Of a DNA stretch of 64,000 nt, positions 1 through 64,000 are shown in pieces. The stretch is from assembly GCF_004217045.1 (NCBI RefSeq), contig NZ_SGXM01000002.1, forward strand, positions 372,001 through 436,000. Direction: 5' to 3'. Position 1 is the first letter of the stretch. Each line of letters starts with the position of its first letter. Origin of the DNA: Cupriavidus agavae. GTDB lineage: Bacteria > Pseudomonadota > Gammaproteobacteria > Burkholderiales > Burkholderiaceae. A model generated the notes under the pieces. That model worked only from the letters and a program-made list of their open reading frames with translations. It was not told the origin of the DNA and did no database searches. A program made the translations under genes and the position numbers.

Positions 1-554
1 ATCAGCTCGCGCAGCTTGTTCGCCGCCCCCGGCGTCTCGATCTTGAAGTACGACACCTGCTCGATCTCGCGGGCCATGCGCGCCAGGAACGGCGCCGACA
101 GCACGGTGCCGCTGGCCGGCGCGTCCTGGATCATGATCGGGATATCGATGGCATCCGAGAGCCGCGCGTAGAACTCGTAGATGCCGGCCTCGGGCACCCG
201 GAACGTGGCGCCGTGATACGGCGGCATCACCATCACCATCGCCGCGCCCAGGCGCTGGGCCTGCAGGCTGCGCTCGATGCAGACGCGCGTGCCGTAGTGC
301 GTGGTGGTGACGATCACCGGCACGCGGCCCGCCACGTGTTCGAGCACGGTGCGCGTCAGCACCTCGCGCTCGTCGTCGGTGACGGCAAACTGCTCCGAGA
401 AGTTGGCCAGGATGCAGAGCCCGTCGGACCCCGCCTCGATCATGAAATCGACCGCGCGCTTCTGGCTGTCGAGGTCCAGCTCGCCGGCCTCGTCGAAGGT
501 GGTGGGCACCACCGGGAAGATGCCGCGATAGCGCGGGTTCTGCAGGTTGGGCAT
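1..554 (-). CDS. L-2-keto-3-deoxyarabonate dehydratase (DapA superfamily), 3' end cut by window edge
   Basis: 184 codons are visible; the C-terminus lies beyond the left edge. The protein is a DHDPS/NAL-family Schiff-base aldolase/dehydratase. The segment SYFKIETPGA carries the expected Schiff-base lysine (about residue 171). The N-terminal region (FPVVPTTFDEAGELDL, AGSDGLCILANFSEQF) closely matches, from memory, the Azospirillum L-KDA dehydratase AraD, which converts L-2-keto-3-deoxyarabonate to alpha-ketoglutarate semialdehyde. It is the first visible gene downstream of an ACS transporter (10-bp gap) and an L-arabonate dehydratase, which would supply its substrate. The start is the ATG at 552-554. 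Another DapA-family dehydratase for a related sugar acid is possible. Confidence 0.85.
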   Translation of the reverse strand, partial: MPNLQNPRYRGIFPVVPTTFDEAGELDLDSQKRAVDFMIEAGSDGLCILANFSEQFAVTDDEREVLTRTVLEHVAGRVPVIVTTTHYGTRVCIERSLQAQRLGAAMVMVMPPYHGATFRVPEAGIYEFYARLSDAIDIPIMIQDAPASGTVLSAPFLARMAREIEQVSYFKIETPGAANKLREL

Positions 555-564
555 GGCAGGTCCT

Positions 565-1878
565 TCAGGTGGCTGTGCGCGGCGCGGCTTCGACGGCGGA
601 GCGGGGCTCCAGCGCGGCGCGCACCACAAAGGTCATGACGACCGCGAACACCAGCATCGCGGCCAGGAAGTAGAGCCCGGCGGCCAGGCTGCCGGTGGCG
701 TCCTTGATCACGCCGATGCCGAACGGGCCCAGGTAGCCGCCCAGATTGGCCAGCGAGTTGATCGTGGCAATGCCAACCGCCGCACTGGCGCCGGTCAGGA
801 ACTGACCCGGCAGTGCCCACACCACGGCCTGGATCGAATAGATCGAGAAGGCCGTCAGGCAGATGAACAGGAACTGCAGCGCCGGCGTCTGCACCCAGGC
901 GCTGGCCGCCATCGTCACCGCCGCCGCGGCCGACACCACCACGATGTGCCAGTAGCGCTCGCCCTTGCGGTCGGAGTGGCGCGGCACCAGGTAGAGGCCA
1001 ACCACCGCGAACAGGTAGGGAATCGCCGACAGCCACCCCGTGGCCACGTCGCTCACGCCAAACTGCTTGATGATCGTGGGCAGCCACAGCGACAGGCCGT
1101 AGATGCTGAGCGGGAACGGCAGGAACAGCAGCGACAGCAGCAGCACGCGCTTGTCCTTGAGCGCGGCCAGCGGATTGCCGTGCGATTTCAGCGCGAAAGT
1201 CTTCTGGTCGGCCGCCAGTTCGCGCTCGATCCAGGCCCGGTCACCGGCGGCCAGCCACTTGGCATCGGCCGGCGATTCCGGAATCAGCCGCAGCGTGGGA
1301 ATGCACAGCAGCACCGCCGGCAGCCCGCTGATGACGAACAGCGTCTGCCAGTTCGACAGCCCGAACAGGCCCGGAGTGGACAGGATCCAGCCGGCAATCG
1401 GGCCGGTGATGATCAGCGCGATCGGCTGCGCCAGCACCAGCAGGCCGATGATGCGGGCGCGGTGCCGCATCGGGAACCACTTGGTCAGGAAGTAGAGGAT
1501 GCCCGGGTACAGGCCGGCCTCGGCCGCGCCCAGCAGGAAGCGCAGCACGTAGAACGTGGTGGCGTTGTGGATCAGCGCCATCAGCATCGTGATCACGCCC
1601 CACGTGAACAGGATGCGCGCGAACCAGCGCCGGGCGCCAAAACGCTCCAGCGCCAGGTTGCTCGGCACCTCGCACAGGAAGTAGCCGATGAAGAACAGCC
1701 CCGCGCCAAGGCCGTAGGCCGCGTCGCTGATGCCGGCCGCCGCGTTCATGTGCAGCTTGGCGAAACCCACGACCGAGCGGTCGATGTAGGCCACCACGTA
1801 GATCAGTGCCAGGAACGGTATCAGCTTGCGCGTCAGCATCGCAATGATGCGTGACTCTTCCGATTGACTGTTCATCAT
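565..1878 (-). CDS. MFS transporter, ACS (anion:cation symporter) family
   Basis: A 437-aa protein with about 12 hydrophobic segments, a short cytoplasmic N-terminus and the ACS-like opening LIYVVAYIDRSVVGFAKLHM. Members of this family import sugar acids (glucarate, galactonate) or aromatic acids by proton symport. It lies between an L-arabonate dehydratase and a keto-deoxy-arabonate dehydratase on the same strand, so uptake of an aldonic acid such as L-arabonate is the likely job (inference). Two ATGs are adjacent. The second (1873-1875) sits 6 nt from a GAGGAG ribosome-binding site, the first only 3 nt, so initiation may be at the second. Confidence 0.88.
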   Translation of the reverse strand: MMNSQSEESRIIAMLTRKLIPFLALIYVVAYIDRSVVGFAKLHMNAAAGISDAAYGLGAGLFFIGYFLCEVPSNLALERFGARRWFARILFTWGVITMLMALIHNATTFYVLRFLLGAAEAGLYPGILYFLTKWFPMRHRARIIGLLVLAQPIALIITGPIAGWILSTPGLFGLSNWQTLFVISGLPAVLLCIPTLRLIPESPADAKWLAAGDRAWIERELAADQKTFALKSHGNPLAALKDKRVLLLSLLFLPFPLSIYGLSLWLPTIIKQFGVSDVATGWLSAIPYLFAVVGLYLVPRHSDRKGERYWHIVVVSAAAAVTMAASAWVQTPALQFLFICLTAFSIYSIQAVVWALPGQFLTGASAAVGIATINSLANLGGYLGPFGIGVIKDATGSLAAGLYFLAAMLVFAVVMTFVVRAALEPRSAVEAAPRTAT

Positions 1879-1906
1879 TGTCTCCTCGTCTTGTGTTTAT
1901 GGTTGT

Positions 1907-3649
<1,743 letters not shown>

Positions 3650-3871
3650 GGGGGTTCCTGAATACGGCGGACGCATGCGGGCGGGCGCGGCCCGGAGGCT
3701 GGCGCCGGCATGGCATCGGGTGGGCAGTTGAGGGTGTCTCCTGACTGCGGCGCGCCGGTGGCGCGGGCGATTTTTCTTGTCGACTGAGCGGCAGTCTACG
3801 CACCTATCGGATATGCTTCCAATGAAAAAACGCGTCCCTGCGATATCGAATCAGGCATTGGTGGTAACCCT

Positions 3872-4825
3872 ATGTCGACACCTCCCCCGTGGTACATCCG
3901 CGCCCGCCTCAAGACCCGCCAGTTGCTGTTGCTCGTGGCGCTGGCCGAGGAAGGCAATATCCACCGTGCCGCCGCCGTGCTGCACATGACGCAGCCTGCG
4001 GCGTCGAAACTGCTGCGCGAACTCGAAGAGATGCTCGGCGTGCCGCTGTTCGACCGGTTGCCGCGCGGCATGCGGCCCACGCGCTATGGCGACGCGATGA
4101 TCCGCCACGCGCGGGCCGTGGTTGGCAGCCTCGACCAGGCACAGGAAGAAGTGATGGGCCTGCAGGCCGGGCGGCTCGGACACGTGGCGGTGGGCGCCAT
4201 CACCTCGCCGGGCGTGACCTTGCTGCCGCCGGCCGTGGCCGCCCTGAAGCAGGAAAGCCCCGGCCTGCGCATCTCGCTGGAGATCGAGAACAGCAACGTG
4301 CTGCTGGAGCGGCTGGCGCAGGACAAGCTCGATCTCGTGGTGGCGCGCCTGTTCGCCGAGCACGACAAGCTGCATCTGCGTTACGAGCCACTGGCCGCCG
4401 AGCCGGTCTGCGTGGTGGCGCGCCGCGATCATCCGCTGCTGGGGGTGCCGGCGCTGTCGCTGGCCGACCTCGAACCGGCCGGCTGGATCGTGCCGCCCGC
4501 TGGCAGCGTCCTGCGGCACCGCTTCGACCTGATGTTCCAGCGCGCGAGCCTGATCCCGCCCACCAACGTCGTGGAGACTGCCGCGCTGCTGTTTGTCACG
4601 CAGATGGTGGAGTCGAGCGACATGCTGGCCGTGCTGGCCGCCGACGTGGCCGCGTACTACGCCAGCCACGGCATGGTGGCGATCCTGCCGCTCGACGTGC
4701 CTTGCCACATGGATGACTTCGGCATCATCACACGCACCGACCGGCTGCTGTCGCCGGCCGCCGAGCGGATGGCCGAGGCATTGCGCGCGGCCTCGGGGGC
4801 CATCTACCGGGACGCGGCGGCCTGA
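3872..4825 (+). CDS. LysR-family regulator, GbpR-like
   Basis: 317 aa. The N-terminal winged HTH (about residues 10-70, RQLLLLVALAEEGNIHRAAAVLHMTQPAASKLLRELE) is followed by a LysR substrate-binding domain. The extended start before the HTH and the sequence RLPRGMRPTRYG are typical of the GbpR/GalR-type LysR group, which controls sugar-binding and sugar-acid genes in Azospirillum and Agrobacterium. It is transcribed divergently from the arabonate dehydratase across 222 bp, so it probably regulates that operon in response to a pentonate or keto-acid (inference). The intergenic region contains a spaced inverted CCAATG/CATTGG pair that could be part of its operator. Confidence 0.87.
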   Translation: MSTPPPWYIRARLKTRQLLLLVALAEEGNIHRAAAVLHMTQPAASKLLRELEEMLGVPLFDRLPRGMRPTRYGDAMIRHARAVVGSLDQAQEEVMGLQAGRLGHVAVGAITSPGVTLLPPAVAALKQESPGLRISLEIENSNVLLERLAQDKLDLVVARLFAEHDKLHLRYEPLAAEPVCVVARRDHPLLGVPALSLADLEPAGWIVPPAGSVLRHRFDLMFQRASLIPPTNVVETAALLFVTQMVESSDMLAVLAADVAAYYASHGMVAILPLDVPCHMDDFGIITRTDRLLSPAAERMAEALRAASGAIYRDAAA

Positions 4826-4837
4826 ACCCGGCGATGC

Positions 4838-5734
4838 CTACGGTTGCAGCAGCGCCTTGCGCGCCGCGGCCAGCACCTCGCTTGTCAGGCCATCGAGCAT
4901 GCCGCCTGCGGCGCGCGCATGCTGCCAATGCAGCGGCACGTCGAACGGCGTGCCGGGCACCAGTTCGACCAGTGAGCCGTCCCGCAGATGCGCGTCGATC
5001 AGACCCGTCGGGTGCAGGCCCCACCCCATGCCCGCCAGCGCGGCGGTCACGAAGGCGTGGGGCGATGGGAGCGTATGCCGGGGCAACTGCACGTCACGAT
5101 GGCACAGGCGGCGGGCCCAGCGCGACTGCAGTTCGTCCTTGGTGTTGAAGACGAGGCTCGGGGCCCGCGCCAGCGAACCCGCGCCCACGCCTTCGCCGAA
5201 ATGCCGCCTGACGAAGGCCGGACTGGCGGCCGCCACGTAGCGCATGGCGCCCAGCGGAAAACTGTTGCAGCCGGCTGCCGGCCGCGCCGTGGCCGTCACG
5301 GCGGCCAGCACGGCGCCGCTGCGCAACCACTCCGTCGTGTGGTCCTGATCGTCCACCGATACCTCCAGCAACACCGGCTGCGCCGCGGCGAACGCGGCGA
5401 GCGGCGCCGCCACCCACGTGGCCAGGCTGTCCGCATTGACGCCAACCGGCACCGGCACGCGCGCCTCGCCCTGCCCGGCCAGGGCGGGCAGCGCGCCATG
5501 GAGTGACTGCTCAAGCAGGCGGACATGGTCCACGTGCTGGCACAGCCGCCGCCCGGTCTCGGTGGCGCGGCACGGCGAATCGCGCACCACGAGCGCGCAG
5601 CCCACGCGCTCCTCCAGCGCCCGTATGCGTTGGGAGATGGCCGACGGCGTCACGCTCAGAGAGCGCGCGGCGCGCTCGAAACTCCCCTCCCGGACGACCG
5701 CGGCCAGCGCGGACAAAGCGGCGTAGTCGAGCAT
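4838..5734 (-). CDS. argP: ArgP/IciA-like LysR regulator
   Basis: 298 aa, the usual length for ArgP (IciA)/LysG. The N-terminal HTH (ALSALAAVVREGSFERAARSLSVTPSAISQRIRALEE) and the following GCALVVRDSPCRATETG are typical of the group. The C-terminal half is a LysR effector domain. It faces an ArgO/LysE-type exporter over 74 bp. In Escherichia and Corynebacterium the pair argP-argO (lysG-lysE) senses intracellular arginine or lysine and activates its export, and the same arrangement here supports that role. The symbol rests on family and context. Confidence 0.85.
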   Translation of the reverse strand: MLDYAALSALAAVVREGSFERAARSLSVTPSAISQRIRALEERVGCALVVRDSPCRATETGRRLCQHVDHVRLLEQSLHGALPALAGQGEARVPVPVGVNADSLATWVAAPLAAFAAAQPVLLEVSVDDQDHTTEWLRSGAVLAAVTATARPAAGCNSFPLGAMRYVAAASPAFVRRHFGEGVGAGSLARAPSLVFNTKDELQSRWARRLCHRDVQLPRHTLPSPHAFVTAALAGMGWGLHPTGLIDAHLRDGSLVELVPGTPFDVPLHWQHARAAGGMLDGLTSEVLAAARKALLQP

Positions 5735-5808
5735 GACTTTAGTTTCTCTAATGAACGGAAAGAAAAGATAGTTTGTCTTCAGACTCCGCCGATGGCAAGC
5801 TGCGCGCC
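5735..5808. promoter_or_regulatory. Divergent argP-argO intergenic region
   Basis: This is the only spacer between the two divergent genes, so both promoters and the ArgP site must lie here or just inside the genes. It is visibly AT-richer than its surroundings (tttagtttctctaatgaac, aaagaaaagatag). I see no clear -35/-10 pair. Confidence 0.45.
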
Positions 5809-6456
5809 ATGAACTACCCGGACCTGCCTTCCGCCTTCCCCGTGCTGCTGCACGGCTTCATGCTCAGTTTCGGCCTGATTGTCGCCATCGGCGCACAAAA
5901 TGCCTTCGTCCTGCGGCAGGGCCTGCGCCGCGAACATGTGGGGAGCATCGTGCTGTGGTGCGCCGTGGCCGATGCGCTGCTGATCGCCGCCGGCGTTCTG
6001 GGGATGGCGCAGGCACTCGGCGAGCGGCCGGGGCTGGCGCGCGTGCTGGCCTTCGCGGGCGCCGCGTTCCTCGCGCTCTACGGCTGGCAGGCGCTGCGGC
6101 GCGCCAGCCAGCGCCATGCGATGCAGGCCTCGGCCGGGGCTGGCACCACGCGGCTGACGCAGGGTGCGGCACTGGCGCAGGCTGCCGCGTTCACGCTGCT
6201 GAACCCCCACGTCTATCTCGATACGCTGCTGCTGGTGGGCAGTATTGGCGCGCAGCAACCGGCGCCGCTGCGCGGCTGGTTCATCGCCGGAGCCAGCGGC
6301 GCGAGCCTGCTGTGGTTCACGGCGCTTGGCTACGGGGCACGGTGGCTGGCGCCATGGTTCGCGCGCCCGGCCGCATGGCGCGTGCTGGACGCACTGATCG
6401 GCGTCACGATGCTCGTGCTCGCGGCAATGCTGTTGCGGCTGGGGTTGGGGGGCTAG
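5809..6456 (+). CDS. argO: LysE/ArgO-family amino-acid exporter
   Basis: 215 aa from the ATG at 5809. The protein has about six membrane segments and the family signature GLIVAIGAQNAFVLRQGLRREHV near the N-terminus, followed by a second conserved block (AAAFTLLNPHVYLDTLLLVGSIGAQ). Members export L-arginine or L-lysine and relatives. A TTG 36 nt upstream is in frame, but it would add residues lacking family character, and neither start has a strong ribosome-binding site. It is divergent from an ArgP-like regulator, which should activate it. Confidence 0.87.
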   Translation: MNYPDLPSAFPVLLHGFMLSFGLIVAIGAQNAFVLRQGLRREHVGSIVLWCAVADALLIAAGVLGMAQALGERPGLARVLAFAGAAFLALYGWQALRRASQRHAMQASAGAGTTRLTQGAALAQAAAFTLLNPHVYLDTLLLVGSIGAQQPAPLRGWFIAGASGASLLWFTALGYGARWLAPWFARPAAWRVLDALIGVTMLVLAAMLLRLGLGG

Positions 6457-6485
6457 CGGGTGCGGATCGGTTCGCGCCGCGGGTC

Positions 6486-6518
6486 GGCTCCCTCTGCCGC
6501 ACAGCGGGAGAGGGAGCC
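6486..6518. terminator. Strong hairpin between convergent genes (bidirectional terminator or dispersed palindrome)
   Basis: Perfect 10-bp arms GGCTCCCTCT / AGAGGGAGCC enclose 13 nt that can pair further (CCGC-ACA-GCGG). It lies between the convergent ends of the exporter gene (6456) and the PHP lipoprotein gene (6557). There is no U-tract. Similar CTCCCTCT...AGAGGGAG palindromes are, as I recall, scattered in Cupriavidus/Ralstonia genomes, so it may be one copy of a small repeat. Confidence 0.6.
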
Positions 6519-6556
6519 CATCGCAGGTGGTGCAGATGTTGCCGGGTATGCCCGAC

Positions 6557-8224
6557 TTACGATCCCACCGTGACGAACACCGGGTTGGAATAGAACCACA
6601 GGTCGTTGTAGTTGCGCGCGTTGATCGCGTTGAAGCGGGCCGGGTCTTCGGCCACCGTGACCTTGGCGTCGGGCAGCGGATTGCCGTTCTGCGTCTCGCC
6701 GGCCACGTTCATGCCCAGATTCGTGCCGCGCAGGCGGAAGTACTGGTTTTTCTCGGCCTTGAAGGTGTAGGTCACCGCGTTATAGCCTTCGCTGTCGAGC
6801 TTCCAGTCAGCCGCCGTGAACGTGGCGATGACCTTGGTCGAGTCGTTGGTTTCCTTGCTGTAGCCCGGCGTACCCACTGCGGCGCGCGGCGTCACGTCGC
6901 CGGCGATCAGGTCGACGTGGTGCACGGTGGGCTTGACGTTGACGTTGATGCCGCTGTCGATCGGGTACTGGTAGTTGTTCTTCTCGGGACTCTTGAAGCG
7001 AATGGTCACCGTGACGGTCTCGCCGGCCTTCGCCTTCAGCTCGCCGCCCATCTCGCTCTTGCCGGCGGCGCCTGCCACGTTGAAGTCCAGCGCGTTGATC
7101 AGGTCACCGAACACCGAGAACATGCGGCCCGAACGGACCCCTTCCAGCACGGCCTGTACGCCCGAGTACTTGTTTTCGAGCCAGACGTAGGTCTTCGAGT
7201 ACTCGCCGGGGAAGTAGCCGCTGCTGTTGGTGCCGACCGTCTTGAAGTGGTGGTCCGAGTTGCCGACGTTCCAGAAGCGGCGTCCGTCGCCGAGCATGGC
7301 GTCCCAGATGCCACCCACCTGCGCCACCACGTAATCCACGCCACCGTAGACACGGTTCTTCAGGTTGGCATCGACGTAGGCCGTGGTATAGCCGCCGCGA
7401 TCGGGCTCCATCTGGTTGCCAACCATGCCTTCGACGGCAAACACCACGCGCGGCGCAGCGTCGTTGAACTCCCGGTAGTCGGCGGCGCTGTACTTGCCGG
7501 TGTTGCGCGACGGGTGGTTGATCAGCGCGTAGCTGGTGTCCGGATAGTTGTCGCGCAGCCAGGCCACGGCCTTCACGGCGTCGGCGTGCGTGGTGTAGGC
7601 GCGCACGCCGGCGGCATTCCATGCGGCCACATCGGCGGAGTCGAACAGCGTATCGGCGCGATTCGTGAAGTAGTACTCGAACTGGTTGGCGGCCTTGGTC
7701 GCCGTCGCCAGCGGGGCGCCCGTGAAGATGCCCACGTTCATGTGGTCATGCGTCGGCATGTCCCACTCGAACGCCGAGAAGATCAGCTTGTTCGGGTAGT
7801 TGCCGCTGGCCTGCATCTGGCGCACGGCCGGGATCTCGATGTCGGCCATGGCCTTCGAGAAGGCCAGCGGACCGCCGGCGATCGCCACATCGTTCTCGTC
7901 GCGCAACGTGGTGCGCAGATGGTTGGTGATCGCGGTCCAGTCGAGGTTGTTCTTGACCAGCGCCTCGTCCAGCACCGTGGCCAGCTTGCTGCGGGCGTCG
8001 TCGGACTGGGTGGTGTGCACGTGCAGGTCGCCCGTGGTCCAGCGGCCGGTGACTTCGGCAACGGGCCTGGACGGGGTTTCCGGGGTCGGCGTGGAGGGGG
8101 TGGTGGTGGCCGGCGGCGTGGTGTTGCTGCTGCCGTTGTTGTCGTCGCTGCCGTTGCAGCCGTAGAACGCGAACGCGACGGTCATGGCCGCCGCCATGCC
8201 GATTGCAGACTTGAGGTAACGCAT
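6557..8224 (-). CDS. CehA/McbA-type PHP-domain lipoprotein, putative metallohydrolase
   Basis: 555 aa from the ATG at 8222-8224, with AGGGAAG 6 nt upstream. The N-terminus is a lipoprotein-type signal (basic MRYLK, hydrophobic stretch, Cys in FYGCNG at about residue 22), then a Ser/Thr/Pro-rich linker to about residue 55. The rest resembles PHP-domain CehA/McbA-family proteins: GDLHVHTTQSDD (HxH motif), ITNHLRT, FSAFEWDMP, INHPSR and GNSDHHF. The usual third motif is ITDH, and here Asn replaces Asp. Some relatives are phosphoesterases or carbamate hydrolases, so the substrate is not predictable. It sits alone between convergent argO and the antiporter gene, and should be anchored in the periplasm or outer membrane. 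Confidence 0.75.
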   Translation of the reverse strand: MRYLKSAIGMAAAMTVAFAFYGCNGSDDNNGSSNTTPPATTTPSTPTPETPSRPVAEVTGRWTTGDLHVHTTQSDDARSKLATVLDEALVKNNLDWTAITNHLRTTLRDENDVAIAGGPLAFSKAMADIEIPAVRQMQASGNYPNKLIFSAFEWDMPTHDHMNVGIFTGAPLATATKAANQFEYYFTNRADTLFDSADVAAWNAAGVRAYTTHADAVKAVAWLRDNYPDTSYALINHPSRNTGKYSAADYREFNDAAPRVVFAVEGMVGNQMEPDRGGYTTAYVDANLKNRVYGGVDYVVAQVGGIWDAMLGDGRRFWNVGNSDHHFKTVGTNSSGYFPGEYSKTYVWLENKYSGVQAVLEGVRSGRMFSVFGDLINALDFNVAGAAGKSEMGGELKAKAGETVTVTIRFKSPEKNNYQYPIDSGINVNVKPTVHHVDLIAGDVTPRAAVGTPGYSKETNDSTKVIATFTAADWKLDSEGYNAVTYTFKAEKNQYFRLRGTNLGMNVAGETQNGNPLPDAKVTVAEDPARFNAINARNYNDLWFYSNPVFVTVGS

Positions 8225-8423
8225 TGAGACTTCCCTGATGCTTGTTTCTGATTGACCCGTAGTGCCGCGCGTCTTCGGCCACGGGTCCGGCATCTCAGCC
8301 GCCCGGTGGTCCTGCCACGCTGGCAAGGCTCGTCTTACGGGCGCACATCATGAACGTCTTAGATGACAGGAAAGTGATGGCGGCGCAGATATCCGCACCG
8401 CCATCGTCACGGCAAGTCCGCGC

Positions 8424-10142
8424 TCAGTGTCCTCCGGCGCTCGCACCGGCGGGCACGAAACGGCCCAGCACATGGCCGGCCATGCCCCGGGCCAGTTCTT
8501 CCTCGCCGTAGAACACCGTGCCCAGATTCTCCTTGCGCAGCAGTTCGGACTCATCCTCGCTGTGGGTGCGCAGCACGATCTCGATGCCGGGATTCAGCGT
8601 GCGTGCCGTCTCCACCATCTGGCGCACGTAGAGCGGCTCCGGCACCGCCACCACGAGCATGGCCGCATTGGCGATATGGGCCTGGATCAGTACCGCCGGA
8701 TCGGCCGCGTTGCCGGACACCGCCGCAAAGCCCTCTTTCCGCAGGCTCTCGACGCGCTCGCGGTTCTCGTCGGCGATCACGAACGGAATGCCCCGCTCCT
8801 GCATTGCCCGGGCAATCCGCTTGCCTACCCGGCCATAGCCGACCAGCACGACCTGGCCTTGCAGGAAGCGGCGCTCAGTGGTCATCGGCAGTTCGGCGTA
8901 GGGGTCGCCACGCTGTTCGAGGTCGCGCGCGAGCGCCGAGCGGGCCAGGATCCAGTTGCGCACGGGTTCCAGCGCCGCGAACAACAGCGGATTGAGCGCG
9001 ATCGAGATCAATGCGCCGGCCAGGATCAGGCTCATGGCATCGGGCGGCAGCAGCTTGAGCGCCACGCCGAGGCCCGCCAGGATGAACGAGAACTCGCCGA
9101 TCTGCGCCAGGCTGGCCGACACGGTCAGCGCGGTGTTCAGCGGGTAGCGGAACGCCAGTACCAGCACGAAGGCCGCCAGGGACTTGCCGATGATGATGAC
9201 GGCCACCACGGCCAGCACGTGCAGCGGCTGCTCCAGCAGGATGGCGGGCTTGAACAGCATGCCGACCGAGACGAAGAACAGCACCGAGAACGCATCGCGC
9301 AGCGGCAGCGATTCCTCGGCGGCCCGGTGGCTGAACTCCGATTCACGCATGACCATGCCCGCGAAGAACGCGCCCAGCGCAAACGAGACGCTGAAGATCT
9401 GCGCGGCGCCGAAGGCGATCCCGATCGCCGCGGCCACCACCGAAAGCGTGAACAGCTCGCGCGAGCCGGTCTTGGCAATCTGCCACAGCAGCCACGGCAA
9501 CACGCGGCGGCCCGCAATCAGCATCAGGGCGATGAAGGCCACCACCTGCAGCAGCGTCTGCAGGATGGTGATGCCGATCGACTGCGCGGTCTGCGCCTCG
9601 CCATTGGTCGCCCCACCCAGCAGGCCCGCCAGCGGCGGCATCAGCACCAGCACCAGCACCGTGGCCAGGTCTTCCACCACGAGCCAGCCCACGGCAATGC
9701 GGCCGTTCATCGTTTCCAGCACGTTGCGGCTTTCCAGCGCCTTGAGCAGCACCACGGTACTCGCGCACGAGAGCGACAGCCCGAAGATCAGCCCGGTGCC
9801 CCAGCTCCAGCCCCATGCCCAGGCGATCAGCATGCCCAGCGCGGTGGCGATGCCCATCTGCACCACGGCGCCGGGAATGGCGATACGCTTCACCGCCAGC
9901 AGGTCGCGCAGCGAGAAATGCAGGCCGACACCGAACATCAGCAGCATCACGCCGATTTCAGACAACTGGGAAGCAAGGTGGACATCGGCGACGAATCCGG
10001 GCGTGCCGGGGCCAATGATGATGCCCGAGACCAGGTAGCCCACCAGGGCCGGTATCTTCATGCGTTCGGCCAGAAAACCGAGCACCAGAGCGATACCGAA
10101 GCCTGCGGCCAGCGTGGTGATGAGGGTCAGGTTGTGATCCAT
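8424..10142 (-). CDS. ybaL: YbaL/KefB-type cation:proton antiporter with TrkA-N domain
   Basis: 572 aa. Residues 1 to about 390 form a 12-segment Na+/H+ exchanger domain of the CPA2 family (ALVGYLVSGIIIGPGTPGF, MLLMFGVGLHFSLRDLL). Residues from about 415 carry a Rossmann-type TrkA-N domain (QVVLVGYGRVGKRIARAMQERG). Order and length fit Escherichia YbaL, a putative K+/H+ antiporter of the inner membrane. A canonical glutathione-gated Kef operon would include an ancillary KefF/KefG gene, and none is adjacent. The gene stands alone. Confidence 0.88.
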   Translation of the reverse strand: MDHNLTLITTLAAGFGIALVLGFLAERMKIPALVGYLVSGIIIGPGTPGFVADVHLASQLSEIGVMLLMFGVGLHFSLRDLLAVKRIAIPGAVVQMGIATALGMLIAWAWGWSWGTGLIFGLSLSCASTVVLLKALESRNVLETMNGRIAVGWLVVEDLATVLVLVLMPPLAGLLGGATNGEAQTAQSIGITILQTLLQVVAFIALMLIAGRRVLPWLLWQIAKTGSRELFTLSVVAAAIGIAFGAAQIFSVSFALGAFFAGMVMRESEFSHRAAEESLPLRDAFSVLFFVSVGMLFKPAILLEQPLHVLAVVAVIIIGKSLAAFVLVLAFRYPLNTALTVSASLAQIGEFSFILAGLGVALKLLPPDAMSLILAGALISIALNPLLFAALEPVRNWILARSALARDLEQRGDPYAELPMTTERRFLQGQVVLVGYGRVGKRIARAMQERGIPFVIADENRERVESLRKEGFAAVSGNAADPAVLIQAHIANAAMLVVAVPEPLYVRQMVETARTLNPGIEIVLRTHSEDESELLRKENLGTVFYGEEELARGMAGHVLGRFVPAGASAGGH

Positions 10143-10245
10143 GGGTCAGCGGGGGCAAGGGAGGCGGAGAAGGCGGAATGCAGCATGCATCGCCAAATTG
10201 TAACTGCCACCCGCGTGACGGCCGGCCATGGCGGCCAAAAAAAAA

Positions 10246-11076
10246 CTATCTGCCGTTCTTCTGGTTGTCGATGATCGGCCGCAGCAGCGTGAAATCGTTG
10301 GGGTAGAACGGCGGCACCGCCTGGGGATCTTTCTGGCGCGCGATCTCCACGAACCTGCGGTCGGCCTCGATGGCCAGCATGACGTCGAAACGCTTGACCC
10401 CGGCCGCCTTGGCGCGCTGCAGCTCGCGCTCGCTCTTGGCCCGGTAGGCTATCGTGCGCATCAGCAGGTCGTAGAGCAACCGGGGGCGGCGTTCCAGGGA
10501 CGCAACGGTTTCCTCGCGGCGCTTGTCCAGCACCGACTGCCAGAGCGCCGAGCCTTCGAGCCCGGGCGTGAGCTCGGCAATCGCCACCAGTTGCTCCTTC
10601 TTGGCCGAAGGCAGGTACTGCACGCCCTCGGCGTCGAGAAAGGCGCGAATCTCGCCGCTGCGCTGCCCGAGCAGCTCCTCGGCGCGCGTCTTGGGCTTGC
10701 GTGGCTTGTCGATATCGGTCCAGGTCGAGGGGAACGCGCCCAGCTCCGCAAAGATGCGGGCCCAGTCGTCATACTCGGTCCAGGTCCACGCGCGGCCCTT
10801 GAAATAGCGGGCGTAAACCTGCTCGAAGTAGCCGGCCAGGTTCAGCCCGTCGGAGCCGCTGCTTTTCACGAGCGCCAGGATTTCGTCGGCCTCGGCGTCC
10901 GAAATACCCTCCACGGTCGCCATCACCCGCCCGAATACGCGATCGTACGAGCCCGCCGTGTCCTGGAAATCCCGCGTACGGGTCTCCGCACCCGCAACCG
11001 GCTCGGCTGCGGGCCTGGACTTCGGAACGGAAGCAGGCTTGACCCGCTTCCTGCGGAAAAAACGAAAAACTTCCAC
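10246..11076 (-). CDS. Protein of unknown function, 276 aa
   Basis: Not recognised. I chose the GTG at 11074-11076 because GAGAGAGG lies 5 nt upstream; ATGs at about 11130 and 11112 in the same frame lack this. The N-terminus is strongly basic (VEVFRFFRRKRVKPA), then a Pro/Ala-rich linker to about residue 30. The remainder is soluble, charged and mainly helical (EADEILALVKSSG, KRREETVASLERRPRLLYDLL), with Trp/Tyr-rich patches (YFKGRAWTWTEYDDW). There is no signal peptide or membrane segment. The stop is followed at once by nine T residues on the coding strand, with no stem before them. It lies between ybaL and the Bug gene on the same strand but about 100-140 bp from each. Confidence 0.7.
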   Translation of the reverse strand: MEVFRFFRRKRVKPASVPKSRPAAEPVAGAETRTRDFQDTAGSYDRVFGRVMATVEGISDAEADEILALVKSSGSDGLNLAGYFEQVYARYFKGRAWTWTEYDDWARIFAELGAFPSTWTDIDKPRKPKTRAEELLGQRSGEIRAFLDAEGVQYLPSAKKEQLVAIAELTPGLEGSALWQSVLDKRREETVASLERRPRLLYDLLMRTIAYRAKSERELQRAKAAGVKRFDVMLAIEADRRFVEIARQKDPQAVPPFYPNDFTLLRPIIDNQKNGR

Positions 11077-11217
11077 GAACGCCTCTCTCGATCGCCCTGG
11101 GCAGGGCTCCATCGCCAGGGTGGCGCTCATTCTCGCACATTGGCGCGGGCGCAAGGATGGATCAGCGACCGGGCGGGCGGAATGCGCCCCCCCTTTCACC
11201 GCCAGCCCCGCCTCTGC

Positions 11218-12216
11218 TCAGTCCAGCGTAATGCCCTCCCGCTGGATCACGGCGCCCCAGCTGGCTTCCTCCTGTTCCACCCGCTTGGCGAAGCGGGCCG
11301 GGTCGATCATCACCACCTCGCCCTGCTGGCCCAGTGCGGCGCGGGCCTTGTCGTCGTCGACGATGCCCTGGGTGGCGGCGTGGAGCTTCTGCACGATCTG
11401 CGGCGGGGTGCCGGCCGGCGCCAGCAGGCCAATCCAGAACGTCGAGTCGAACGGCTTGTAGCCCGCTTCCTCCACGGTGGGCACGTCGGGCAGCTGGGCC
11501 ATGCGCTTCGTGCCGCTGACCGCAATGGGCTTGAGCTTGCCGGCCTTGATCTGCGGCAGCGCGCTCCAGGTGTCGAAGGCGGTGTCGAGTTCGCCGCTGA
11601 TCACCGCCATCTGCGCCTGCGCGGCCGACTTGTAGGGGATATGCGTGGTCTGGATCTTCGCGCGGTTGTTGAGCATGGCAAAACTCAGGTGCGCGATGTT
11701 GCCCGGCCCGGCCGAGCCGTAGCTGACCTTGCCCGGCTGCTGCGACGCATAGCGCGACAGCTCCTGCACCGTATTCACGGCGTGCTTCTGCGACCAGTCC
11801 GGATTCGTGACGAGGATGAACGGTGCTTCCAGGATCAGCGTGACCGGCGCGAAATCGCGCGGCTTGTAACCGCCTTTCTTGTAGACCTGCGGATTGATCG
11901 TGACACTGCTCGAATTGGTCACCATTACCGTGTAGCCATCCGGCGCCGCGCGGGCCACTTCGGTCGCACCGATCAGGCCGTTGGCGCCGGCCTTGTTCTC
12001 CACCACCACGGGCTGGCCGAGCGATTTCGTCAGCCGCTCCGATACCACACGCGCGACGGTGTCCGTGAACGACCCCGCCGGGAACGGCACGATCATGCGG
12101 ATCGGCTTGCCGGGCCATCCCCCGTTCTGCGCCATGGCCGGCGCAGCCATCGTGCCCGCCAGCGCCAGCAGCGACGCCACGACCATTCCCTTGCCTGCCT
12201 TCGTTGCCTTGCTCAT
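11218..12216 (-). CDS. Bug-family periplasmic solute-binding protein (TctC-like)
   Basis: 332 aa with a cleavable signal (residues 1 to about 29, ending PAMAQNGG). Family motifs are WPGKPIRMIVPFPAGSFTDTVAR, VVENKAGANGLIGATEVARAAPDGYT and GAGPGNIAHL-like YGSAGPGNIAHLS. Bug proteins bind carboxylates (dicarboxylates, aromatic acids, amino acids) and often serve tripartite transporters or sensors. It is the last gene of the carboxylase/CoA-transferase operon (50 bp after the double CaiB gene), so it probably captures the acid this pathway consumes. No TctAB genes lie next to it; a TctBA pair is 21 kb away. Confidence 0.88.
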   Translation of the reverse strand: MSKATKAGKGMVVASLLALAGTMAAPAMAQNGGWPGKPIRMIVPFPAGSFTDTVARVVSERLTKSLGQPVVVENKAGANGLIGATEVARAAPDGYTVMVTNSSSVTINPQVYKKGGYKPRDFAPVTLILEAPFILVTNPDWSQKHAVNTVQELSRYASQQPGKVSYGSAGPGNIAHLSFAMLNNRAKIQTTHIPYKSAAQAQMAVISGELDTAFDTWSALPQIKAGKLKPIAVSGTKRMAQLPDVPTVEEAGYKPFDSTFWIGLLAPAGTPPQIVQKLHAATQGIVDDDKARAALGQQGEVVMIDPARFAKRVEQEEASWGAVIQREGITLD

Positions 12217-12266
12217 GTTTCGTCTCCTTCGTTGTTATTGGCGAATTGCTGATGGCGAAGCGCGCG

Positions 12267-14735
12267 TCAGCCCGCGTTGCGAGCGCTTCCCGAGGTCTTG
12301 CGCCGCGCCACCTGGCCCGTGATGTCCTGCGATGCGAGTTCGGCAAGCCGCTGCCCGCCCAGCCCGAGCACGCGGGCCAGCACCTCGTCGGTATGCTGGC
12401 CGAGCGTCGGCGCCGGACATCGCACCGGCATTGCCTCGGCTGTCTCCCGGAACCAGGCCGTGCTGGCGGTGTAGGCGCCGCCGTGCGCCCGTTCGAGCAC
12501 GCGCCAGAAGCCACGCGCGGCCAGATGCGGGTCTTCCAGCACCTGCCACATCGGGCGCACCACGCCTGCCGCCACGCCGGCGGCCTGCAGCCGACACATC
12601 GCCTCATCGGCGTCCAGCGTCGCGCACCATTCGTCGATCACCGCGCCGATCCGGCGCTCATGCGCCCTCCTGCCGGTGGCGTTTGCGAGACCGGCGTCCG
12701 CCGCGAGGTCACCACGCGCCAGCGCGCGGCACAGGCCGGGCCAGGTGTCGTCCGTCACGTCGACCACCACCCACGCGTCGTCTCCGGCGCAGCGGAAGCA
12801 GCCATGCGGAGTGTTGACCGGATGGCGGTTGCCATGGCGTGCCGGCACGCCGCCCGACGCCGACTGCGAGACGATGAACGGAGCGGCCATCGACAGCATG
12901 GCCTCGACCTGCGACAAATTGACGTGGCGGCCCTTGCCCGTGGCTTGCTGGTCGAACAGCGCCAGCAGGATGGCCGCGCCCGCATTGAGGCCGCCAACCG
13001 GATCACCATAGGCATACGAGGTCATGGCCGGCGGCCCGTCCGGATGCCCGGTATAGAGCGGCAGGCCGCTGGCCTGTTCGAGCGTGCCGCCATAGGCGCG
13101 CGTGTTGCTCCAGGCATTGCCGAGGCCGAATGCCGGCATCGATACCATCACAAGCCGTTCATTGCGCGCCCGCAGCGCGGCGTAGTCGAGGCCGAGCTTC
13201 GGCAAGACCTCGGCGGAGTAGTTCTCGATCACCGCATCGGCCTGCGCCACCAGGTCGAGCAGCAGCGCCTTGCCTTCGGGCCGCGTCAGGTCCAGCGTGA
13301 TGCCGCGCTTGTTGCGGTTCATCAGGTTGAAGTTGGTGTTCTTCTCGTACAGCCGTTCGCGGTAGAACTGTTCCGTGAAATGCGCGCCACGCCACCAGTC
13401 CGGGTAGCCCGTGCTCTCCACCTTGATGACTTCGGCACCAAAATCCGCCAGCGTGCGCGACGCCAGCGGCCCCGCCCAGCCCATCGTCAGGTCGATCACG
13501 CGAACACCTTCGAGCGGCAGCTTGCCGGCCCGCGCCCGCCGCAACGCCGGCTGCGGCGCGCGGTCGAGCCCCGCGCCGCGATAGAACGCGTCGTGCTGGC
13601 CCAGCATCGGCGCCGTACCGCCGGCCAGCGGCCCGGCCGCATCGAGCCGCAGCGGCACCACCGGCCCTTCGAAGCGGCTCCCGTCGACTTCCACCGGCAC
13701 GAAGGCCCCGCGCTCGCGATGCACGGCCTGCTGCAGCAGCTCCTCCATGGTCGGCACCAGCACCGCGGGATGTTTCAGGTCGCCGAGCAACCGGAACCAC
13801 TCGGCGGCGGTGCGTGTCAGGAAGGCCGGCTTCAGCAGCGCATCGATCTCGTCCGCGCGGGCCATGCGCTCGGGACCGTTCACATAGCCCGGATCATCGG
13901 CCAGATCGGGTCGCCCGATCGCCTGGCAAAGCGCCTGCCATTGCGGCAGCGTGTGCGTGAAGATGCCGATCCACCCTTGCGCGGTCTCGTAGATGCCGGC
14001 CGGATGCGTGCCGCAGAAGCGGTTCACGCCCAGGCGGCGCAGCGGATGGCGCTTGTCCTGCACCATGCCGGCCTCCATCTCCACCACGCTGAACACCGCC
14101 TCATGGGCGCTCAGCACGTAGCGGCGGCTACCGTCCCGGCGGCCCAGCAACGCGGCGACGGCCGCCGAGAAACTCGTCAGGCCGAGGACGATCGCACTCT
14201 GCAGGTCGTGCGGCATATGCGGCGGCCCGTCAACGGGACCGCTGCCGTGCACGGCGCCGGCCAGCGCGCGGCACACCGCCTCGGAACCGGCGTAGTGGCG
14301 GTATGGGCCGGTCTCGCCGAACCAGGTCAGCACGATCTCGATCGGCGCATGATGCGGGGCGGCCTCTCCGGCGGGCTGCCACACCGGCGCGTCGAGCACG
14401 GCCAACCCGGCATCGAGCGCCCGGGCATCGAGCACGACATCGCAGGTCTGGGCGAGCTGCGTCAACCATGCTTCGTCGGTGCGCGCGGTGACGCTGCGCT
14501 TGTTCGTATTGAGCCAGGCAAACAGCGCGCTGTCCTGCCGCGCCGATCCGGCCCGCGGCACCAGCGGCGGCATGCCGCGCCACGCGTCGCCATCCGGGCT
14601 TTCCACCTTGATGACCTCCGCGCCGAAATCCGCGAACAGCTTGCCGGCGTAGGCCAGCGCCGGGCCGGTGCCGATTTCCAGCACCCGCAATCCGGCGAGC
14701 GCGAGTCCGTCCAGGTCGGGAAGGTTGGGTGTCAT
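12267..14735 (-). CDS. Tandem-fused CaiB/BaiF (class III) CoA-transferase-like protein
   Basis: 822 aa, about twice a single CaiB/BaiF unit. The N-half (residues 1 to about 400) starts GLRVLEIGTGPALAYAGKLFADFGAEVIKVESPDGDAWRG. The C-half (about 405-822) starts GVRVIDLTMGWAGPLASRTLADFGAEVIKVESTGYPDWWRG. Both are clearly homologous, which indicates duplication and fusion. In the segment that reads GQxVDxSxxDA in canonical members, the first half has RRYVLSAHEA (about 204-213) and the second GRHVNLSQVEA (about 602-612), so neither keeps an Asp. The start ATG (14733-14735) has GGGAGGA nearby. It lies 14 bp after the carboxylase gene. The role would be to activate an organic acid to its CoA ester, or a related step. 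Confidence 0.85.
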   Translation of the reverse strand: MTPNLPDLDGLALAGLRVLEIGTGPALAYAGKLFADFGAEVIKVESPDGDAWRGMPPLVPRAGSARQDSALFAWLNTNKRSVTARTDEAWLTQLAQTCDVVLDARALDAGLAVLDAPVWQPAGEAAPHHAPIEIVLTWFGETGPYRHYAGSEAVCRALAGAVHGSGPVDGPPHMPHDLQSAIVLGLTSFSAAVAALLGRRDGSRRYVLSAHEAVFSVVEMEAGMVQDKRHPLRRLGVNRFCGTHPAGIYETAQGWIGIFTHTLPQWQALCQAIGRPDLADDPGYVNGPERMARADEIDALLKPAFLTRTAAEWFRLLGDLKHPAVLVPTMEELLQQAVHRERGAFVPVEVDGSRFEGPVVPLRLDAAGPLAGGTAPMLGQHDAFYRGAGLDRAPQPALRRARAGKLPLEGVRVIDLTMGWAGPLASRTLADFGAEVIKVESTGYPDWWRGAHFTEQFYRERLYEKNTNFNLMNRNKRGITLDLTRPEGKALLLDLVAQADAVIENYSAEVLPKLGLDYAALRARNERLVMVSMPAFGLGNAWSNTRAYGGTLEQASGLPLYTGHPDGPPAMTSYAYGDPVGGLNAGAAILLALFDQQATGKGRHVNLSQVEAMLSMAAPFIVSQSASGGVPARHGNRHPVNTPHGCFRCAGDDAWVVVDVTDDTWPGLCRALARGDLAADAGLANATGRRAHERRIGAVIDEWCATLDADEAMCRLQAAGVAAGVVRPMWQVLEDPHLAARGFWRVLERAHGGAYTASTAWFRETAEAMPVRCPAPTLGQHTDEVLARVLGLGGQRLAELASQDITGQVARRKTSGSARNAG

Positions 14736-14749
14736 GGCGTCCTCCCGGC

Positions 14750-17700
14750 CTACCAGGCGTCTACGAAGCCGCGGCGTGGCCGATCCCCGCGCAGCGCCGC
14801 CGAAGCGATGCCCTGCACGAGCCACTTGCGCGTCTGGGCCGGATCGATGACCGCGTCGATCTCCACGGCGGCTGCCGTGTTGATCGCGTGGCCGCGCTCG
14901 TACGACTGCGCCACCAGGCGGTCGAACAGGGCCTTGCGCTCGGGGCCGTCCGGCACCGCCTCCAGCTCCTTCTTGAACCCGAGCCGTACCGCGCCCTCCA
15001 GCCCCATCGGGCCAAATTCGCCCGTCGGCCACGACACCGTGAAGCTTGCCGAACGGAAGCCGCCGCCAGCCATCGCCATGGCGCCAAGCCCATAGCCCTT
15101 GCGCAGGGTCACTGCCAGCAGGGCCACGCGCAGCTTGGCCGCCGTCAGGAACATGCGCGAGACATGCCGCACCTGCGCGCGAGCCTCCACCTCCGGGCCG
15201 ACCATGAACCCCGGCGTATCGATCAGCGACACGATCGGCAGCCCGTGCGCGTCGCAGAGTTGCATGAAGCGCGACGCCTTGTCGGCTGCGTCGGCGTCGA
15301 TGGCGCCACCCAGGTGGTACGGGTTGTTGGCGATGATGCCCACCGGCTGGCCTTCCACGCGCGCCAGCGCCGTGTGGATACCGGCGCCGAAGCCGCCGCG
15401 CAGCAGCAGCACGCTGCCCACATCGGCAATGCCCTCGATGGCCTTGCGCGTGTCGTAGACCCGCAGCCGGTTCTCCGGCACCACATGGCGCAGGTCGATC
15501 GGGTCGGGCGCGCTCCACTGCGCCACGCGCCCCTGGAACATCGACAGGTAGTGCCGTGCCACGCGCACGCCCTCGGCTTCGTCCTCCACGAGCACGTCGA
15601 TCACGCCATTGGCGTACTGCACCGCTGCCGGCCCCACGTCTTCGGGGCGGTACACGCCCAGGCCGCCGCCTTCGATCATGGCCGGTCCCGCCATGCCGAT
15701 ATTGGTCGACTTGTCGGCAATGATCACGTCGCAGCAGCCCAGGAACGCGGCGTTGCCGGCAAAGCAGCGTCCCGACACGATGCCGACCACCGGCACGTTG
15801 CCGCTCAGTTCGGCGAACGCGGCGAACGAGGGTTGATACAGGCCCGACACCGAGGGGTAGTCCACATCGCCGGGCCGGCCGCCGCCGCCTTCGGCGAACA
15901 GCACCAGCGGCAATTCGTCGCGCAGCGCCACTTCCACGATGCGGTCGGTCTTGATGTGGTTGCGCTTGCCTTGTGTGCCGGCCATTACCGTGGCGTCGTA
16001 GGCCATCACCGCGCTGCGCGCGTGTTCGCGGCCGACCAGTTCGCCGTTGACGTTGCCGATGCCTGTGATCAATCCGTCAGCGGGCGTGTTCTCCACGAGG
16101 TCCTGGTGCGCGCGGCGCGATGCCTGCGCGGCCAGCGCCAGCCCGCCATACTCGACGAAGCTGTCCGCATCGCAAAGGTCGGCCACGTTCTCGCGCGCCG
16201 TGCGCTGCCCGCGCGAGCGGCGGCGCGCCACGGCCTGCGGCCGCTGGGCATCCTCAAGGTAGGCATGGCGGTCGAGCACGCGCTGCAGGTCGGCACGGAT
16301 CGCCTGCCGGTCCACCTTGCGTGTGGCATCCACGGACACGCCGTCGCCCTCGGCCTGCTCGATCACGATCAGGATCTGGTTCTCCGACGCCATGGCGCCT
16401 TTGTCGAGCCGGAGATCCACCACGCGGCCGCTGCACGCGGCGGCAATCGCGTGCTCCATCTTCATCGCGTCGAGCACGGCGACGGTCTGGCCGGGCCTGA
16501 CCACGTCGTTCAGTTGCACGGCGATGTCCACCACACGGCCGGTCAGCGGAGCGCGGACGGCTACCAGCCCTTCGTCAACCGTCTCCTCGGGATGCGCGGG
16601 TTGCGGTGTCGTGGCATGGGGCCGCGCGGCGCCGTTGAACAGCGCCTGCTGGGCGCGGTCGGCGTCGGCAAGCGCCGCCGCGGCGGCAGTCAGCTCGGGC
16701 AGGATGGCTTCGAAGTGCCGCGTATGAACGTCCTGCGTCAGGAAGTCGTCGCGCTGCACCAGTGCGCGCAGCAGGTCGAGATTGGTCGGTACGCCGGCAA
16801 TGCGGAACTCGGCCAGGCTGCGCTGCAACCGGCGAACGGCGGCGTCGAAACGCGGCGCGGTGCTACGCACGATCAGCTTGGCCAGCAGCGTATCGAAGTT
16901 CGGCGACGGCGCGTAGCCGGCATAGCCGTGAGAATCCACGCGCACGTCCGGCCCCGACGGCACATCGAAGCGCTCCAGCCGGCCGTGTGCCGGGCGCGCC
17001 AGCCCCTGTGCGTCGGTCGTCTCCGCATTGATCCGCGCCTGGATGGCAAAGCCGCGCGGTTGCGGCGGCGCGGCGGGGTCCAGCCCGGCATCGGCGAGCG
17101 TGCCGCCGGCGGCCACGCTCAATTGCAACGCCACGAGATCGACGCCGGTGACCTGCTCGGTGATCGTATGTTCGACCTGCAGGCGCGGATTGGCCTCGAT
17201 GAACACGAACCCCTTCTGCTCGCCCGCCTCGGTCTCTTCCACCAGGAACTCGAAGGTGCCCAGGCTGCGGTAGTTGACGCGCCGGGCCAGCCGCAGCGCG
17301 GCGCGGAGAATTGCCTCGCGCAGCGCCGGCTGCAGCACAGGGCTCGGCGCGATCTCGACGAGCTTCTGGAAGCGCCGCTGCAACGTGCAGTCGCGCTCGC
17401 CCAGCGCAATGACGTGCGTGCCGTCGCCGGCAATCTGCACCTCGATATGGCGGGCCCGCACGACCAGCCGCTCGGCGTACAGCGCGTCGATACCGAAGGC
17501 GGAAGCCGCCTCCGAGCGGCACCGTGCATACGCTTCGGCCAGTTCCTCGCGGCGCCGTACCACACGCATGCCGCGCCCGCCGCCGCCGCCCACGGCCTTG
17601 ATGACCACGCCCGCCCCGCCTTGGGCATCGAAGAACCCGGTGATCTCTTCGAGCGACGCATTGCCGCGCGTGGCGGGCATCACCGGCACGTCGCTCTGCG

Positions 17701-18064
17701 CGGCCAGTTCCAGCGCGCGGCCCTTGTCGCCGAACAGGGCCAGGTGTTCGATGTCGGGGCCGACGAAGCCGATGCCAGCGGCCAGGCAGGCTTCGGCGAA
17801 ATCGGCCCGCTCGCTCAGGAAGCCGTAGCCGGGATGCACCGCGTCACAGCCCGTGGCCTTGCCGGCGGCGACGATCGCGGCGATATCAATATAGGCAGCG
17901 GGGCCGGCGGCTTCCAGCGCCACCGCCTCGTCAGCCAGCACCCGGTGCAGCGCGCTGGCGTCGTCCTGCGAATACACGGCCACCGTGCCGATACCGAGAT
18001 CGCGCGCCGCGCGAATCACGCGCAATGCAATCTCGCCCCGATTGGCGATCAAGAGCTTTTTCAA
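14750..18064 (-). CDS. Single-chain acyl-CoA carboxylase: biotin carboxylase + biotin carrier + carboxyltransferase
   Basis: 1104 aa. Order: biotin carboxylase (1 to about 455; KKLLIANRGEIALRV, glycine-rich ATP-binding KAVGGGGGRGMRVV, FIEANPRLQVEHTITE), biotin carrier (about 500-570; VLDAMKMEHAI, biotinyl-Lys near 535), then a full carboxyltransferase (about 590-1104; GLITGIGNVNGELVG, IDTPGFMVGPEVE). This layout matches single-polypeptide long-chain acyl-CoA carboxylases (LCC type) rather than separate PccA/PccB. The reaction is ATP- and bicarbonate-dependent carboxylation of an acyl-CoA. The best start is TTG at 18062-18064, where the family sequence begins (xKKLLIANRGE), with GAGGAG 9 nt upstream; no ATG fits. 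It follows another carboxyltransferase gene by 47 bp. Confidence 0.9.
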   Translation of the reverse strand: MKKLLIANRGEIALRVIRAARDLGIGTVAVYSQDDASALHRVLADEAVALEAAGPAAYIDIAAIVAAGKATGCDAVHPGYGFLSERADFAEACLAAGIGFVGPDIEHLALFGDKGRALELAAQSDVPVMPATRGNASLEEITGFFDAQGGAGVVIKAVGGGGGRGMRVVRRREELAEAYARCRSEAASAFGIDALYAERLVVRARHIEVQIAGDGTHVIALGERDCTLQRRFQKLVEIAPSPVLQPALREAILRAALRLARRVNYRSLGTFEFLVEETEAGEQKGFVFIEANPRLQVEHTITEQVTGVDLVALQLSVAAGGTLADAGLDPAAPPQPRGFAIQARINAETTDAQGLARPAHGRLERFDVPSGPDVRVDSHGYAGYAPSPNFDTLLAKLIVRSTAPRFDAAVRRLQRSLAEFRIAGVPTNLDLLRALVQRDDFLTQDVHTRHFEAILPELTAAAAALADADRAQQALFNGAARPHATTPQPAHPEETVDEGLVAVRAPLTGRVVDIAVQLNDVVRPGQTVAVLDAMKMEHAIAAACSGRVVDLRLDKGAMASENQILIVIEQAEGDGVSVDATRKVDRQAIRADLQRVLDRHAYLEDAQRPQAVARRRSRGQRTARENVADLCDADSFVEYGGLALAAQASRRAHQDLVENTPADGLITGIGNVNGELVGREHARSAVMAYDATVMAGTQGKRNHIKTDRIVEVALRDELPLVLFAEGGGGRPGDVDYPSVSGLYQPSFAAFAELSGNVPVVGIVSGRCFAGNAAFLGCCDVIIADKSTNIGMAGPAMIEGGGLGVYRPEDVGPAAVQYANGVIDVLVEDEAEGVRVARHYLSMFQGRVAQWSAPDPIDLRHVVPENRLRVYDTRKAIEGIADVGSVLLLRGGFGAGIHTALARVEGQPVGIIANNPYHLGGAIDADAADKASRFMQLCDAHGLPIVSLIDTPGFMVGPEVEARAQVRHVSRMFLTAAKLRVALLAVTLRKGYGLGAMAMAGGGFRSASFTVSWPTGEFGPMGLEGAVRLGFKKELEAVPDGPERKALFDRLVAQSYERGHAINTAAAVEIDAVIDPAQTRKWLVQGIASAALRGDRPRRGFVDAW

Positions 18065-18111
18065 TTCCGTGGTCTCCTCGTTGTCATTGTGTTGGTCTCG
18101 CCGGGGCGCGG

Positions 18112-19662
18112 TCAGGGCCGGATGCCGAAGCGGGTCGGTCCGGCCTCGCGTAACGGCGCCGCCAGGTTGGCGAACTCGCACAGCAGCGCGCGGGTGTCGC
18201 GCGGGTCGATGATGTCTTCGATGACGAACGCTTCCGCGCTGCGGAATGGCGAGGTCAGGCTGCGCACGCGCTGTTCGATTTCGGCACGTTTCTGCACAGG
18301 GTCATCCGCGCCTTCGATCTCGGCCTTGTAAGCCACGTCGAGCCCGCCCTCGATGGGCAGCGCGCCCCAGTTGGCGGACGGCCACGCGTAGCGGAAGTTG
18401 AAGCGCCCCATGTGCTGGTGGCCGGCCGCTGCCACCCCGTAGGCGCGGCGCAGCAGGAGCGAACACCACGGCACCGTGGTCTGGTAGACGGCAGCCAGCG
18501 CGCGCACGCCCTGACGCATCACGCCGGCCGCCTCGGCTTCGATGCCCACCTGCAGCCCCAGCGTGTCGACCAGATTGACGACCGGCAGGTGGAACGTCTG
18601 CGCGAGATCGACGAAGCGCGTGAATTTGTCGGCGCTGGCGTTGTCCCAACTGCCACCGTGGCACGACGGGTCGCTGGCAATCACGGCCACCGGCCAGCCA
18701 TCGAGCCGTGCCAGCCCCGTCACCACCGCGCCGCCCCATTGCCGGCCTGTCTCGAAGAACGAGTCCCGATCGACCAGTGCTTCGAGGATCGGGCGAATGG
18801 CATAGTCGGCGCGTGGGTCGCGCGGGATGGCCGCGAGCAGCCACTCGTCACGCCGCGCGGGATCGTCGGTGGGCGCAAGGCGCGACGGCAGGTCATGCAC
18901 CGACGCCGGCAGGTACGACAGGAAGCGCCGTGCCCGCGCAAACGCTTCCTGCTCCGTGGGTACCTCGTCATCGACCACGCCATTGCGCGTGTGTACCTGG
19001 CTGCCACCGAGCTCGTGCTTGGTCACGGTCTGCCCCACGCGCGCCACGACCGACAGCGGCCCCTCGTTGAACAGTTGCGAGGTCTCCCTGACCATCACGG
19101 AGTAGTGGCTGGCCGCCACCCGCGCGGCGCCCATGCCGGCCACCGAGCCCAGCGCCAGCGACACCACCGGCACCGCCGCCATGTTCTCGACCACGTGCTG
19201 CCAGACGCGCATCGTCGGAATCAGCGTATGGCCCTTGATCTCGATATTGCGCACCGACCCGCCGCCGCCCGTGCCGTCGACCAGCCGGATCATCGGCAGG
19301 CGCAGTTCGCGCGCCATTTTCTCGGCGTGCACGAGCTTGTCGCCCACCGCGCCATCGTTGGCACCGCCCCGTACCGTGAAATCATCCCCGACCAGCACCA
19401 CGGGCCTGCCGTCGATGCTGGCGCGGCCCATGACGAGATTCGACGGAATCAGGTCCACCAGCCGCCCGTTGCTGTCATAGCGGCCGCTGCCGCTGAGCCC
19501 GCCCACTTCGCGGAATGACGCCGCGTCGGCAAGCTGCCCGATACGCTCTCGCACCGTGAGTTTGCCGGCCGCCCGATGGCGTTCGACCTTGTCTTCGCCA
19601 CCCATGCGCGCGGCCAGGCGCCTGCGGTACGCCAGTTCATCGACTTCAGGCTGCCAACTCAT
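18112..19662 (-). CDS. Acyl-CoA carboxylase carboxyltransferase subunit (PccB/MccB-like)
   Basis: 516 aa from the ATG at 19660-19662, a normal length for a complete carboxyltransferase. Visible landmarks: KLTVRERIGQLADAASFREVGGLSG near the N-terminus, a glycine-rich GMGAARVAASHYSVMVRETSQLFNEGP block, and VVNLVDTLGLQVGIEAEAAGVMRQG in the C-terminal half. It transfers carboxylate from carboxybiotin to an acyl-CoA. It is the first gene of the operon and is preceded by a -24/-12 promoter. It is odd that the next gene already carries its own carboxyltransferase. The two may act on successive substrates, or this one may share the biotin carboxylase of its neighbour. Confidence 0.88.
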   Translation of the reverse strand: MSWQPEVDELAYRRRLAARMGGEDKVERHRAAGKLTVRERIGQLADAASFREVGGLSGSGRYDSNGRLVDLIPSNLVMGRASIDGRPVVLVGDDFTVRGGANDGAVGDKLVHAEKMARELRLPMIRLVDGTGGGGSVRNIEIKGHTLIPTMRVWQHVVENMAAVPVVSLALGSVAGMGAARVAASHYSVMVRETSQLFNEGPLSVVARVGQTVTKHELGGSQVHTRNGVVDDEVPTEQEAFARARRFLSYLPASVHDLPSRLAPTDDPARRDEWLLAAIPRDPRADYAIRPILEALVDRDSFFETGRQWGGAVVTGLARLDGWPVAVIASDPSCHGGSWDNASADKFTRFVDLAQTFHLPVVNLVDTLGLQVGIEAEAAGVMRQGVRALAAVYQTTVPWCSLLLRRAYGVAAAGHQHMGRFNFRYAWPSANWGALPIEGGLDVAYKAEIEGADDPVQKRAEIEQRVRSLTSPFRSAEAFVIEDIIDPRDTRALLCEFANLAAPLREAGPTRFGIRP

Positions 19663-19704
19663 GTGTCTCTCTTTCGTCGCGTCAGATGGTTTGCGACATG
19701 TACC

Positions 19705-19719
19705 GCACGAGTCATGCCA
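19705..19719 (-). promoter_or_regulatory. Sigma-54 (-24/-12) promoter of the carboxylase operon
   Basis: On the minus strand the sequence reads TGGCATG-ACTC-GTGC. GG and GC are separated by exactly 10 nt, and 9 of 11 conserved positions match TGGCACG-N4-TTGC. The predicted start of transcription is near 19694, giving a leader of about 32 nt before the ATG at 19662. A sigma-54 activator gene lies directly divergent. Confidence 0.82.
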
Positions 19720-19769
19720 GGCGCTCCTGCCATTGATTCGATTGAGAAATCGATGGGGCGCCGCTAAGA

Positions 19770-19786
19770 TGTCCTCCATAACGACA
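19770..19786. promoter_or_regulatory. Activator-site candidate 1 (TGTC-N9-GACA)
   Basis: The 17-bp sequence TGTCCTCCATAACGACA has inverted ends TGTC/GACA. It lies about 76-92 bp upstream of the predicted sigma-54 transcription start, a normal distance for an enhancer site. A second copy with the same first seven bases and the same spacing follows. Confidence 0.65.
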
Positions 19787-19792
19787 TATAGA

Positions 19793-19809
19793 TGTCCTCA
19801 CCGGGGACA
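19793..19809. promoter_or_regulatory. Activator-site candidate 2 (TGTC-N9-GACA)
   Basis: The 17-bp sequence TGTCCTCACCGGGGACA has the same TGTCCTC start and GACA end as site 1, offset by 23 bp (about two helical turns). It ends 14 bp before the GTG start of the divergent activator gene, so it could also control that gene. Confidence 0.65.
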
Positions 19810-19817
19810 CGCAAGGA

Positions 19818-19828
19818 GACACGGTGTC
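19818..19828. promoter_or_regulatory. GACAC-G-GTGTC palindrome over the activator start codon
   Basis: A perfect 5-bp inverted repeat using the same GACA/TGTC elements as the two upstream sites. It overlaps the GTG start at 19824 and could mediate autorepression. It may also be chance, being short. Confidence 0.35.
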
Positions 19829-21539
19829 CTCAGTGACAACACCACCGACGGCGCTGGGCGTGCTGGTTTTTGGCGCGCCCGGTGCCCCGCCCGCCAGCTT
19901 CGGCATCTGTTCCGACCCAGCCGTTGCCGCTGCGGCGGATGCCGCCTGGCAGCACGCAGCCAGAACCGATCCCGCCCGCGCACTGTTCCCCGTGGCGGCC
20001 GGCGGCCAGCACTATCTCGGGCTCGGCTTCGAGGACGACGCGTGCCGGCTCCTCGTGCTGCACCGCGCCGGGGCCGAGACCGTGCTGCTCGATTTCCTGC
20101 GTAGCGTGCCGTTCGCGGGCGCCATCCTCGACTATTTCCTCAACGGCCCGTATCAGGCCGTGACCGTGGTGGACCGCAATGGACAGGTGCGCTTCCTGAG
20201 CCCCGTCCACGAGAAATTCCTCGGGCTGGAGGCGGGCGCCGGTATCGGCCGCCCTGCCGCCGAGGTCATTCCCAACTCGCGCCTGCCGCACGTGGTGGCG
20301 ACGGGCAAGGCCGAGATCGGGCAGTTGCAGCAGTTCAACGGTGCGACGCGCGTGGTGAACCGCATCCCGATCCGCGAGCACGGCGAGGTAGTGGGCGCCA
20401 TCGGCCAGGTCATGTTCAAGGGGCCCGAGGCGCTGGTGCGCATGCACGAGGAACTCTCGGCGCTGCGCTCGGAGGTGGCCCGCTACCAGCGGGAGTTCAG
20501 CGGCCTGCGCGGCGAGCCGCCCGCGCTGGGCCTGATCGGCGAGAGCGCCCCGATGCAGCGGCTGCGGCGCGAGATCCAGACCGTGGCGCGGCTCGACGTG
20601 CCGGTGCTGATCCTCGGAGAGAGCGGCACGGGCAAGGAACTGGTGGCGCGGGCGATCCATGCCGCCGGCAGCGACGCCGGTGACGCGGCACGTCCGCTGG
20701 TCAGCCTCAACCTTGCGGCGCTGCCCGCCACGCTGATCGAATCGGAGCTGTTCGGCTACGCACCCGGGGCGTTCACGGGCAGCCAGCGGCAGGGGCAGGC
20801 AGGCAAGCTCGAACAGGCGGCGGGCGGCACCGTCTTTCTCGACGAAGTGGCCGATATCCCGATGGAAATGCAGGTCAAGCTGCTGCGCGTGCTGGAAGAC
20901 CACATGGTCGAACGGCTCGGCAGCCGCCGCGCCCAGCGTGTGGAGTTCCGGCTTGTGTCCGCCACCAATCGCGATATCTCCGAACTGATCGACGCCGGGC
21001 GCTTCCGGCTCGATCTCTACTACCGGCTCAGCGGCGTGGTGCTGCGCATTCCCGCGCTGCGGCAGCGGCGCGAGGACATCCCCGCGCTATTGCAGCATTT
21101 CGTCGAGGCGTTCTGCGCACGCAATCGCATGCCGCCGCCCCGCATCGAGCACGATGTGGCGCGCCATCTCGCCGGCCAGCCGTGGCCGGGCAATGTGCGC
21201 CAGTTGCGCCAACGCGTGGAGGAAGCCCTGGTGTTCTGCGACGGCCAGATCCTGCGCGTGGCCGACTTCGCCCGGGGCGAGGCGGCGCGCCGGCTGCCCA
21301 CCTCGGAGATCGACAATGCCGTGAGCCCGGCACCGGACGCCGCGGCGCAACCGGCACCCGCCCCGGCGTCGGCCGCGCCGGCGGCCCACGCCCCCGACGC
21401 CGGCATGCGCGAGCTGGCCCATGCGGCCGTGCTCGACGCCATCGCCCGTCACGACGGCAACAAGAAGCGCGCCGCCGCGCAGTTGCGGATCTCGCGCTCG
21501 CATCTGTACAAGATCCTCGCACGCGGCCCGAACGGCTGA
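19824..21539 (+). CDS. Sigma-54-dependent transcriptional activator with PAS domain
   Basis: 571 aa. Order: an N-terminal sensory region (1 to about 95), a PAS-like domain (about 98-200; [28 protein letters not shown]), an AAA+ sigma-54 domain (about 235-460; Walker A GESGTGKE at 265-272, Walker [13 protein letters not shown]), an Ala/Pro-rich linker, and a Fis-type HTH at the C-terminus ([20 protein letters not shown]). The sigma-54-contacting loop reads GAFTGS (315-320) instead of GAFTGA. The GTG start has AAGGAG 5 nt upstream. It is divergent from the carboxylase operon and is its obvious activator, probably responding to the acid or acyl-CoA substrate (inference). Confidence 0.92.
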
Positions 21540-21645
21540 CCGCTGGCGCGGCCGCCCGCGCGCATTGGTGCCCTCACGGCAACACCATGTCCAGGCGCGG
21601 GTGTCTTCCGCCCGGCCACCGCGGCAGCTAGCCTTCTTCACAACG

Positions 21646-21671
21646 CCGTCATGGGGCTTTCGCCATGACGG
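21646..21671. promoter_or_regulatory. Perfect inverted repeat upstream of the efflux operon
   Basis: Arms CCGTCATGG / CCATGACGG (9 bp) flank an 8-nt loop. It ends 22 bp before the first efflux gene and about 107 bp after the sigma-54 activator gene. It could be a repressor operator for the efflux genes or the terminator of the upstream gene; no T-run follows. Confidence 0.5.
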
Positions 21672-21693
21672 ACACGGTAGTGGAGAGGCAGCA

Positions 21694-23184
21694 ATGAAGG
21701 ATTCCCCCAGCAAGCGGGCCGGAGCGCTCGCGCAACGCGTCGCGTGGTCGGTGCCGGCCCTGCTGTTGTCAGCCTGTGCCAGCATGGGCGGGCTCGCAAC
21801 CCGCGCCACGCTCGACGATGCCGACGCGCTGGCCGCGTCAGCCAGCCTGCGCCACGTGCCCGCCACGCCAGCCGCCTGGCCGGCGCGTGCCTGGTGGCGC
21901 GACTTCGGCGATCCCCAGCTCGACACGCTCGTGGACACCGCGCTGGCCAACCAGCCAACGTTGGGCGTGGCGGCGGCGCGTGTGCGCCAGGCGCAGGCGC
22001 TGACCAGCCAGGCCGAAGCGCGGCTGTTCCCGCAGGCCAGCCTCAATGCGCGCACCACGCGCCAGCGCTTCAGCGAGAACGGTGCCGTCCCTCCGCCGCT
22101 GGCCGGCAGCTGGAAGTGGAACAGCGACGTGGTGATCGGCCTTGGCTACGAACTCGACTTCTGGGGCCGCAACCGCGCCACGTTCGAAGCGGCACTGGAC
22201 CGCGCCCGCGCCGCCGAAGTGGAGTACCAGGCGGCCGAACTGATGCTCACCACGTCCGTGGTACGTACCTACCTGAAGCTCGATGCGGCGCACGCGCTGC
22301 GCGCGCTGGCCACCGAGACCTATCGCCAGCGGCAGGACACGCTGGCGCTGATCCAGCACCGCGTGGCGGCCCAGCTCGACTCGCGCCTCGACATGAAGCA
22401 GGCCGAGGCAGCGCTGCCCGTGACCCGCGAACGGATCGCGGCCATTGACGAAGTGATTGCCCTGACGCAGAACCAGCTTGCCGCACTGGCCGGGAAAGGC
22501 CCCGATGCCGGCCGCGACATCGCACCGCCACGGCTGCAGCGTCACTTCTCCGCTGCCGTGCCGACCGACGTGCCGGCCGAACTGATTGGCCGGCGTCCTG
22601 ATGTGGTGGCGCAGCGCTGGCGCGTGGAAGCCGCCGCGCAGGATATCAAGGCGGCTCGCGCGCAGTTCTATCCCAACATCAGCCTCACGGCATTCGCGGG
22701 CCTGCAGAGCCTGAGCCTGTCGGATCTCTTCACGGCGGGCAGCCGGACGCTGGGCATCGGGCCGGCGCTCTCGCTGCCGGTCTTCGACGGCGGCCGACTA
22801 CGCGCCAACCTTGGCGTGCGGCATGCGGAGTACGACGCCGCCGTGGAGCAGTACAACGCCACGCTGGTCACGGCGCTGCACGACGTGGTCAACCAGCTGG
22901 TGGCGCTGGGCTGGCTGGAGACGCGCACCGGCGAGCAACGACTGTCGCTGCAGTTGACCCAGGAGGCGTACGACCTTGCGCTGTCGCGCTACCGGCACGG
23001 TGTCGGCAACTATCTGCAGGTTCTGTCCGCCGAAGGACAGGTGCTGCAGCAGAAGCAGTTGCTGATCGACCTCGACACGCAGGCCCATGCGCTGCATCTC
23101 GAACTGGTGCGCGCGCTGGGCGGCGGTTACGGGGAAACCACGAATACCGGCGGCGCGCGCCTCACCCAAAGGAATCCTTCATGA
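21694..23184 (+). CDS. NodT-type outer-membrane efflux lipoprotein
   Basis: 496 aa from the ATG at 21694 (GGAGAGG 5 nt upstream). A lipoprotein signal ends LLLSACASM (lipobox Cys at about 29). Two OEP repeats follow. Family marks are WWRDFGDPQLDTLVDTALANQPTL, YELDFWGRNRATFEAA, AAELIGRRPDVVAQRWRVEAA-like PAELIGRRPDVVAQRW, and ARAQFYPNISLTAF. It forms the outer-membrane channel of a tripartite drug or toxic-compound exporter. The stop overlaps the ATG of the adaptor gene (ATGA), so the three genes form one operon. Confidence 0.92.
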   Translation: MKDSPSKRAGALAQRVAWSVPALLLSACASMGGLATRATLDDADALAASASLRHVPATPAAWPARAWWRDFGDPQLDTLVDTALANQPTLGVAAARVRQAQALTSQAEARLFPQASLNARTTRQRFSENGAVPPPLAGSWKWNSDVVIGLGYELDFWGRNRATFEAALDRARAAEVEYQAAELMLTTSVVRTYLKLDAAHALRALATETYRQRQDTLALIQHRVAAQLDSRLDMKQAEAALPVTRERIAAIDEVIALTQNQLAALAGKGPDAGRDIAPPRLQRHFSAAVPTDVPAELIGRRPDVVAQRWRVEAAAQDIKAARAQFYPNISLTAFAGLQSLSLSDLFTAGSRTLGIGPALSLPVFDGGRLRANLGVRHAEYDAAVEQYNATLVTALHDVVNQLVALGWLETRTGEQRLSLQLTQEAYDLALSRYRHGVGNYLQVLSAEGQVLQQKQLLIDLDTQAHALHLELVRALGGGYGETTNTGGARLTQRNPS

Positions 23185-24356
23185 ACGCCCCCACCGAGAA
23201 CAGGCCGGCCATCGCGGCAGCCGTGCCCGCGCCGCCCCGCCGGCGACCGCTACGCATCGCCCTCGCCGTATCACTGGGCACCCTCGCGGTGGCTGGCGCG
23301 GCCGTCTACTGGTGGCAGCACGGACGGCACTGGGTATCGACCGAGGACGCCTACGTCGAGGGCAACGTGGTGCAGGTCACGCCGCAGGTCAGTGGCGTGG
23401 TGACGGCCATTCTTGCGGACAACACCGACCTCGTCGCCGCCGGCGAGCTGCTCGTGGAATTCAATGGCGTCGACGCGCAGGTGGCGGAAGCCGCCGCGCA
23501 GGCGCAACTGGCGCGCACCGTGCGGCTGGTTCGCGGCCAGTTTGCCGCAGCACGGCAGGACCGGGCTACCGTGGAACTGCGCAGTGTCGACCTGGCGCGC
23601 GCCCGGGAAGACATGGCGCGGCGTTCGGCGCTGGTGACCAATGGCGCCATCTCGGGCGAGGAACTGGTGCATGCGCGGCATGCCATCCGCAGCGCGCAGG
23701 CCTCGCTGGCCGTGGCCAACGAGCAGTTGAGGCGCAACCAGGCGGTAGTCGAGCGTACCTCGGTGGCCTCGCATCCCGATGTGCTGGCCGCCGCCTCGCA
23801 ATTGCGGCACGCCAGCGTGGCCCTCACGCGCACGCGGATCGCCGCGCCGGTTGGCGGGGTGGTGACGAAGCGCTCGGTACAGGTGGGCCAGCGCGTCGGT
23901 GCCGGGGTGCCGATGATGTCGGTGGTGCCGCTCGAACAGCTCTGGGTCACCGCCAACCTCAAGGAATCGCAGTTGCGCGACATTCGCGTGGGGCAGCCGG
24001 TCAGGCTGACGACCGACCTCTACGGCAACAGCGTGGTCTTCAACGGCCGTGTGCTGGGCCAGGACGCCGGCACCGGCAGCGCCTTCGCACTGCTGCCCGC
24101 GCAGAACGCCACCGGCAACTGGATCAAGGTGGTGCAGCGCGTGCCGGTACGCATTGCGCTCGATCCCGCCGAGGTCGCCGCCCATCCGCTGCAGATCGGG
24201 CTGTCGATGAAGGCGTCGGTTGACACACGCTCGCGCGATGGCAAGCGTCTGGTCGCCATCAACGATGCCGCGCAGCAGTACCGCACCACGGTCTTTGCCG
24301 ACGAACTGGCCCGCGCCGACGCGCTGGTGGAGCGTATCGTCCAGGAGAACCTGTAA
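23181..24356 (+). CDS. emrA: EmrA/HlyD-type membrane-fusion protein
   Basis: 391 aa. One N-terminal membrane anchor (about 24-44; LRIALAVSLGTLAVAGAAVYWW), then the lipoyl-like half STEDAYVEGNVVQVTPQVSGVVTAI, a helical hairpin (about 95-215), and the second half VALTRTRIAAPVGGVVTKRSVQVGQRV. This is the standard EmrA layout. It links the inner-membrane MFS pump to the outer-membrane channel encoded upstream. It overlaps the upstream gene by 4 bp and is followed after 4 bp by the pump gene. Confidence 0.9.
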   Translation: MNAPTENRPAIAAAVPAPPRRRPLRIALAVSLGTLAVAGAAVYWWQHGRHWVSTEDAYVEGNVVQVTPQVSGVVTAILADNTDLVAAGELLVEFNGVDAQVAEAAAQAQLARTVRLVRGQFAAARQDRATVELRSVDLARAREDMARRSALVTNGAISGEELVHARHAIRSAQASLAVANEQLRRNQAVVERTSVASHPDVLAAASQLRHASVALTRTRIAAPVGGVVTKRSVQVGQRVGAGVPMMSVVPLEQLWVTANLKESQLRDIRVGQPVRLTTDLYGNSVVFNGRVLGQDAGTGSAFALLPAQNATGNWIKVVQRVPVRIALDPAEVAAHPLQIGLSMKASVDTRSRDGKRLVAINDAAQQYRTTVFADELARADALVERIVQENL

Positions 24357-24360
24357 CGCC

Positions 24361-25872
24361 ATGCCCAACCCTTTGCTTCTGCTCCTGATCGGCGCACTGA
24401 CGGCGATCGATTTCATCCAGAACGGCATGGTGTCCTTTGCCGCCGGCCCGATCATGGGCGAGATCGGCGCCAGTCCCGAGGAGTTCAGCCTCATCGCCGC
24501 CGCCTACGCCAGCATTGCCATCGTCGGCATCGCACTGCAGCGCTGGTGCGTGGAACGGCTGGGCTGGCGCGGCTATGTGCGCGGTGCGCTGGGCATCGCC
24601 GCGGTGGGGGCGATGGCGTGCGGCACCGCGTGGAGCTACGAGACGCTGCTGGCCGGTCGCATGGTCATGGCGGTTGGCTGCGCGGGCATGATGACGTCGG
24701 CGCGCCTGGCGGTAAACCTGATACCACCGGGGCCGGGCCGCATCCACGGCATCACGGCGCTGGCGTCGGGCGTCTGCTGCGGACTGGCCTCGGCGCCATG
24801 GCTGGCGGCCACCATCGTGTCGGCGGACCGCTGGCCGATGATCTTCTGGCTGACCGCCGCCGCCGTGCTGGCGATGCTGGCGGCCACGCACGTGCTGCCG
24901 GCCGACAAGGTCCCGGCCGGGCAACGCTCCGGCGCCCATCCGCTGCGGCTGGTGGCGCTGGCCGCTGGCAGCTTCCTGCTGCTCTACGTGCTGCAACGCT
25001 CCTACTACGATTTCTACGCCAACCGGCTCGGACTAGTGCTCGGCGCCCTGGCCGGCGTGGCGGCACTGGGCGGCTTCATCTGGGCCGAGACCCGCAGCGC
25101 CCGCCCCCTGCTGAAGCTGGGCAGCCTGGTGGAACCGCGCTATCTGGCCGGACTCGCACTGTTCACGTTCTGCTACATGACGCTGGGGTCGAATGGTTAC
25201 CTGCTGCCGCTGGTCATGCAACGCTCGCTGGGATACTCGTGGAGCACCACCGGCAACCTGTTCGCGCTGGGGCTGGCGGGCGGCGTGCTGACGTGGGTGG
25301 CCATGTCGCGGATGCTGCCGCGCTGGCCCGGGCCCCGCAAGTACTTCATGACGGGCTTCGCCGCGCTTGCCGCGTCGGCATGGCTGCTGAGCCGCCTGCC
25401 ACCCGCGCCCGATCCCTGGCTGCACGTGCTGCCCGCGCTGGGGCTGTATGGCGTTTTCATCATGACCATGATGCCCACCACGGCAATGCACACGTTCATG
25501 GCGCTCGGACGCGACGAATCCGTCTTCTCGCATGCCCAGCAGACCAAGAACATGATGGGCGAAGTGGGCAAGGCGCTCGGGGTCATGCTGGCCACGGTGG
25601 GCCAGCAATGGCTCACGGTCTGGCACTACACCCGGCTGCAGGGCGAGATCCATCCCGGCAACCCGCACTTCCAGGAGGTTCACGCGCGCATCACCGCGGT
25701 GCTCTCGGCCTCGATGGACCCGGCCCGCGCGGCCGACGCCGCCCTGGCGCAGATCGCGCAGATGCTGACGCAGCAGTCGGTGCTGCTCGCCAACCTCGAC
25801 CACTTCCGGGGACTCGCCATGGTGGCCGTGCTGGCCATCGCGGTCAGCGCGGTGCAGAAGGCGCTGCGCTAG
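24361..25872 (+). CDS. EmrB-like MFS efflux pump (DHA2 type)
   Basis: 503 aa from the ATG at 24361, with about 14 hydrophobic segments. Diverged DHA2 features are visible (SLIAAAYASIAIVGIALQRW, MVMAVGCAGMMTSARLAVNLI), and the C-terminal tail QTKNMMGEVGKALGVMLATVGQQW is EmrB-like. Conservation to classic EmrB is weaker than for the adaptor. It is the proton-driven inner-membrane component of the tripartite exporter. The stop lies 17 bp from the end of a convergent LysR gene. Confidence 0.85.
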   Translation: MPNPLLLLLIGALTAIDFIQNGMVSFAAGPIMGEIGASPEEFSLIAAAYASIAIVGIALQRWCVERLGWRGYVRGALGIAAVGAMACGTAWSYETLLAGRMVMAVGCAGMMTSARLAVNLIPPGPGRIHGITALASGVCCGLASAPWLAATIVSADRWPMIFWLTAAAVLAMLAATHVLPADKVPAGQRSGAHPLRLVALAAGSFLLLYVLQRSYYDFYANRLGLVLGALAGVAALGGFIWAETRSARPLLKLGSLVEPRYLAGLALFTFCYMTLGSNGYLLPLVMQRSLGYSWSTTGNLFALGLAGGVLTWVAMSRMLPRWPGPRKYFMTGFAALAASAWLLSRLPPAPDPWLHVLPALGLYGVFIMTMMPTTAMHTFMALGRDESVFSHAQQTKNMMGEVGKALGVMLATVGQQWLTVWHYTRLQGEIHPGNPHFQEVHARITAVLSASMDPARAADAALAQIAQMLTQQSVLLANLDHFRGLAMVAVLAIAVSAVQKALR

Positions 25873-25889
25873 ATGTCCGGGGCGCAGCG

Positions 25890-26876
25890 CTACTCGATTG
25901 GCAATTGAAATGCCGCGCGCGGGATGTGCTCGGCGATGAAGTCGATGAAGACGCGTATCCGGGCCGGCAGGTGCTGGCGGCTCGGGTAGCAGATGTAGTG
26001 CACCACCGGATCGGGCAGGTAGTCCGCCATCACCACCTTGAGATGTCCGCTGGCGATGTGGTCGGCTACCTGGTAGCACGGCAGTTGCGCCATGCCCCGG
26101 CCGTCGAGCACGGCATCGAGCGCAAGGCCGGAATCGTTGAACACCAGGCTCGCCTCGGGCAGTACGCGATGGATGCGGTCGACCATGCGGAACTCCCACT
26201 CCACCAACCGCCCGTTCGCGCCCCGTGCGTTGATGCAGCGATGCTCGGCCAACTCGTCGGGCGATTGCGGCATGCCGAACTGCGCCACGTAGGCCGGCGC
26301 GGCGCAGAGAACCATGCGGGTCGATACCAGTTGCCGGGCGATGATGCTCGAATCCTCGAGCCTGCCATGCCGGAAGCATACGTCGATGCGCTGCGCAACG
26401 AAGTCTGCGCAGTCGTCGTCGAGGCGCAGATCCAGCACGATGCCCGGATAGCGCCGCTGGAAGGGGTCGAGTAGCGGTGCCACCATCGCCCGGCCAAACG
26501 CCACGCTCGAAACGATGCGTAGCGGCCCGCGCGGCGGCCCGCGCCGCAGTTCGAGCATGTCGTCGATGGCCTGCTGGATATGGGTCACGCCCTGCTGGCA
26601 GTTGTCCAGGAAGCGCTGGCCCTCGCTGGTCAACCGGGTCAGCCGGGTACTGCGCAGGAACAGCCGCGTGCCCAGATAGGCTTCGAGCTTCTGCACGTTG
26701 CGGCTGACCGCCGAGCGGCCGATGCCGAGCCGGTCTCCCGCCTTGGCAAAGCTGCCTTCGCTGGCGACCGCCATGAATGCCATGATTCCGGTGTAACTCG
26801 CGGCCACGGGACGCAGGAAAGCGTCCCCGCCGCGTGGCTGGCCTTCGCGGCCGCCGTCCTGCTGATCGTCCTGCAC
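25890..26876 (-). CDS. LysR-family regulator
   Basis: 328 aa from a GTG at 26874-26876; the true start is uncertain because about 20 low-complexity residues precede the HTH. The HTH is IMAFMAVASEGSFAKAGDRLGIGRSAVSRNVQKLE. The effector domain is of the CrgA-like subgroup (GPLRIVSSVAFGRAMVAPLLDPFQRRYP). It is convergent with the efflux operon, which it may control, although no operator is recognisable near either. Confidence 0.82.
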   Translation of the reverse strand: MQDDQQDGGREGQPRGGDAFLRPVAASYTGIMAFMAVASEGSFAKAGDRLGIGRSAVSRNVQKLEAYLGTRLFLRSTRLTRLTSEGQRFLDNCQQGVTHIQQAIDDMLELRRGPPRGPLRIVSSVAFGRAMVAPLLDPFQRRYPGIVLDLRLDDDCADFVAQRIDVCFRHGRLEDSSIIARQLVSTRMVLCAAPAYVAQFGMPQSPDELAEHRCINARGANGRLVEWEFRMVDRIHRVLPEASLVFNDSGLALDAVLDGRGMAQLPCYQVADHIASGHLKVVMADYLPDPVVHYICYPSRQHLPARIRVFIDFIAEHIPRAAFQLPIE

Positions 26877-26975
26877 CCTGCTATGTCCAACCTTATTTGA
26901 CCGGTCAGATAGTAGGAGCTTGGCCCGTGCCGGTAAAGGTCATTCGGCCCATGTTTTCTGCCAGTTGCAGAAGCT

Positions 26976-27007
26976 GCGGAGCGCGCCCTTCGAGGGACGC
27001 GCTCCGC
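26976..27007. terminator. Hairpin terminator after the MHS transporter gene
   Basis: Perfect 10-bp arms GCGGAGCGCG / CGCGCTCCGC plus an inner CCCT-TCG-AGGG stem make a nearly continuous 14-bp hairpin. It begins 9 bp past the stop of the minus-strand MHS gene. The run of T that follows is poor, so it may work only partly. Confidence 0.65.
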
Positions 27008-27015
27008 ATTGCCGT

Positions 27016-28338
27016 TCAGACCCGCTTGCCCGGGACCGGCGACAATTGCGGCGATGCAACCGTCACTTCACGCATGCAGGCCGCGCTGACGAACGCGATC
27101 ACGCTCAGTGCGCCGAGATACCAGACGATGTAGGTGGGACTGCCGCCGCCGTACTTCAGCAGCGACGTTGCCACGATCGGCGCCAGCCCGCCGCCGATGG
27201 CGCCGGACACCTGCACCGCGATCGAGATGCCGCTGTAGCGTACTTCGGCCGGGAACTGCGCCGAGAACAGGCTGCCTTCCGGCCCGTACAGGCACGCGTA
27301 GACCAGCCCGATGGCAATCGCCAGTGCCACGGTGATCTTGCCGGGATCGAGCGTCTGCAGCAGTGCGAAGAACTGCGGCGCGAACACCAGGATGCCGATC
27401 GTCCCGGCCATGAACACCCACTTGAAGCCGATGCGGTCGCCCAGCATGCCGAACAGCGGCATCGTGAACAGCGAGATTGCCGCGCCCCATACCGTGGCAT
27501 CGAGCATCACCGTCTTCGGTATGCCTAGCGTGCCGGTGGCATAGGCCAGCGCGAACGTGACCGTCGTGTAGAACCACGTCACCTCGGCCAGCCGGCCGCC
27601 CACCACCGCCAGCACCTGGCGGGGATAGCGGCGCAGCACCACCAGCGCAGGCATCTCCACGTCATCGCCCTTCTTCTGCATCTGCTCGAAGTCCGGCGAT
27701 TCGCCCACGCGGGCGCGGATGAACCAGCCCACGGCCAGCAGCACCACGCTGGCCAGGAACGGTACGCGCCAGCCCCAGGTCAGCATGTCGTGCTCGGGCA
27801 ATGCCGCCACCATGCCCATGGCCAGCGACGACAGCACCAGCCCCGGCGCCACGCCGGCCTGCGGCAGGCTGCCGAAGAACCCCTTCTTGCCTTCGGGCGC
27901 ATGTTCCACCGCCATCAGCACGGCGCCACCCCACTCGCCGCCTACCGCAATGCCCTGCAGCAAGCGCAGCAGCACCAGCAGCACCGCACCCCAGTAGCCG
28001 ATGCTGTCGTAGGACGGAATCAGGCCGATCAGGATGGTGGGAATTCCCATCATGAACAGCGTGATCAGCAGCATCGACTTGCGGCCCACCTTGTCGCCAA
28101 AGTGGCCGAACACGATGCCGCCGAGCGGCCGCGCGAAAAAGCCCACCGAGTAGGTGGCAAACGCCGCCAGCGTGCCCGTCAGCGGATCGAATGCGGGAAA
28201 GAAGATCTTGTTGAAGATCAGCGCGGCAGCGGTGCCGTAGAGGAAAAAGTCGTACCACTCGATGGTGGTACCCATCATGCTGGCCAGGCCAGCCGTGACA
28301 TACGCGCGGGGTGACCGTGCGGCAGGTTTCGGATTCAT
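27016..28338 (-). CDS. MHS-family metabolite:H+ symporter
   Basis: 440 aa with about 12 membrane segments. The N-terminal signature (GTTIEWYDFFLYGTAAALIF) and the loop FGHFGDKVGRKSML with RLLQGIAVGGEWGGAVLMAVEHAP are diagnostic of the metabolite:H+ symporter branch of MFS (KgtP, ShiA, ProP relatives), which imports organic acids or betaines. It lies 43 bp downstream of a class II aldolase gene on the same strand, with a LysR gene upstream, which suggests uptake of the acid that the aldolase-family enzyme uses. Confidence 0.9.
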   Translation of the reverse strand: MNPKPAARSPRAYVTAGLASMMGTTIEWYDFFLYGTAAALIFNKIFFPAFDPLTGTLAAFATYSVGFFARPLGGIVFGHFGDKVGRKSMLLITLFMMGIPTILIGLIPSYDSIGYWGAVLLVLLRLLQGIAVGGEWGGAVLMAVEHAPEGKKGFFGSLPQAGVAPGLVLSSLAMGMVAALPEHDMLTWGWRVPFLASVVLLAVGWFIRARVGESPDFEQMQKKGDDVEMPALVVLRRYPRQVLAVVGGRLAEVTWFYTTVTFALAYATGTLGIPKTVMLDATVWGAAISLFTMPLFGMLGDRIGFKWVFMAGTIGILVFAPQFFALLQTLDPGKITVALAIAIGLVYACLYGPEGSLFSAQFPAEVRYSGISIAVQVSGAIGGGLAPIVATSLLKYGGGSPTYIVWYLGALSVIAFVSAACMREVTVASPQLSPVPGKRV

Positions 28339-28381
28339 CGTGACGCTCCTTTGGGTTCGGGTGGGCCGTGGGGCCGTGGGC

Positions 28382-29161
28382 TCATGCCGGAGGCAGCGGC
28401 GCGATGCCGTGCGTCTGGCGGGCCCAGTACGCGAACGTGGCGTTGACGATGGATGGCTTGAGCAGGTAGTCGTGCGCCTCGCGGGCGAGCGCGTCGTCCA
28501 CGGGCGTCAGCGGGCCGAACGCCTGCGCCCGAATCTGCATGCGCGCGGCACGTTCGAGGTAGACCGAGAGGTAAGTGGCTTCCTCGCAGGACTTGCCGGC
28601 CGTGAGATAGCCGTGATGGGCCAGGATGATGGCGCGCTTGGGACCGAGCGCCCCGGAGATGATCACGCCCTCCTGGTCGGCGATGGGCACGCCGGGCCAT
28701 TCGCCGAGAAAGGCACAGTCGTCGTGCAGCGGCGTCATGTCCATCTGCGCGATCACGAGCGGCTGGCGCGCGGCCGCCAGTGCCGACGCCCACGGCGAGT
28801 GGGTGTGGATGATCGAGTGCACATCGGGCCGCGCATCGTAGACCCAGAGATGGAAGCGCGTGGCCGGATTGGGCATGCCGTCGCCGGTCAGCGTGTTCAG
28901 ATCGCGGTCCACCTCGATGAAGTCCGCCGGCGTGGCCTCGTCGAAGCCCAGGCCGAAGCGCAGCGTCCAGTACGCGCCGGGCCGCTCCGAGCGCACGCTG
29001 ATCTGGCCGGCAAGGCCGGCCTCCTGCTCGGTCATGGCGAGGATGCGGCAGGCATAGGCCATGGTCTCCTGCATGGTGCGCGGCCGGTTGCGCAGGTGCT
29101 TCGCCATCTCCTGGGTGGCGCGGGTATCGAAATACGACTTGTCTCTGAGGGGGGCGTTCAT
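28382..29161 (-). CDS. Class II aldolase/adducin-family protein
   Basis: 259 aa from the ATG at 29159-29161. The zinc-binding motif HSIIHTHSPWASALA and the later ILAHHGYLTAGKS histidines fit the class II aldolase/adducin fold (fuculose-phosphate aldolase, sugar-acid decarboxylase/aldolase relatives). There is no signal peptide. Several members act as hydroxy-acid aldolases or decarboxylases, so I cannot name the substrate. It is probably co-transcribed with the MHS transporter and controlled by the LysR gene just upstream. Confidence 0.85.
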   Translation of the reverse strand: MNAPLRDKSYFDTRATQEMAKHLRNRPRTMQETMAYACRILAMTEQEAGLAGQISVRSERPGAYWTLRFGLGFDEATPADFIEVDRDLNTLTGDGMPNPATRFHLWVYDARPDVHSIIHTHSPWASALAAARQPLVIAQMDMTPLHDDCAFLGEWPGVPIADQEGVIISGALGPKRAIILAHHGYLTAGKSCEEATYLSVYLERAARMQIRAQAFGPLTPVDDALAREAHDYLLKPSIVNATFAYWARQTHGIAPLPPA

Positions 29162-29239
29162 GTCTTCTCTCCTTGGGGGCGTTCGCCGTGGCAGACAGCG
29201 GCGATACAGGTCCAAGTATGAAAACGGGAACGCGTGCGA

Positions 29240-29261
29240 GCTATGATGCTGGCCGCATAGC
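29240..29261. promoter_or_regulatory. LysR-type operator candidate upstream of the aldolase gene
   Basis: Inverted repeat GCTATG-N10-CATAGC (22 bp), about 80-100 bp upstream of the aldolase start and 16 bp past the LysR stop. The arm length and spacing fit a LysR recognition site. Confidence 0.45.
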
Positions 29262-29276
29262 AGCTATCTGCTGCAG

Positions 29277-30170
29277 TCAGGGCTCCAGCGAGCGCGCCAC
29301 CTGCAGGGCGCACGCCAGCAACGTATCCGCCAGGGGCATCACGTGGCGCTCCGCGTGCGTGATGGCCACCATGCGGCGGCGCAGCAGCGGCGCGGCAATC
29401 TTCACCTTCTGCAGACCGTAGTCGTTGAGCAGGCGGTCGGGGAGGCGGCACGGCAGGATGCAGTCACCCACGCCCATCGACACCAGCTTGAGCATGGCAT
29501 CCACCGTCTCCGCCTCGGTCACGCAGGTTGGCTGCAGCCCCGCACTCTCGATCATGCGCCGCAGCGCGTAGCCCTGCGGAAACCCCACCAGGCGCAGCGT
29601 CTGCCCGCGCAGGTCGATGCCCTCGCCCTGCGGCCGCCCAGCGGCAGGCTGCCGGGTGACGAGGCACATCTGGTCCTCGAACAGCGGATGGACGGTCAGC
29701 GACGCGGTATCGACGGCCGTGTCGTAGACCACGCCGAGATCGGCCTTGCCGGCCTCCACGAGCGCCACCACGTCCGCCGAACTGCGACCCATCAGCGACA
29801 GGTTGACGTTCGGATGCGTACTGACGAAGCTCGCCACCACATCGGCGATGAAGTAGTAGCTGACCGTATGCACGATCGCCAGCCGCACCGTGCCCTGGGT
29901 GGTGCCGTGCGCCTGCCGGATGCCTTCCACGGCCTGGTCGATGGCCCGGTACGGCCCGCCGATAGCCTCCTGCAGCTTCTGACCCGCCTCGGTCAGCGTC
30001 ACGCCACGACCGGTACGCACGAACAGTGGCTTGCCCAGTTGCGCCTCCAGCGCGGCCAGTTGCCGGCTGACGCCGGACTGCGTCTGGTCGAGTTCCTCCG
30101 CCGCACGCGACAGCGACTTCAGTTCGGCGATGCGGAGAAAACAGCGGAGCAGGCGGTCGGGTGAATCCAT
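29277..30170 (-). CDS. LysR-family regulator
   Basis: 297 aa from the ATG at 30168-30170; an in-frame start 27 nt upstream is possible. The HTH is LLRCFLRIAELKSLSRAAEELDQTQSGVSRQLAALEAQLG. The effector domain begins TVRLAIVHTVSYYFIADVVASF and resembles the CysB/NocR type of fold. It is located directly upstream of, and on the same strand as, the aldolase and MHS genes, which it probably regulates. Confidence 0.85.
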   Translation of the reverse strand: MDSPDRLLRCFLRIAELKSLSRAAEELDQTQSGVSRQLAALEAQLGKPLFVRTGRGVTLTEAGQKLQEAIGGPYRAIDQAVEGIRQAHGTTQGTVRLAIVHTVSYYFIADVVASFVSTHPNVNLSLMGRSSADVVALVEAGKADLGVVYDTAVDTASLTVHPLFEDQMCLVTRQPAAGRPQGEGIDLRGQTLRLVGFPQGYALRRMIESAGLQPTCVTEAETVDAMLKLVSMGVGDCILPCRLPDRLLNDYGLQKVKIAAPLLRRRMVAITHAERHVMPLADTLLACALQVARSLEP

Positions 30171-30481
30171 TGGGGGCGGGCGCGCTGGCGGCGCCATTCA
30201 ATCACGGTTTCGACAAGGTACTGCGGCCACGCGCGGCCGCAATGCGCACATACCCGGTCCCGGCGCACCCCGGCAGTGCGCGAGGTATGCCCGGCTTCAG
30301 TTACCGAACATATAGCAGGGTTCATGCCAGAGCATGATCCGCCCCACCCTGTGATTCGAAAAAGGCTGGTGTATTGCGGCAACGTCCGGGCCGGCGGCAC
30401 TCCTATGATCGCTCACATGGTCTGGCGATGCAGCCACCGCCAAACCGCACAACGATCTCAACCCTGGCACAAGGAGCCACC

Positions 30482-30820
30482 ATGAAGAAGACCTCGATGC
30501 TGTTTCTCGCCGCCGCGCTGGCCACGCCGCTGATCGCCTCGGCGGCGCCCGCCGACGGCGTCCGGACGGTCAAGCCGTTCAAGATGACCTGCGAGGAATT
30601 CCTGTCGGTCAGCGATACGTACAAGCCCGCGGTGGTGTACTGGATTGCCAGCGTCGACAAGCTCGGCGTGCGCGAGAACGACCAGATTACCGTGGACACG
30701 CCGCGCACGGTGGAGCACGTGGTCGAGGAATGCAAGAAGGCACCGAAGCAGAAACTGGCCGCACACGTGAAGAAATCCCAGCAGGACGAGACCCTGAAGA
30801 TCAATTTCAACGGCGCCTGA
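30482..30820 (+). CDS. hdeA: HdeA/HdeB-family acid-stress chaperone
   Basis: 112 aa. The signal peptide MKKTSMLFLAAALATPLIASA is followed by a small acidic/basic domain with the family's two cysteines (MTCEEFLSVSD and VEECKKAP), expected to form the single disulfide. HdeA is a periplasmic chaperone that unfolds at low pH and protects clients. Length and cysteine spacing fit. AAGGAG lies just before the ATG. An oxalate decarboxylase gene follows after 80 bp, separated by a hairpin. Confidence 0.83.
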   Translation: MKKTSMLFLAAALATPLIASAAPADGVRTVKPFKMTCEEFLSVSDTYKPAVVYWIASVDKLGVRENDQITVDTPRTVEHVVEECKKAPKQKLAAHVKKSQQDETLKINFNGA

Positions 30821-30835
30821 GCGCGCCGTTGTCCC

Positions 30836-30865
30836 GGGCCGGCGCTCGCGGACGTGTGCCGGCCC
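30836..30865 (+). terminator. Hairpin between hdeA-like gene and oxalate decarboxylase gene
   Basis: Arms GGGCCGGC / GCCGGCCC (8 bp) with a 14-nt loop, followed 12 nt later by a short T-run (gttttat). It may partly terminate transcription and set different levels for the two genes. Confidence 0.45.
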
Positions 30866-30900
30866 GCCCCCCAGCCGTTTTATCGTAGCGAGGTAACACC

Positions 30901-32154
30901 ATGACAGATCTGGCCAGACGCAGGGTAATGATCGGCGCGGCAACCACCGCGCTGGCTGCTGCAGCGGCCACCGCACACGCGGCGTCGTTCGGCAACCCAG
31001 ACCGCCCCCCCGAAGGGGCCATCAACGCGCGCAACCCGCAGGACCTGACCGATCCGGGGCCGCAGAACCGTGCGCTGGCCGAGCAGTTTCCGTCCGCCGG
31101 CAACGCGCCGGCCACCGATGTCAACGGCATGCCGCAGTTCTGGGCGTCGTTCAACAACGCACACAAGCGGGTGCAGAACGGCGGCTGGGCGCGCGAGGTC
31201 ACGCAGGAAGACTTTGCGATCTCGAAGGACATCTCGGGCGTCAACATGCGCCTGTCGGCCGGCGGCATCCGCGAGATGCACTGGCACCAGCAGGCCGAGT
31301 GGGCCATCATGCTGGACGGCAAGTGCCGCATCACCACGCTCGACGAGGAAGGCCGCCCGTCCGTGCAGGACGTCAAGGCGGGCGACCTCTGGTACTTCCC
31401 GCCCGGCCTGCCCCATTCGCTGCAGGGTGCCGGCACCACGGGCGCCGAGTTCCTGATCGCGTTCGATAGCGGCATGGCGTCGGAATTCAACACGCTGCTG
31501 TTGACCGACTGGGTTGCCCACACGCCGCCCGAGATCCTGGCCGCCAACTTCGGCGTGCCCGTGGAGACGTTCAAGAACATTCCCGTCGACAACCTCTGGA
31601 TCTTCCAGGGCGAACAGCCGGGACCGCTGGCCGCCGCGCAGCGTGCTTCAGCGTCGAAGAAGGGCCCGCCGGCGGTACCGGTGACGTTCTCGCTGTCTGA
31701 TTCGGTACCGGTACGCAAGACGCGCAGCGGACAGGTGCAGATTGCCGACAGCCGCAATTTCCACATCTCGAAGAACATCGCCGCGGCGCTCGTCACCGTG
31801 CATCCGGGCGGCCTGCGCGAGCTGCACTGGCACCCGAATGCCGACGAGTGGCAATACTACGTGAAGGGCAAGGGTCGCGTGACCGTGTTCGACACCGGCC
31901 CGAAGGCGATGACGGCCGACTTTCGCGCCGGCGATATCGGCTATGTCCGCAAGGGGCTGGGACACTACGTGGAGAATGTGGGCAACACCGACCTGATCTT
32001 CGTCGAGGTCTTCAAGGCCGACCACTTCGCCGAGGTCTCGCTGTCCGACTGGCTGACCCACACGCCGCCGGAGATGGTGATGCAGACGCTGAACATCAGC
32101 GCCGAGGCACTCGCGCAGTTCCCGCGCGACCGCCCCGACATCATGCCGGAATGA
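30901..32154 (+). CDS. oxdC: Tat-exported bicupin oxalate decarboxylase
   Basis: 417 aa. A twin-arginine signal (LARRRVMIGAATTALAAAAATAHA) leads to two cupin domains. The first has manganese ligands in REMHWHQQAEW (His127, His129, Glu133) and His172. The second has RELHWHPNADEW (His309, His311, Glu316) and His355. In Bacillus OxdC the catalytic lid is SENS; here the matching stretch is SEFN (194-197), which keeps the glutamate needed for decarboxylation rather than oxidation. It converts oxalate to formate and CO2 and consumes a proton, here outside the cytoplasmic membrane. It follows an HdeA-like gene. Confidence 0.87.
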   Translation: MTDLARRRVMIGAATTALAAAAATAHAASFGNPDRPPEGAINARNPQDLTDPGPQNRALAEQFPSAGNAPATDVNGMPQFWASFNNAHKRVQNGGWAREVTQEDFAISKDISGVNMRLSAGGIREMHWHQQAEWAIMLDGKCRITTLDEEGRPSVQDVKAGDLWYFPPGLPHSLQGAGTTGAEFLIAFDSGMASEFNTLLLTDWVAHTPPEILAANFGVPVETFKNIPVDNLWIFQGEQPGPLAAAQRASASKKGPPAVPVTFSLSDSVPVRKTRSGQVQIADSRNFHISKNIAAALVTVHPGGLRELHWHPNADEWQYYVKGKGRVTVFDTGPKAMTADFRAGDIGYVRKGLGHYVENVGNTDLIFVEVFKADHFAEVSLSDWLTHTPPEMVMQTLNISAEALAQFPRDRPDIMPE

Positions 32155-32159
32155 TGCCG

Positions 32160-32197
32160 GCGGGTCCCGGCCGATATGCCGATATGCCGGGACCCGC
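32160..32197. terminator. Bidirectional terminator between oxdC and tctA
   Basis: Perfect 11-bp arms GCGGGTCCCGG / CCGGGACCCGC around a 16-nt loop made of two CCGATATG copies. It lies between convergent genes. Confidence 0.7.
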
Positions 32198-32201
32198 AGC
32201 G

Positions 32202-33704
32202 CTATTCCTCCTGGAATGCCTCCTCGCGCTTGGCCTTGATCGACGGCAGCGCCACCACCGCCACCAGCGCCAGCGCGGCCACCAGCAGGCCCAGTGACAG
32301 CGGGCGGGACACGAACACCGAGAAGTCTCCGCGCGACAGCAGCAGCGTTCGGCGGAAGTTCTCTTCCATCATCGGCCCGAGCACGAAGCCCAGCAGCAAC
32401 GGGGCCGGCTCGCAGCGCAGCTTCAGGAACAGGTAGCCCACCATGCCGCAGGCGGCTGCCACGAAGACGTCGAACACCGTGTTGTTCACCGAGTAGACGC
32501 CGATGCTGCAGAACACCAGGATGGCCGGGTAGAGGAAGCGGTACGGCACGGTCAGCAGCTTGACCCAGATCCCGATCAGCGGCAGGTTCAGCACCACCAG
32601 CATGAAGTTGCCGATCCACATCGAGGCGATCAGGCCCCAGAACAGCGACGGGTTGCTGGTCATCACCTGCGGTCCGGGCTGGATGTTGTGGATCGTCATC
32701 GCGCCCACCATCAGCGCCATCACCGCATTCGGCGGAATGCCAAGCGTCAGCAGCGGAATGAACGAGGTCTGGGCCGCCGCATTGTTGGCGGACTCCGGTC
32801 CCGCCACGCCTTCCACCGCGCCCTTGCCGAACTCGTGCGCGTACTTCGACGTCTTCTTTTCCAGCGAGTACGCGGCGAACGATGCCAGCGAGGCGCCGCC
32901 CCCCGGCAGGATGCCGAGCGCCGACCCCAGCATCGTCCCGCGCAGCACCGCGGGGATCATGCGGCGGAAATCCTCGCGCGTGGGAAACAGGCCGGTCACC
33001 TTGTCGGTGAAGGTCTCGCGGGTCTCCTTCTGCTCCAGGTTGGCGATGATCTCCGCAAAGCCGAACAGGCCCATCGCCAGCGCGGTAATGCTGATGCCAT
33101 CGGTCAGCTCGGGCACGTCGAACGAGAACCGTGCGGCACCCGAGTTGACGTCGGTACCCACCAGACCCAGCAGCAGGCCCAGGACGATCATTGCCACGGC
33201 CTTGACCAGCGACCCCGAAGCCAGCACCACCGCCCCGATCAGGCCGAGCACCATCAGCGAGAAATACTCGGCCGGGCCGAACTTGAACGCCAGTTCGGAG
33301 AGCGGCGTGGCGAACGCCGCCAGGATCAGCGTGGCCACGCTACCCGCGAAGAACGAGCCGATGCCGGCGGTGGCCAGTGCCACGCCAGCGCGGCCGCGGC
33401 GGGCCATCTGGTAGCCGTCCAGCGTGGTACAGACCGATGACGATTCGCCGGGCAGGTTCACCAGGATGGCCGTCGTGGAGCCGCCGTACTGGGCCCCGTA
33501 GTAGATGCCGGCCAGCATGATCAGCGCGGCGACCGGCGGCAGCGAGTAGGTGACGGGCAGCAGCATGGCGATGGTCGCCAGCGGCCCCAGCCCGGGCAAC
33601 ACGCCGATCAGCGTGCCGAGCACGCAGCCCAGAAACGCGTAGGCAAGGTTTTGCAGCGAGAGTGCCGTGGAGAATCCCAGCGACAGATGGCTCAACAGTT
33701 CCAT
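32202..33704 (-). CDS. tctA: TctA-family tripartite tricarboxylate transporter, large permease
   Basis: 500 aa from the ATG at 33702-33704 (GAGG ribosome-binding site). It has about 12 membrane segments. TctA hallmarks: GTLIGVLPGLGPLATIAMLLPVTY and YYGAQYGGSTTAILVNLPGESSSV near the N-terminus, and GILPGGGASLASFAAYSLEKK in the middle. With TctB and a Bug/TctC protein it imports citrate-like carboxylates. The TctB gene ends 10 bp upstream. No TctC gene is adjacent. Confidence 0.93.
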   Translation of the reverse strand: MELLSHLSLGFSTALSLQNLAYAFLGCVLGTLIGVLPGLGPLATIAMLLPVTYSLPPVAALIMLAGIYYGAQYGGSTTAILVNLPGESSSVCTTLDGYQMARRGRAGVALATAGIGSFFAGSVATLILAAFATPLSELAFKFGPAEYFSLMVLGLIGAVVLASGSLVKAVAMIVLGLLLGLVGTDVNSGAARFSFDVPELTDGISITALAMGLFGFAEIIANLEQKETRETFTDKVTGLFPTREDFRRMIPAVLRGTMLGSALGILPGGGASLASFAAYSLEKKTSKYAHEFGKGAVEGVAGPESANNAAAQTSFIPLLTLGIPPNAVMALMVGAMTIHNIQPGPQVMTSNPSLFWGLIASMWIGNFMLVVLNLPLIGIWVKLLTVPYRFLYPAILVFCSIGVYSVNNTVFDVFVAAACGMVGYLFLKLRCEPAPLLLGFVLGPMMEENFRRTLLLSRGDFSVFVSRPLSLGLLVAALALVAVVALPSIKAKREEAFQEE

Positions 33705-33714
33705 GGCGTGCCTC

Positions 33715-34176
33715 CTAGTTGGCGAGGAATGCAGGCCACACCGGCATCTGCAGGTTGATGCCGTACACGAACGCGAAGGTGCTGATGATGACCAGCACCA
33801 CCGCATTCAGGATCGCGCCCTTCCAGCTGAACTCGTGGCTGGCCATCGACGAGACCAGCACCAGCACCAGCACCGACAGCACCATGCCGAGCGGCTTCAG
33901 GATCAGCCCGAACAACACCACCGAGCCGAGCACCCAAAGCAGCGTCTTGATGTCCCAGCGTGCCATGCGGTCCGCCTCGGCCTTCGCCGACACCGACCCG
34001 ACCGCCACCGCCACACCCAGCAGTGCCAGCACGATGCCCAGCCAGAATGGGAAATAGCCCGGCCCCATGCGCGCGGCCGTTCCCATCGTGTATCCGCGTG
34101 CGACCCATGAAAACGCGAGTCCCACCGCGATGAACATCAATCCGGACAGGAAGTCCGTCTGTCTCCGTATCTGCAT
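33715..34176 (-). CDS. tctB: TctB-family tripartite tricarboxylate transporter, small permease
   Basis: 153 aa with four hydrophobic segments, the usual TctB size. The opening FLSGLMFIAVGLAFSWVARGYTMGTAARMGPGYFPFWLG is typical. Its stop codon directly abuts the ribosome-binding site of tctA, so the two are translated together. It is the first gene of the operon. Upstream lies a perfect 23-bp palindrome, the best candidate operator. Confidence 0.9.
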   Translation of the reverse strand: MQIRRQTDFLSGLMFIAVGLAFSWVARGYTMGTAARMGPGYFPFWLGIVLALLGVAVAVGSVSAKAEADRMARWDIKTLLWVLGSVVLFGLILKPLGMVLSVLVLVLVSSMASHEFSWKGAILNAVVLVIISTFAFVYGINLQMPVWPAFLAN

Positions 34177-34249
34177 TGCCTAGTCCCCGTATCCGTTTAC
34201 CGCGCAGCCGGCCCTCTGGCTGCGGCTTCAGGCTGCACGAGTGCGAGAC

Positions 34250-34272
34250 AATACATCATGTCATGATGTATT
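34250..34272. promoter_or_regulatory. Perfect 23-bp palindrome upstream of tctBA
   Basis: AATACATCATG-T-CATGATGTATT, 11-bp arms around one base, 74-96 bp upstream of tctB. It is AT-rich inside GC-rich DNA. It looks like an operator for a dimeric regulator (GntR or TetR type), but no such gene is adjacent. Confidence 0.7.
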
Positions 34273-34310
34273 TGGGCGAAGCTACGGGAAATCCCCGACA
34301 TATCGGGCGG

Positions 34311-36995
34311 TCAATCGAGTTCTCTGGCCAGAAAGTTCGCCGTGGCGCTGGCTGGCGTGGCAGCCACTTCGTGCGGCCGGCCAGCGGCCACGATCCGCCC
34401 GCCCTGATCGCCCGCGCCGGGGCCGATGTCGATGACCCAGTCAGCCTGTGCCACCACGCCCATGTCGTGCTCGACCACGACCACCGTGTTGCCGGCGTCC
34501 ACCAGTGCCTGCAACTGCACCAGCAGCCGGTCCACATCGGCGGGATGCAGGCCATTGGTCGGCTCGTCGAGCACGTAGAGCGTGTCGCCGCGCTGGGCAC
34601 GCTGCAGTTCGGTCGCCAGTTTGATGCGTTGCGCCTCGCCGCCCGACAGCTCCGTGGCCGGCTGGCCCAGCCGCAGATAGCCGAGCCCGATATCGCGCAG
34701 CACCTGCAGCGAACGCATCGCCGGGGCCTCGCCAGCGAACACGTCGCAGGCGGCATCCACCGTCAGGTCGAGCACCTCGGCAATATTCCGCCCCTGCCAC
34801 GTGATCTCCAGCGTCTGCGGCCGGTAGCGCGTGCCATGGCAGGCGGAGCACGGCGCATAGACGCTCGGCAGGAACAGCAACTCCACGCTGACAAAGCCTT
34901 CGCCTTCACACGTGGGGCAGCGGCCCTGCGCCACGTTGAAGGAGAAACGCCCTGCCGTGTAATGCCGCTTGCGCGCAGCGGGCGTCGCGGCAAACAGCTT
35001 GCGGACGTGGTCGAACAGCCCGGTGTAGGTAGCCAGGTTCGAGCGCGGCGTGCGGCCGATCGGCTTCTGGTCCACGCGCACCAGCCGGCGCACGCTCTCC
35101 ATGCCCCCGGCAATACGCCCCTCGGTCGGGGCGTCGGTCACCGCGAACAGCGGATCGCGTTCGTCGTCGGGGTCGCTGTCTTCGGCGCGGCCCAGATGCC
35201 GGTTGACCAGCTCAGGCAGTGCCTGGGCGATGAGACTGGACTTGCCAGAACCCGAGACGCCAGTGACCGCGGTGAAGCAGCCCAGCGGGATGGCGGCATC
35301 CACGCGGTGGAGGTTATTGCGCGACACGTGGGCCAGTTGCAGCCATCCGACAGGCTCGCGCGGCGATCTGCCGCCGCGCGGCCCTTTGCGCTCGCCGAAC
35401 AGGTAGGCCGCCGTGCGCGACGCGGCAACATCGGCCAGCCCGGCGGGCGGACCGCTGTAGAGCACGCATCCGCCCTGCTCGCCGGCCGCCGGCCCCACGT
35501 CGACGATCCAGTCCGCCTGCCGCATGGTCTGTGTGTCGTGCTCCACGACGAACAGCGAGTTACCGGCTGCCTTGAGCCGGCGCAGCGCCACCAGCAGCGC
35601 CTCGCCATCGGCGGGGTGGAGTCCGGCCGAGGGTTCGTCCAGGACATAGACCACCCCGAACAACTGCGAAGAGATCTGCGTGGCCAGCCGCAGCCGCTGC
35701 AACTCGCCGGACGACAGCGTCGGCGTGCTGCGGTCCAGCGACAGGTAGCCCAGGCCAAGGTCGATCAGCGCGGAGAGGCGCTCCATCAGTTCTTCGGCGA
35801 TGCGCTGCGAGGCCAGCCGCTTCTCGTCGGACAGGTTCGGTGTGCGCCGCACGTCGGGTGCCGACTTGTGCGCTGAACCCCCTGCCGCCACGCGGCGCGC
35901 CGTGTCCGCGCGCGCAGCCTTGCGGCTCAGGACCGCCCCGGACGCCTCTGCGGCGCCGCCGGATTCCCCTCGCGCGATCGGACGCATGATCTCGGCCACC
36001 CGCGCCAGCGGCAGATGCGTGAACTCGCCGATGTCCAGCCCCGCGAACTTTACCGAGAGCGCTGCCTTCTTGAGCCGTTTGCCATGGCAGGCCGGGCAAT
36101 CGCGCCCGATCATGTATTGCGCCACGCGCTTCTTCATCAGCGCGCTCTGGGTGGTGGCGAAGGTCTGCAGCACATAGCGGCGCGCGCCCGTAAACGTGCC
36201 CTGGTAGCTCGGCTCCAGCTTGCGCTTGAGCGCGGCACGTACCTCGCGCGGCGTGAAGCCGGCATAGACCGGCACGGTGGGCTGCTCCTCGGTAAAGAGA
36301 ATCCAGTCCCGATCCTTCTTCGGCAGGTCGCGCCAGGGCGTGTCGACGTCGTAGCCCAGCGTCACCAGGATGTCGCGCAGGTTCTGCCCGTGCCAGGCCG
36401 GCGGCCACGCAGCTACGGCGCGCTCGCGGATCGACAGCGAATCGTCCGGCACCATCGACCGTTCCGTGACATCGTAGATGCGCCCGAGTCCGTGGCATTC
36501 GGGGCAGGCACCCTCTACCGTGTTGGGCGAGAAATCCTCGGCGTACAGCATCGGCTGCCGCGCCGGATACGTGCCGGCGCGCGAGTACAGCATGCGGACC
36601 AGGCTCGACAGCGTGGTGACGCTGCCCACCGTCGAGCGCGCATTCGGCGTGCCGCGCTGCTGCTGAAGCGCCACCGCGGGCGGCAAACCCGCGATGCTGT
36701 CGACCTCGGGCACACCCACCTGGTCGATCAGCCGCCGGGCGTACGGCGCCACCGACTCGAAATAGCGCCGCTGCGCCTCCGCGTACAGCGTGCCGAACGC
36801 GAGCGATGACTTGCCCGAACCCGAGACGCCGGTGAACACCACCAGCGCGTTGCGCGGGATATCGACATCGACATTCTTGAGGTTGTGCTCGCGCGCACCA
36901 CGCACGCGGACGAAGTTGTCCGCCCCCGGCGGGGCAGGTTCTGCCACCCCACCCGCCTCACGCGTGCGCCGGCCCGGCCGGCTGTCGTCGCTCAT
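34311..36995 (-). CDS. UvrA2-type excinuclease ATPase lacking the UvrB-binding domain
   Basis: 894 aa from the ATG at 36993-36995 (GAAGG 5 nt upstream). Two ABC ATPase halves each have [17 protein letters not shown]-like Walker A motifs and signatures [12 protein letters not shown] and [12 protein letters not shown]. Zinc-binding [16 protein letters not shown] and CPTCEGEGF...CSACHGTRY motifs are present. Between [25 protein letters not shown] and CPECHGLG the roughly 100-residue UvrB-binding region of housekeeping UvrA is missing, which marks class II UvrA (UvrA2, DrrC-like). These proteins are linked to DNA-damage or DNA-binding drug tolerance. A low-complexity insert sits before [12 protein letters not shown]. 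Confidence 0.88.
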
Positions 36996-37043
36996 ACGCG
37001 CCTTCGCTTGCACAATTTGCCAGCGTGGACCATGTAGATCCCG

Positions 37044-37265
37044 CTATTTGCCGCGCCGTTTGGTGGTGCGCTTCCGCGCCGGCCCGGGCGGCGTCAGCGC
37101 CGCAATCCAGGCATCCGTGGCCGCCTTGGTCATGGCCGTGGCAGCCAGTGCCTGCTGGCGCCGGCCCTCCGCCACCGCTCGCCCGCTTGCCGCACCAGCC
37201 ACCGCATTCGCGCCACTGAGCCACATGCTCAGCATCGGATTCTTCTTGAGCCAGGGGTTTTTCAT
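37044..37265 (-). CDS. Small protein of unknown function, 73 aa
   Basis: From the ATG at 37263-37265: an amphipathic N-terminus ([20 protein letters not shown]), an Ala-rich helical middle ([21 protein letters not shown]) and a strongly basic tail ([12 protein letters not shown]). There is no signal peptide. I recall similar short conserved proteins in Burkholderiaceae but no assigned function. The basic tail suggests nucleic-acid or polyanion binding. A longer upstream start adds Cys-rich residues without family character. Confidence 0.6.
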
Positions 37266-37336
37266 CGCGCGCTCCTTGCATGACAGCCAACGTGCCGATG
37301 CTGCAAGGCAGCAGGAAACATGCCAATCCAACAGCC

Positions 37337-38248
37337 CTACTGGATCGTGCTCTTCAGCAACTCGCCCAGCCAGTCGCCAAACTGGCGCACGCGTGCCGGT
37401 ACGTTGCGCCGGTGCGGGTACAGCAGGTTGACCGGCATCGGCTCGGGCCGGTACCGCGCCATGACTTCGATGAGCAGGCCGGTGCGCAGGTCCGGCGCGG
37501 CGGTGGCCGTAGGGATCTGCGCGATACCAAAGCCCGCGCGGCAGGCAGCGCTGTAGGCGGAGCTGTTGTTGACGGTGACCCGGTGGGCCATCGGCACGCT
37601 GACGAGCTTGCCGCCTTCGTGATACTCGAAGCCGGCCGGCGTGCTCGACCGATTCGGCATGTAGTTGACGAGCCAGTGCGCGGCAAGATCGGCAAGGTTC
37701 TCGGGCCGGCCGTGGGCGCCGACGTAATCCCGGCTTGCCACGTTGATCAGCGGCATCTGCGCCAGCGGCCGGGACACCAGCGATTCGTCCACCACGTTGC
37801 CCGCGCGCACCACACAGTCGAATCCATCGGCAATCACGTCCACCCGCCGGTCGGTACTCGACACCTCGATCTGCAAAGCGGGATGGCGCTGCAGGAACGC
37901 CGGCAACGCGGCCATGACCACGCCGGTTGCCATGCCAAGCGGCATGTCCACGCGCAGCAGGCCCTGCAGCGGCTGGTTATCGGCGCGGAACAACTGCGCC
38001 AACTCCTCGAAATCATCGAGCAGCCGCTCGCTGCGCCCCAGCAATTCCTCGCCTTCGCGCGTCAGCACCACGCGCCGCGTGGTGCGCTGGAGCAGGCGGG
38101 CACCCAGTTGCTTCTCCAGCCGGATGATCGACGTGGAGACGGTCGAGCGCGGCACCTGCAGCCGGAGCGCAGCCTGCGTGAAGCTGGCCAGTTGGGCGAC
38201 GAGCACAAAAACCCTGAGGTCTGCGGTGGATGGGAGGACGGTGGACAT
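37337..38248 (-). CDS. LysR-family regulator
   Basis: 303 aa from the ATG at 38246-38248. An in-frame ATG 30 nt upstream is an alternative; neither has a strong ribosome-binding site. The HTH is [39 protein letters not shown]. The effector domain follows the CrgA/DsdC-like pattern ([27 protein letters not shown]). It is divergent from an SDR gene across 139 bp that contain two nested inverted repeats, so it very likely controls that gene and itself. Confidence 0.87.
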
Positions 38249-38278
38249 GTTCGAAGAATCAAGGTTCGCCGGGCGCAT

Positions 38279-38297
38279 TGGTCGATTTTCTCGACCA
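38279..38297. promoter_or_regulatory. Inverted repeat TGGTCGA-N5-TCGACCA in the LysR/SDR spacer
   Basis: 7-bp perfect arms in the divergent promoter region, 30-49 bp upstream of the LysR start. Candidate LysR operator. It overlaps a second repeat at its right end. Confidence 0.5.
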
Positions 38298-38326
38298 GAT
38301 ATGTCGTTCCTGATTGATTTATCTGG
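38295..38326. promoter_or_regulatory. Inverted repeat CCAGATA-N18-TATCTGG in the LysR/SDR spacer
   Basis: 7-bp perfect arms. The left arm shares bases with the end of the neighbouring repeat. It lies 62-93 bp upstream of the SDR start, where an activator site is expected. Confidence 0.45.
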
Positions 38327-38387
38327 CTTGGCGCGAACAGTAGAGTAACTGGACCGGACCACTTTTCCAACCACCCAGGAGCCTGCG

Positions 38388-39173
38388 ATGAACGCCACCC
38401 CGACCTCGACCCCTTCCACACCCCGCATTGCCCTCATCACCGGCGGCAGCCGGGGCCTGGGGCGATCTGCCGCCCTGCACCTTGCCGCCAGCGGCTGGGA
38501 CGTGGTGATCACTTATGCCGAGCGCGCCGACGCCGCGCAGGAGACGGTGGCCGCAGTCGCCCAGGCAGGCCGCAAGGCCGTCGCCCTGCAGCTCGATACC
38601 GGCAAGAGCGGCACCTTCGCGGCATTCGCCGACACCTTCCGCGCCACGCTGGCGCAAGAGTTCGGCCGCGAACGTTTCGACGCACTGTTCAACAACGCCG
38701 GCAACGGCTCGAACGTGCCGTTCATGCAGACCACCGAGCAGGAATTCGACAACCTGATGAATATCCACCTCAAGGGCGTGTTCTTCCTGACCCAGGCGCT
38801 GGTGCCGCTGCTGGCCGATGGCGGCCGCATCCTCAATGTGTCGAGCGGCCTGGCCCGCTTCTGCGCACCCGGCAAGGCCACCTACGCCACCATGAAGGGT
38901 GGCATCGAAGTGCTGTCGCGCTACCTGGCCAGCGAACTGGGCCCGCGCGGCATCCGCGTCAACACGCTGGCGCCCGGCGCCATCGCCACGGATTTCGGCA
39001 ACGGCGTGGTGCGCGACAACCCGCAGGTCAATGCCATGGTGGCCGCCAACACGGCGCTGGGCCGCGTGGGCCAGCCCGACGATATCGGCGGAGCGGTGGC
39101 GGCGCTGCTGTCTTCCGACATGGGCTGGATGACCGGCGAACGGATCGAGGTGTCGGGCGGCATGCACCTGTGA
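38388..39173 (+). CDS. Short-chain dehydrogenase/reductase
   Basis: 261 aa. Classical SDR marks: cofactor motif TGGSRGLG (residues 18-25), NNAG near 105, catalytic Ser in LNVSSG and YATMK (Tyr and Lys), and a C-terminal GMTGERIEVSGGM-like MTGERIEVSGGMHL. The Arg in GGSRG suggests NADP(H). The substrate is unknown. AGGAG lies 8 nt before the ATG. It faces a LysR gene that probably controls it. Confidence 0.9.
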   Translation: MNATPTSTPSTPRIALITGGSRGLGRSAALHLAASGWDVVITYAERADAAQETVAAVAQAGRKAVALQLDTGKSGTFAAFADTFRATLAQEFGRERFDALFNNAGNGSNVPFMQTTEQEFDNLMNIHLKGVFFLTQALVPLLADGGRILNVSSGLARFCAPGKATYATMKGGIEVLSRYLASELGPRGIRVNTLAPGAIATDFGNGVVRDNPQVNAMVAANTALGRVGQPDDIGGAVAALLSSDMGWMTGERIEVSGGMHL

Positions 39174-39194
39174 CGCGGCACCCCGCCGGCCGGA

Positions 39195-39644
39195 CTAAGG
39201 CCGCTGGCGGGCCAGGAACCGGTCGAACTGGCTGGCGAACGCCTTGCTGTCCTGCGGCGAGAACGGCGGCGGCCCGCCGGTGTCGATGCCGGCGCCGCGC
39301 AACTGGTCGAGCACCTCGCGCATCGTCAGCCGCTCCTGGATATTCTCGCGGCTGAACCAGCTGCCGCGCGGATCGAGCACATGCGCGCCCTTGTCGAGCG
39401 CAGCCGCCGCCAGCGGAATATCAGCCGTGATCACAAGATCGCCCGCTTCGGCCATCTCGACAATGCGCTGATCCGCCACGTCGAACCCCGCCGGCACCTG
39501 CACCGACCGGATAAAGCGCGATGGCGGCGTGCGCAGGTACTGGTTGGCCACCAGCGTGACGCAGATCTCCACGCGCTGTGCAGCCCGGTACAGGATTTCC
39601 TTGATGACCACGGGGCAGGCATCGGCGTCGACGAGGACTTGCAT
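39195..39644 (-). CDS. YaiI/YqxD family (UPF0178) protein
   Basis: 149 aa. Family motifs: [20 protein letters not shown] at the N-terminus, [44 protein letters not shown] and a C-terminal [22 protein letters not shown]. The acidic residues (DADAC, DLVITAD) resemble a PIN/NYN-like nuclease fold, but the function is not established. It is convergent with the SDR gene. Confidence 0.9.
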
Positions 39645-39950
39645 GGGAGGTTGGGGCGGTGGAGGGGTCGCACATATTACTCCCCGCTATCCGAATCATC
39701 CAAAATGGAGAAAATGCCATCCGATGCCAGAAGCGCCACTACCGAACTCCTGGATTAGCTTCTCGACGGATTTCTCCGCTACGGCGTTCCAGACCGCCCC
39801 GCTGCCGGCGCCGTCGTCAATGCGCGACAGATCCCACTCCCATCGGGTGTCGGGCGGCTGAGCCCGGTGATATAAGGTTTCGAGCTGACCGGTCGGGGCA
39901 CAACGTATGCCCTGAACTGGCGAATCCACTAGCAAATTCGGGTAGCAAGA
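39645..39950. other. 306-bp stretch without a recognised gene
   Basis: Mixed composition, less GC-rich than the flanks in places. Short open frames occur on both strands but none resembles a known family or has a ribosome-binding site. It holds the promoter of the divergent YaiI-family gene and of the nuclease gene that follows. I see no repeat or hairpin of note. Confidence 0.5.
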
Positions 39951-40661
39951 ATGGGTCACAAAAACACACTGTTGCAGCGTGCCATGGACGCTGCGGCCGC
40001 CATGATGGAGGCTGGCAAGGCACTGCAATCCAGCCAGCAGCAGACGATCGAGACAGACAAGACGAATCGGCTCCGGCAACTGCGCCATTTCGAGCAGCCC
40101 GAGGTTGCCCGCGATGACTTCTCCATCGAATTGCTGCGCGCGTTGTCCTGGAACCGGTTCGAGCAGCTCTGCGGCGCTTATTTCGCGGCGCATGGTTTCC
40201 GGGCTGACCAGCGTAGCCATGGCGCCGACGGCGGGATCGACATACGACTCTATTTCAAGGACCTTCCCACGCCTGTCAAGCTGATCCAGTGCAAGGGCTG
40301 GCGCAAGAAGCGGGTGGATGTGGAACCCATTCGCGCACTAGCGGGCGTCATGACACGTGAGAACGTGAGGGAAGGCGTATTCGTCACCATGTCGGATTTC
40401 ACGCGTCCCGCCCGCGAGGAAGCCAGCCAGGCGCGAATCATGGCGATCGATGGCGCCGACATGGTGGCGCGTCTGCGTGCGCTGGCCCCCGATCGCAAGG
40501 CGCCTCTCCTTGCCCTTGCCGTAGAAGGGGAATACTGGCGCCCAGCCTGCAGCCGTTGTGGCGCCCAGATGCGTCCGGTGACCAACGTTGACCGGCCATT
40601 CTGGGGATGCTCCAACTTTGCGCGCAAGAGCTGCCGATCCCGCATCGAGGTCGGCGGCTAG
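39951..40661 (+). CDS. Mrr-like restriction endonuclease domain protein with zinc ribbon
   Basis: 236 aa. A helical N-terminus (1 to about 55) leads to a restriction-endonuclease-like core (about 60-170): WNRFEQLCGAYFAAHG (Glu71), GADGGIDIRL (Asp97) and LIQCKGW (Gln113-x-Lys115), the Mrr_cat pattern E...D...QxK. The C-terminus has CSRCG...GCSNF..KSC, a topoisomerase I-like zinc ribbon. It probably cleaves DNA, perhaps modified DNA, or acts in repair. There is no adjacent methyltransferase, so it is a solitary type IV-like candidate. Confidence 0.83.
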   Translation: MGHKNTLLQRAMDAAAAMMEAGKALQSSQQQTIETDKTNRLRQLRHFEQPEVARDDFSIELLRALSWNRFEQLCGAYFAAHGFRADQRSHGADGGIDIRLYFKDLPTPVKLIQCKGWRKKRVDVEPIRALAGVMTRENVREGVFVTMSDFTRPAREEASQARIMAIDGADMVARLRALAPDRKAPLLALAVEGEYWRPACSRCGAQMRPVTNVDRPFWGCSNFARKSCRSRIEVGG

Positions 40662-40700
40662 CCCCAATCCCGAACAATTCTTAATGATTGGCCGCTTGCC

Positions 40701-40753
40701 CCGGAAACAACAATGATTCTCAATACGGTATTGGCAATCTGCGTTGTTTCCGG
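40701..40753. promoter_or_regulatory. 11-bp inverted repeat enclosing a weak Fur-like site, upstream of cpaA
   Basis: CCGGAAACAAC (40701-40711) pairs with GTTGTTTCCGG (40743-40753) across 31 nt. Inside, the minus strand of 40708-40722 reads TGAGAATCATTGTTG, whose left half fits the Fur heptamer (TGANAAT-N-ATT) but whose right half is degenerate. It lies 68-120 bp upstream of the likely cpaA start. Confidence 0.45.
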
Positions 40754-40820
40754 AGTCCTGCATGAACCCTCGCTATCCGTGGCACGCGGTGCCGCCGGCG
40801 TCCCGCGCAAGGCGACGCTG

Positions 40821-41354
40821 ATGGCGGTGCCGTTGACGTTTGCCGCCGTGGTGCTGCCGCCCGTACTGGTCTGGGTGGTGTTTTCCGACCTGCTCTACCG
40901 CCGCATCGCCAACCATCTCGTGCTTGCGCTGCTGGCCGGTTGGGCGCTGCATCTTGGCTGGATGGCCTGGCACGACGCCGGGCCGTTGCCGTGGCCGGCC
41001 ATTGGGCGGGGCGCGGCGGCGGCGGGGATCGTGCTGGTGCTGGGCTACGGCCTGTTTGCGATGCGCTGGGTTGGCGCCGGCGACGTCAAGCTGGTGGCCG
41101 TGCTGTGCCTGTGGCTTGGCAACGAGGTCTCCGCATTCCTGGTGGTGACCTCGCTGGCCGGCGGCGTGCTGGCGCTCGGCATGCCGGTGCTGCGCGCCAC
41201 CGAACTGTTCCTCGCCCGGCGCGTGGAGCAGCTTGGCGGCTGGCTGCGTCGGCCATTCCCCACGCCGATGGCGCTGCGCTCGCATGCGCTGTCAGGCATT
41301 CCCTATGGTTTCGCGATTGCCGCCGGTGCGGCGTTCGTGCTGTATCGAGGCTGA
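40821..41354 (+). CDS. cpaA: CpaA/TadV-type prepilin peptidase (A24 family)
   Basis: 177 aa from the ATG at 40821, placed directly before the first membrane segment as in the family; an in-frame ATG at 40713 would add 36 hydrophilic residues. It has about six membrane segments. The two catalytic aspartates are in VFSDLLYRRIANH and in the GxGD motif AGDVKLVAV. It cleaves and methylates Flp-type prepilins in the inner membrane. It is followed after 4 bp by a TadE-like gene. No other tad/cpa gene lies in the window. Confidence 0.85.
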   Translation: MAVPLTFAAVVLPPVLVWVVFSDLLYRRIANHLVLALLAGWALHLGWMAWHDAGPLPWPAIGRGAAAAGIVLVLGYGLFAMRWVGAGDVKLVAVLCLWLGNEVSAFLVVTSLAGGVLALGMPVLRATELFLARRVEQLGGWLRRPFPTPMALRSHALSGIPYGFAIAAGAAFVLYRG

Positions 41355-41358
41355 CGGC

Positions 41359-41871
41359 ATGCTCCGACCTCGCCAATTCTTCTCGCGCACGCGCGGCGCG
41401 CTGGCCGTCGAGGCCGCGTTCGCGCTGCCCGTGGTCATTGCCGGCGCCATGATGTTCATGGAGCTTGGCAATATCGGGCTCGCCATCAACATGGGCGGCC
41501 GTGCGCTCGAACACGCGGTCGAGGGTTTCCGGGGCGTGCCTCCTGAATCGCTGGAGGCCCGGCAGATGGAGCGGCTGGTGCGGCAGCGCATGGCCACGGC
41601 CTCGCATGGCTACCTCGATGATGGCGATATTGCCACCGTGGCGGTGGAAAGCTTCACCTCGCTCGACACCATCGGCGATTCTGCCGCCGTCCGCGCCACG
41701 CACGCGCCGGGGTTGCCGGTGTGGCGCCTGACGGTCGAGATCCGCAAGGACTTTGTCACGCCGCTGCCGCGCCTGCTCGGCACGGACGGCACCGCGTTCC
41801 GCTACCAGTACCAGCAGTTGCTGGGGCAACTGCCCCCGCAACCCATCGCCACCGTGTCGAGCGCCCCGTGA
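41359..41871 (+). CDS. TadE-like pilus assembly protein
   Basis: 170 aa. The N-terminus has the TadE pattern: a short basic leader and TRGALAVEAAFALPVVIAGAMMFMELGNIG, a pseudopilin-like membrane helix with a glutamate. The rest is a periplasmic domain. TadE-type minor pseudopilins act in Flp/Tad pilus assembly and are processed by CpaA/TadV peptidases. It is translationally close to cpaA (4-bp gap), so the two probably form an operon split from the main tad cluster. Confidence 0.78.
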   Translation: MLRPRQFFSRTRGALAVEAAFALPVVIAGAMMFMELGNIGLAINMGGRALEHAVEGFRGVPPESLEARQMERLVRQRMATASHGYLDDGDIATVAVESFTSLDTIGDSAAVRATHAPGLPVWRLTVEIRKDFVTPLPRLLGTDGTAFRYQYQQLLGQLPPQPIATVSSAP

Positions 41872-41989
41872 GGCGCAACATGAAGCAAGATTAACGTGTC
41901 ATGGGCCGGGCGATCACGTAAAAAGGGGGCCTGCCGACGTGTCGCGCACCGTTGCGCGGCGCGCCCTTCAATGTCTACCCGATGTCCAG

Positions 41990-42580
41990 ATGACCACCTC
42001 GCCCGACACCCGCCCCACGCTGTCCGCCCGCCTCAAGCAGGAAACGGCCGCCCAGCACGAGCGCATGCACACACTGATGGAAGCCGCCGACCCCTTTGCC
42101 AGCCGTGAAGGCTATGCGCGCTTCGTGGCGGCGCAGTATCTGTTCCAGCGCGACGTGGAGCACCTGTTCGCCGATCCGGCCGTACGTGCCGCCGTGCCCG
42201 ATCTCGACGGGCGCGGCCGCGCCGACGCCTCGCAGGCCGACCTGGCAGACCTCGGCTGGGAAGCCCCGGTGGCCGAGATCGCCAGCACCGGCGTGGCGAT
42301 GCCCGAAGCACTGGGCTGGCTCTACGTGTCCGAAGGTTCCACGCTTGGCGCGGCATTCCTGTTCAAGGCCGCCAAGGAGACGCTGGGGCTGTCCGCCGAG
42401 TTCGGCGCGCGCAATCTGGCCGCCTATCCCGAAGGCCGCGCCACCGCCTGGCGCAACTTCGTCGCCGCGCTCGACAGCGACGCGTTGCCCCCCGGCACGC
42501 ACGATGCCGTGATCGCCGGCGCCAACGCGGCCTACGACCGCTTCGGCCAGTTGCTGGCCGACATGTTCGAAACCGCCTGA
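41990..42580 (+). CDS. Biliverdin-producing heme oxygenase (PigA/HemO-like)
   Basis: 196 aa from the ATG at 41990. The likely proximal heme ligand is in TAAQHERMHTLMEAADPF (His about 19-23). The distal glycine-rich helix is GWLYVSEGSTLGAAFLFKAAK. Length and motifs fit bacterial heme oxygenases of the PigA group, which open heme to biliverdin, CO and iron. No heme-uptake genes are adjacent. The gene is convergent with a two-component system that has a Fur-like box, so iron supply or a bilin chromophore are both possible uses. Confidence 0.85.
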   Translation: MTTSPDTRPTLSARLKQETAAQHERMHTLMEAADPFASREGYARFVAAQYLFQRDVEHLFADPAVRAAVPDLDGRGRADASQADLADLGWEAPVAEIASTGVAMPEALGWLYVSEGSTLGAAFLFKAAKETLGLSAEFGARNLAAYPEGRATAWRNFVAALDSDALPPGTHDAVIAGANAAYDRFGQLLADMFETA

Positions 42581-42611
42581 CGCTGCCTCACGGAAGGCCG
42601 GCCCGGCACGC

Positions 42612-44030
42612 TCAGGTCTTGAGCGCGTCCTTGAGGCCGGTTTTCTCGTTCCAGTGGCGGCGGTCCAGCAGCAGCACGGCCAGCAGGCCACTGGGCGCAT
42701 TCTCTTCGAGCGAAAGCGTCGCCCCGTGCAGCCGGGCAATCGCATTGACCAGCGCCAGGCCCAGCCCGCTGCCCGATTGCGTGGACCCGCCCAGGCGCCG
42801 GAAGCGCTCGACGGCCTGGCCGCGCTGGCTGGCCGGAATGCCGGGACCCTCGTCGGCCACGCCCAGCGTGATGCCATCGCCGCGGCGCCGCGCCAGCAGC
42901 ACCAGTGACTTGCCCTGCGGCGCGTACTTGATCGCGTTTTCGAGCAGATTGGACAGCGCCTGGAACAGCAGCGCGCGGTCCCCGTACAGCTCGCGGCCGG
43001 GCTCGGCCTCGATGTGCAGCGTTGTCTCCGAGAGCGAAACGAGCGGCCCGTAGTACTCGGCCAGATCGTCGAGCAGCGTGCGCGCGTCGAACCATTCGAA
43101 CGCGTGCTCGCAGCGCCCCGCCTCCACCTCGCCGATCCGCAGCACGGCGCGGAACATGCGCTGGATGCGGCCGGCTTCCTCCAGCGCGCCCAGCACGTCG
43201 TCGCGCATGTCCGGTTCCACCTTGTCCGCCAGGTTCTCCAGCCGGTGGTGCATGCGGGTTAGCGGCGTGCGGAGTTCGTGCGCCAGATGGCTGCTCACGC
43301 TCTTGACCTCTTCCATGAGCCGGTTCACGCGGTGCAGCACGTGATTGATGTCCCGGCCCAGCAGGTCGAATTCGTCGCCGTCATGGCCGCACGGCACCAC
43401 CGCATCGCGCTCGCCCGTCACGTAGCGGCGCAAAGCGCTGCGAATGCGGTCCACGCGGCGCATGCTGCGCACGCTGGTATAGAGGCCGATGGCGAGGCTC
43501 GACAGCAGCACCGCGAACAGACCGGCGCCAGCCACCAGCGGAATCACGCGCAGCCGTTCGCGCATCGGCAGGATGTCGTAGCCGCTGAAGAACACCCCGC
43601 CATCGGCCAGCGGCACCTGCACGCCGAACAACTGGGCCAGGCGCGCGCTGGAATCGCTGACCGTGACATTGCGCCACTGCAACCCGCACGGCGGCTGGCA
43701 CTGCAGCGCCGTGCGCACCTGCGGATCGCCGAACAGCAGGTCTCCGGACGGCGCCATCACGAGCGATTTGTTGCCCTCGCGCTCGCGGCTGTCGTCGCGC
43801 GAGAGCGCCACGGCCAGCCCGCTGGCATCGGCAAAATGGTGGCTGCGCTCCTGGGTGCGCACGTCGGCCAGGATCATGTCGCGCACATGGCTGTGCAGCA
43901 GCGCGTCGATCTGCTGGGCGCTCAGCAGCACGGTACCCACGGCCACCAGCAGGAAGATGAACGCCACCATCGAGGCATGGCGGAACGTACTGGTTTCCAG
44001 CAGGTGGGCGGCGCGCTCAGCCCAGGACAT
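42612..44030 (-). CDS. Two-component sensor histidine kinase
   Basis: 472 aa from the ATG at 44028-44030, overlapping the regulator gene by 14 bp. Membrane segments flank a periplasmic sensor (about 20-37 and 161-183, enclosing a region with CQPPCGL). After a HAMP-like linker come the H-box SHLAHELRTPLTRMHHRLE, N-box LLENAIKYAP, G1 DEGPGIP and G2 GSGLGLALVNAIARLHG. It is an EnvZ/QseC-type kinase. The signal is unknown. Iron is plausible because the operon promoter has a Fur-like box. Confidence 0.9.
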   Translation of the reverse strand: MSWAERAAHLLETSTFRHASMVAFIFLLVAVGTVLLSAQQIDALLHSHVRDMILADVRTQERSHHFADASGLAVALSRDDSREREGNKSLVMAPSGDLLFGDPQVRTALQCQPPCGLQWRNVTVSDSSARLAQLFGVQVPLADGGVFFSGYDILPMRERLRVIPLVAGAGLFAVLLSSLAIGLYTSVRSMRRVDRIRSALRRYVTGERDAVVPCGHDGDEFDLLGRDINHVLHRVNRLMEEVKSVSSHLAHELRTPLTRMHHRLENLADKVEPDMRDDVLGALEEAGRIQRMFRAVLRIGEVEAGRCEHAFEWFDARTLLDDLAEYYGPLVSLSETTLHIEAEPGRELYGDRALLFQALSNLLENAIKYAPQGKSLVLLARRRGDGITLGVADEGPGIPASQRGQAVERFRRLGGSTQSGSGLGLALVNAIARLHGATLSLEENAPSGLLAVLLLDRRHWNEKTGLKDALKT

Positions 44031-44685
44031 AGCCGACCGCGCGTACCGTGCGCAGCAGCGACCGCGGGAAGTTGCGGTCGATCTTGCTGCGCAGCTTCGA
44101 GACATGCACGTCGATCAGGTTGGTCTGCGGATCGAACTGGTAGCCCCAGACCTTCTCCAGCAGCATGGCGCGCGTGACGGTGCGGCCCATGTTGTTGGCC
44201 AGCACCTGCAGCAACGCGAACTCCTTCTCGGTCAGGTCGATCAACTGGCCGCCGCGCGTCACGCGGCGCTCGCGCCAGTCGATGCTGAGGTCTTCGAGCC
44301 GCGTGGTCCAGTCCGCGTCGTTCGACGCGGCACGCCACTTGACCATGCCTTCCAGGCGCAGCAGCAGCTCGGTGAAATCGAAAGGCTTGCCGAGGTAGTC
44401 GCCAGCCCCGGCGCGCAGCCCTTCCACGCGGTCGCTGGGCTGGTCCACGGCGGACAGCACCATGACGGGCGGATGCGGATAGTCGGCCAGCGCGTGCAGC
44501 ACGCTGATGCCGTCGATGCCCGGCAACATGCGGTCGAGCAGGACCGCGTCGAACGCCTCGCTGCCGATCAGTTCCAGCGCATGTTCGCCCGTGCTGGTCA
44601 GGCGGCAATCGTGTCCGTTCTGTTGCAACTTGGCGCTCAGCCAGTGACTGACCCGCGAATCGTCTTCCACAATCAACACGCGCAT
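44017..44685 (-). CDS. OmpR-family response regulator
   Basis: 222 aa from the ATG at 44683-44685 (AGGGGAG upstream). The receiver domain has RVLIVEDD, phospho-acceptor Asp in AVLLDRMLPG and KPFDFTEL. The C-terminal winged helix has LIDLTEKEFALLQVLANNMGRTVTRAMLLEKVWG and LIDVHVSKLRSKID. It is the partner of the overlapping kinase gene. A longer reading frame upstream crosses the promoter and the Fur-like site and is not coding. Confidence 0.92.
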   Translation of the reverse strand: MRVLIVEDDSRVSHWLSAKLQQNGHDCRLTSTGEHALELIGSEAFDAVLLDRMLPGIDGISVLHALADYPHPPVMVLSAVDQPSDRVEGLRAGAGDYLGKPFDFTELLLRLEGMVKWRAASNDADWTTRLEDLSIDWRERRVTRGGQLIDLTEKEFALLQVLANNMGRTVTRAMLLEKVWGYQFDPQTNLIDVHVSKLRSKIDRNFPRSLLRTVRAVGYVLG

Positions 44686-45065
44686 GACTGCTCCCCTGTT
44701 TCCCAACGTCCCGCCAATTCCGACCCTTTCCTCCAGCTGGATGGAATGTGTTTTGTACCAGCCGGGACGCAATTCTATATGAGAATCATTCGCATTTGAA
44801 GTGTCAACGGACACATTTTTTCAAGAAACGACGACGAGCGAATGCCTGCGGGCCGGCAACGCATTATTGAAGAAGCCGCACCGAAACAGGATTAACTTTG
44901 CTTAAGGCAAGCCGGCGCGGCCCTCCCGAAAAAATTGCCAAAAATAACTAAACCGGGTTATTCACTGCGTTACGTCCGCTGCCCATACTGGGCAGGCCCC
45001 CTCGTCGCACCGCCTGACGGCGCGCCGGTTCCGGGGATTCCGAAGTCCCTGACGGCAGACCACGC
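44686..45065. other. 380-bp AT-richer divergent promoter region
   Basis: It separates the response regulator gene (minus) from the MHYT-GGDEF-EAL gene (plus). It holds the Fur-like box and a minus-strand promoter near 44772-44800. From about 44810 to 44970 it has several A/T tracts (tttttcaagaaacg, aaaaaattgccaaaaataact), unlike the surrounding GC-rich DNA, and probably also contains the promoter of the diguanylate cyclase gene. No small gene is evident. Confidence 0.55.
44772..44800 (-). promoter_or_regulatory. Fur-like box within the promoter of the two-component system
   Basis: On the minus strand 44780-44794 reads TGCGAAT-G-ATTCTCA, 14 of 15 positions of the TGnnAATnATTnTCA-type Fur heptamer pair when the third base is relaxed. 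The minus-strand elements TTCAAA and TAGAAT (44772-44777), 17 nt apart, flank it, so a bound Fur dimer would block the promoter. The same box (other central base) occurs at 61021-61035. Confidence 0.65.
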
Positions 45066-47180
45066 ATGAGCGGCAGCTATCACCCCCTTTTTGTGCTCCT
45101 TTCCGTCGTGGTGGCCACGCTTGCCGCCTATACGGCGCTGGAACTTGCCGCGCGGATTCCCGGGGATGGCCAGCACGGCCGGCGCCAGCTCTGGCTCGCG
45201 GGCGGCTGCGTGGCGCTCGGCATCGGCATCTGGTCGATGCATTTCATCGGCATGATGGCGTTGACGCTGCCGATCCCGGTCGGGTTCGACGCCTGGCTGA
45301 CCGGCGGCTCGGTGCTGCTGGCCAGTGCCAGCGCCTACCTGGCACTGGCCACGGCCACGCGCGGCACGCTGACCGTCAAACGGTTGCTGGTGGCCGGCAC
45401 CTGCATGGGCGCCGGCATCGCGGCGATGCACTACTGCGGCATGGCGGCCATGCGCATGGCGCCCGGCATCGACTATTCGGTGCCCGTGGTGGTGCTGTCG
45501 GTACTGCTGGCCATCGGCGCGTCGATGGCGGCGCTGCTGATCGCGTTCCGGCTGCGCAATGCGGCTGACGAGTACGTGATCGGCAAGCGCTTCGCCGGCG
45601 CGCTGGTCATGGGGCTGGCCATCGCCGGGATGCACTACACCGGCATGAGCGCGGCCAGCTTCGCGCCCGGGTCGGTCTGCCTGACCGTGAACGCCATCGG
45701 CACCGACTGGCTGGCCGTGCTGGTTTCCACCGCCTCGTTCCTGGTACTGACCGGCACGCTGTTCTTCCTCGGCTGGCACAACAGCACGCTGGCAAGTTCG
45801 CTGCGCGAGGCCAACCACCGCCTGCACCACCTGGGCACCCACGACGCGCTGACCGGGCTGCCGAACCGTGTCTCGCTGCTGCACCATATCGATGCCACGG
45901 CCACCCGGGCGGCGCGCGACCACGCGCAGTTCGCGGTGCTGTTCGTCGACCTGGACGGCTTCAAGAGCATCAACGATTCACTCGGCCACGCCGTGGGCGA
46001 CCTGCTGCTGCAGGGCTGCGCCGCCCGACTGGTCGAGTCGGTCGGCCCGGACGGACTCGTGGCGCGCGTGGGCGGCGACGAGTTCGTGGTGGTACTGGCC
46101 GCCATCGCCGAAGAGCGCCACGCCGCCGACGTTGCCGGCAAGCTGTTGCGCACGCTCGGCAAGGAAAGCACTGCCAGCGGGGCCCGGCTTCGCACCGCCG
46201 CGAGCCTCGGCATCGCGTTCTATCCCAAGGACGGCACCACCGCCGACGAACTGCTGCAGAACGCCGACATCGCCATGTACGCGGCCAAATCCGCCGGCCG
46301 CAATGCCTACCGCGTGTTCACCCCCGAAATGAGCCTCAAGGCGGACCGCACCATGGTGCTGCAGCGCGACCTCCCGGGCGGCATGGAAGATGGCAGCCTG
46401 TACCTGGTGTTCCAGCCCAAGTTCAAGGCCCACGGCCGTCACCTGACTGGCGGCGAGGCGCTGCTGCGCTGGCGCCACCCCCAGTATGGCGAGGTCCCGG
46501 CGCCCGAGTTCATCGCCGTGGCCGAGCGCTCGGGGCAGATCGTGCAGATTGGCGAGTGGGTGGTGGCCGAAGTGTGCCGCTGGATCCGGCGCTGGGACGA
46601 CGCCCGGCTGCCGGTGACGCAGATCGCGATCAACCTGTCCGCGGTGCAGTTCGGCATGCCGGACCTCGTTGACCGCATCGACGCCATCGTGGCCGCGGCC
46701 GGTGTCGCGCCCTCGCGCTTCATGTTCGAGATTACCGAGACCGTGGCGATGCACGACGCCGAGAAGACCGCCGGGACGATCGCGCGCTTCCACGCACACG
46801 GCTACGAGATGGCCATCGACGATTTCGGCACCGGTTATTCAAGCCTGGCGTACCTGCAGCGGTTCCGCGTCAAGCAACTGAAGATCGACCGGTTCTTCAC
46901 CGGCGAACTGGACATGCACGAGGCCGAGGGCAAGGCGCTGCTGCAGGCCATCGTCACGTTGTCCCATGCACTGCACATGGACGTGGTGGCCGAAGGGGTA
47001 GAGACGGCCACGCAACTGCGCAAGCTGCAGGAGGCCGGCTGCGATGAAGTGCAGGGCTTCCTGCTGGCCACGCCGGCCACGGGCGCCGACTTCGAGGCGG
47101 TGATGCGGGCTGCACGTACACCAGTACCGAGCCGGACCGCCGACAGCGCGAGGGGGCTGGCAGCGACGCCGCAGGCGTAG
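45066..47180 (+). CDS. MHYT-GGDEF-EAL cyclic-di-GMP enzyme
   Basis: 704 aa. The N-terminal sensor (1-250) has seven membrane segments with three MHYT-type motifs (WSMHFIGMMA, AAMHYCGMAA, AGMHYTGMSA), thought to bind copper and sense gases. The GGDEF domain (about 265-430) keeps RVGGDEF. The EAL domain (about 440-690) keeps EALLRW, INLSAVQ, FEITET, AIDDFGTGYSS, KIDRFF and EGVET. Both catalytic sites look intact, so it could make or degrade c-di-GMP. This is the YkoW-type layout. It is divergent from the two-component operon over 380 bp. Confidence 0.92.
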   Translation: MSGSYHPLFVLLSVVVATLAAYTALELAARIPGDGQHGRRQLWLAGGCVALGIGIWSMHFIGMMALTLPIPVGFDAWLTGGSVLLASASAYLALATATRGTLTVKRLLVAGTCMGAGIAAMHYCGMAAMRMAPGIDYSVPVVVLSVLLAIGASMAALLIAFRLRNAADEYVIGKRFAGALVMGLAIAGMHYTGMSAASFAPGSVCLTVNAIGTDWLAVLVSTASFLVLTGTLFFLGWHNSTLASSLREANHRLHHLGTHDALTGLPNRVSLLHHIDATATRAARDHAQFAVLFVDLDGFKSINDSLGHAVGDLLLQGCAARLVESVGPDGLVARVGGDEFVVVLAAIAEERHAADVAGKLLRTLGKESTASGARLRTAASLGIAFYPKDGTTADELLQNADIAMYAAKSAGRNAYRVFTPEMSLKADRTMVLQRDLPGGMEDGSLYLVFQPKFKAHGRHLTGGEALLRWRHPQYGEVPAPEFIAVAERSGQIVQIGEWVVAEVCRWIRRWDDARLPVTQIAINLSAVQFGMPDLVDRIDAIVAAAGVAPSRFMFEITETVAMHDAEKTAGTIARFHAHGYEMAIDDFGTGYSSLAYLQRFRVKQLKIDRFFTGELDMHEAEGKALLQAIVTLSHALHMDVVAEGVETATQLRKLQEAGCDEVQGFLLATPATGADFEAVMRAARTPVPSRTADSARGLAATPQA

Positions 47181-47536
47181 GGCGTCCCGCCGAAGCGAAA
47201 AAAAACAGCCCGCCACTGGAGATGGTCCGGGCCGGAAACGGAGGCTACTGCATGCCAGCAACAGTAGCGTTTTCGGCGCCCGGCCCGTGTCGGCGCTTGT
47301 CTGATTCTTGCATCGCAACAATCCCGCCGGGTGATGTCCGGAGCGCGGCCCCGGCAGGCCGCAAGGCCCATGCGGCACACCCCGGGAACACCGCCTCGAT
47401 GACACCGTGCAAAGCCGGAACCAATGCGGTACCGGCGGAAGGATTCCTCCGGCAGGCCGACATACTTCGGGCCAGCAACAAGCGTTGCCCCAGTCCGAAA
47501 ACCGGCTGTTTTTCAAAGTCTCGAAGGAATCGTTCC
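47181..47536. other. 356-bp stretch without a recognised gene
   Basis: It lies between the c-di-GMP gene and a hydrolase gene. It has an eight-A run near 47200, a small hairpin at 47244-47268, and GC-rich, unremarkable sequence after that. An open frame runs through it into the hydrolase but lacks a ribosome-binding site or protein-like composition. Confidence 0.5.
47244..47268 (+). terminator. Small hairpin after the c-di-GMP enzyme gene
   Basis: Arms GCTACTG / CAGTAGC (7 bp), 11-nt loop, followed by gTTTT. A weak intrinsic terminator, 64 nt past the stop codon. Confidence 0.4.
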
Positions 47537-48325
47537 ATGCAAGTCACCCGCACCCTGCGCGTCGCGCTCAGCGCCATCGCCGCCCTCTCCGCCGCCGCCA
47601 GCCTCACCGCCCACGCCGCGCCGCCCCCGGCCCACCCCACGCCCGTGAAGAACGTGGTACTCGTCCACGGCCTGTACGCCGACGGGTCGAGCTGGGAAAA
47701 GGTCATCCCGCTGCTGCAGGCCAAGGGGCTGCACGTCACCTCGGTACAGAACCCCACCACCTCGCTGGACGCCGACGTCGATGCCGTCAAGCGCGCGCTG
47801 GCCCAGCAGGACGGCCCGGCCGTGCTGGTCGGCCACTCGTACGCCGGCATGGTCATCACGCAGGCCGGCGACGACCCCAAGGTCTCGGGCCTGGTCTACA
47901 TTGCCGCCCGTGCACCCGATGCCGGCGAAGATTATCCCGCGCTGACGCGCAAGTTCCCGGCCGCACCAGCCTCCGCCGGCCTGCAGTGGTTCGACGGCTA
48001 CGGCAAGCTGTCCGAGCAGGCGTTCGTCAGCGACTTCGCCGGCGACCTGCCGCCCAGGGAGGCGCTGGCCTATTACGCCGTGCAGCAGCCGATGGGCAAG
48101 GCCATCACGATGGCGAAAACCACGGTGGCCGCCTGGCGCGACAAGCCCACGTGGTACGCGGTGTCGACCGAGGACCGCACGATCAATCCCGACCTCGAAC
48201 GCTTCATGGCCAAGCGCATGCAGGCGCACACCATCGAGCTGCCGTCGAGCCATGTGTCGCTGATCTCGCATCCGCAGGAAGTGGCGAACCTGATCCTGGA
48301 CGCCGCCGGCCAGTCGCACAACTGA
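47537..48325 (+). CDS. Exported alpha/beta hydrolase
   Basis: 262 aa from the ATG at 47537 (AAGGAA upstream). A Sec-type signal ends near SLTAHAAPPPAH. VVLVHGLYADGSSWEKVIPLL gives the oxyanion region, LVGHSYAGMVI is the nucleophile elbow (Ser), and ELPSSHVSLISHP holds the likely catalytic His. Such short alpha/beta hydrolases are often annotated as esterases or epoxide-hydrolase relatives; the substrate is unknown. A GC-rich hairpin follows the gene. Confidence 0.85.
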   Translation: MQVTRTLRVALSAIAALSAAASLTAHAAPPPAHPTPVKNVVLVHGLYADGSSWEKVIPLLQAKGLHVTSVQNPTTSLDADVDAVKRALAQQDGPAVLVGHSYAGMVITQAGDDPKVSGLVYIAARAPDAGEDYPALTRKFPAAPASAGLQWFDGYGKLSEQAFVSDFAGDLPPREALAYYAVQQPMGKAITMAKTTVAAWRDKPTWYAVSTEDRTINPDLERFMAKRMQAHTIELPSSHVSLISHPQEVANLILDAAGQSHN

Positions 48326-48349
48326 GCCGTCTGCGCTATTGCCGTGCGC

Positions 48350-48369
48350 GGACCGGCCCTCGCCGGTCC
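48350..48369 (+). terminator. Hairpin terminator after the hydrolase gene
   Basis: GGACCGGC-CCTC-GCCGGTCC, 8-bp perfect arms, followed by a T/C-rich stretch. It lies 24 bp past the stop codon. Confidence 0.6.
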
Positions 48370-48405
48370 GTTCCGCTTTCCGTAAGGGTCGCCGCCGGGC
48401 CTTAA

Positions 48406-48434
48406 TTGATACCCGGCACGCCGCGCCCTATTGT
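48406..48434 (+). promoter_or_regulatory. Sigma-70 promoter of the MatC-type carrier gene
   Basis: TTGATA (48406-48411), a 17-nt spacer, then TATTGT (48429-48434). The predicted start near 48441 gives a leader of about 170 nt before the carrier gene, which contains a small hairpin (GGTGCC/GGCACC, 48455-48473) and a nine-codon reading frame. Confidence 0.6.
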
Positions 48435-48491
48435 CTCCACACAAGCAAACGGATGGTGCCCGAGCGAGGCACCGCCAGACCGGAGACAGCC

Positions 48492-48518
48492 ATGCCCCTT
48501 TCCCTCCCCTCGCCCTAG
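48492..48518 (+). other. Nine-codon leader reading frame (MPLSLPSP)
   Basis: ATG at 48492 preceded by GGAGA, stop TAG at 48516-48518, three prolines in eight residues. It lies in the predicted leader of the carrier gene. It could be a regulatory upstream peptide, but such a short frame may also be chance. Confidence 0.3.
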
Positions 48519-48612
48519 CGGCGCATCTCCACGCTGCGGCCTTCCGCCGCCGGCCTCCCTTCCGCTGTTACCGTCAGGCGCGCCCCGCTGCCCGCCTGCG
48601 TTGGAGTTCGCC

Positions 48613-50019
48613 ATGTCGCAACACCTGATATCCATTTCCGTGCTCGGGCTGATGTTCGTGATCGCCACGGTGCTTCCGGTCAACATGGGCGCGCTGGCGT
48701 TCGTGGGCGCCTTCATCGTGGGTTCGTGGGTGGCGGCCATGCCGGCCAAGTCGATCCTGCTGGGTTTCCCGGCCGACCTGTTCCTGACCCTCGTCGGCAT
48801 CACCTACCTGTTCGCGGTGGCGCAGAACAACGGCACCATCGACTGGCTGGTCAGGCTGGCGGTGCGCGCCGTGGGCGGACGCATTGCGGCCATCCCGTGG
48901 ATCATGTTCCTGATCGCCGCCGTGCTGACCGCCGTGGGCGCGGTCAGCCCCGCCGCGGTGGCGATCATCGCGCCCATCGCGCTGGGCTTTGCCGCGCGCT
49001 ATGGCATCAACCCGCTGATGATGGGCCTGATGGTGATCCACGGCGCGCAGGGCGGCGGCTTCTCGCCCATCAGCATCTACGGCGGCATCACCAACAAGAT
49101 CGTGCAGAAGGCCGGCCTGCCGCTCAACGAGATGGCCACCGCGTTCGCCAGCTTCGGCGTCAACCTGGCCGTGGCGGCCGGGCTGTTCGTGGCGTTCGGC
49201 GGCCTGCGGCTGATGCGCAAGCCAGCCCCCGCCCTGGCGGCCGCACCCGCCCCGGCCGGCGATGTGCTGGCCATGAGCGCTCCCTTCGCCGCCCGCACCA
49301 TCCCCGCGCAGGGCGCCCAGATCTACGGCGACGCCGAGGCCGAGGCCGGTTTCGAGGAGCGCAAGACGATGGCGCGCGAACCGGGCGCCCTGCTTGGCGA
49401 CGCCGGCACGCCCGCCGCCGATACGCCGGCCGGCCCCTACCAGTACCTGACCGTGCTCGGCCTCGTGGCGCTGGCCGTACTGACGCTGGGCATGAAGCTC
49501 GATATCGGCTTCGTGTCGCTGACGATCGCCGTGGTGCTGACGCTGATCGCCCCGGAGCAGCAGAAGCGCGCGCTGGGCCAGGTGTCGTGGCCGGAAATCA
49601 TGCTGATCGTGGGCGTCAGCACCTACGTGGGCGTGCTGGACAAGATGGGCACGATCGATTTCGTCGGCCACAGCGTGGCGGCGCTGACGTCCCCGCTGGT
49701 GGCGGCGCTGCTGCTGTGCTTCGTGGGCGCGGTGGTATCCGCCTTCGCGTCGTCCACGGCCGTGCTCGGCTCGCTGATCCCGCTGGCGGTGCCGTTCCTG
49801 CAGCAGGGCTCGGACGTCAGCGCCATCGGCTTCATCGCCGCCATGGCCGTGGCGTCGACCATCGTCGATGTCAGCCCGTTCTCCACCAACGGCGCGCTGG
49901 TGCTGGCCAATGCCCAGAACGTGGACCGGCAGGCGTTCTTCCGCAAGCTGCTCGTGTACGGCGCGGCGGTGACCGTGATCGCCCCGGTGGTGCTGTGGTT
50001 CCTGTTCGTGGTGCTGTAG
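48613..50019 (+). CDS. MatC-type dicarboxylate (malonate) carrier
   Basis: 468 aa with about 12 membrane segments. The N-terminal half matches the dicarboxylate carrier MatC N-terminal domain: VLPVNMGALAFVGAFIVGSWVAAM, DLFLTLVGITYLFAVAQNNGTIDWLV, AVGAVSPAAVAIIAPIALGFAARYGI. A charged cytoplasmic loop (about 210-270) splits two halves, and SAFASSTAVLGSLIPLAVPF is the second conserved block. It probably transports C3-C4 dicarboxylates across the inner membrane. No malonate-metabolising genes lie nearby. Confidence 0.85.
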   Translation: MSQHLISISVLGLMFVIATVLPVNMGALAFVGAFIVGSWVAAMPAKSILLGFPADLFLTLVGITYLFAVAQNNGTIDWLVRLAVRAVGGRIAAIPWIMFLIAAVLTAVGAVSPAAVAIIAPIALGFAARYGINPLMMGLMVIHGAQGGGFSPISIYGGITNKIVQKAGLPLNEMATAFASFGVNLAVAAGLFVAFGGLRLMRKPAPALAAAPAPAGDVLAMSAPFAARTIPAQGAQIYGDAEAEAGFEERKTMAREPGALLGDAGTPAADTPAGPYQYLTVLGLVALAVLTLGMKLDIGFVSLTIAVVLTLIAPEQQKRALGQVSWPEIMLIVGVSTYVGVLDKMGTIDFVGHSVAALTSPLVAALLLCFVGAVVSAFASSTAVLGSLIPLAVPFLQQGSDVSAIGFIAAMAVASTIVDVSPFSTNGALVLANAQNVDRQAFFRKLLVYGAAVTVIAPVVLWFLFVVL

Positions 50020-50072
50020 GGCGGACGGCGGGCCAGGCTTTTTGTATCAGCGAGTACAAGGCCGGCCGGCGC

Positions 50073-50095
50073 GACACACGGCGATACAAAACCCG
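50073..50095 (+). promoter_or_regulatory. Motif GACACAC-NN-CGATACAAAACCCG, copy 1 (hydrolase promoter)
   Basis: This 23-bp element occurs again, with two differing bases, upstream of the P450 gene in the same orientation to its gene. Here it ends 77 bp before the hydrolase ATG and 35 bp before a possible -10 (TAGACT, 50131-50136). It also forms the right arm of the inverted pair TTTTGTATC (50040-50048) / GATACAAAA (50083-50091). Confidence 0.6.
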
Positions 50096-50171
50096 TGGTC
50101 GGCAGACACATGCCCGCTGCGCCGGCTTCCTAGACTCCTCTTCAGTTGTCACCCCAACACAGGAGAGGAAC

Positions 50172-51224
50172 ATGTCGGAAAACTTCAGCTTGTCACGTCG
50201 CGGTTTCTTCGGTACGGCAGCGGCCACCCTGGCCGCCGCCCAACTGGGCCTGTCCGAAGCCGCCCATGCGGATTCCGGCATCGTCAAGACGGCGCCGCTG
50301 CCCGCCACGCCCGCCGGCACCCATACCCGCTTCGAGACCATCAAGCAGGTCAAGGCAGGCGTGCTCGACGTGGGCTATGTCGACGTCGGCCCGGCCGACG
50401 GTCCGGTGGCCCTGCTGCTGCACGGCTGGCCGTACGACATCCACGCGTTCGTCGACGTGGCGCCGCTGCTGGTCCAGCGCGGTTACCGCGTGATCATCCC
50501 TTACCTGCGCGGCTACGGCTCCACGCGCTTCCTGTCGGCCAAGACGCCGCGCAACGGCGAGCAGGCCGCCATTGCCGCCGACATGATCGACCTGATGGAC
50601 GCGCTCAAGATCCAGACCGCCGTGGTGGCCGGTTTCGACTGGGGCGCGCGCACCGCCGACATCATGGCCGCGATCTGGCCCGACCGCTGCCGTGGACTGG
50701 TCTCGGTCAGCGGCTACCTGATCGGCAGCCAGGCCGCCGGCGCCAAGCCGCTGCCGCCCGAGGCCGAACTGCAGTGGTGGTACCAGTTCTACTTCGCCAC
50801 CGAGCGCGGCCAGATCGGCTACGGCAAGTACACGCACGACTTCGCCAGGCTGATCTGGAAGCTGGCCTCGCCGAAGTGGGAGTTCGACAACGCCACGTTC
50901 GACCGCAGCGCCGCCGCCCTGGACAACCCCGACCAGGTCGCCATCACGATCCACAACTACCGCTGGCGCATGGGGCTGGCCAAGGGCGAGGCACGCTTCA
51001 ACGCGCTGGAGGCCCGCCTGGCCAAGTCGCCGGACATCAGCATCCCCACCATCACGATGGAAGGCGATGCCAACGGCGCCCCGCACCCGAAGCCGGCCGC
51101 CTACGCCAGCAAGTTCACGGGCCGCTACGAGCACCGCGACATCACGGGCGGCATCGGCCATAACCTGCCGCAGGAGGCACCGGTCGCCTTCGCGCAGGCC
51201 GTGCTCGACGTGGACAAGCGTTAA
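50172..51224 (+). CDS. Tat-exported alpha/beta hydrolase, epoxide-hydrolase-like
   Basis: 350 aa. A twin-arginine signal (SLSRRGFFGTAAATLAAAQLG) precedes a hydrolase domain: LLLHGWPYDIHAFVDVAPLL (oxyanion HGWP), nucleophile elbow VVAGFDWGARTAD with Asp as nucleophile, and GIGHNLPQE with the likely catalytic His. An Asp nucleophile and HGWP are typical of epoxide hydrolases and haloalkane dehalogenases. Its stop is followed at once by the ribosome-binding site of a 47-aa gene. It shares an upstream 23-bp motif with the P450 gene; an epoxide made by the P450 could be its substrate (inference). Confidence 0.85.
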   Translation: MSENFSLSRRGFFGTAAATLAAAQLGLSEAAHADSGIVKTAPLPATPAGTHTRFETIKQVKAGVLDVGYVDVGPADGPVALLLHGWPYDIHAFVDVAPLLVQRGYRVIIPYLRGYGSTRFLSAKTPRNGEQAAIAADMIDLMDALKIQTAVVAGFDWGARTADIMAAIWPDRCRGLVSVSGYLIGSQAAGAKPLPPEAELQWWYQFYFATERGQIGYGKYTHDFARLIWKLASPKWEFDNATFDRSAAALDNPDQVAITIHNYRWRMGLAKGEARFNALEARLAKSPDISIPTITMEGDANGAPHPKPAAYASKFTGRYEHRDITGGIGHNLPQEAPVAFAQAVLDVDKR

Positions 51225-51233
51225 GGAGCGGCC

Positions 51234-51377
51234 ATGACAATGCGCCGGATGCTGCTGCTCGTGGCCATGGCGTTGTCGGCGCTCGCCTCCGAGCTGGGCG
51301 GCGCCGCGCATCGCTGCGACTGGAACGCCGTGCCGGGCCAGTCCCGCACGAAGCGGGACGACGACGGCGAGGAATAG
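51234..51377 (+). CDS. Small secreted or membrane protein, 47 aa
   Basis: ATG at 51234 with AAGGAG (51223-51228) overlapping the hydrolase stop codon, 5 nt upstream. The product starts MTMRRMLLLVAMALSALASE, a signal or membrane segment, and ends in a hydrophilic tail with one Cys (HRCDW) and RDDDGEE. A clear terminator hairpin begins 20 bp after its stop. Translational coupling plus terminator placement argue that it is a real gene. There is no recognised family. Confidence 0.6.
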   Translation: MTMRRMLLLVAMALSALASELGGAAHRCDWNAVPGQSRTKRDDDGEE

Positions 51378-51396
51378 GATCGCACGGCAATGCCAG

Positions 51397-51429
51397 GGCG
51401 GCGGGAGGCGGCAAGTCCGGCCCGCCGCC
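51397..51429 (+). terminator. Terminator of the hydrolase / 47-aa operon
   Basis: Arms GGCGGCGGG / CCCGCCGCC (9 bp), loop 15 nt, followed by a T/C-rich run (tttgcctttccttttcc). The P450 gene ends convergently at 51458. Confidence 0.75.
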
Positions 51430-51457
51430 TTTGCCTTTCCTTTTCCGGTTGCCTCGT

Positions 51458-52663
51458 TCAGCGGGCCGCCGTGCGGACCTTCAGCACCTCTACCCCGCGC
51501 AGGTTGTTGCGGCGGTGCCAGGCAAGCTGGTCCAGATCGACGGGCGCGATGCCCGGAAAGCGCCCCAGCAGCCCCCGGATCGCCACTTCGATCTCCAGCA
51601 TCGCCAGCCGCGTGCCGAGGCAGTAATGGATGCCGCCGCCAAAGCCCAGCGCGGCCGTGGCATCGCGTTCGATATCGAGCCGGTCGGGCTCGGGGAACAC
51701 CTCGGGGTCACGATTGGCGGCGCCCAGCAGCATGAACACGATGCCGCCGCGCGGCACGCTGACGCCGGCCGCCTCCACGTCTTCCATGGCCGTGCGCACC
51801 ACCATCTGCACCGCGCCGTCCAGGCGCATGCACTCGACCACCGCATTGCGCACCAGCGAGGCATCGGCACGCAGCGCGCGCATCTGCTCCGGGTGGCGGA
51901 ACAGCGCGATCATCGCGTTCCCGATCATGTTCGAGGTGGTCTCGTGCCCGGCCACGAACAGCAGGATCACGTTCGAGACGATCTCGTCGACGCTCAGCGT
52001 CGCACCGTCTTCCTCGGCCGCCACCAGCGCCGAGATCAGGTCATCGCCGGGCCGGGCGCGCCGCTGCGCCACCACGTCACGGAAATGGGCCTCCAGCACC
52101 AGCGCCGACTCGTTGGCCAGCCTGAGCTGGTCCGCCTCCAGCGGCGCCAGGTCGAGCGCCGATGCCAGCCGCGCCGCGTGCGCGCCCAGCCGCTCGCCGT
52201 CCTCCAGCGGGATATCAAGCATGCGGCAGATGATCTCCACCGGCAACGGCAGCGCGAAATCGGCCACGAGGTCGAACTCGGCCTGCGGCCCGATCCGGTC
52301 CAGCAGCCGCTGCGTGGTAGACGCCACGATCTCGCGCATGGCCTCTACCTGCCGCTGGTTGAAGGCCTGCATCAACAGCGCCCGCAGCCGCGTGTGCTGG
52401 GGCGGGTTCATCATCAGGCAGGTGCGGCTCAGCGCCTGGAACACCGGCAACTGGGTTGCCGCCTCGCCGTAGCGCGCCTGCACGCTCTGCAGGTAGGTCT
52501 TGCCCATGCGCCGGTCACGCAGCAGCGCATCCACCACGGCATGGCGCCCCGTGACGAAGGCATGGGGACCCAGCGGCAGCAGCGGGCCGGCCTGGCGGAT
52601 CTGTTCGTACAGCGGGTAGGGGTTTTCGAAGAAGGCGGGGGAAGCGAACGACTGAAGGTTCAT
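51458..52663 (-). CDS. Cytochrome P450
   Basis: 401 aa, a normal length for a soluble bacterial P450. I-helix LLFVAGHETTSNMIGN, K-helix ExxR in VVECMRLDG, and heme-binding loop FGGGIHYCLGTRLA with the cysteine ligand are all present. There is no membrane anchor. It needs a ferredoxin and reductase, which are not encoded nearby. The substrate is unknown. It is convergent with the hydrolase operon and carries the same upstream 23-bp motif as that operon. Confidence 0.93.
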   Translation of the reverse strand: MNLQSFASPAFFENPYPLYEQIRQAGPLLPLGPHAFVTGRHAVVDALLRDRRMGKTYLQSVQARYGEAATQLPVFQALSRTCLMMNPPQHTRLRALLMQAFNQRQVEAMREIVASTTQRLLDRIGPQAEFDLVADFALPLPVEIICRMLDIPLEDGERLGAHAARLASALDLAPLEADQLRLANESALVLEAHFRDVVAQRRARPGDDLISALVAAEEDGATLSVDEIVSNVILLFVAGHETTSNMIGNAMIALFRHPEQMRALRADASLVRNAVVECMRLDGAVQMVVRTAMEDVEAAGVSVPRGGIVFMLLGAANRDPEVFPEPDRLDIERDATAALGFGGGIHYCLGTRLAMLEIEVAIRGLLGRFPGIAPVDLDQLAWHRRNNLRGVEVLKVRTAAR

Positions 52664-52730
52664 GAGGGGAGGCCAGGCATTGTTCTTGTTCGAGATCGCG
52701 TTATATCAGCCGGTCCCGGGGCCTTCCATG

Positions 52731-52753
52731 CGGGTTTTGTATCGTAGTGTGTC
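52731..52753 (-). promoter_or_regulatory. Motif GACACAC-NN-CGATACAAAACCCG, copy 2 (P450 promoter)
   Basis: Minus-strand copy of the element at 50073-50095, differing only in the two central bases. It lies 68 bp upstream of the P450 ATG. A possible -10 (TATAAC, minus strand of 52700-52705) lies 25 bp downstream of the motif, against 35 bp at the other copy, a difference of one helical turn. Confidence 0.6.
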
Positions 52754-52883
52754 TGGAGGGCGCCCGGATACAGAGTGATGCGGGCGGTTGCCAATGGTTG
52801 CAAAGTTTTCCGGGTGTCGCTTCGAAAGGCTCCAGCAAGCCCGGCGCGTTAGAATGCCCCCTCACCCGCCGTCCCGCCTTGCC

Positions 52884-53522
52884 ATGCCTCGCCGTCCCGC
52901 CCCCCGCCGTCTGCCCCGCTCCGTCCGCGTTGCCGCCTTTGCCACGGCCGGCGTGCTGGCGCTGATGGCCGCCGGACAGGCGTTCCTTGGCAAGCCGGCG
53001 CAGAAGGCCCGTCCGCAGCCAGTGGCGGCGCCGGCCACCTCGGCCACGCTGGCCCCGCTGCCGAATATCGAGACCGTTGCCTGGGAAATGCTGCGCCCCA
53101 AGGACTGGGACCCGATGAAACCGTTCCAGGGCCTCGATATCGCCACGCTCGAAGACGACGATCCCCGCGCCCAGCGCGCGCTGGAGGAAGCCCGCGCCTA
53201 CTGGCAGGACGCGCCGATGAATCCGGCCCTCGACGGCCGGGCGGCGCGGATGACGGGCTATGTGGTCTCGCTCGACGGCGAGGGCGAGGCAATCCGGGAG
53301 TTCCTGCTGGTGCCGTACTTCGGCGCGTGCATCCACACGCCGCCGCCGCCGGCCAACCAGGTGGTTCATGTGGTGGCCAGCCAGCCCTCGCGAGCGTTCC
53401 GGACGATGGATGTGGTGACTGTCAGCGGCACGATGCGCGTCAAGGCGTCGCAGACCATGATGGGCGACGCCGGCTACCAGCTGGGCGGCGCCGTGGTCGA
53501 GACCGTGAAGCAGCCGTTCTAG
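52884..53522 (+). CDS. DUF3299 exported protein
   Basis: 212 aa from the ATG at 52884; an ATG at 52854 is possible but overlaps a TAGAAT that looks like a -10. An arginine-rich N-terminus and one hydrophobic segment (signal or anchor), then the DUF3299 core: WEMLRPKDWDPMKPFQGLDIATLEDDDPRAQ, MTGYVVSLDGEGEAIREFLLVPYFGACIHTPPPPANQVVHV, MGDAGYQLGGA. The conserved GACIHTPPPPANQ suggests a Cys/His metal site. A second DUF3299 gene lies 6 bp away in convergent orientation. Confidence 0.82.
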   Translation: MPRRPAPRRLPRSVRVAAFATAGVLALMAAGQAFLGKPAQKARPQPVAAPATSATLAPLPNIETVAWEMLRPKDWDPMKPFQGLDIATLEDDDPRAQRALEEARAYWQDAPMNPALDGRAARMTGYVVSLDGEGEAIREFLLVPYFGACIHTPPPPANQVVHVVASQPSRAFRTMDVVTVSGTMRVKASQTMMGDAGYQLGGAVVETVKQPF

Positions 53523-53528
53523 CGGGCG

Positions 53529-54059
53529 TCAGAGCACGACGACCGATGCCCCTTGCAGGGCGTAGCCGGCGTCACCCATCACCGACGAGAACGACTGCAC
53601 GCGCAGCACCCCGCTGACCGCCACGCGGTTCATCACGCGCAGCCGGCGCATCATCGGCTCGTCCATGCGCACGTGCACGACCTGGTTGGCCGGGGGCGGC
53701 GGCGTATGGATGCACGCGCCGTAGTACGCCACCAGCAGGAACTCGCGCACCACCGTGATCTGGCCCGCCATTGGCACCACGAAGCCGCGCAGCGTGACCC
53801 GGCGGCCCTCCACCGCGCGGTTGACCGGCGCCTGCTTCCAGTAGGCGCGCGCCCGTTCCAGCGCCTGCCGGGCACGTGGGTCGTCGTCGGACAGCTCGTC
53901 GAGGTTGAGCCCTTCGAGCGGCTTGCCGGGGTCCCAGCCCGGTGGGATCAGTTCCGGCCACGCCAGGCCGGGGTAGCCATCGGCCGCCCGCGCGAAAGAA
54001 GGCACCAGCGGCACCAGCGGCAGGGCGGTGGCTTGACTGAGGAAGGTGCGTCGGTTCAT
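53529..54059 (-). CDS. DUF3299 exported protein
   Basis: 176 aa. The N-terminus MNRRTFLSQATALPLVPLVPSFARA is a Tat-like or Sec signal. The core has ELIPPGWDPGKPLEGLNLDELSDDDPRARQALERARAYW and FLLVAYYGACIHTPPPPANQVVHV, clearly homologous to the neighbouring DUF3299 protein. It is the last gene of the ABC-transporter operon (8 bp after the permease). In Pseudomonas aeruginosa the similarly placed protein PA4066 belongs to a zinc-responsive operon. Confidence 0.85.
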   Translation of the reverse strand: MNRRTFLSQATALPLVPLVPSFARAADGYPGLAWPELIPPGWDPGKPLEGLNLDELSDDDPRARQALERARAYWKQAPVNRAVEGRRVTLRGFVVPMAGQITVVREFLLVAYYGACIHTPPPPANQVVHVRMDEPMMRRLRVMNRVAVSGVLRVQSFSSVMGDAGYALQGASVVVL

Positions 54060-54067
54060 GGCGGTTG

Positions 54068-55363
54068 TCAGGTGTTGGGCAGCAGCCCGTCAGCCAGGCT
54101 CATGCGATAGGCGCGCCACGCCGGCAGCAGCGAGGCCAGCACGCCCGCGCCCAGGATCGCGCCGAGCATGCCCAGTTCGCCGCGCTGCGGGCCAGCCACG
54201 CCGAGCGGGATGCCGAGCCAGGCGGCGGTCAGGTCGCCGAACGCCAGCGCCGCGCCGGTCAGCAGCAGGTAGCCCCCGGCGATGCCAAGCACCATCACGA
54301 TCATCCCTTCCAGCGCCAGCAGCCACAGCACGTCGAGCGGCCGTGCGCCCACCGCACGCAGGATGGCCAGTTCGCGCCGCCGCTCCGACAGCGCGGCCAG
54401 GATCGTCGACACCAGCCCGGCCAGACCCACCAGCATCACCATGGCGGAGACGGCCAGCAGCGCCTTCTCGCCCTGCCCCACCACGTCCCACAGCTCGTCC
54501 AGCACCACGCCCGGCATGACCGCAATCAGCGGCTCCCGTGGATCGGCGGCGATATCGCGCTGCACTTCGAACACGCGCGAGCGCAGTTTCAGGCCCACCA
54601 GCGCGCCGGTGACGTGCTTGGGCGACAGGTCGAACTTGCGCACGAACTGCGGCGGGATGTGCAGCCCGGGAATCGGCGCGCCGGCCTGCCAGTCGAGGTG
54701 GATCGCCTCGATGGCCTGCAGGCTGACGTGCACGGTGCGATCCACCGGCGTGCCGGTGCGGGCGAGGATGCCGGTAACCGTGAACGGCTTGTCGGCGTGC
54801 GCGGGCGCCTCGTCGTCGTCATGCCCGTGCCCCTCGTGGTGGTCATGGGCATCGCCATGGCCATGCGCCAGCGTGATGCGGTCGCCGACGCGGTAGCCAA
54901 GGTCGCGCGCCACGTCGGCGCCGAGCACGGCGTCGAACAGCCCGTCCGTGGCCTGGCCCTGCGCGAACGCCAGCGGCCGCGCATCGCCGTAACGGTAGTG
55001 CTGGTAATAGGCGGCGGTGGTGCCCAGCACGGCAAACCCGCGCATCGAATCACCCAGCGACAGCGGAATCACCCAGTCCACCTGCGGATGCTCGCGCAGG
55101 CGCTGCACGCTGGCCCAGCTCATGTCGTGCTGGACCGCGCCGACATGGAACACCGCATACATCAGCAACTGGATCGGGCTGGTCCGGGCGCCCACGATCA
55201 GGTCGGCGCCCGACACCGACTGCGCGAACGCGTTGCGCGCCTCGGACCGCACGCGCTCCACGCCGAGCAGCAGCGCCGTGGACAGCGCCACGGCCAGCAC
55301 CATCCACACCAGCGTGTAGCGCCGGTTCCAGGCGCTGCGCAGCGCCATCGAGGCCAGCGTCAT
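54068..55363 (-). CDS. FtsX/MacB-type ABC permease with a histidine-rich loop
   Basis: 431 aa. One N-terminal membrane segment (about 17-34), a large periplasmic domain (about 40-275) and three C-terminal segments with ILAALSERRRELAILRAVGARPLDVLWLLALEGM, the FtsX signature. Residues 167-189 contain eight histidines and several Asp/Glu (HGHGDAHDHHEGHGHDDDE), a probable zinc or nickel binding loop on the periplasmic side. Its ATG overlaps the ATPase stop (ATGA). The layout is that of PA4065-like proteins in the Zur-linked PA4063-PA4066 cluster. Confidence 0.87.
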   Translation of the reverse strand: MTLASMALRSAWNRRYTLVWMVLAVALSTALLLGVERVRSEARNAFAQSVSGADLIVGARTSPIQLLMYAVFHVGAVQHDMSWASVQRLREHPQVDWVIPLSLGDSMRGFAVLGTTAAYYQHYRYGDARPLAFAQGQATDGLFDAVLGADVARDLGYRVGDRITLAHGHGDAHDHHEGHGHDDDEAPAHADKPFTVTGILARTGTPVDRTVHVSLQAIEAIHLDWQAGAPIPGLHIPPQFVRKFDLSPKHVTGALVGLKLRSRVFEVQRDIAADPREPLIAVMPGVVLDELWDVVGQGEKALLAVSAMVMLVGLAGLVSTILAALSERRRELAILRAVGARPLDVLWLLALEGMIVMVLGIAGGYLLLTGAALAFGDLTAAWLGIPLGVAGPQRGELGMLGAILGAGVLASLLPAWRAYRMSLADGLLPNT

Positions 55364-56103
55364 GGCGTGGCCTCCGCCGTCGGGCTGTCGATCGAGACCC
55401 GCCGGTCGAAGCCCTCGGCCAGCCGCGCGTCATGGCTCACGAACACCAGGCTGGCGCCGGCCGCGTGGCACTCGCGCTGCAGCAGGTCCATGAAGCCGGC
55501 CTGCCGGGCCGCGTCGAGCGCCGAGGTGGGCTCGTCGGCCAGCACCAGTTCGGGGCGGCCCAGCAGCGCCCGCGCCGCGGCCACGCGCTGCTGCTGGCCG
55601 ATCGACAACCGCCCGGCCGGCTGCTTCCAGAGTGGCGCGGGAAGGTCGAGCCGCCCCAGCAGCATGCCGGCCGCTTCAGCCACCGAGGCGCCCTGCTCGC
55701 GCGCGCGACGCGTGCGGGCCGCCGAGAACGTGCAGGCCAGCAGCACATTGTCGAGCACGTTCAGGTAGGGGACGAGGTTCAGTTGCTGGAAGACGATGCC
55801 GATGTGGTCGGCCCGGAAGCGGTCACGGCGCGCACCGGAGTAGCCGGCCAGAGACGCGCCACGCCAGCGCACGGTGCCGGCCTGTGGCTGGTGAATGCCG
55901 GCCAGCAGCGCCAGCAGCGTGCTCTTGCCGCTGCCGCTGGCGCCCGAGACGAAGATGCGCTCGCCGGCGTCGATATGGAAGCGGTCCAGTGCGAGCACCG
56001 GGGTGGCACCGCGCCGCCAGGCAAAGCGGATGCCGTCGAGCGCCATCAGGGGCGCCGCATCCGCCTGCTGAACCTCCGTCGCCTGCATTGCCTGCATTGC
56101 CAT
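55360..56103 (-). CDS. ABC transporter ATP-binding protein (LolD/MacB type)
   Basis: 247 aa. Walker A GASGSGKSTLLALLAG, Q-loop FQQLNLVPYLNVLDNVLLAC, signature LSIGQQQRVAAARALL and Walker B LVLADEPTSALD are intact. It powers the FtsX-like permease encoded next. The start is the first ATG at 56101-56103; a short MQAMQATEVQQ leader precedes the domain. It is the first gene of the operon. A GCAAC/GTTGC palindrome lies 48 bp upstream. Confidence 0.88.
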   Translation of the reverse strand: MAMQAMQATEVQQADAAPLMALDGIRFAWRRGATPVLALDRFHIDAGERIFVSGASGSGKSTLLALLAGIHQPQAGTVRWRGASLAGYSGARRDRFRADHIGIVFQQLNLVPYLNVLDNVLLACTFSAARTRRAREQGASVAEAAGMLLGRLDLPAPLWKQPAGRLSIGQQQRVAAARALLGRPELVLADEPTSALDAARQAGFMDLLQRECHAAGASLVFVSHDARLAEGFDRRVSIDSPTAEATP

Positions 56104-56150
56104 TCGCCAGTCCGGAACAAGGACTCGCAGTGTACGGGCCGAGGCTTATT

Positions 56151-56169
56151 AACGCAACCGTGTTGCATT
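56151..56169. promoter_or_regulatory. Palindrome upstream of the metal ABC operon, candidate Zur operator
   Basis: AAC-GCAAC-CGT-GTTGC-ATT: 5-bp perfect core arms, 7 of 8 positions symmetric when extended. It lies 48-66 bp before the ATPase start and touches the stop codon of the neighbouring permease gene. I propose zinc control from gene context. I could not compare it with a Zur matrix. Confidence 0.45.
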
Positions 56170-57428
56170 CATAGCGGGCTTTCGCGCGTACCGGGCGCCA
56201 GATACCGGGCGCCCAGCAGCGCCACACCGGCGATGGCCAGCCCGATGCCGAAACTGCCCGCAAACCCGACTGCGCCGGCCAGCGCCGTCAGCGACGCGCC
56301 GCCGAGCATTTCGCCCGTATCGCGCGTGCTCTGGATCACGGTCACGTCCGTGGCCGTCTGCGTGCCAGCACGGGCAAAGCGCATCGCCAGCGTCATGACG
56401 GCCACCGAGGCACTGCCGGCGCCAAACGACCCAAGCAGCGTGGCGGCGATCACCCCGGCCAGCGGCAGGTCGTGCAGTTGCCGCGCCAGCAGCAACCAGA
56501 TTGCGGCAGCACCGGCCGCACAGGCCAGCCCGAGGCAGAACACGCGCCGCGCGCCAATCTGCTGCACGAGCCACGCACCGCCCCCGCAGCCAACCAGCAC
56601 GGTCACAAGGCCCCCGGCCATCCCCAGCCGCCCCACCTGATCCAGCGGCCATCCGCCATCCACCAGCAACAGGCGCGACAGCCCGTAGCCGCTGACCGCC
56701 GCCAGCGCGGAGAGCAGCGCCGCCGCCATCAACGCGACACTGCCCCGGCGGCGCACAAAGCCGGCCAGGCTCGCGCGCCCGGCACGCGCCACCTGCGGTA
56801 CCGGCAGCCGTGGTTCGGGCCACGCCATCGCCAGCGCCAGGCTTGCCGCCGCCGGCAGGGTCAGCGCCGCGATGGCCCCCCGCGTGCCGAGCCATCCGCT
56901 CAGCATCAGGCACCCGGCGCCCCCAGCAAAAAAACCCACCATCGTGCCGCCCACCTGCAACGCGTTGGCCCGGCTCAGTTGCGCCGGGCCGAATCGCTCG
57001 GCGGTCAAGCCGTCCGTGGCGATGTCCTGCGTGGCGCTGGCGAGAGAGGCCGCCACCATCAGCGCCAGGAGCACCGGCACGCCGGCCTCGCGCACGCCGA
57101 GCAGCGCCGCCACCATCAGGCAGGCCAGCACGATGGCCTGCATCGGCACGATCCAGCTGCGGCGCCGGCCGAGCGCGACCATGTGATGGTTGTCGACCAG
57201 GCTGGCCCACAGGAACTTGACGACCCAGGGCAGCCCGACCAGCGGCAGCAACGCCAGGCTTGCGAGCGACGCACCCTCGCGCCGCAGGATGGCCGGCAGC
57301 GCCTCCATGGCCACGCCGAACGGCACGCCCTGGCTCACGTAGAGACAGGCGATCAGCAGCCAGAGGTGTGGCGTGGGTGGCGGCGCCATGGGCGGCGCGG
57401 ACTGCGTTGAAACGTCCGCCGCGTTCAT
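56169..57428 (-). CDS. RhtX/FptX-family siderophore permease
   Basis: 419 aa from the ATG at 57426-57428, overlapping the stop of the upstream cupin gene (ATGA). It has about 12 membrane segments. The opening LWLLIACLYVSQGVPFGVAMEALPAILRREG, LPWVVKFLWASLVDN and ATQDIATDGLTAERF match the AmpG-like branch that includes RhtX (rhizobactin 1021) and FptX (pyochelin), single-protein importers of ferri-siderophores across the inner membrane. It lies downstream of a TonB-dependent receptor on the same strand. Confidence 0.82.
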   Translation of the reverse strand: MNAADVSTQSAPPMAPPPTPHLWLLIACLYVSQGVPFGVAMEALPAILRREGASLASLALLPLVGLPWVVKFLWASLVDNHHMVALGRRRSWIVPMQAIVLACLMVAALLGVREAGVPVLLALMVAASLASATQDIATDGLTAERFGPAQLSRANALQVGGTMVGFFAGGAGCLMLSGWLGTRGAIAALTLPAAASLALAMAWPEPRLPVPQVARAGRASLAGFVRRRGSVALMAAALLSALAAVSGYGLSRLLLVDGGWPLDQVGRLGMAGGLVTVLVGCGGGAWLVQQIGARRVFCLGLACAAGAAAIWLLLARQLHDLPLAGVIAATLLGSFGAGSASVAVMTLAMRFARAGTQTATDVTVIQSTRDTGEMLGGASLTALAGAVGFAGSFGIGLAIAGVALLGARYLAPGTRESPL

Positions 57429-57844
57429 CGGAACGCCTCCGGCGCCGGGAGCCCGCTGTCCACGCGTCGCACCTCGCTGCCCACGCTCGGCGTGATGAAC
57501 AGCAGCCGGCCCGGCGCGTGCACTTCCAGCCGGTGCCAGTGGCCGCGCGGCACCACGATCAACTGGCCCGGCTCCAGCGGCACGGAGCGCTCCGCGTTGT
57601 CCGGCGCGCCGAGCGTGACGGTGATCCGCCCTTCGAGCAGGCACAGCACCTCCTCGCCGCGCGGATGACGCTCCCAGTGGCTGGCGTGGACCGATCCGCC
57701 ATCGGTAAAGCCCTTGATGCCGGCGATCCAGTCCGCGTCCAGGCGGCCGCGCTCGGCGTAGCGGGCCAGCGTCACGCGGGCATCGGGGAAGAGCGCGACG
57801 AGGCAATCCTCGATCCGGCGCGGGGTGGTGTCCTGGGTGGTCAT
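57425..57844 (-). CDS. Small cupin-domain protein
   Basis: 139 aa. One cupin: HASHWERHPRGEEVLCLLEGRITVTLG gives motif 1 (His, His, Glu) and PGQLIVVPRGHWHRLEV motif 2 (His). The C-terminus is FITPSVGSEVRRVD. There is no signal peptide. It lies between receptor (17 bp) and permease (4-bp overlap) in the siderophore operon, so it may act on, or sense, the imported siderophore. The function is unknown. Confidence 0.8.
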   Translation of the reverse strand: MTTQDTTPRRIEDCLVALFPDARVTLARYAERGRLDADWIAGIKGFTDGGSVHASHWERHPRGEEVLCLLEGRITVTLGAPDNAERSVPLEPGQLIVVPRGHWHRLEVHAPGRLLFITPSVGSEVRRVDSGLPAPEAFR

Positions 57845-57861
57845 GAGAGGTTCCACGGGGT

Positions 57862-59988
57862 TCAGAAGCGGGTGCGCAGCGTCAGCATGGCGCTGAGCGG
57901 CTCGCCATAGCGGTTGTTCCAGGCCAGGCTGGACAGCGACTGGTAGTAGCGCCGGTCGAACACGTTGCCGACATTGAGTGCCAGCGACGTCTTCGGGCTG
58001 AAACGGTACCCCGCGCGCAGGTTCAGCAGCGCGTAGCCGCCCTGGCGCAGCGTGACGCCGCCCGTTTTCACGGTGTAGGCGCTCTGGGCCTGCACGCCCG
58101 CGCCCACCGACCAGCGGCCCTCGTCGAACGGCAGGATGTAGTCGGCCCACAGCCGCGCGATGTGGCGCGGCACGAAGCTGGCGAACGCCTGCCCCTGTGC
58201 AGTGGCGTCGCGCAGGTACTCGGTGGTGTTGAACGTGTAGCTGGCGCTGAGATTCAGGCTGGCGCCGATCCGCCCGCTGACCTCGGTCTCGAAGCCCCGG
58301 CTCTCCACTTCGCCATCGGCGATGTAGTAGCAGGCGCTGCCGGCGCACGGGTAGGCCGGATCGGCAATCGCGCGGTTGCTCTGGCGGATGCGGAACAGCG
58401 CCGCCGAGACATTGAGCCGCCCGTCGGCCAGTTCGCCCTTGATGCCGGCCTCGTCGTTGCGGCCCTTGATCGGGGCCAGCGTGTCGCCGCTGGCGGTCAG
58501 CTGCGTCTGCGGCTGCAGGATCTGCGAGGTGCTGGCATAGACGGCCCACTGCGGCGTCAGGTCGAACACCAGCCCGCCATAGGGCGTGACCCTGGCGTCG
58601 AAATCGGCGCTGGACGTCGGCGCGCGTTGCTTCCAGCGCGTGACGCGCGCCCCGGCCAGCAGCTTGAGACGGTCCGTCAGGCTGAGCCGCACCATGCCGT
58701 AGAGCCCGCCCTGCGTGGTCCTGGTGCTGCCCGGCGAGGCAAACGCGCTGGTGCCGGGCTCGGCCACGCCGTACGGATTCCAGGCCCAGACATTGACCGG
58801 CACCGCCAGCGGCGGCACGAACGAAGCCGCCGCCTGGCGCGCATCGGTCTGCTGGAAGTTCAGGCCGACCATCGCGTCATGCTGGCGGCCCAGCAGGCCG
58901 AACTGGCCCTTGGCGTAGGCGTCCACGCTGTTCTGGTCGTTGTCGAACTGGTAGGCGCCGCCCATCAGGCGCGGGCCGGCACCGGTGGCCGGATTCACCG
59001 CGCCGTTGCTGGCTGCGTACCGCATGTCCGCCGAAGACGTCAGGTGGTTGAATGCCACGCGGGCCTCCCAGCCATTGCCGAAATGGTGTTCCAGCCCCGC
59101 CGTCACGCGCGTGGTGTCCCAGTCGAAGCGGCCCCAGGCCGTATCGAGAAACTTCGAGCGCGGCAGCCCCAGGTCCTGCCCGGTGGTCGAGAACGGCACG
59201 CCGGCCATGTTCGGCGTGGAGCGGATGCGCTGATGCTGCAGGCCCAGGCTGGCCGTGGTGCCGGGCGCGAGGTCCAGCTCGGCGATGCCGTAGAGATTGG
59301 CCGCGCGCTGGTCGGCCACATCGTAGAAGAACGCGCGGTCGTCGTAGGTGGCCACCATGCGGGCGCGCACCGAGCCCGACGCGTTGAGCGGGCCGCCGAG
59401 GTCGAGTTCGCCCCGGTAGCGGTTCCAGCTGCCGGCGGCCAGCGCGGCCTCGCCGGCAAACGCGCGCTGCGGGCGCTTGGGCACCAGGTTGACCGTCGCG
59501 GCCGGATTGCCGGTGCCGCCGAGCAGCCCCGACGCGCCGCGCAGCATCTCCACGCGCTCGTACATCGCCATGTCCTGCGGCGGGCTGGCCGTGCTGCCCA
59601 GCAGCACCGGTACGCCATCCTGCTGGAAGCTGTCGACCTTGAAACCGCGCACGTAGTAAGCCGTGGTCAGTTGCTGGTACGGCTGCACGGTCACACCGGG
59701 CGCCTGTTGCATCACATCGTCGAGCGAGCGCAGGTTCTGCGCCGCCATGCGCTGCTGGTCGATCACGGTCAGCGACTGCGGCGTCTCCCTGAGCGTGGGC
59801 GTCAGGCGGTTCAGGCTGGCGCCGGCGAGGTCGGACGCGGGGGCGCTGGCGCTGACCTTCACGGCTGGCAACTGCGCGTCGACGCGACCGTCCTCGCCGT
59901 CCTGCGCCCATGCGGGCGCCGCCAGCAGGGCGGCGGTGGCAATGGCCGCGCCGCGCCGGCGCGGCATTGAAACTGGTTGGAACCTCAT
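57862..59988 (-). CDS. TonB-dependent siderophore receptor
   Basis: 708 aa with a signal peptide (ending AAPAWAQDG). Plug domain: TLRETPQSLTVIDQQRMAAQNLRSLDDVMQQAPGV, YYVRGFKVDSFQQDGVPV, RVEMLRGASGLLGGTGNPAATVNLVPKRP. A beta-barrel follows to the terminal LRTRF (ends in Phe). There is no N-terminal signalling domain, so it does not signal through a FecR-type anti-sigma factor. It is the first gene of an operon with a cupin and an RhtX/FptX-type permease. Two 20-bp direct repeats lie directly upstream, next to an AraC gene. Confidence 0.92.
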   Translation of the reverse strand: MRFQPVSMPRRRGAAIATAALLAAPAWAQDGEDGRVDAQLPAVKVSASAPASDLAGASLNRLTPTLRETPQSLTVIDQQRMAAQNLRSLDDVMQQAPGVTVQPYQQLTTAYYVRGFKVDSFQQDGVPVLLGSTASPPQDMAMYERVEMLRGASGLLGGTGNPAATVNLVPKRPQRAFAGEAALAAGSWNRYRGELDLGGPLNASGSVRARMVATYDDRAFFYDVADQRAANLYGIAELDLAPGTTASLGLQHQRIRSTPNMAGVPFSTTGQDLGLPRSKFLDTAWGRFDWDTTRVTAGLEHHFGNGWEARVAFNHLTSSADMRYAASNGAVNPATGAGPRLMGGAYQFDNDQNSVDAYAKGQFGLLGRQHDAMVGLNFQQTDARQAAASFVPPLAVPVNVWAWNPYGVAEPGTSAFASPGSTRTTQGGLYGMVRLSLTDRLKLLAGARVTRWKQRAPTSSADFDARVTPYGGLVFDLTPQWAVYASTSQILQPQTQLTASGDTLAPIKGRNDEAGIKGELADGRLNVSAALFRIRQSNRAIADPAYPCAGSACYYIADGEVESRGFETEVSGRIGASLNLSASYTFNTTEYLRDATAQGQAFASFVPRHIARLWADYILPFDEGRWSVGAGVQAQSAYTVKTGGVTLRQGGYALLNLRAGYRFSPKTSLALNVGNVFDRRYYQSLSSLAWNNRYGEPLSAMLTLRTRF

Positions 59989-60046
59989 GACCCGGAATGG
60001 TGCTGTTGTGGAAGGCCCATTCTGGATTTGGCGGCGCGCGGGTTTT

Positions 60047-60087
60047 GGCGATCGCGGATGAATCCGTGGCGATCGCGGATGAATCCG
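60047..60087. repeat. Two direct 20-bp repeats with 21-bp period upstream of the receptor gene
   Basis: GGCGATCGCGGATGAATCCG occurs twice (60047-60066 and 60068-60087) separated by one base. It lies 58-99 bp upstream of the receptor start and 11 bp past the AraC stop. A 21-bp period puts both copies on one face of the helix, as expected for AraC-family activator half-sites. The repeat also contains the 8-bp palindrome GCGATCGC. Confidence 0.7.
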
Positions 60088-60098
60088 GCGCGGCCGGG

Positions 60099-60974
60099 TC
60101 AGCGCAGCGCGCGCGGGTTGACGCCGAACTGCCTGCGGAAGACCTTGGTGAAATGCGAGTCGGTGTAGCCGCAGGCCTGCGCGGCGGCGGCCACGCTGGT
60201 ATCGCCGGCCGCCAGCAGCCGGTAGGCGCGCTCCAGCCGCTGGGCGCGCACGAACTCGTAGACACTGCCGCCGTACAGTTGCCGGAAGCCCTCGGTCAGC
60301 TTGGCCACGTTGAGTCCGCTGGACCGCGCCAGCGCCGGCAGCGTCGGGGGGTTTTCGAGCGAAGCCAGCAGTTCATCGCGCGCCGCCTGCAATTGCCGCA
60401 GTTCGCGCACCCCTGGCGCAGCCGGCGTGCGCCGGTGCTCGGCTTCGAGGTTGGCGATTACCGTGGCGGTCAGTTCCAGCGCCTTGCCGGCCAGGAACAG
60501 CCGGCGCGCGCTGCCCTGCATCGGGCACAGCAGCATCTGCCGGCCCAGCGCCTGCAGCGTGCGGTCGGCGCGCTGGTCGGCCTGCACGCCGTGGCGGTCC
60601 GCCGGACAGCGCAGGCGCGCGGCCAGCCACCCCGCGTCCACGCCGAAATCGCGTTCCAGCGCCTGCTGCGGCATGCGCACCGCCACGTATTCGAGGGCCT
60701 GTCCGGCCCCGAAACGATGCCGCACCGTGAACGGCTCGCCGGTCAGGCTCAGGTGCCAGGCCGGTCCGCTGACCGACACTTCCCGCTGGTCGCGCAGTTT
60801 GTAGGTGAGCTTGCCCGACAGCACCACCACCAGCTTCAGCCCCGGTCCGACGGTCTCGGTGGTGTTCGCGGGCGCCGCAAACCGCAGTGCGCCGCCCGAC
60901 AGCGACAACGACGGCGGCAGGTCGGGCAGGTGCCAGTCATGGCATTGCTCGGGCGGAACAAAAATGGAATCCAT
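60099..60974 (-). CDS. PchR-like AraC-family regulator
   Basis: 291 aa. The C-terminal AraC HTH pair (about 190-291): PTLPALARSSGLNVAKLTEGFRQLYGGSVYEFVRAQRLERAYRLL and VAAAAQACGYTDSHFTKVFRRQFGVNPRALR. The N-terminal half resembles PchR-type siderophore sensors (GPGLKLVVVLSGKLTYKL). PchR activates siderophore uptake genes on binding the ferri-siderophore. It lies immediately upstream of the receptor operon on the same strand and is divergent from a second AraC gene. A Fur box lies in the shared promoter region. Confidence 0.88.
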   Translation of the reverse strand: MDSIFVPPEQCHDWHLPDLPPSLSLSGGALRFAAPANTTETVGPGLKLVVVLSGKLTYKLRDQREVSVSGPAWHLSLTGEPFTVRHRFGAGQALEYVAVRMPQQALERDFGVDAGWLAARLRCPADRHGVQADQRADRTLQALGRQMLLCPMQGSARRLFLAGKALELTATVIANLEAEHRRTPAAPGVRELRQLQAARDELLASLENPPTLPALARSSGLNVAKLTEGFRQLYGGSVYEFVRAQRLERAYRLLAAGDTSVAAAAQACGYTDSHFTKVFRRQFGVNPRALR

Positions 60975-61013
60975 GGCGGCGCACGGCTGGTTGTCGGAAC
61001 AAGAAGACAGCGC

Positions 61014-61043
61014 AGTATAATGCGAATCATTCTCATCTGTGAA
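61014..61043 (-). promoter_or_regulatory. Minus-strand promoter of the first AraC gene, overlapped by a Fur box
   Basis: On the minus strand TTCACA (61038-61043), an 18-nt spacer and TATACT (61014-61019). The Fur box at 61021-61035 fills the spacer. Confidence 0.6.
61016..61035 (+). promoter_or_regulatory. Plus-strand promoter -10 and Fur box of the second AraC gene
   Basis: A perfect TATAAT (61016-61021) is followed directly by TGCGAAT-C-ATTCTCA (61021-61035), which matches the Fur heptamer pair at nearly every conserved position. A TTGTCG 19 nt upstream of the -10 is the possible -35. The predicted transcription start falls within the Fur box, so iron-loaded Fur should repress both AraC genes. 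Confidence 0.75.
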
Positions 61044-61052
61044 TCAGACATC

Positions 61053-61940
61053 ATGTTCGCCACGCCGTGGACCCGCCAGTTTTCGACCGACCTGACCATG
61101 TCGGCCGGCTCGATCCAGCACCGCCAGGCGATGGAGGTGACCTCTCCGGTGTTCCAGGGCCTGCAGGTCATCGTGACGCTGAGCGGCAGGCTGACCGGGC
61201 GCATCGACGGGTCGGCACCGTTCGAGATTGCCGAGCCGGGCGCCTATGTGGTGCTGGCCGCCGGGCAGCACGAGGGACGCGACCGCTTCGAGGCCGATTC
61301 GCTGAGCCAGTACGTCAAGGTGGCGATCGATCCCGACAGCGCCGAGCGCAACGGCTTTCCGCTGGACCGGCTGGCCGCGAGCCATGCCCGGCGCGTGCAT
61401 GCCGGCGACGTGATCGTGCTGCACCAGCCGCTGACCCCGGCGCTGAAGGCCATCGCCACCCAGGCGCTGGCCTGCCCGCTGCAGGGGGCCATGCGCGATG
61501 TGTACCTGGCCGGCAAGGGGCTGGAACTGGCTGCCATCGCCACCGACGCGCTGCTGCACCACGACGCACCGCAGGGCCGGCTGTCCGAAGCCGACCTCAA
61601 GCGCATCTGGACCGCCCGCGACATGGCCGTGGCCCACTACCAGCAACCGCTCACGCTGCACGCGCTGGCGCGCGAGGCCGGCACCAACGTCAACAAGCTG
61701 GCCGCCGGCTTCCGGCAGGTCTTCGGACTGAGCGTGTTCGCCTATATCCAGGAACACCGGCTGCAGGAGGCGTACCGGATGCTGGCCACGCGGGCCTACT
61801 CGGTCTCGGAAGTGGCGACCTTCGTCGGCTATGCCATCCCCCACTTCTCCACACTGTTCCGCAAGCGCTACGGCTTTGCGCCGAGCCAGTTCGCCGGCTG
61901 CGGCGGGTGCGACGATCGTGGCGATCGTGGCGATCGCTGA
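61053..61940 (+). CDS. PchR-like AraC-family regulator
   Basis: 295 aa from the ATG at 61053. N-terminal sensor (FQGLQVIVTLSGRLTGRIDG) and C-terminal HTH pair (LTLHALAREAGTNVNKLAAGFRQVFGLSVFAYIQEHRLQEAYRML; VSEVATFVGYAIPHFSTLFRKRYGFAPSQF) parallel the neighbouring AraC protein. An additional tail ends CDDRGDRGDR, encoded by three 9-bp repeats that run to the stop codon. It is followed by a second TonB-dependent receptor gene after 83 bp, which it probably activates. Divergent paralogue of the 291-aa regulator. Confidence 0.88.
   Translation: MFATPWTRQFSTDLTMSAGSIQHRQAMEVTSPVFQGLQVIVTLSGRLTGRIDGSAPFEIAEPGAYVVLAAGQHEGRDRFEADSLSQYVKVAIDPDSAERNGFPLDRLAASHARRVHAGDVIVLHQPLTPALKAIATQALACPLQGAMRDVYLAGKGLELAAIATDALLHHDAPQGRLSEADLKRIWTARDMAVAHYQQPLTLHALAREAGTNVNKLAAGFRQVFGLSVFAYIQEHRLQEAYRMLATRAYSVSEVATFVGYAIPHFSTLFRKRYGFAPSQFAGCGGCDDRGDRGDR
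61913..61939 (+). repeat. Three 9-bp tandem repeats at the 3' end of the second AraC gene
   Basis: CGATCGTGG, CGATCGTGG, CGATCGCTG. They encode the DRGDRGDR tail and end inside the stop codon, 84 bp before the second receptor's ATG. The core GGCGATCGC also occurs in the 20-bp repeats upstream of the first receptor, so the repeat may be a regulator site that has become coding. Confidence 0.55.
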
Positions 61941-61993
61941 AGAGATCGTGCTTTTTTCGTAAGCGGCCAGACGCCGGCATCCCTAGACTCCGC

Positions 61994-62008
61994 TGAGATC
62001 AATTCTCA
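61994..62008 (+). promoter_or_regulatory. Fur-like site upstream of the second receptor gene
   Basis: TGAGATC-A-ATTCTCA. The right half fits the Fur heptamer well, the left half partly; the ends TGAGA/TCTCA are a perfect inverted pair. It lies 15-30 bp before the ATG at 62024. A TAGACT just upstream (61984-61989) may be the -10. Confidence 0.5.
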
Positions 62009-62023
62009 TTACGGGTTTCAGCA

Positions 62024-64000
62024 ATGCTTGCGCGTCGTGCCGCCACCGGGTCGTTCCCGTCTTCTCCGTTTCCTCATGCCCGCCTGCGCGCGGTGGCCGT
62101 TGGTGCTGCGCTGCTGGCCGCCCTGCCGCCGGCCGGCGCGGCCGGCAGTGAAACAATCCTCCCGACCGTCTCGGTGACGGGCCAGGCCGCCGAGCCGCCT
62201 TCGGAAGCCACCGGCGCCTACACCACCGAGACCGCGACGATCGGCTCCAAACTGCCCGCCTCGCTCAAGGAGACGCCCCAGTCGATCTCGGTCATCACGC
62301 GGCAGCGCATGGAAGACCAGAACCTGACCACGCTCGACGAGGTCTTGCGGCAGGTTCCCGGCGTGACCACCGACCTGAGCGGCACCGCCGTGATCCCCGC
62401 GTTCTACATCCGTGGCTTTCCGGTCGAGTACTTCCAGTACGACGGGGTGCCGATCCAGACCGGCGGGGCGTCGTGGAGCCAGCCCGACATGATCATGTTC
62501 GACCGCGTGGAAGTGCTGCGCGGTGCGGGTGGCCTGTTCAACGGCGCCGGCCAGCCCGGCGGCGTGGTCAACCTGGTGCGCAAGCGGCCCACGGCCACGC
62601 GGCAGTTCTCGGGCGCACTGAGCGCCGGTTCGTGGGACGCCTACCGCGCCGAGCTCGACTACAGCACGCCGCTCAACCAGAGCGGTTCGGTGCGGGCCCG
62701 CGTGGCCGGCGCCTACGACGACCGCCATGCGTTCATCGACTACGCCAACGGCCAGCAGACTTCGCTCTACGGCATTCTCGAAGCCGATCTCGCGCCCCGT
62801 ACCACCGCGTCGCTCGGCGTGGGCTACCAGAAGCGCGACTGGCGGCCGGCCATGATGGGCCTGCCCCGCTACAGCGACGGCGGCGACCTCGGCCTGCCGC
62901 GCAGCACGTTCCTGAGCACGCCGTGGACCTACTGGGACTTCCAGACCACGCAGGTCTTCGCCGATATCACGCACCGCTTCAACAGCGACTGGCAACTGAA
63001 GCTCAGCGCGGTGCACGACCACGAAACCAGCGATCTCAAGTACGCCTACGTGTCAGGCGCCGTGAACCGTGCCACGCTGGCCGGCCCGCGGCTGGCCGGC
63101 GGCGCCAACGCCTACGACAACAAGCAGCTCGCGCTCGACGCCTACGTGACCGGCGCGTTCCGCGCGTTCGGCCGGCGCCACGAACTGGTGTTCGGCGCCA
63201 GCTGGTACGACCGCCAGGCCGACGCGCAGGGCGGCCAGTTGCCCGGCTTCGGCGGCACGCCCGTCAACGTGTTCGATTTCAGCCCGGCGGCGATTGCCGA
63301 CCCCGGCGCGCCGCGCTGGACCAGCAACACCCGCACCGACACCAAGCAGTACGGCCTGTACGGCGCCACCCGCCTGAAGCTGGCAGACCCGCTGACGCTG
63401 CTGCTCGGCGGCCGGGTCAGCTGGTGGCAGACCAACGCGCGCAACCAGCTCACCGGCGCCACGACCTCTGATTACAGGCAGAGCGGCCGCTTCACGCCGT
63501 ACGCGGGCCTGGTCTACGACCTCACGCCGCACTGGTCGGCCTACGCCAGCTACGCCGACATCTTCCGCGTGCAGAGCAATTATCTCGACACGGACGGCAA
63601 CGCCCTGCCGCCGGTCACGGGCGCCAACTACGAGGCCGGCGTCAAGGGCGCCTACTACGACGGGCGCCTGAACCTGTCGCTGGCGGCGTTCCGCACCGAC
63701 GAATCGAACCGCGCCATCGCCGTGACGCCCACCATCGTCAACAGTTGCTGCTACGCCAGCAACGGCAAGGTGCGCAGCGAGGGCTTCGAGACCGAGGTAT
63801 CCGGAGAACTGCTGCCGGGCTGGCAGGTCAGCGCGGGCTACACGTTCAACACGACGAAGTACCTCAGGGACGCCACCTTCGAGGGCCAGCCGTTCCGCAG
63901 CATCGCGCCGAAGCACCTGCTGCGGCTGTACACGAACTACCGGCTGCCGCGCGACTGGAACGCGTGGAGCGTGGGCGGCGGCATGGACCTGCAGAGCGCC
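62024..64000 (+). CDS. TonB-dependent siderophore receptor, 3' end cut by window edge
   Basis: 659 codons are visible; no stop before the right edge. A long signal sequence (to about residue 40), then the plug domain: LKETPQSISVITRQRMEDQNLTTLDEVLRQVPGV, FYIRGFPVEYFQYDGVPIQTGGASW, RVEVLRGAGGLFNGAGQPGGVVNLVRKRP. Beta-barrel strands continue to the window end. It resembles FhuE/FpvA-type ferric-siderophore receptors without a signalling extension. A PchR-like gene directly upstream on the same strand and a Fur-like site before the start indicate iron- and siderophore-dependent control. Confidence 0.9.
   Translation, partial: MLARRAATGSFPSSPFPHARLRAVAVGAALLAALPPAGAAGSETILPTVSVTGQAAEPPSEATGAYTTETATIGSKLPASLKETPQSISVITRQRMEDQNLTTLDEVLRQVPGVTTDLSGTAVIPAFYIRGFPVEYFQYDGVPIQTGGASWSQPDMIMFDRVEVLRGAGGLFNGAGQPGGVVNLVRKRPTATRQFSGALSAGSWDAYRAELDYSTPLNQSGSVRARVAGAYDDRHAFIDYANGQQTSLYGILEADLAPRTTASLGVGYQKRDWRPAMMGLPRYSDGGDLGLPRSTFLSTPWTYWDFQTTQVFADITHRFNSDWQLKLSAVHDHETSDLKYAYVSGAVNRATLAGPRLAGGANAYDNKQLALDAYVTGAFRAFGRRHELVFGASWYDRQADAQGGQLPGFGGTPVNVFDFSPAAIADPGAPRWTSNTRTDTKQYGLYGATRLKLADPLTLLLGGRVSWWQTNARNQLTGATTSDYRQSGRFTPYAGLVYDLTPHWSAYASYADIFRVQSNYLDTDGNALPPVTGANYEAGVKGAYYDGRLNLSLAAFRTDESNRAIAVTPTIVNSCCYASNGKVRSEGFETEVSGELLPGWQVSAGYTFNTTKYLRDATFEGQPFRSIAPKHLLRLYTNYRLPRDWNAWSVGGGMDLQSA

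Follow-up and report, generated by a model that had tools for sequence, protein, structure and literature searches.

A sigma-54-type operon, probably for the activation and carboxylation of an organic acid, lies in the 64,000-nucleotide stretch of Cupriavidus agavae DNA analysed here (the window). Four closely spaced minus-strand genes encode a standalone carboxyltransferase (CT), a single-chain long-chain acyl-CoA carboxylase (LCC), a double CaiB/BaiF CoA-transferase (CaiB2) and a Bug solute-binding protein, and a PAS-type sigma-54 activator (S54) is encoded divergently on the plus strand. The arrangement is genuine and conserved, its enzymes are of known kinds, and it probably forms an inducible module for organic-acid assimilation in which CoA activation precedes carboxylation. 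By comparison with its relatives, the operon is a hybrid, newly recognised here, in which LCC and CaiB2 occupy the slots that an acyl-CoA synthetase and separate biotin carboxylase (BC) and carrier (BCCP) genes hold elsewhere. The regulator and CT are retained, whereas the activating enzyme has been swapped, as has the biotin part. In this conserved operon an LCC is joined by a protein that binds acids, a single defined activating enzyme and a promoter of inducible type, which offers a direct handle: the inducer of the promoter, once found, should reveal an LCC substrate. Among the open-licence papers listed for LCC or the operon, no title or abstract opening described it. The genes are:

19824..21539, plus strand: PAS-type sigma-54-dependent activator (S54), 571 aa, with Sigma54_activat, GAFTGS and Fis HTH (Pfam, sequence)
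18112..19662, minus strand: standalone acyl-CoA carboxyltransferase (CT, clade CTb), 516 aa, PF01039, in a separate clade of the tree
14750..18064, minus strand: acyl-CoA carboxylase of LCC type with BC, BCCP and CT in a single chain, a TTG start and a DAMKMEH biotin site
12267..14735, minus strand: double CaiB/BaiF (family III) CoA-transferase (CaiB2), with two PF02515 stretches
13002..13004, minus strand: codon of the predicted catalytic Asp578 in the C-half of CaiB2, with Gln at the N-half equivalent
11218..12216, minus strand: Bug/TctC periplasmic solute-binding protein, PF03401 above cut-off

LCC is taken to start at the TTG at 18064, which is preceded by GAGGAG; its start is placed identically, always at TTG, in 9 of 13 relatives. 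With this start the gaps are 47 bp (CT/LCC), 14 bp (LCC/CaiB2) and 50 bp (CaiB2/Bug), and 161 bp separate the activator from CT. The four co-directional genes with gaps of 14-50 bp described by the first-pass annotation are therefore present as stated, each with a Pfam match. The search for the gene order in other genomes, which it had proposed, showed the order regulator / CT-LCC-CaiB2-Bug to recur in eight Cupriavidus/Ralstonia loci and in two same-genus genomes (L185, L186), so that the arrangement is non-random. Genes in these loci, including the LCC starts, were called with a small codon-usage script, and gene absences are consequently soft.

Pfam places Biotin_carb_N, CPSase_L_D2, Biotin_carb_C, Biotin_lipoyl and Carboxyl_trans in LCC from N- to C-terminus, in agreement with the fusion of biotin carboxylase, carrier and carboxyltransferase seen in the first pass, where the family went unnamed. 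Residues 5-1086 match the long-chain acyl-CoA carboxylase of PDB entry 4RCN (1082 bits). BC, BCCP and CT thus lie in one chain of ~1100 aa with full-length similarity to 4RCN, and the biotinylation lysine lies within a DAMKMEH-type motif. Domain order, biotin-domain type and, in the portion of the alignment shown, the N-domain CT motifs are common to both proteins. On sequence grounds, the fusion is a member of a known enzyme family, LCC, whose enzymes are described as homohexamers with a broad chain-length range and a preference for long chains. Unlike the 4RCN-type LCC as described, the window enzyme sits in a sigma-54 operon together with an acid CoA-transferase and a second CT. PMC6491548 reports acyl-CoAs of C2-C16 as substrates of LCCs from mycobacteria and Pseudomonas, and proposes that these LCCs serve carbon and nitrogen metabolism. 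The same paper puts BC-BCCP at the C-terminal end of LCC, contrary to the 4RCN alignment, in which BC comes first as it does in the window LCC.

PF02515 scores above cut-off in two stretches of CaiB2, which marks the protein as a family III CoA-transferase. In an alignment of 43 rows from 34 places, the catalytic Asp is present in the C-half of every row. The N-half equivalent is never Asp (Gln in 42 rows, Arg in one), and only one of the two CaiB units thus has the residue. One Asp per chain implies one active site, and CaiB2 is predicted to have one active unit per chain. Its best PDB match is 9fn0_B, labelled 'Subunit of Benzylsuccinate CoA-transferase' and, from that label, presumably BbsF, which aligns to the C-half with the Asp aligned. 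BbsEF comprises one catalytic and one non-catalytic unit and uses succinyl-CoA as donor and a substituted succinate as acceptor. CaiB2 shares two family III units with BbsEF (succinyl-CoA:benzylsuccinate CoA-transferase, PDB 9FN0) but joins them in one chain, whereas those of BbsEF are separate subunits. As in a fused two-subunit enzyme, the C-half would perform the chemistry and the N-half would act as its structural partner. All NCBIfam models that match CaiB2 fall below cut-off, and therefore no CaiB2 substrate is assigned.

Together these proteins suggest a pathway. The PDB relatives of Bug include BugD, Bug27 and a terephthalate-binding protein, and Bug-family relatives bind carboxylates; Bug would bind a carboxylate outside the cell. 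CaiB2, as its residues suggest, would transfer CoA from a donor thioester to the acid, and LCC, judging by its family, would add CO2 with ATP, probably at the alpha carbon. The direction is presumably catabolic, with the product completed by enzymes encoded elsewhere.

Neighbours of LCC homologues bear on this route. The survey comprised the best 80 of at least 563 confirmed LCC relatives from named genomes, with AMP-ligase identity checked by Pfam on sample ligases. Among these 80, all 21 homologues of at least 65% identity are followed directly, on the same strand, by an acid activator, which is CaiB2 in 16 loci and an AMP-ligase in five, never both. In the ten of at least 75% identity LCC is always followed directly by CaiB2, Bug and S54 are always present, and CT is found in eight; of the eleven at 65-75%, six have CaiB2 and five the AMP-ligase directly after LCC. 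Still among the best 80, an activator is found in two of three loci at 57-65% identity, and within three genes on either strand in 22 of 56 below 57% (6 CaiB2, all on the opposite strand, and 16 ligases). In the two Pseudorhodoferax loci that lack CT, its position is taken by a 4HBT thioesterase gene (Pfam on one). CaiB2 and LCC also adjoin in L181, beside a dipeptide-type ABC importer, are neighbours but divergent in Haematobacter L064, and lie on opposite strands in five Acidimicrobiia loci, where CaiB2 identity is 27-28%. Since the type of activator varies and its position is constant, this adjacency is the best evidence for a route from acid to acyl-CoA to carboxylation, which we regard as supported at the level of predicted function. 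The earlier proposal, in which an acid is captured, activated to its CoA ester and carboxylated with sigma-54 in control, gains support from this constant position beside LCC (21 of 21 at 65% identity or above) and from the conserved promoter architecture described below. Of three AMP-ligases linked to or near LCC, two reach the cut-off of an 'acyl-CoA synthetase' model that carries no substrate. Deducing the substrate from the ligase or CoA-transferase families was accordingly rejected, the CaiB2 models being below cut-off and the ligase model substrate-less.

S54 combines a Sigma54_activat domain, a GAFTG loop and a Fis HTH, and faces a -24/-12 promoter. Pfam gave no PAS domain in S54, whereas its predicted structure (mean pLDDT 79.5, pTM 0.55) has an N-terminal two-part sensor composed of a small alpha/beta domain and a PAS domain, in line with the PAS-type activator facing the genes in the first-pass reading. 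A fold search with the predicted sensor returned FixL PAS domains at low TM-scores as top matches, followed by the CitA PAS domain (TMt 0.80 for the S54 PAS domain against 5fq1), and these matches point to no ligand class. One same-genus relative has an S54 without the PAS domain. The region upstream of CT contains the following elements:

19704..19719, minus strand: -24/-12 sigma-54 promoter element TGGCATGACTCGTGCG, with an equivalent in 16/16 orthologous intergenic regions
19731..19746, minus strand: AT-rich, IHF-site-like stretch between palindromes and promoter, conserved among close relatives (alignment)
19770..19786, no strand: palindrome TGTC-N9-GACA, candidate activator site, exact match
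19793..19809, no strand: palindrome TGTC-N9-GACA, candidate activator site, exact and conserved in relatives
19825..19841, no strand: third TGTC-N9-GACA-like palindrome with 1 mismatch, overlapping the 5' end of S54

By itself, the -24/-12 match in the window is not above chance. Sixteen S54-to-first-gene regions were compared (the window, 10 close relatives, L158-L160 and two Pseudorhodoferax); because they are related, neither the promoter nor the palindrome counts are independent. The best GG-N10-GC element agrees with the -24/-12 consensus at 9/12 positions or more in all 16, against a mean of 1.1 of 16 in shuffled regions (maximum 5) and 2.2 at random places (maximum 7). Exact TGTC-N9-GACA palindromes number only two in the 64 kb, both upstream of the operon (19770..19786 and 19793..19809), and when the entire window was shuffled 100 times, at least two arose somewhere in 15 cases. 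With up to one mismatch allowed, the 16 regions hold 46 copies, against means of 1.7 (maximum 6) in 200 single-base shuffles and 2.4 (maximum 9) at randomly chosen places, an excess that is partly shared descent because the motif was derived from the window and then counted in the window and its relatives. The likeness of 19731..19746 to the IHF consensus is weak. Sigma-54 control of the operon is a well supported prediction from these comparisons; S54 would activate the -24/-12 promoter through the upstream palindromes, whose conservation makes them candidate binding sites.

The hybrid character of the operon emerged from its CT and regulator. CT is 76-79% identical to the CTs of three same-order genomes (G133, G267, G237), whose operons read S54 / CT-Bug-ADP-forming acyl-CoA synthetase-BC-BCCP (Pfam on G133, the others by similarity), with a 4HBT thioesterase labelled in two. 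Regulator clade, CT, Bug gene, promoter and palindromes are as in the window, but the synthetase and separate BC and BCCP stand where the window has CaiB2 and LCC. The whole-regulator tree unites the regulators of the window, its close relatives, Pseudorhodoferax and the three synthetase operons in one clade with 11 members (support 100/99), from which ten other sensor-bearing relatives are excluded. The pA82 plasmid regulator falls inside the clade on a long branch and faces a Bug-thiolase-synthetase-MaoC-dehydrogenase operon with no carboxylase. Where sensor segments were matched, their identity is 42-48% across the two types of operon and 62-70% among close relatives, and six other S54 neighbours examined gave no sensor match. 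Sensor identity alone proves no shared inducer, because in the full alignment sensors beside a different, CaiB-ECH-ligase operon match about as closely (44-45%) as sensors of the synthetase type do (39-46%).

Forty CT places were compared, namely eight LCC-derived loci, in consequence of which CT-LCC pairs are over-represented, 28 of 65 listed non-own matches and four plasmid places. The window, L001-L038, L119-L157, L204-L223 (short or duplicate) and CTs of at least 700 aa, which include the Marinobacter CTb fusion, were left out. An S54 of at least 44% identity occurs in 13 of the 40, exactly the 13 in which CT is at least 76% identical, whatever the partner: LCC in ten, eight of which entered via the LCC search, and BC plus BCCP in three. 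No S54 of this kind lies near CT in the other 27. The regulator and CT therefore travel together, and CaiB2 plus LCC interchange with synthetase plus BC plus BCCP. In the window operon LCC and the double CaiB fill these slots, which gives it two carboxyltransferases, although a single one would ordinarily suffice. LCC-CaiB2-Bug operons that lack both CT and this S54 are found in C. metallidurans, Advenella, Bordetella and Achromobacter loci, so that the core presumably works without either.

The first-pass annotation had recognised the standalone carboxyltransferase but overlooked that the operon contains two complete carboxyltransferases, that CT forms a clade of its own and that it is optional. 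In the tree, the CT clade (98/99, 17 rows) is separate both from LCC-CT and from a third group, CTx; LCC-CT and CT thus belong to different clades, and relatives with LCC-CaiB2-Bug may lack CT. The best PDB matches of CT are PccB-type chains (~240 bits); the tree contained no PCC. CT is a second carboxyltransferase. In close relatives it has a biotin carboxylase and a carrier beside it as separate proteins, and within the window operon the BC-BCCP part of LCC is the sole biotin partner that could feed it. CT and CTx occur together in six of the 40 places (twice on the Variovorax SRS16 plasmid, and in C. necator pBB2, G005, G242 and G272). Variovorax sp. SRS16 and Cupriavidus necator pBB2 have two-CT operons that share with the window operon a CTb-clade CT, a second CT, CaiB, Bug and BC and/or BCCP; these operons differ in having separate BC and BCCP, a single CaiB, other regulators and CTx as the second CT. 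In Marinobacter segnicrescens (L094), LCC and a second fusion, whose CT part falls in the CT clade, stand in tandem, and on a Diaphorobacter plasmid CT-BC-BCCP is accompanied by a CoA-transferase of two subunits, a thiolase and Bug. The idea that CT and CTx have lost complementary halves of the active site was considered and dismissed, since the motifs differ in both halves with no clean split.

Two ways of employing the second carboxyltransferase may be weighed. LCC and CT could perform independent carboxylations of different acyl-CoAs, either the substrate and an intermediate formed later or those of a pair of related acids. They would then have only their regulation in common, and CT would take carboxybiotin from LCC or from a carrier coded elsewhere. 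LCC-CT and CT are both full length and of different clades, the Variovorax two-CT operons carry several Bug genes, and some genomes have LCC-CaiB2-Bug without CT. The window operon, however, has no second activating enzyme or second Bug, and the PF02786 matches of the genome show no stand-alone biotin carboxylase beyond one AccC-like frame, although the housekeeping pair may serve CT; we regard this alternative as possible but doubtful. Somewhat less likely again, and put forward as speculation, is that one biotinylated enzyme serves two carboxyltransferases, the BC-BCCP of LCC charging both its own CT and the standalone one. In that case two acyl-CoAs could be carboxylated by the pair one after the other, or a carboxyl group could be moved between two acyl-CoAs by transcarboxylation, and two-CT carboxylase operons would be a recurrent, undescribed class, of which the window shows the fusion form and M. 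segnicrescens L094 the tandem fusions.

CT need not take part in biotin-dependent carboxylation, since in 22 of the 40 places (some at contig ends) neither LCC nor BC/BCCP lies within six genes of it. This frequent lack of a nearby biotin carboxylase fits a decarboxylating system, in which Bug would import a malonate-type dicarboxylate, CaiB2 would swap CoA from product to substrate and the CTs would remove CO2. The carboxylate binding of Bug relatives also suits such a system, as does the best full-length NCBIfam model of both CTs, mmdA (decarboxylase alpha subunit), although its score is far below cut-off and says little, because the two MCC-type CTs of the genome match mmdA too, and no other model. 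Decarboxylation is improbable, given that LCC contains an entire biotin carboxylase domain of the ATP-using kind and that the operon has no membrane decarboxylase subunit. Marginally less probable is an anabolic module supplying alkylmalonyl-CoA precursors for lipids or polyketides instead of growth on an acid; the C2 to C16 range of LCC-type enzymes (PMC6491548) would permit it, but the operon has no synthase, and the binding protein, acid activator and inducible-type promoter better fit uptake and use. A variant of a liu, atu or pcc carboxylase operon, with which shared domain families are the only common ground, is highly improbable, as the operon has no dehydrogenase, hydratase or lyase, LCC has its own architecture, MCC-type genes lie elsewhere and the four-gene order is conserved.

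Inducible acid assimilation, the preferred reading, thus retains the first-pass judgement that this is not the leucine, geranyl or propionyl system. The liu, atu and pcc operons also encode biotin-dependent acyl-CoA carboxylases, but with an alpha/beta subunit split and pathway genes, both absent from the window operon. Accordingly, liu and atu were rejected for want of separate alpha/beta subunits and of dehydrogenase, hydratase and lyase genes, and liu/atu/pcc synteny because the conserved four-gene order lacks those pathway genes. The BC of the window is fused to its own CT, whereas PCC has separate alpha and beta subunits. Elsewhere in the genome are two other full-length CTs, one of which has genes for a biotin carboxylase and an acyl-CoA dehydrogenase as neighbours. 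They score 872-876 bits against 3u9r, MCC beta of P. aeruginosa, 506-514 against GCC beta and 897-909 against 9tps, labelled propionyl-CoA carboxylase beta by its depositors; we read them as putative MCC-type enzymes.

Regulator relatives offer a weak lead to the substrate. Sensors 38-50% identical over all or part of their length adjoin CaiB-ECH-ligase-(ECH)-SDR-dehydrogenase-3HCDH operons on Achromobacter, Celeribacter, Paraburkholderia, Aminobacter and Burkholderia plasmids and in four genomes. In the one such operon tested (L226), two enzymes resemble cyclohexanecarboxylate enzymes and one resembles badI, all below family cut-offs. This ring-acid-like beta-oxidation context may hint at the substrate, but it is only a lead, and assignment of the substrate from regulator relatives was rejected, because the ring-acid-like genes are absent from the window and these regulators fall outside its clade. 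Among related regulators elsewhere, one is carried by a C. basilensis plasmid without such an operon, and another lies beside TRAP transporter genes on a Salipiger plasmid.

Two relatives of the window's PAS-type sigma-54 activator (S54) depart from its arrangement. At locus L185 of a same-genus genome (G158; about 14884-15600), the regulator lacks the PAS domain, whereas its AAA+ part and about 95 N-terminal residues are preserved, with the reading frame unbroken over the PAS gap; this PAS-less protein could be an inducer-independent form. The regulator on plasmid pA82 of Achromobacter xylosoxidans A8 (L236) belongs to the window's S54 clade, and the operon opposite it, which holds no carboxylase, reads Bug-thiolase-OB-fold-acetate-CoA ligase family-MaoC-acyl-CoA dehydrogenase. 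The pA82 operon may hint at the acid class that is shared.

The standalone carboxyltransferase (CT) is also found in other gene settings. At L162, L164 and L165, a CT (62-63%) lies in an apparent operon with an SDR and a ~713-aa gene, joined at L162 and L164 by a fatty-acid-desaturase-family protein; no biotin carboxylase was seen in these three apparent operons. CT and CTx, the third carboxyltransferase group of the tree, occur together at L228 and L230, each with a Bug gene, and L228 additionally carries two genes assigned by Pfam, one for a succinyl-CoA-ligase-like subunit, the other for an enolase-superfamily enzyme.

The window's single-chain carboxylase gene (LCC, 14750-18064) starts with TTG, and in 9 of 13 relatives the start call fell on the same TTG. 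Marinobacter segnicrescens (L094) has two LCC-like fusions in tandem, separated by a weakly AMP-ligase-like gene (26% label); the CT part of the second fusion falls in the standalone-CT clade.

The window also holds the following genes.
6557-8326, minus strand: CehA/McbA-like metallohydrolase, apparently exported (NCBIfam domain match below cut-off)
10246-11199: ORF adjoining Bug, conserved in the same-genus L185
21421-25872: apparent efflux operon directly downstream of S54 (translations judged by eye)

Pfam and NCBIfam searches with the ORF adjoining Bug gave zero matches. By eye, the translated proteins of the apparent efflux operon are outer-membrane-factor-like, HlyD/EmrA-like and MFS.
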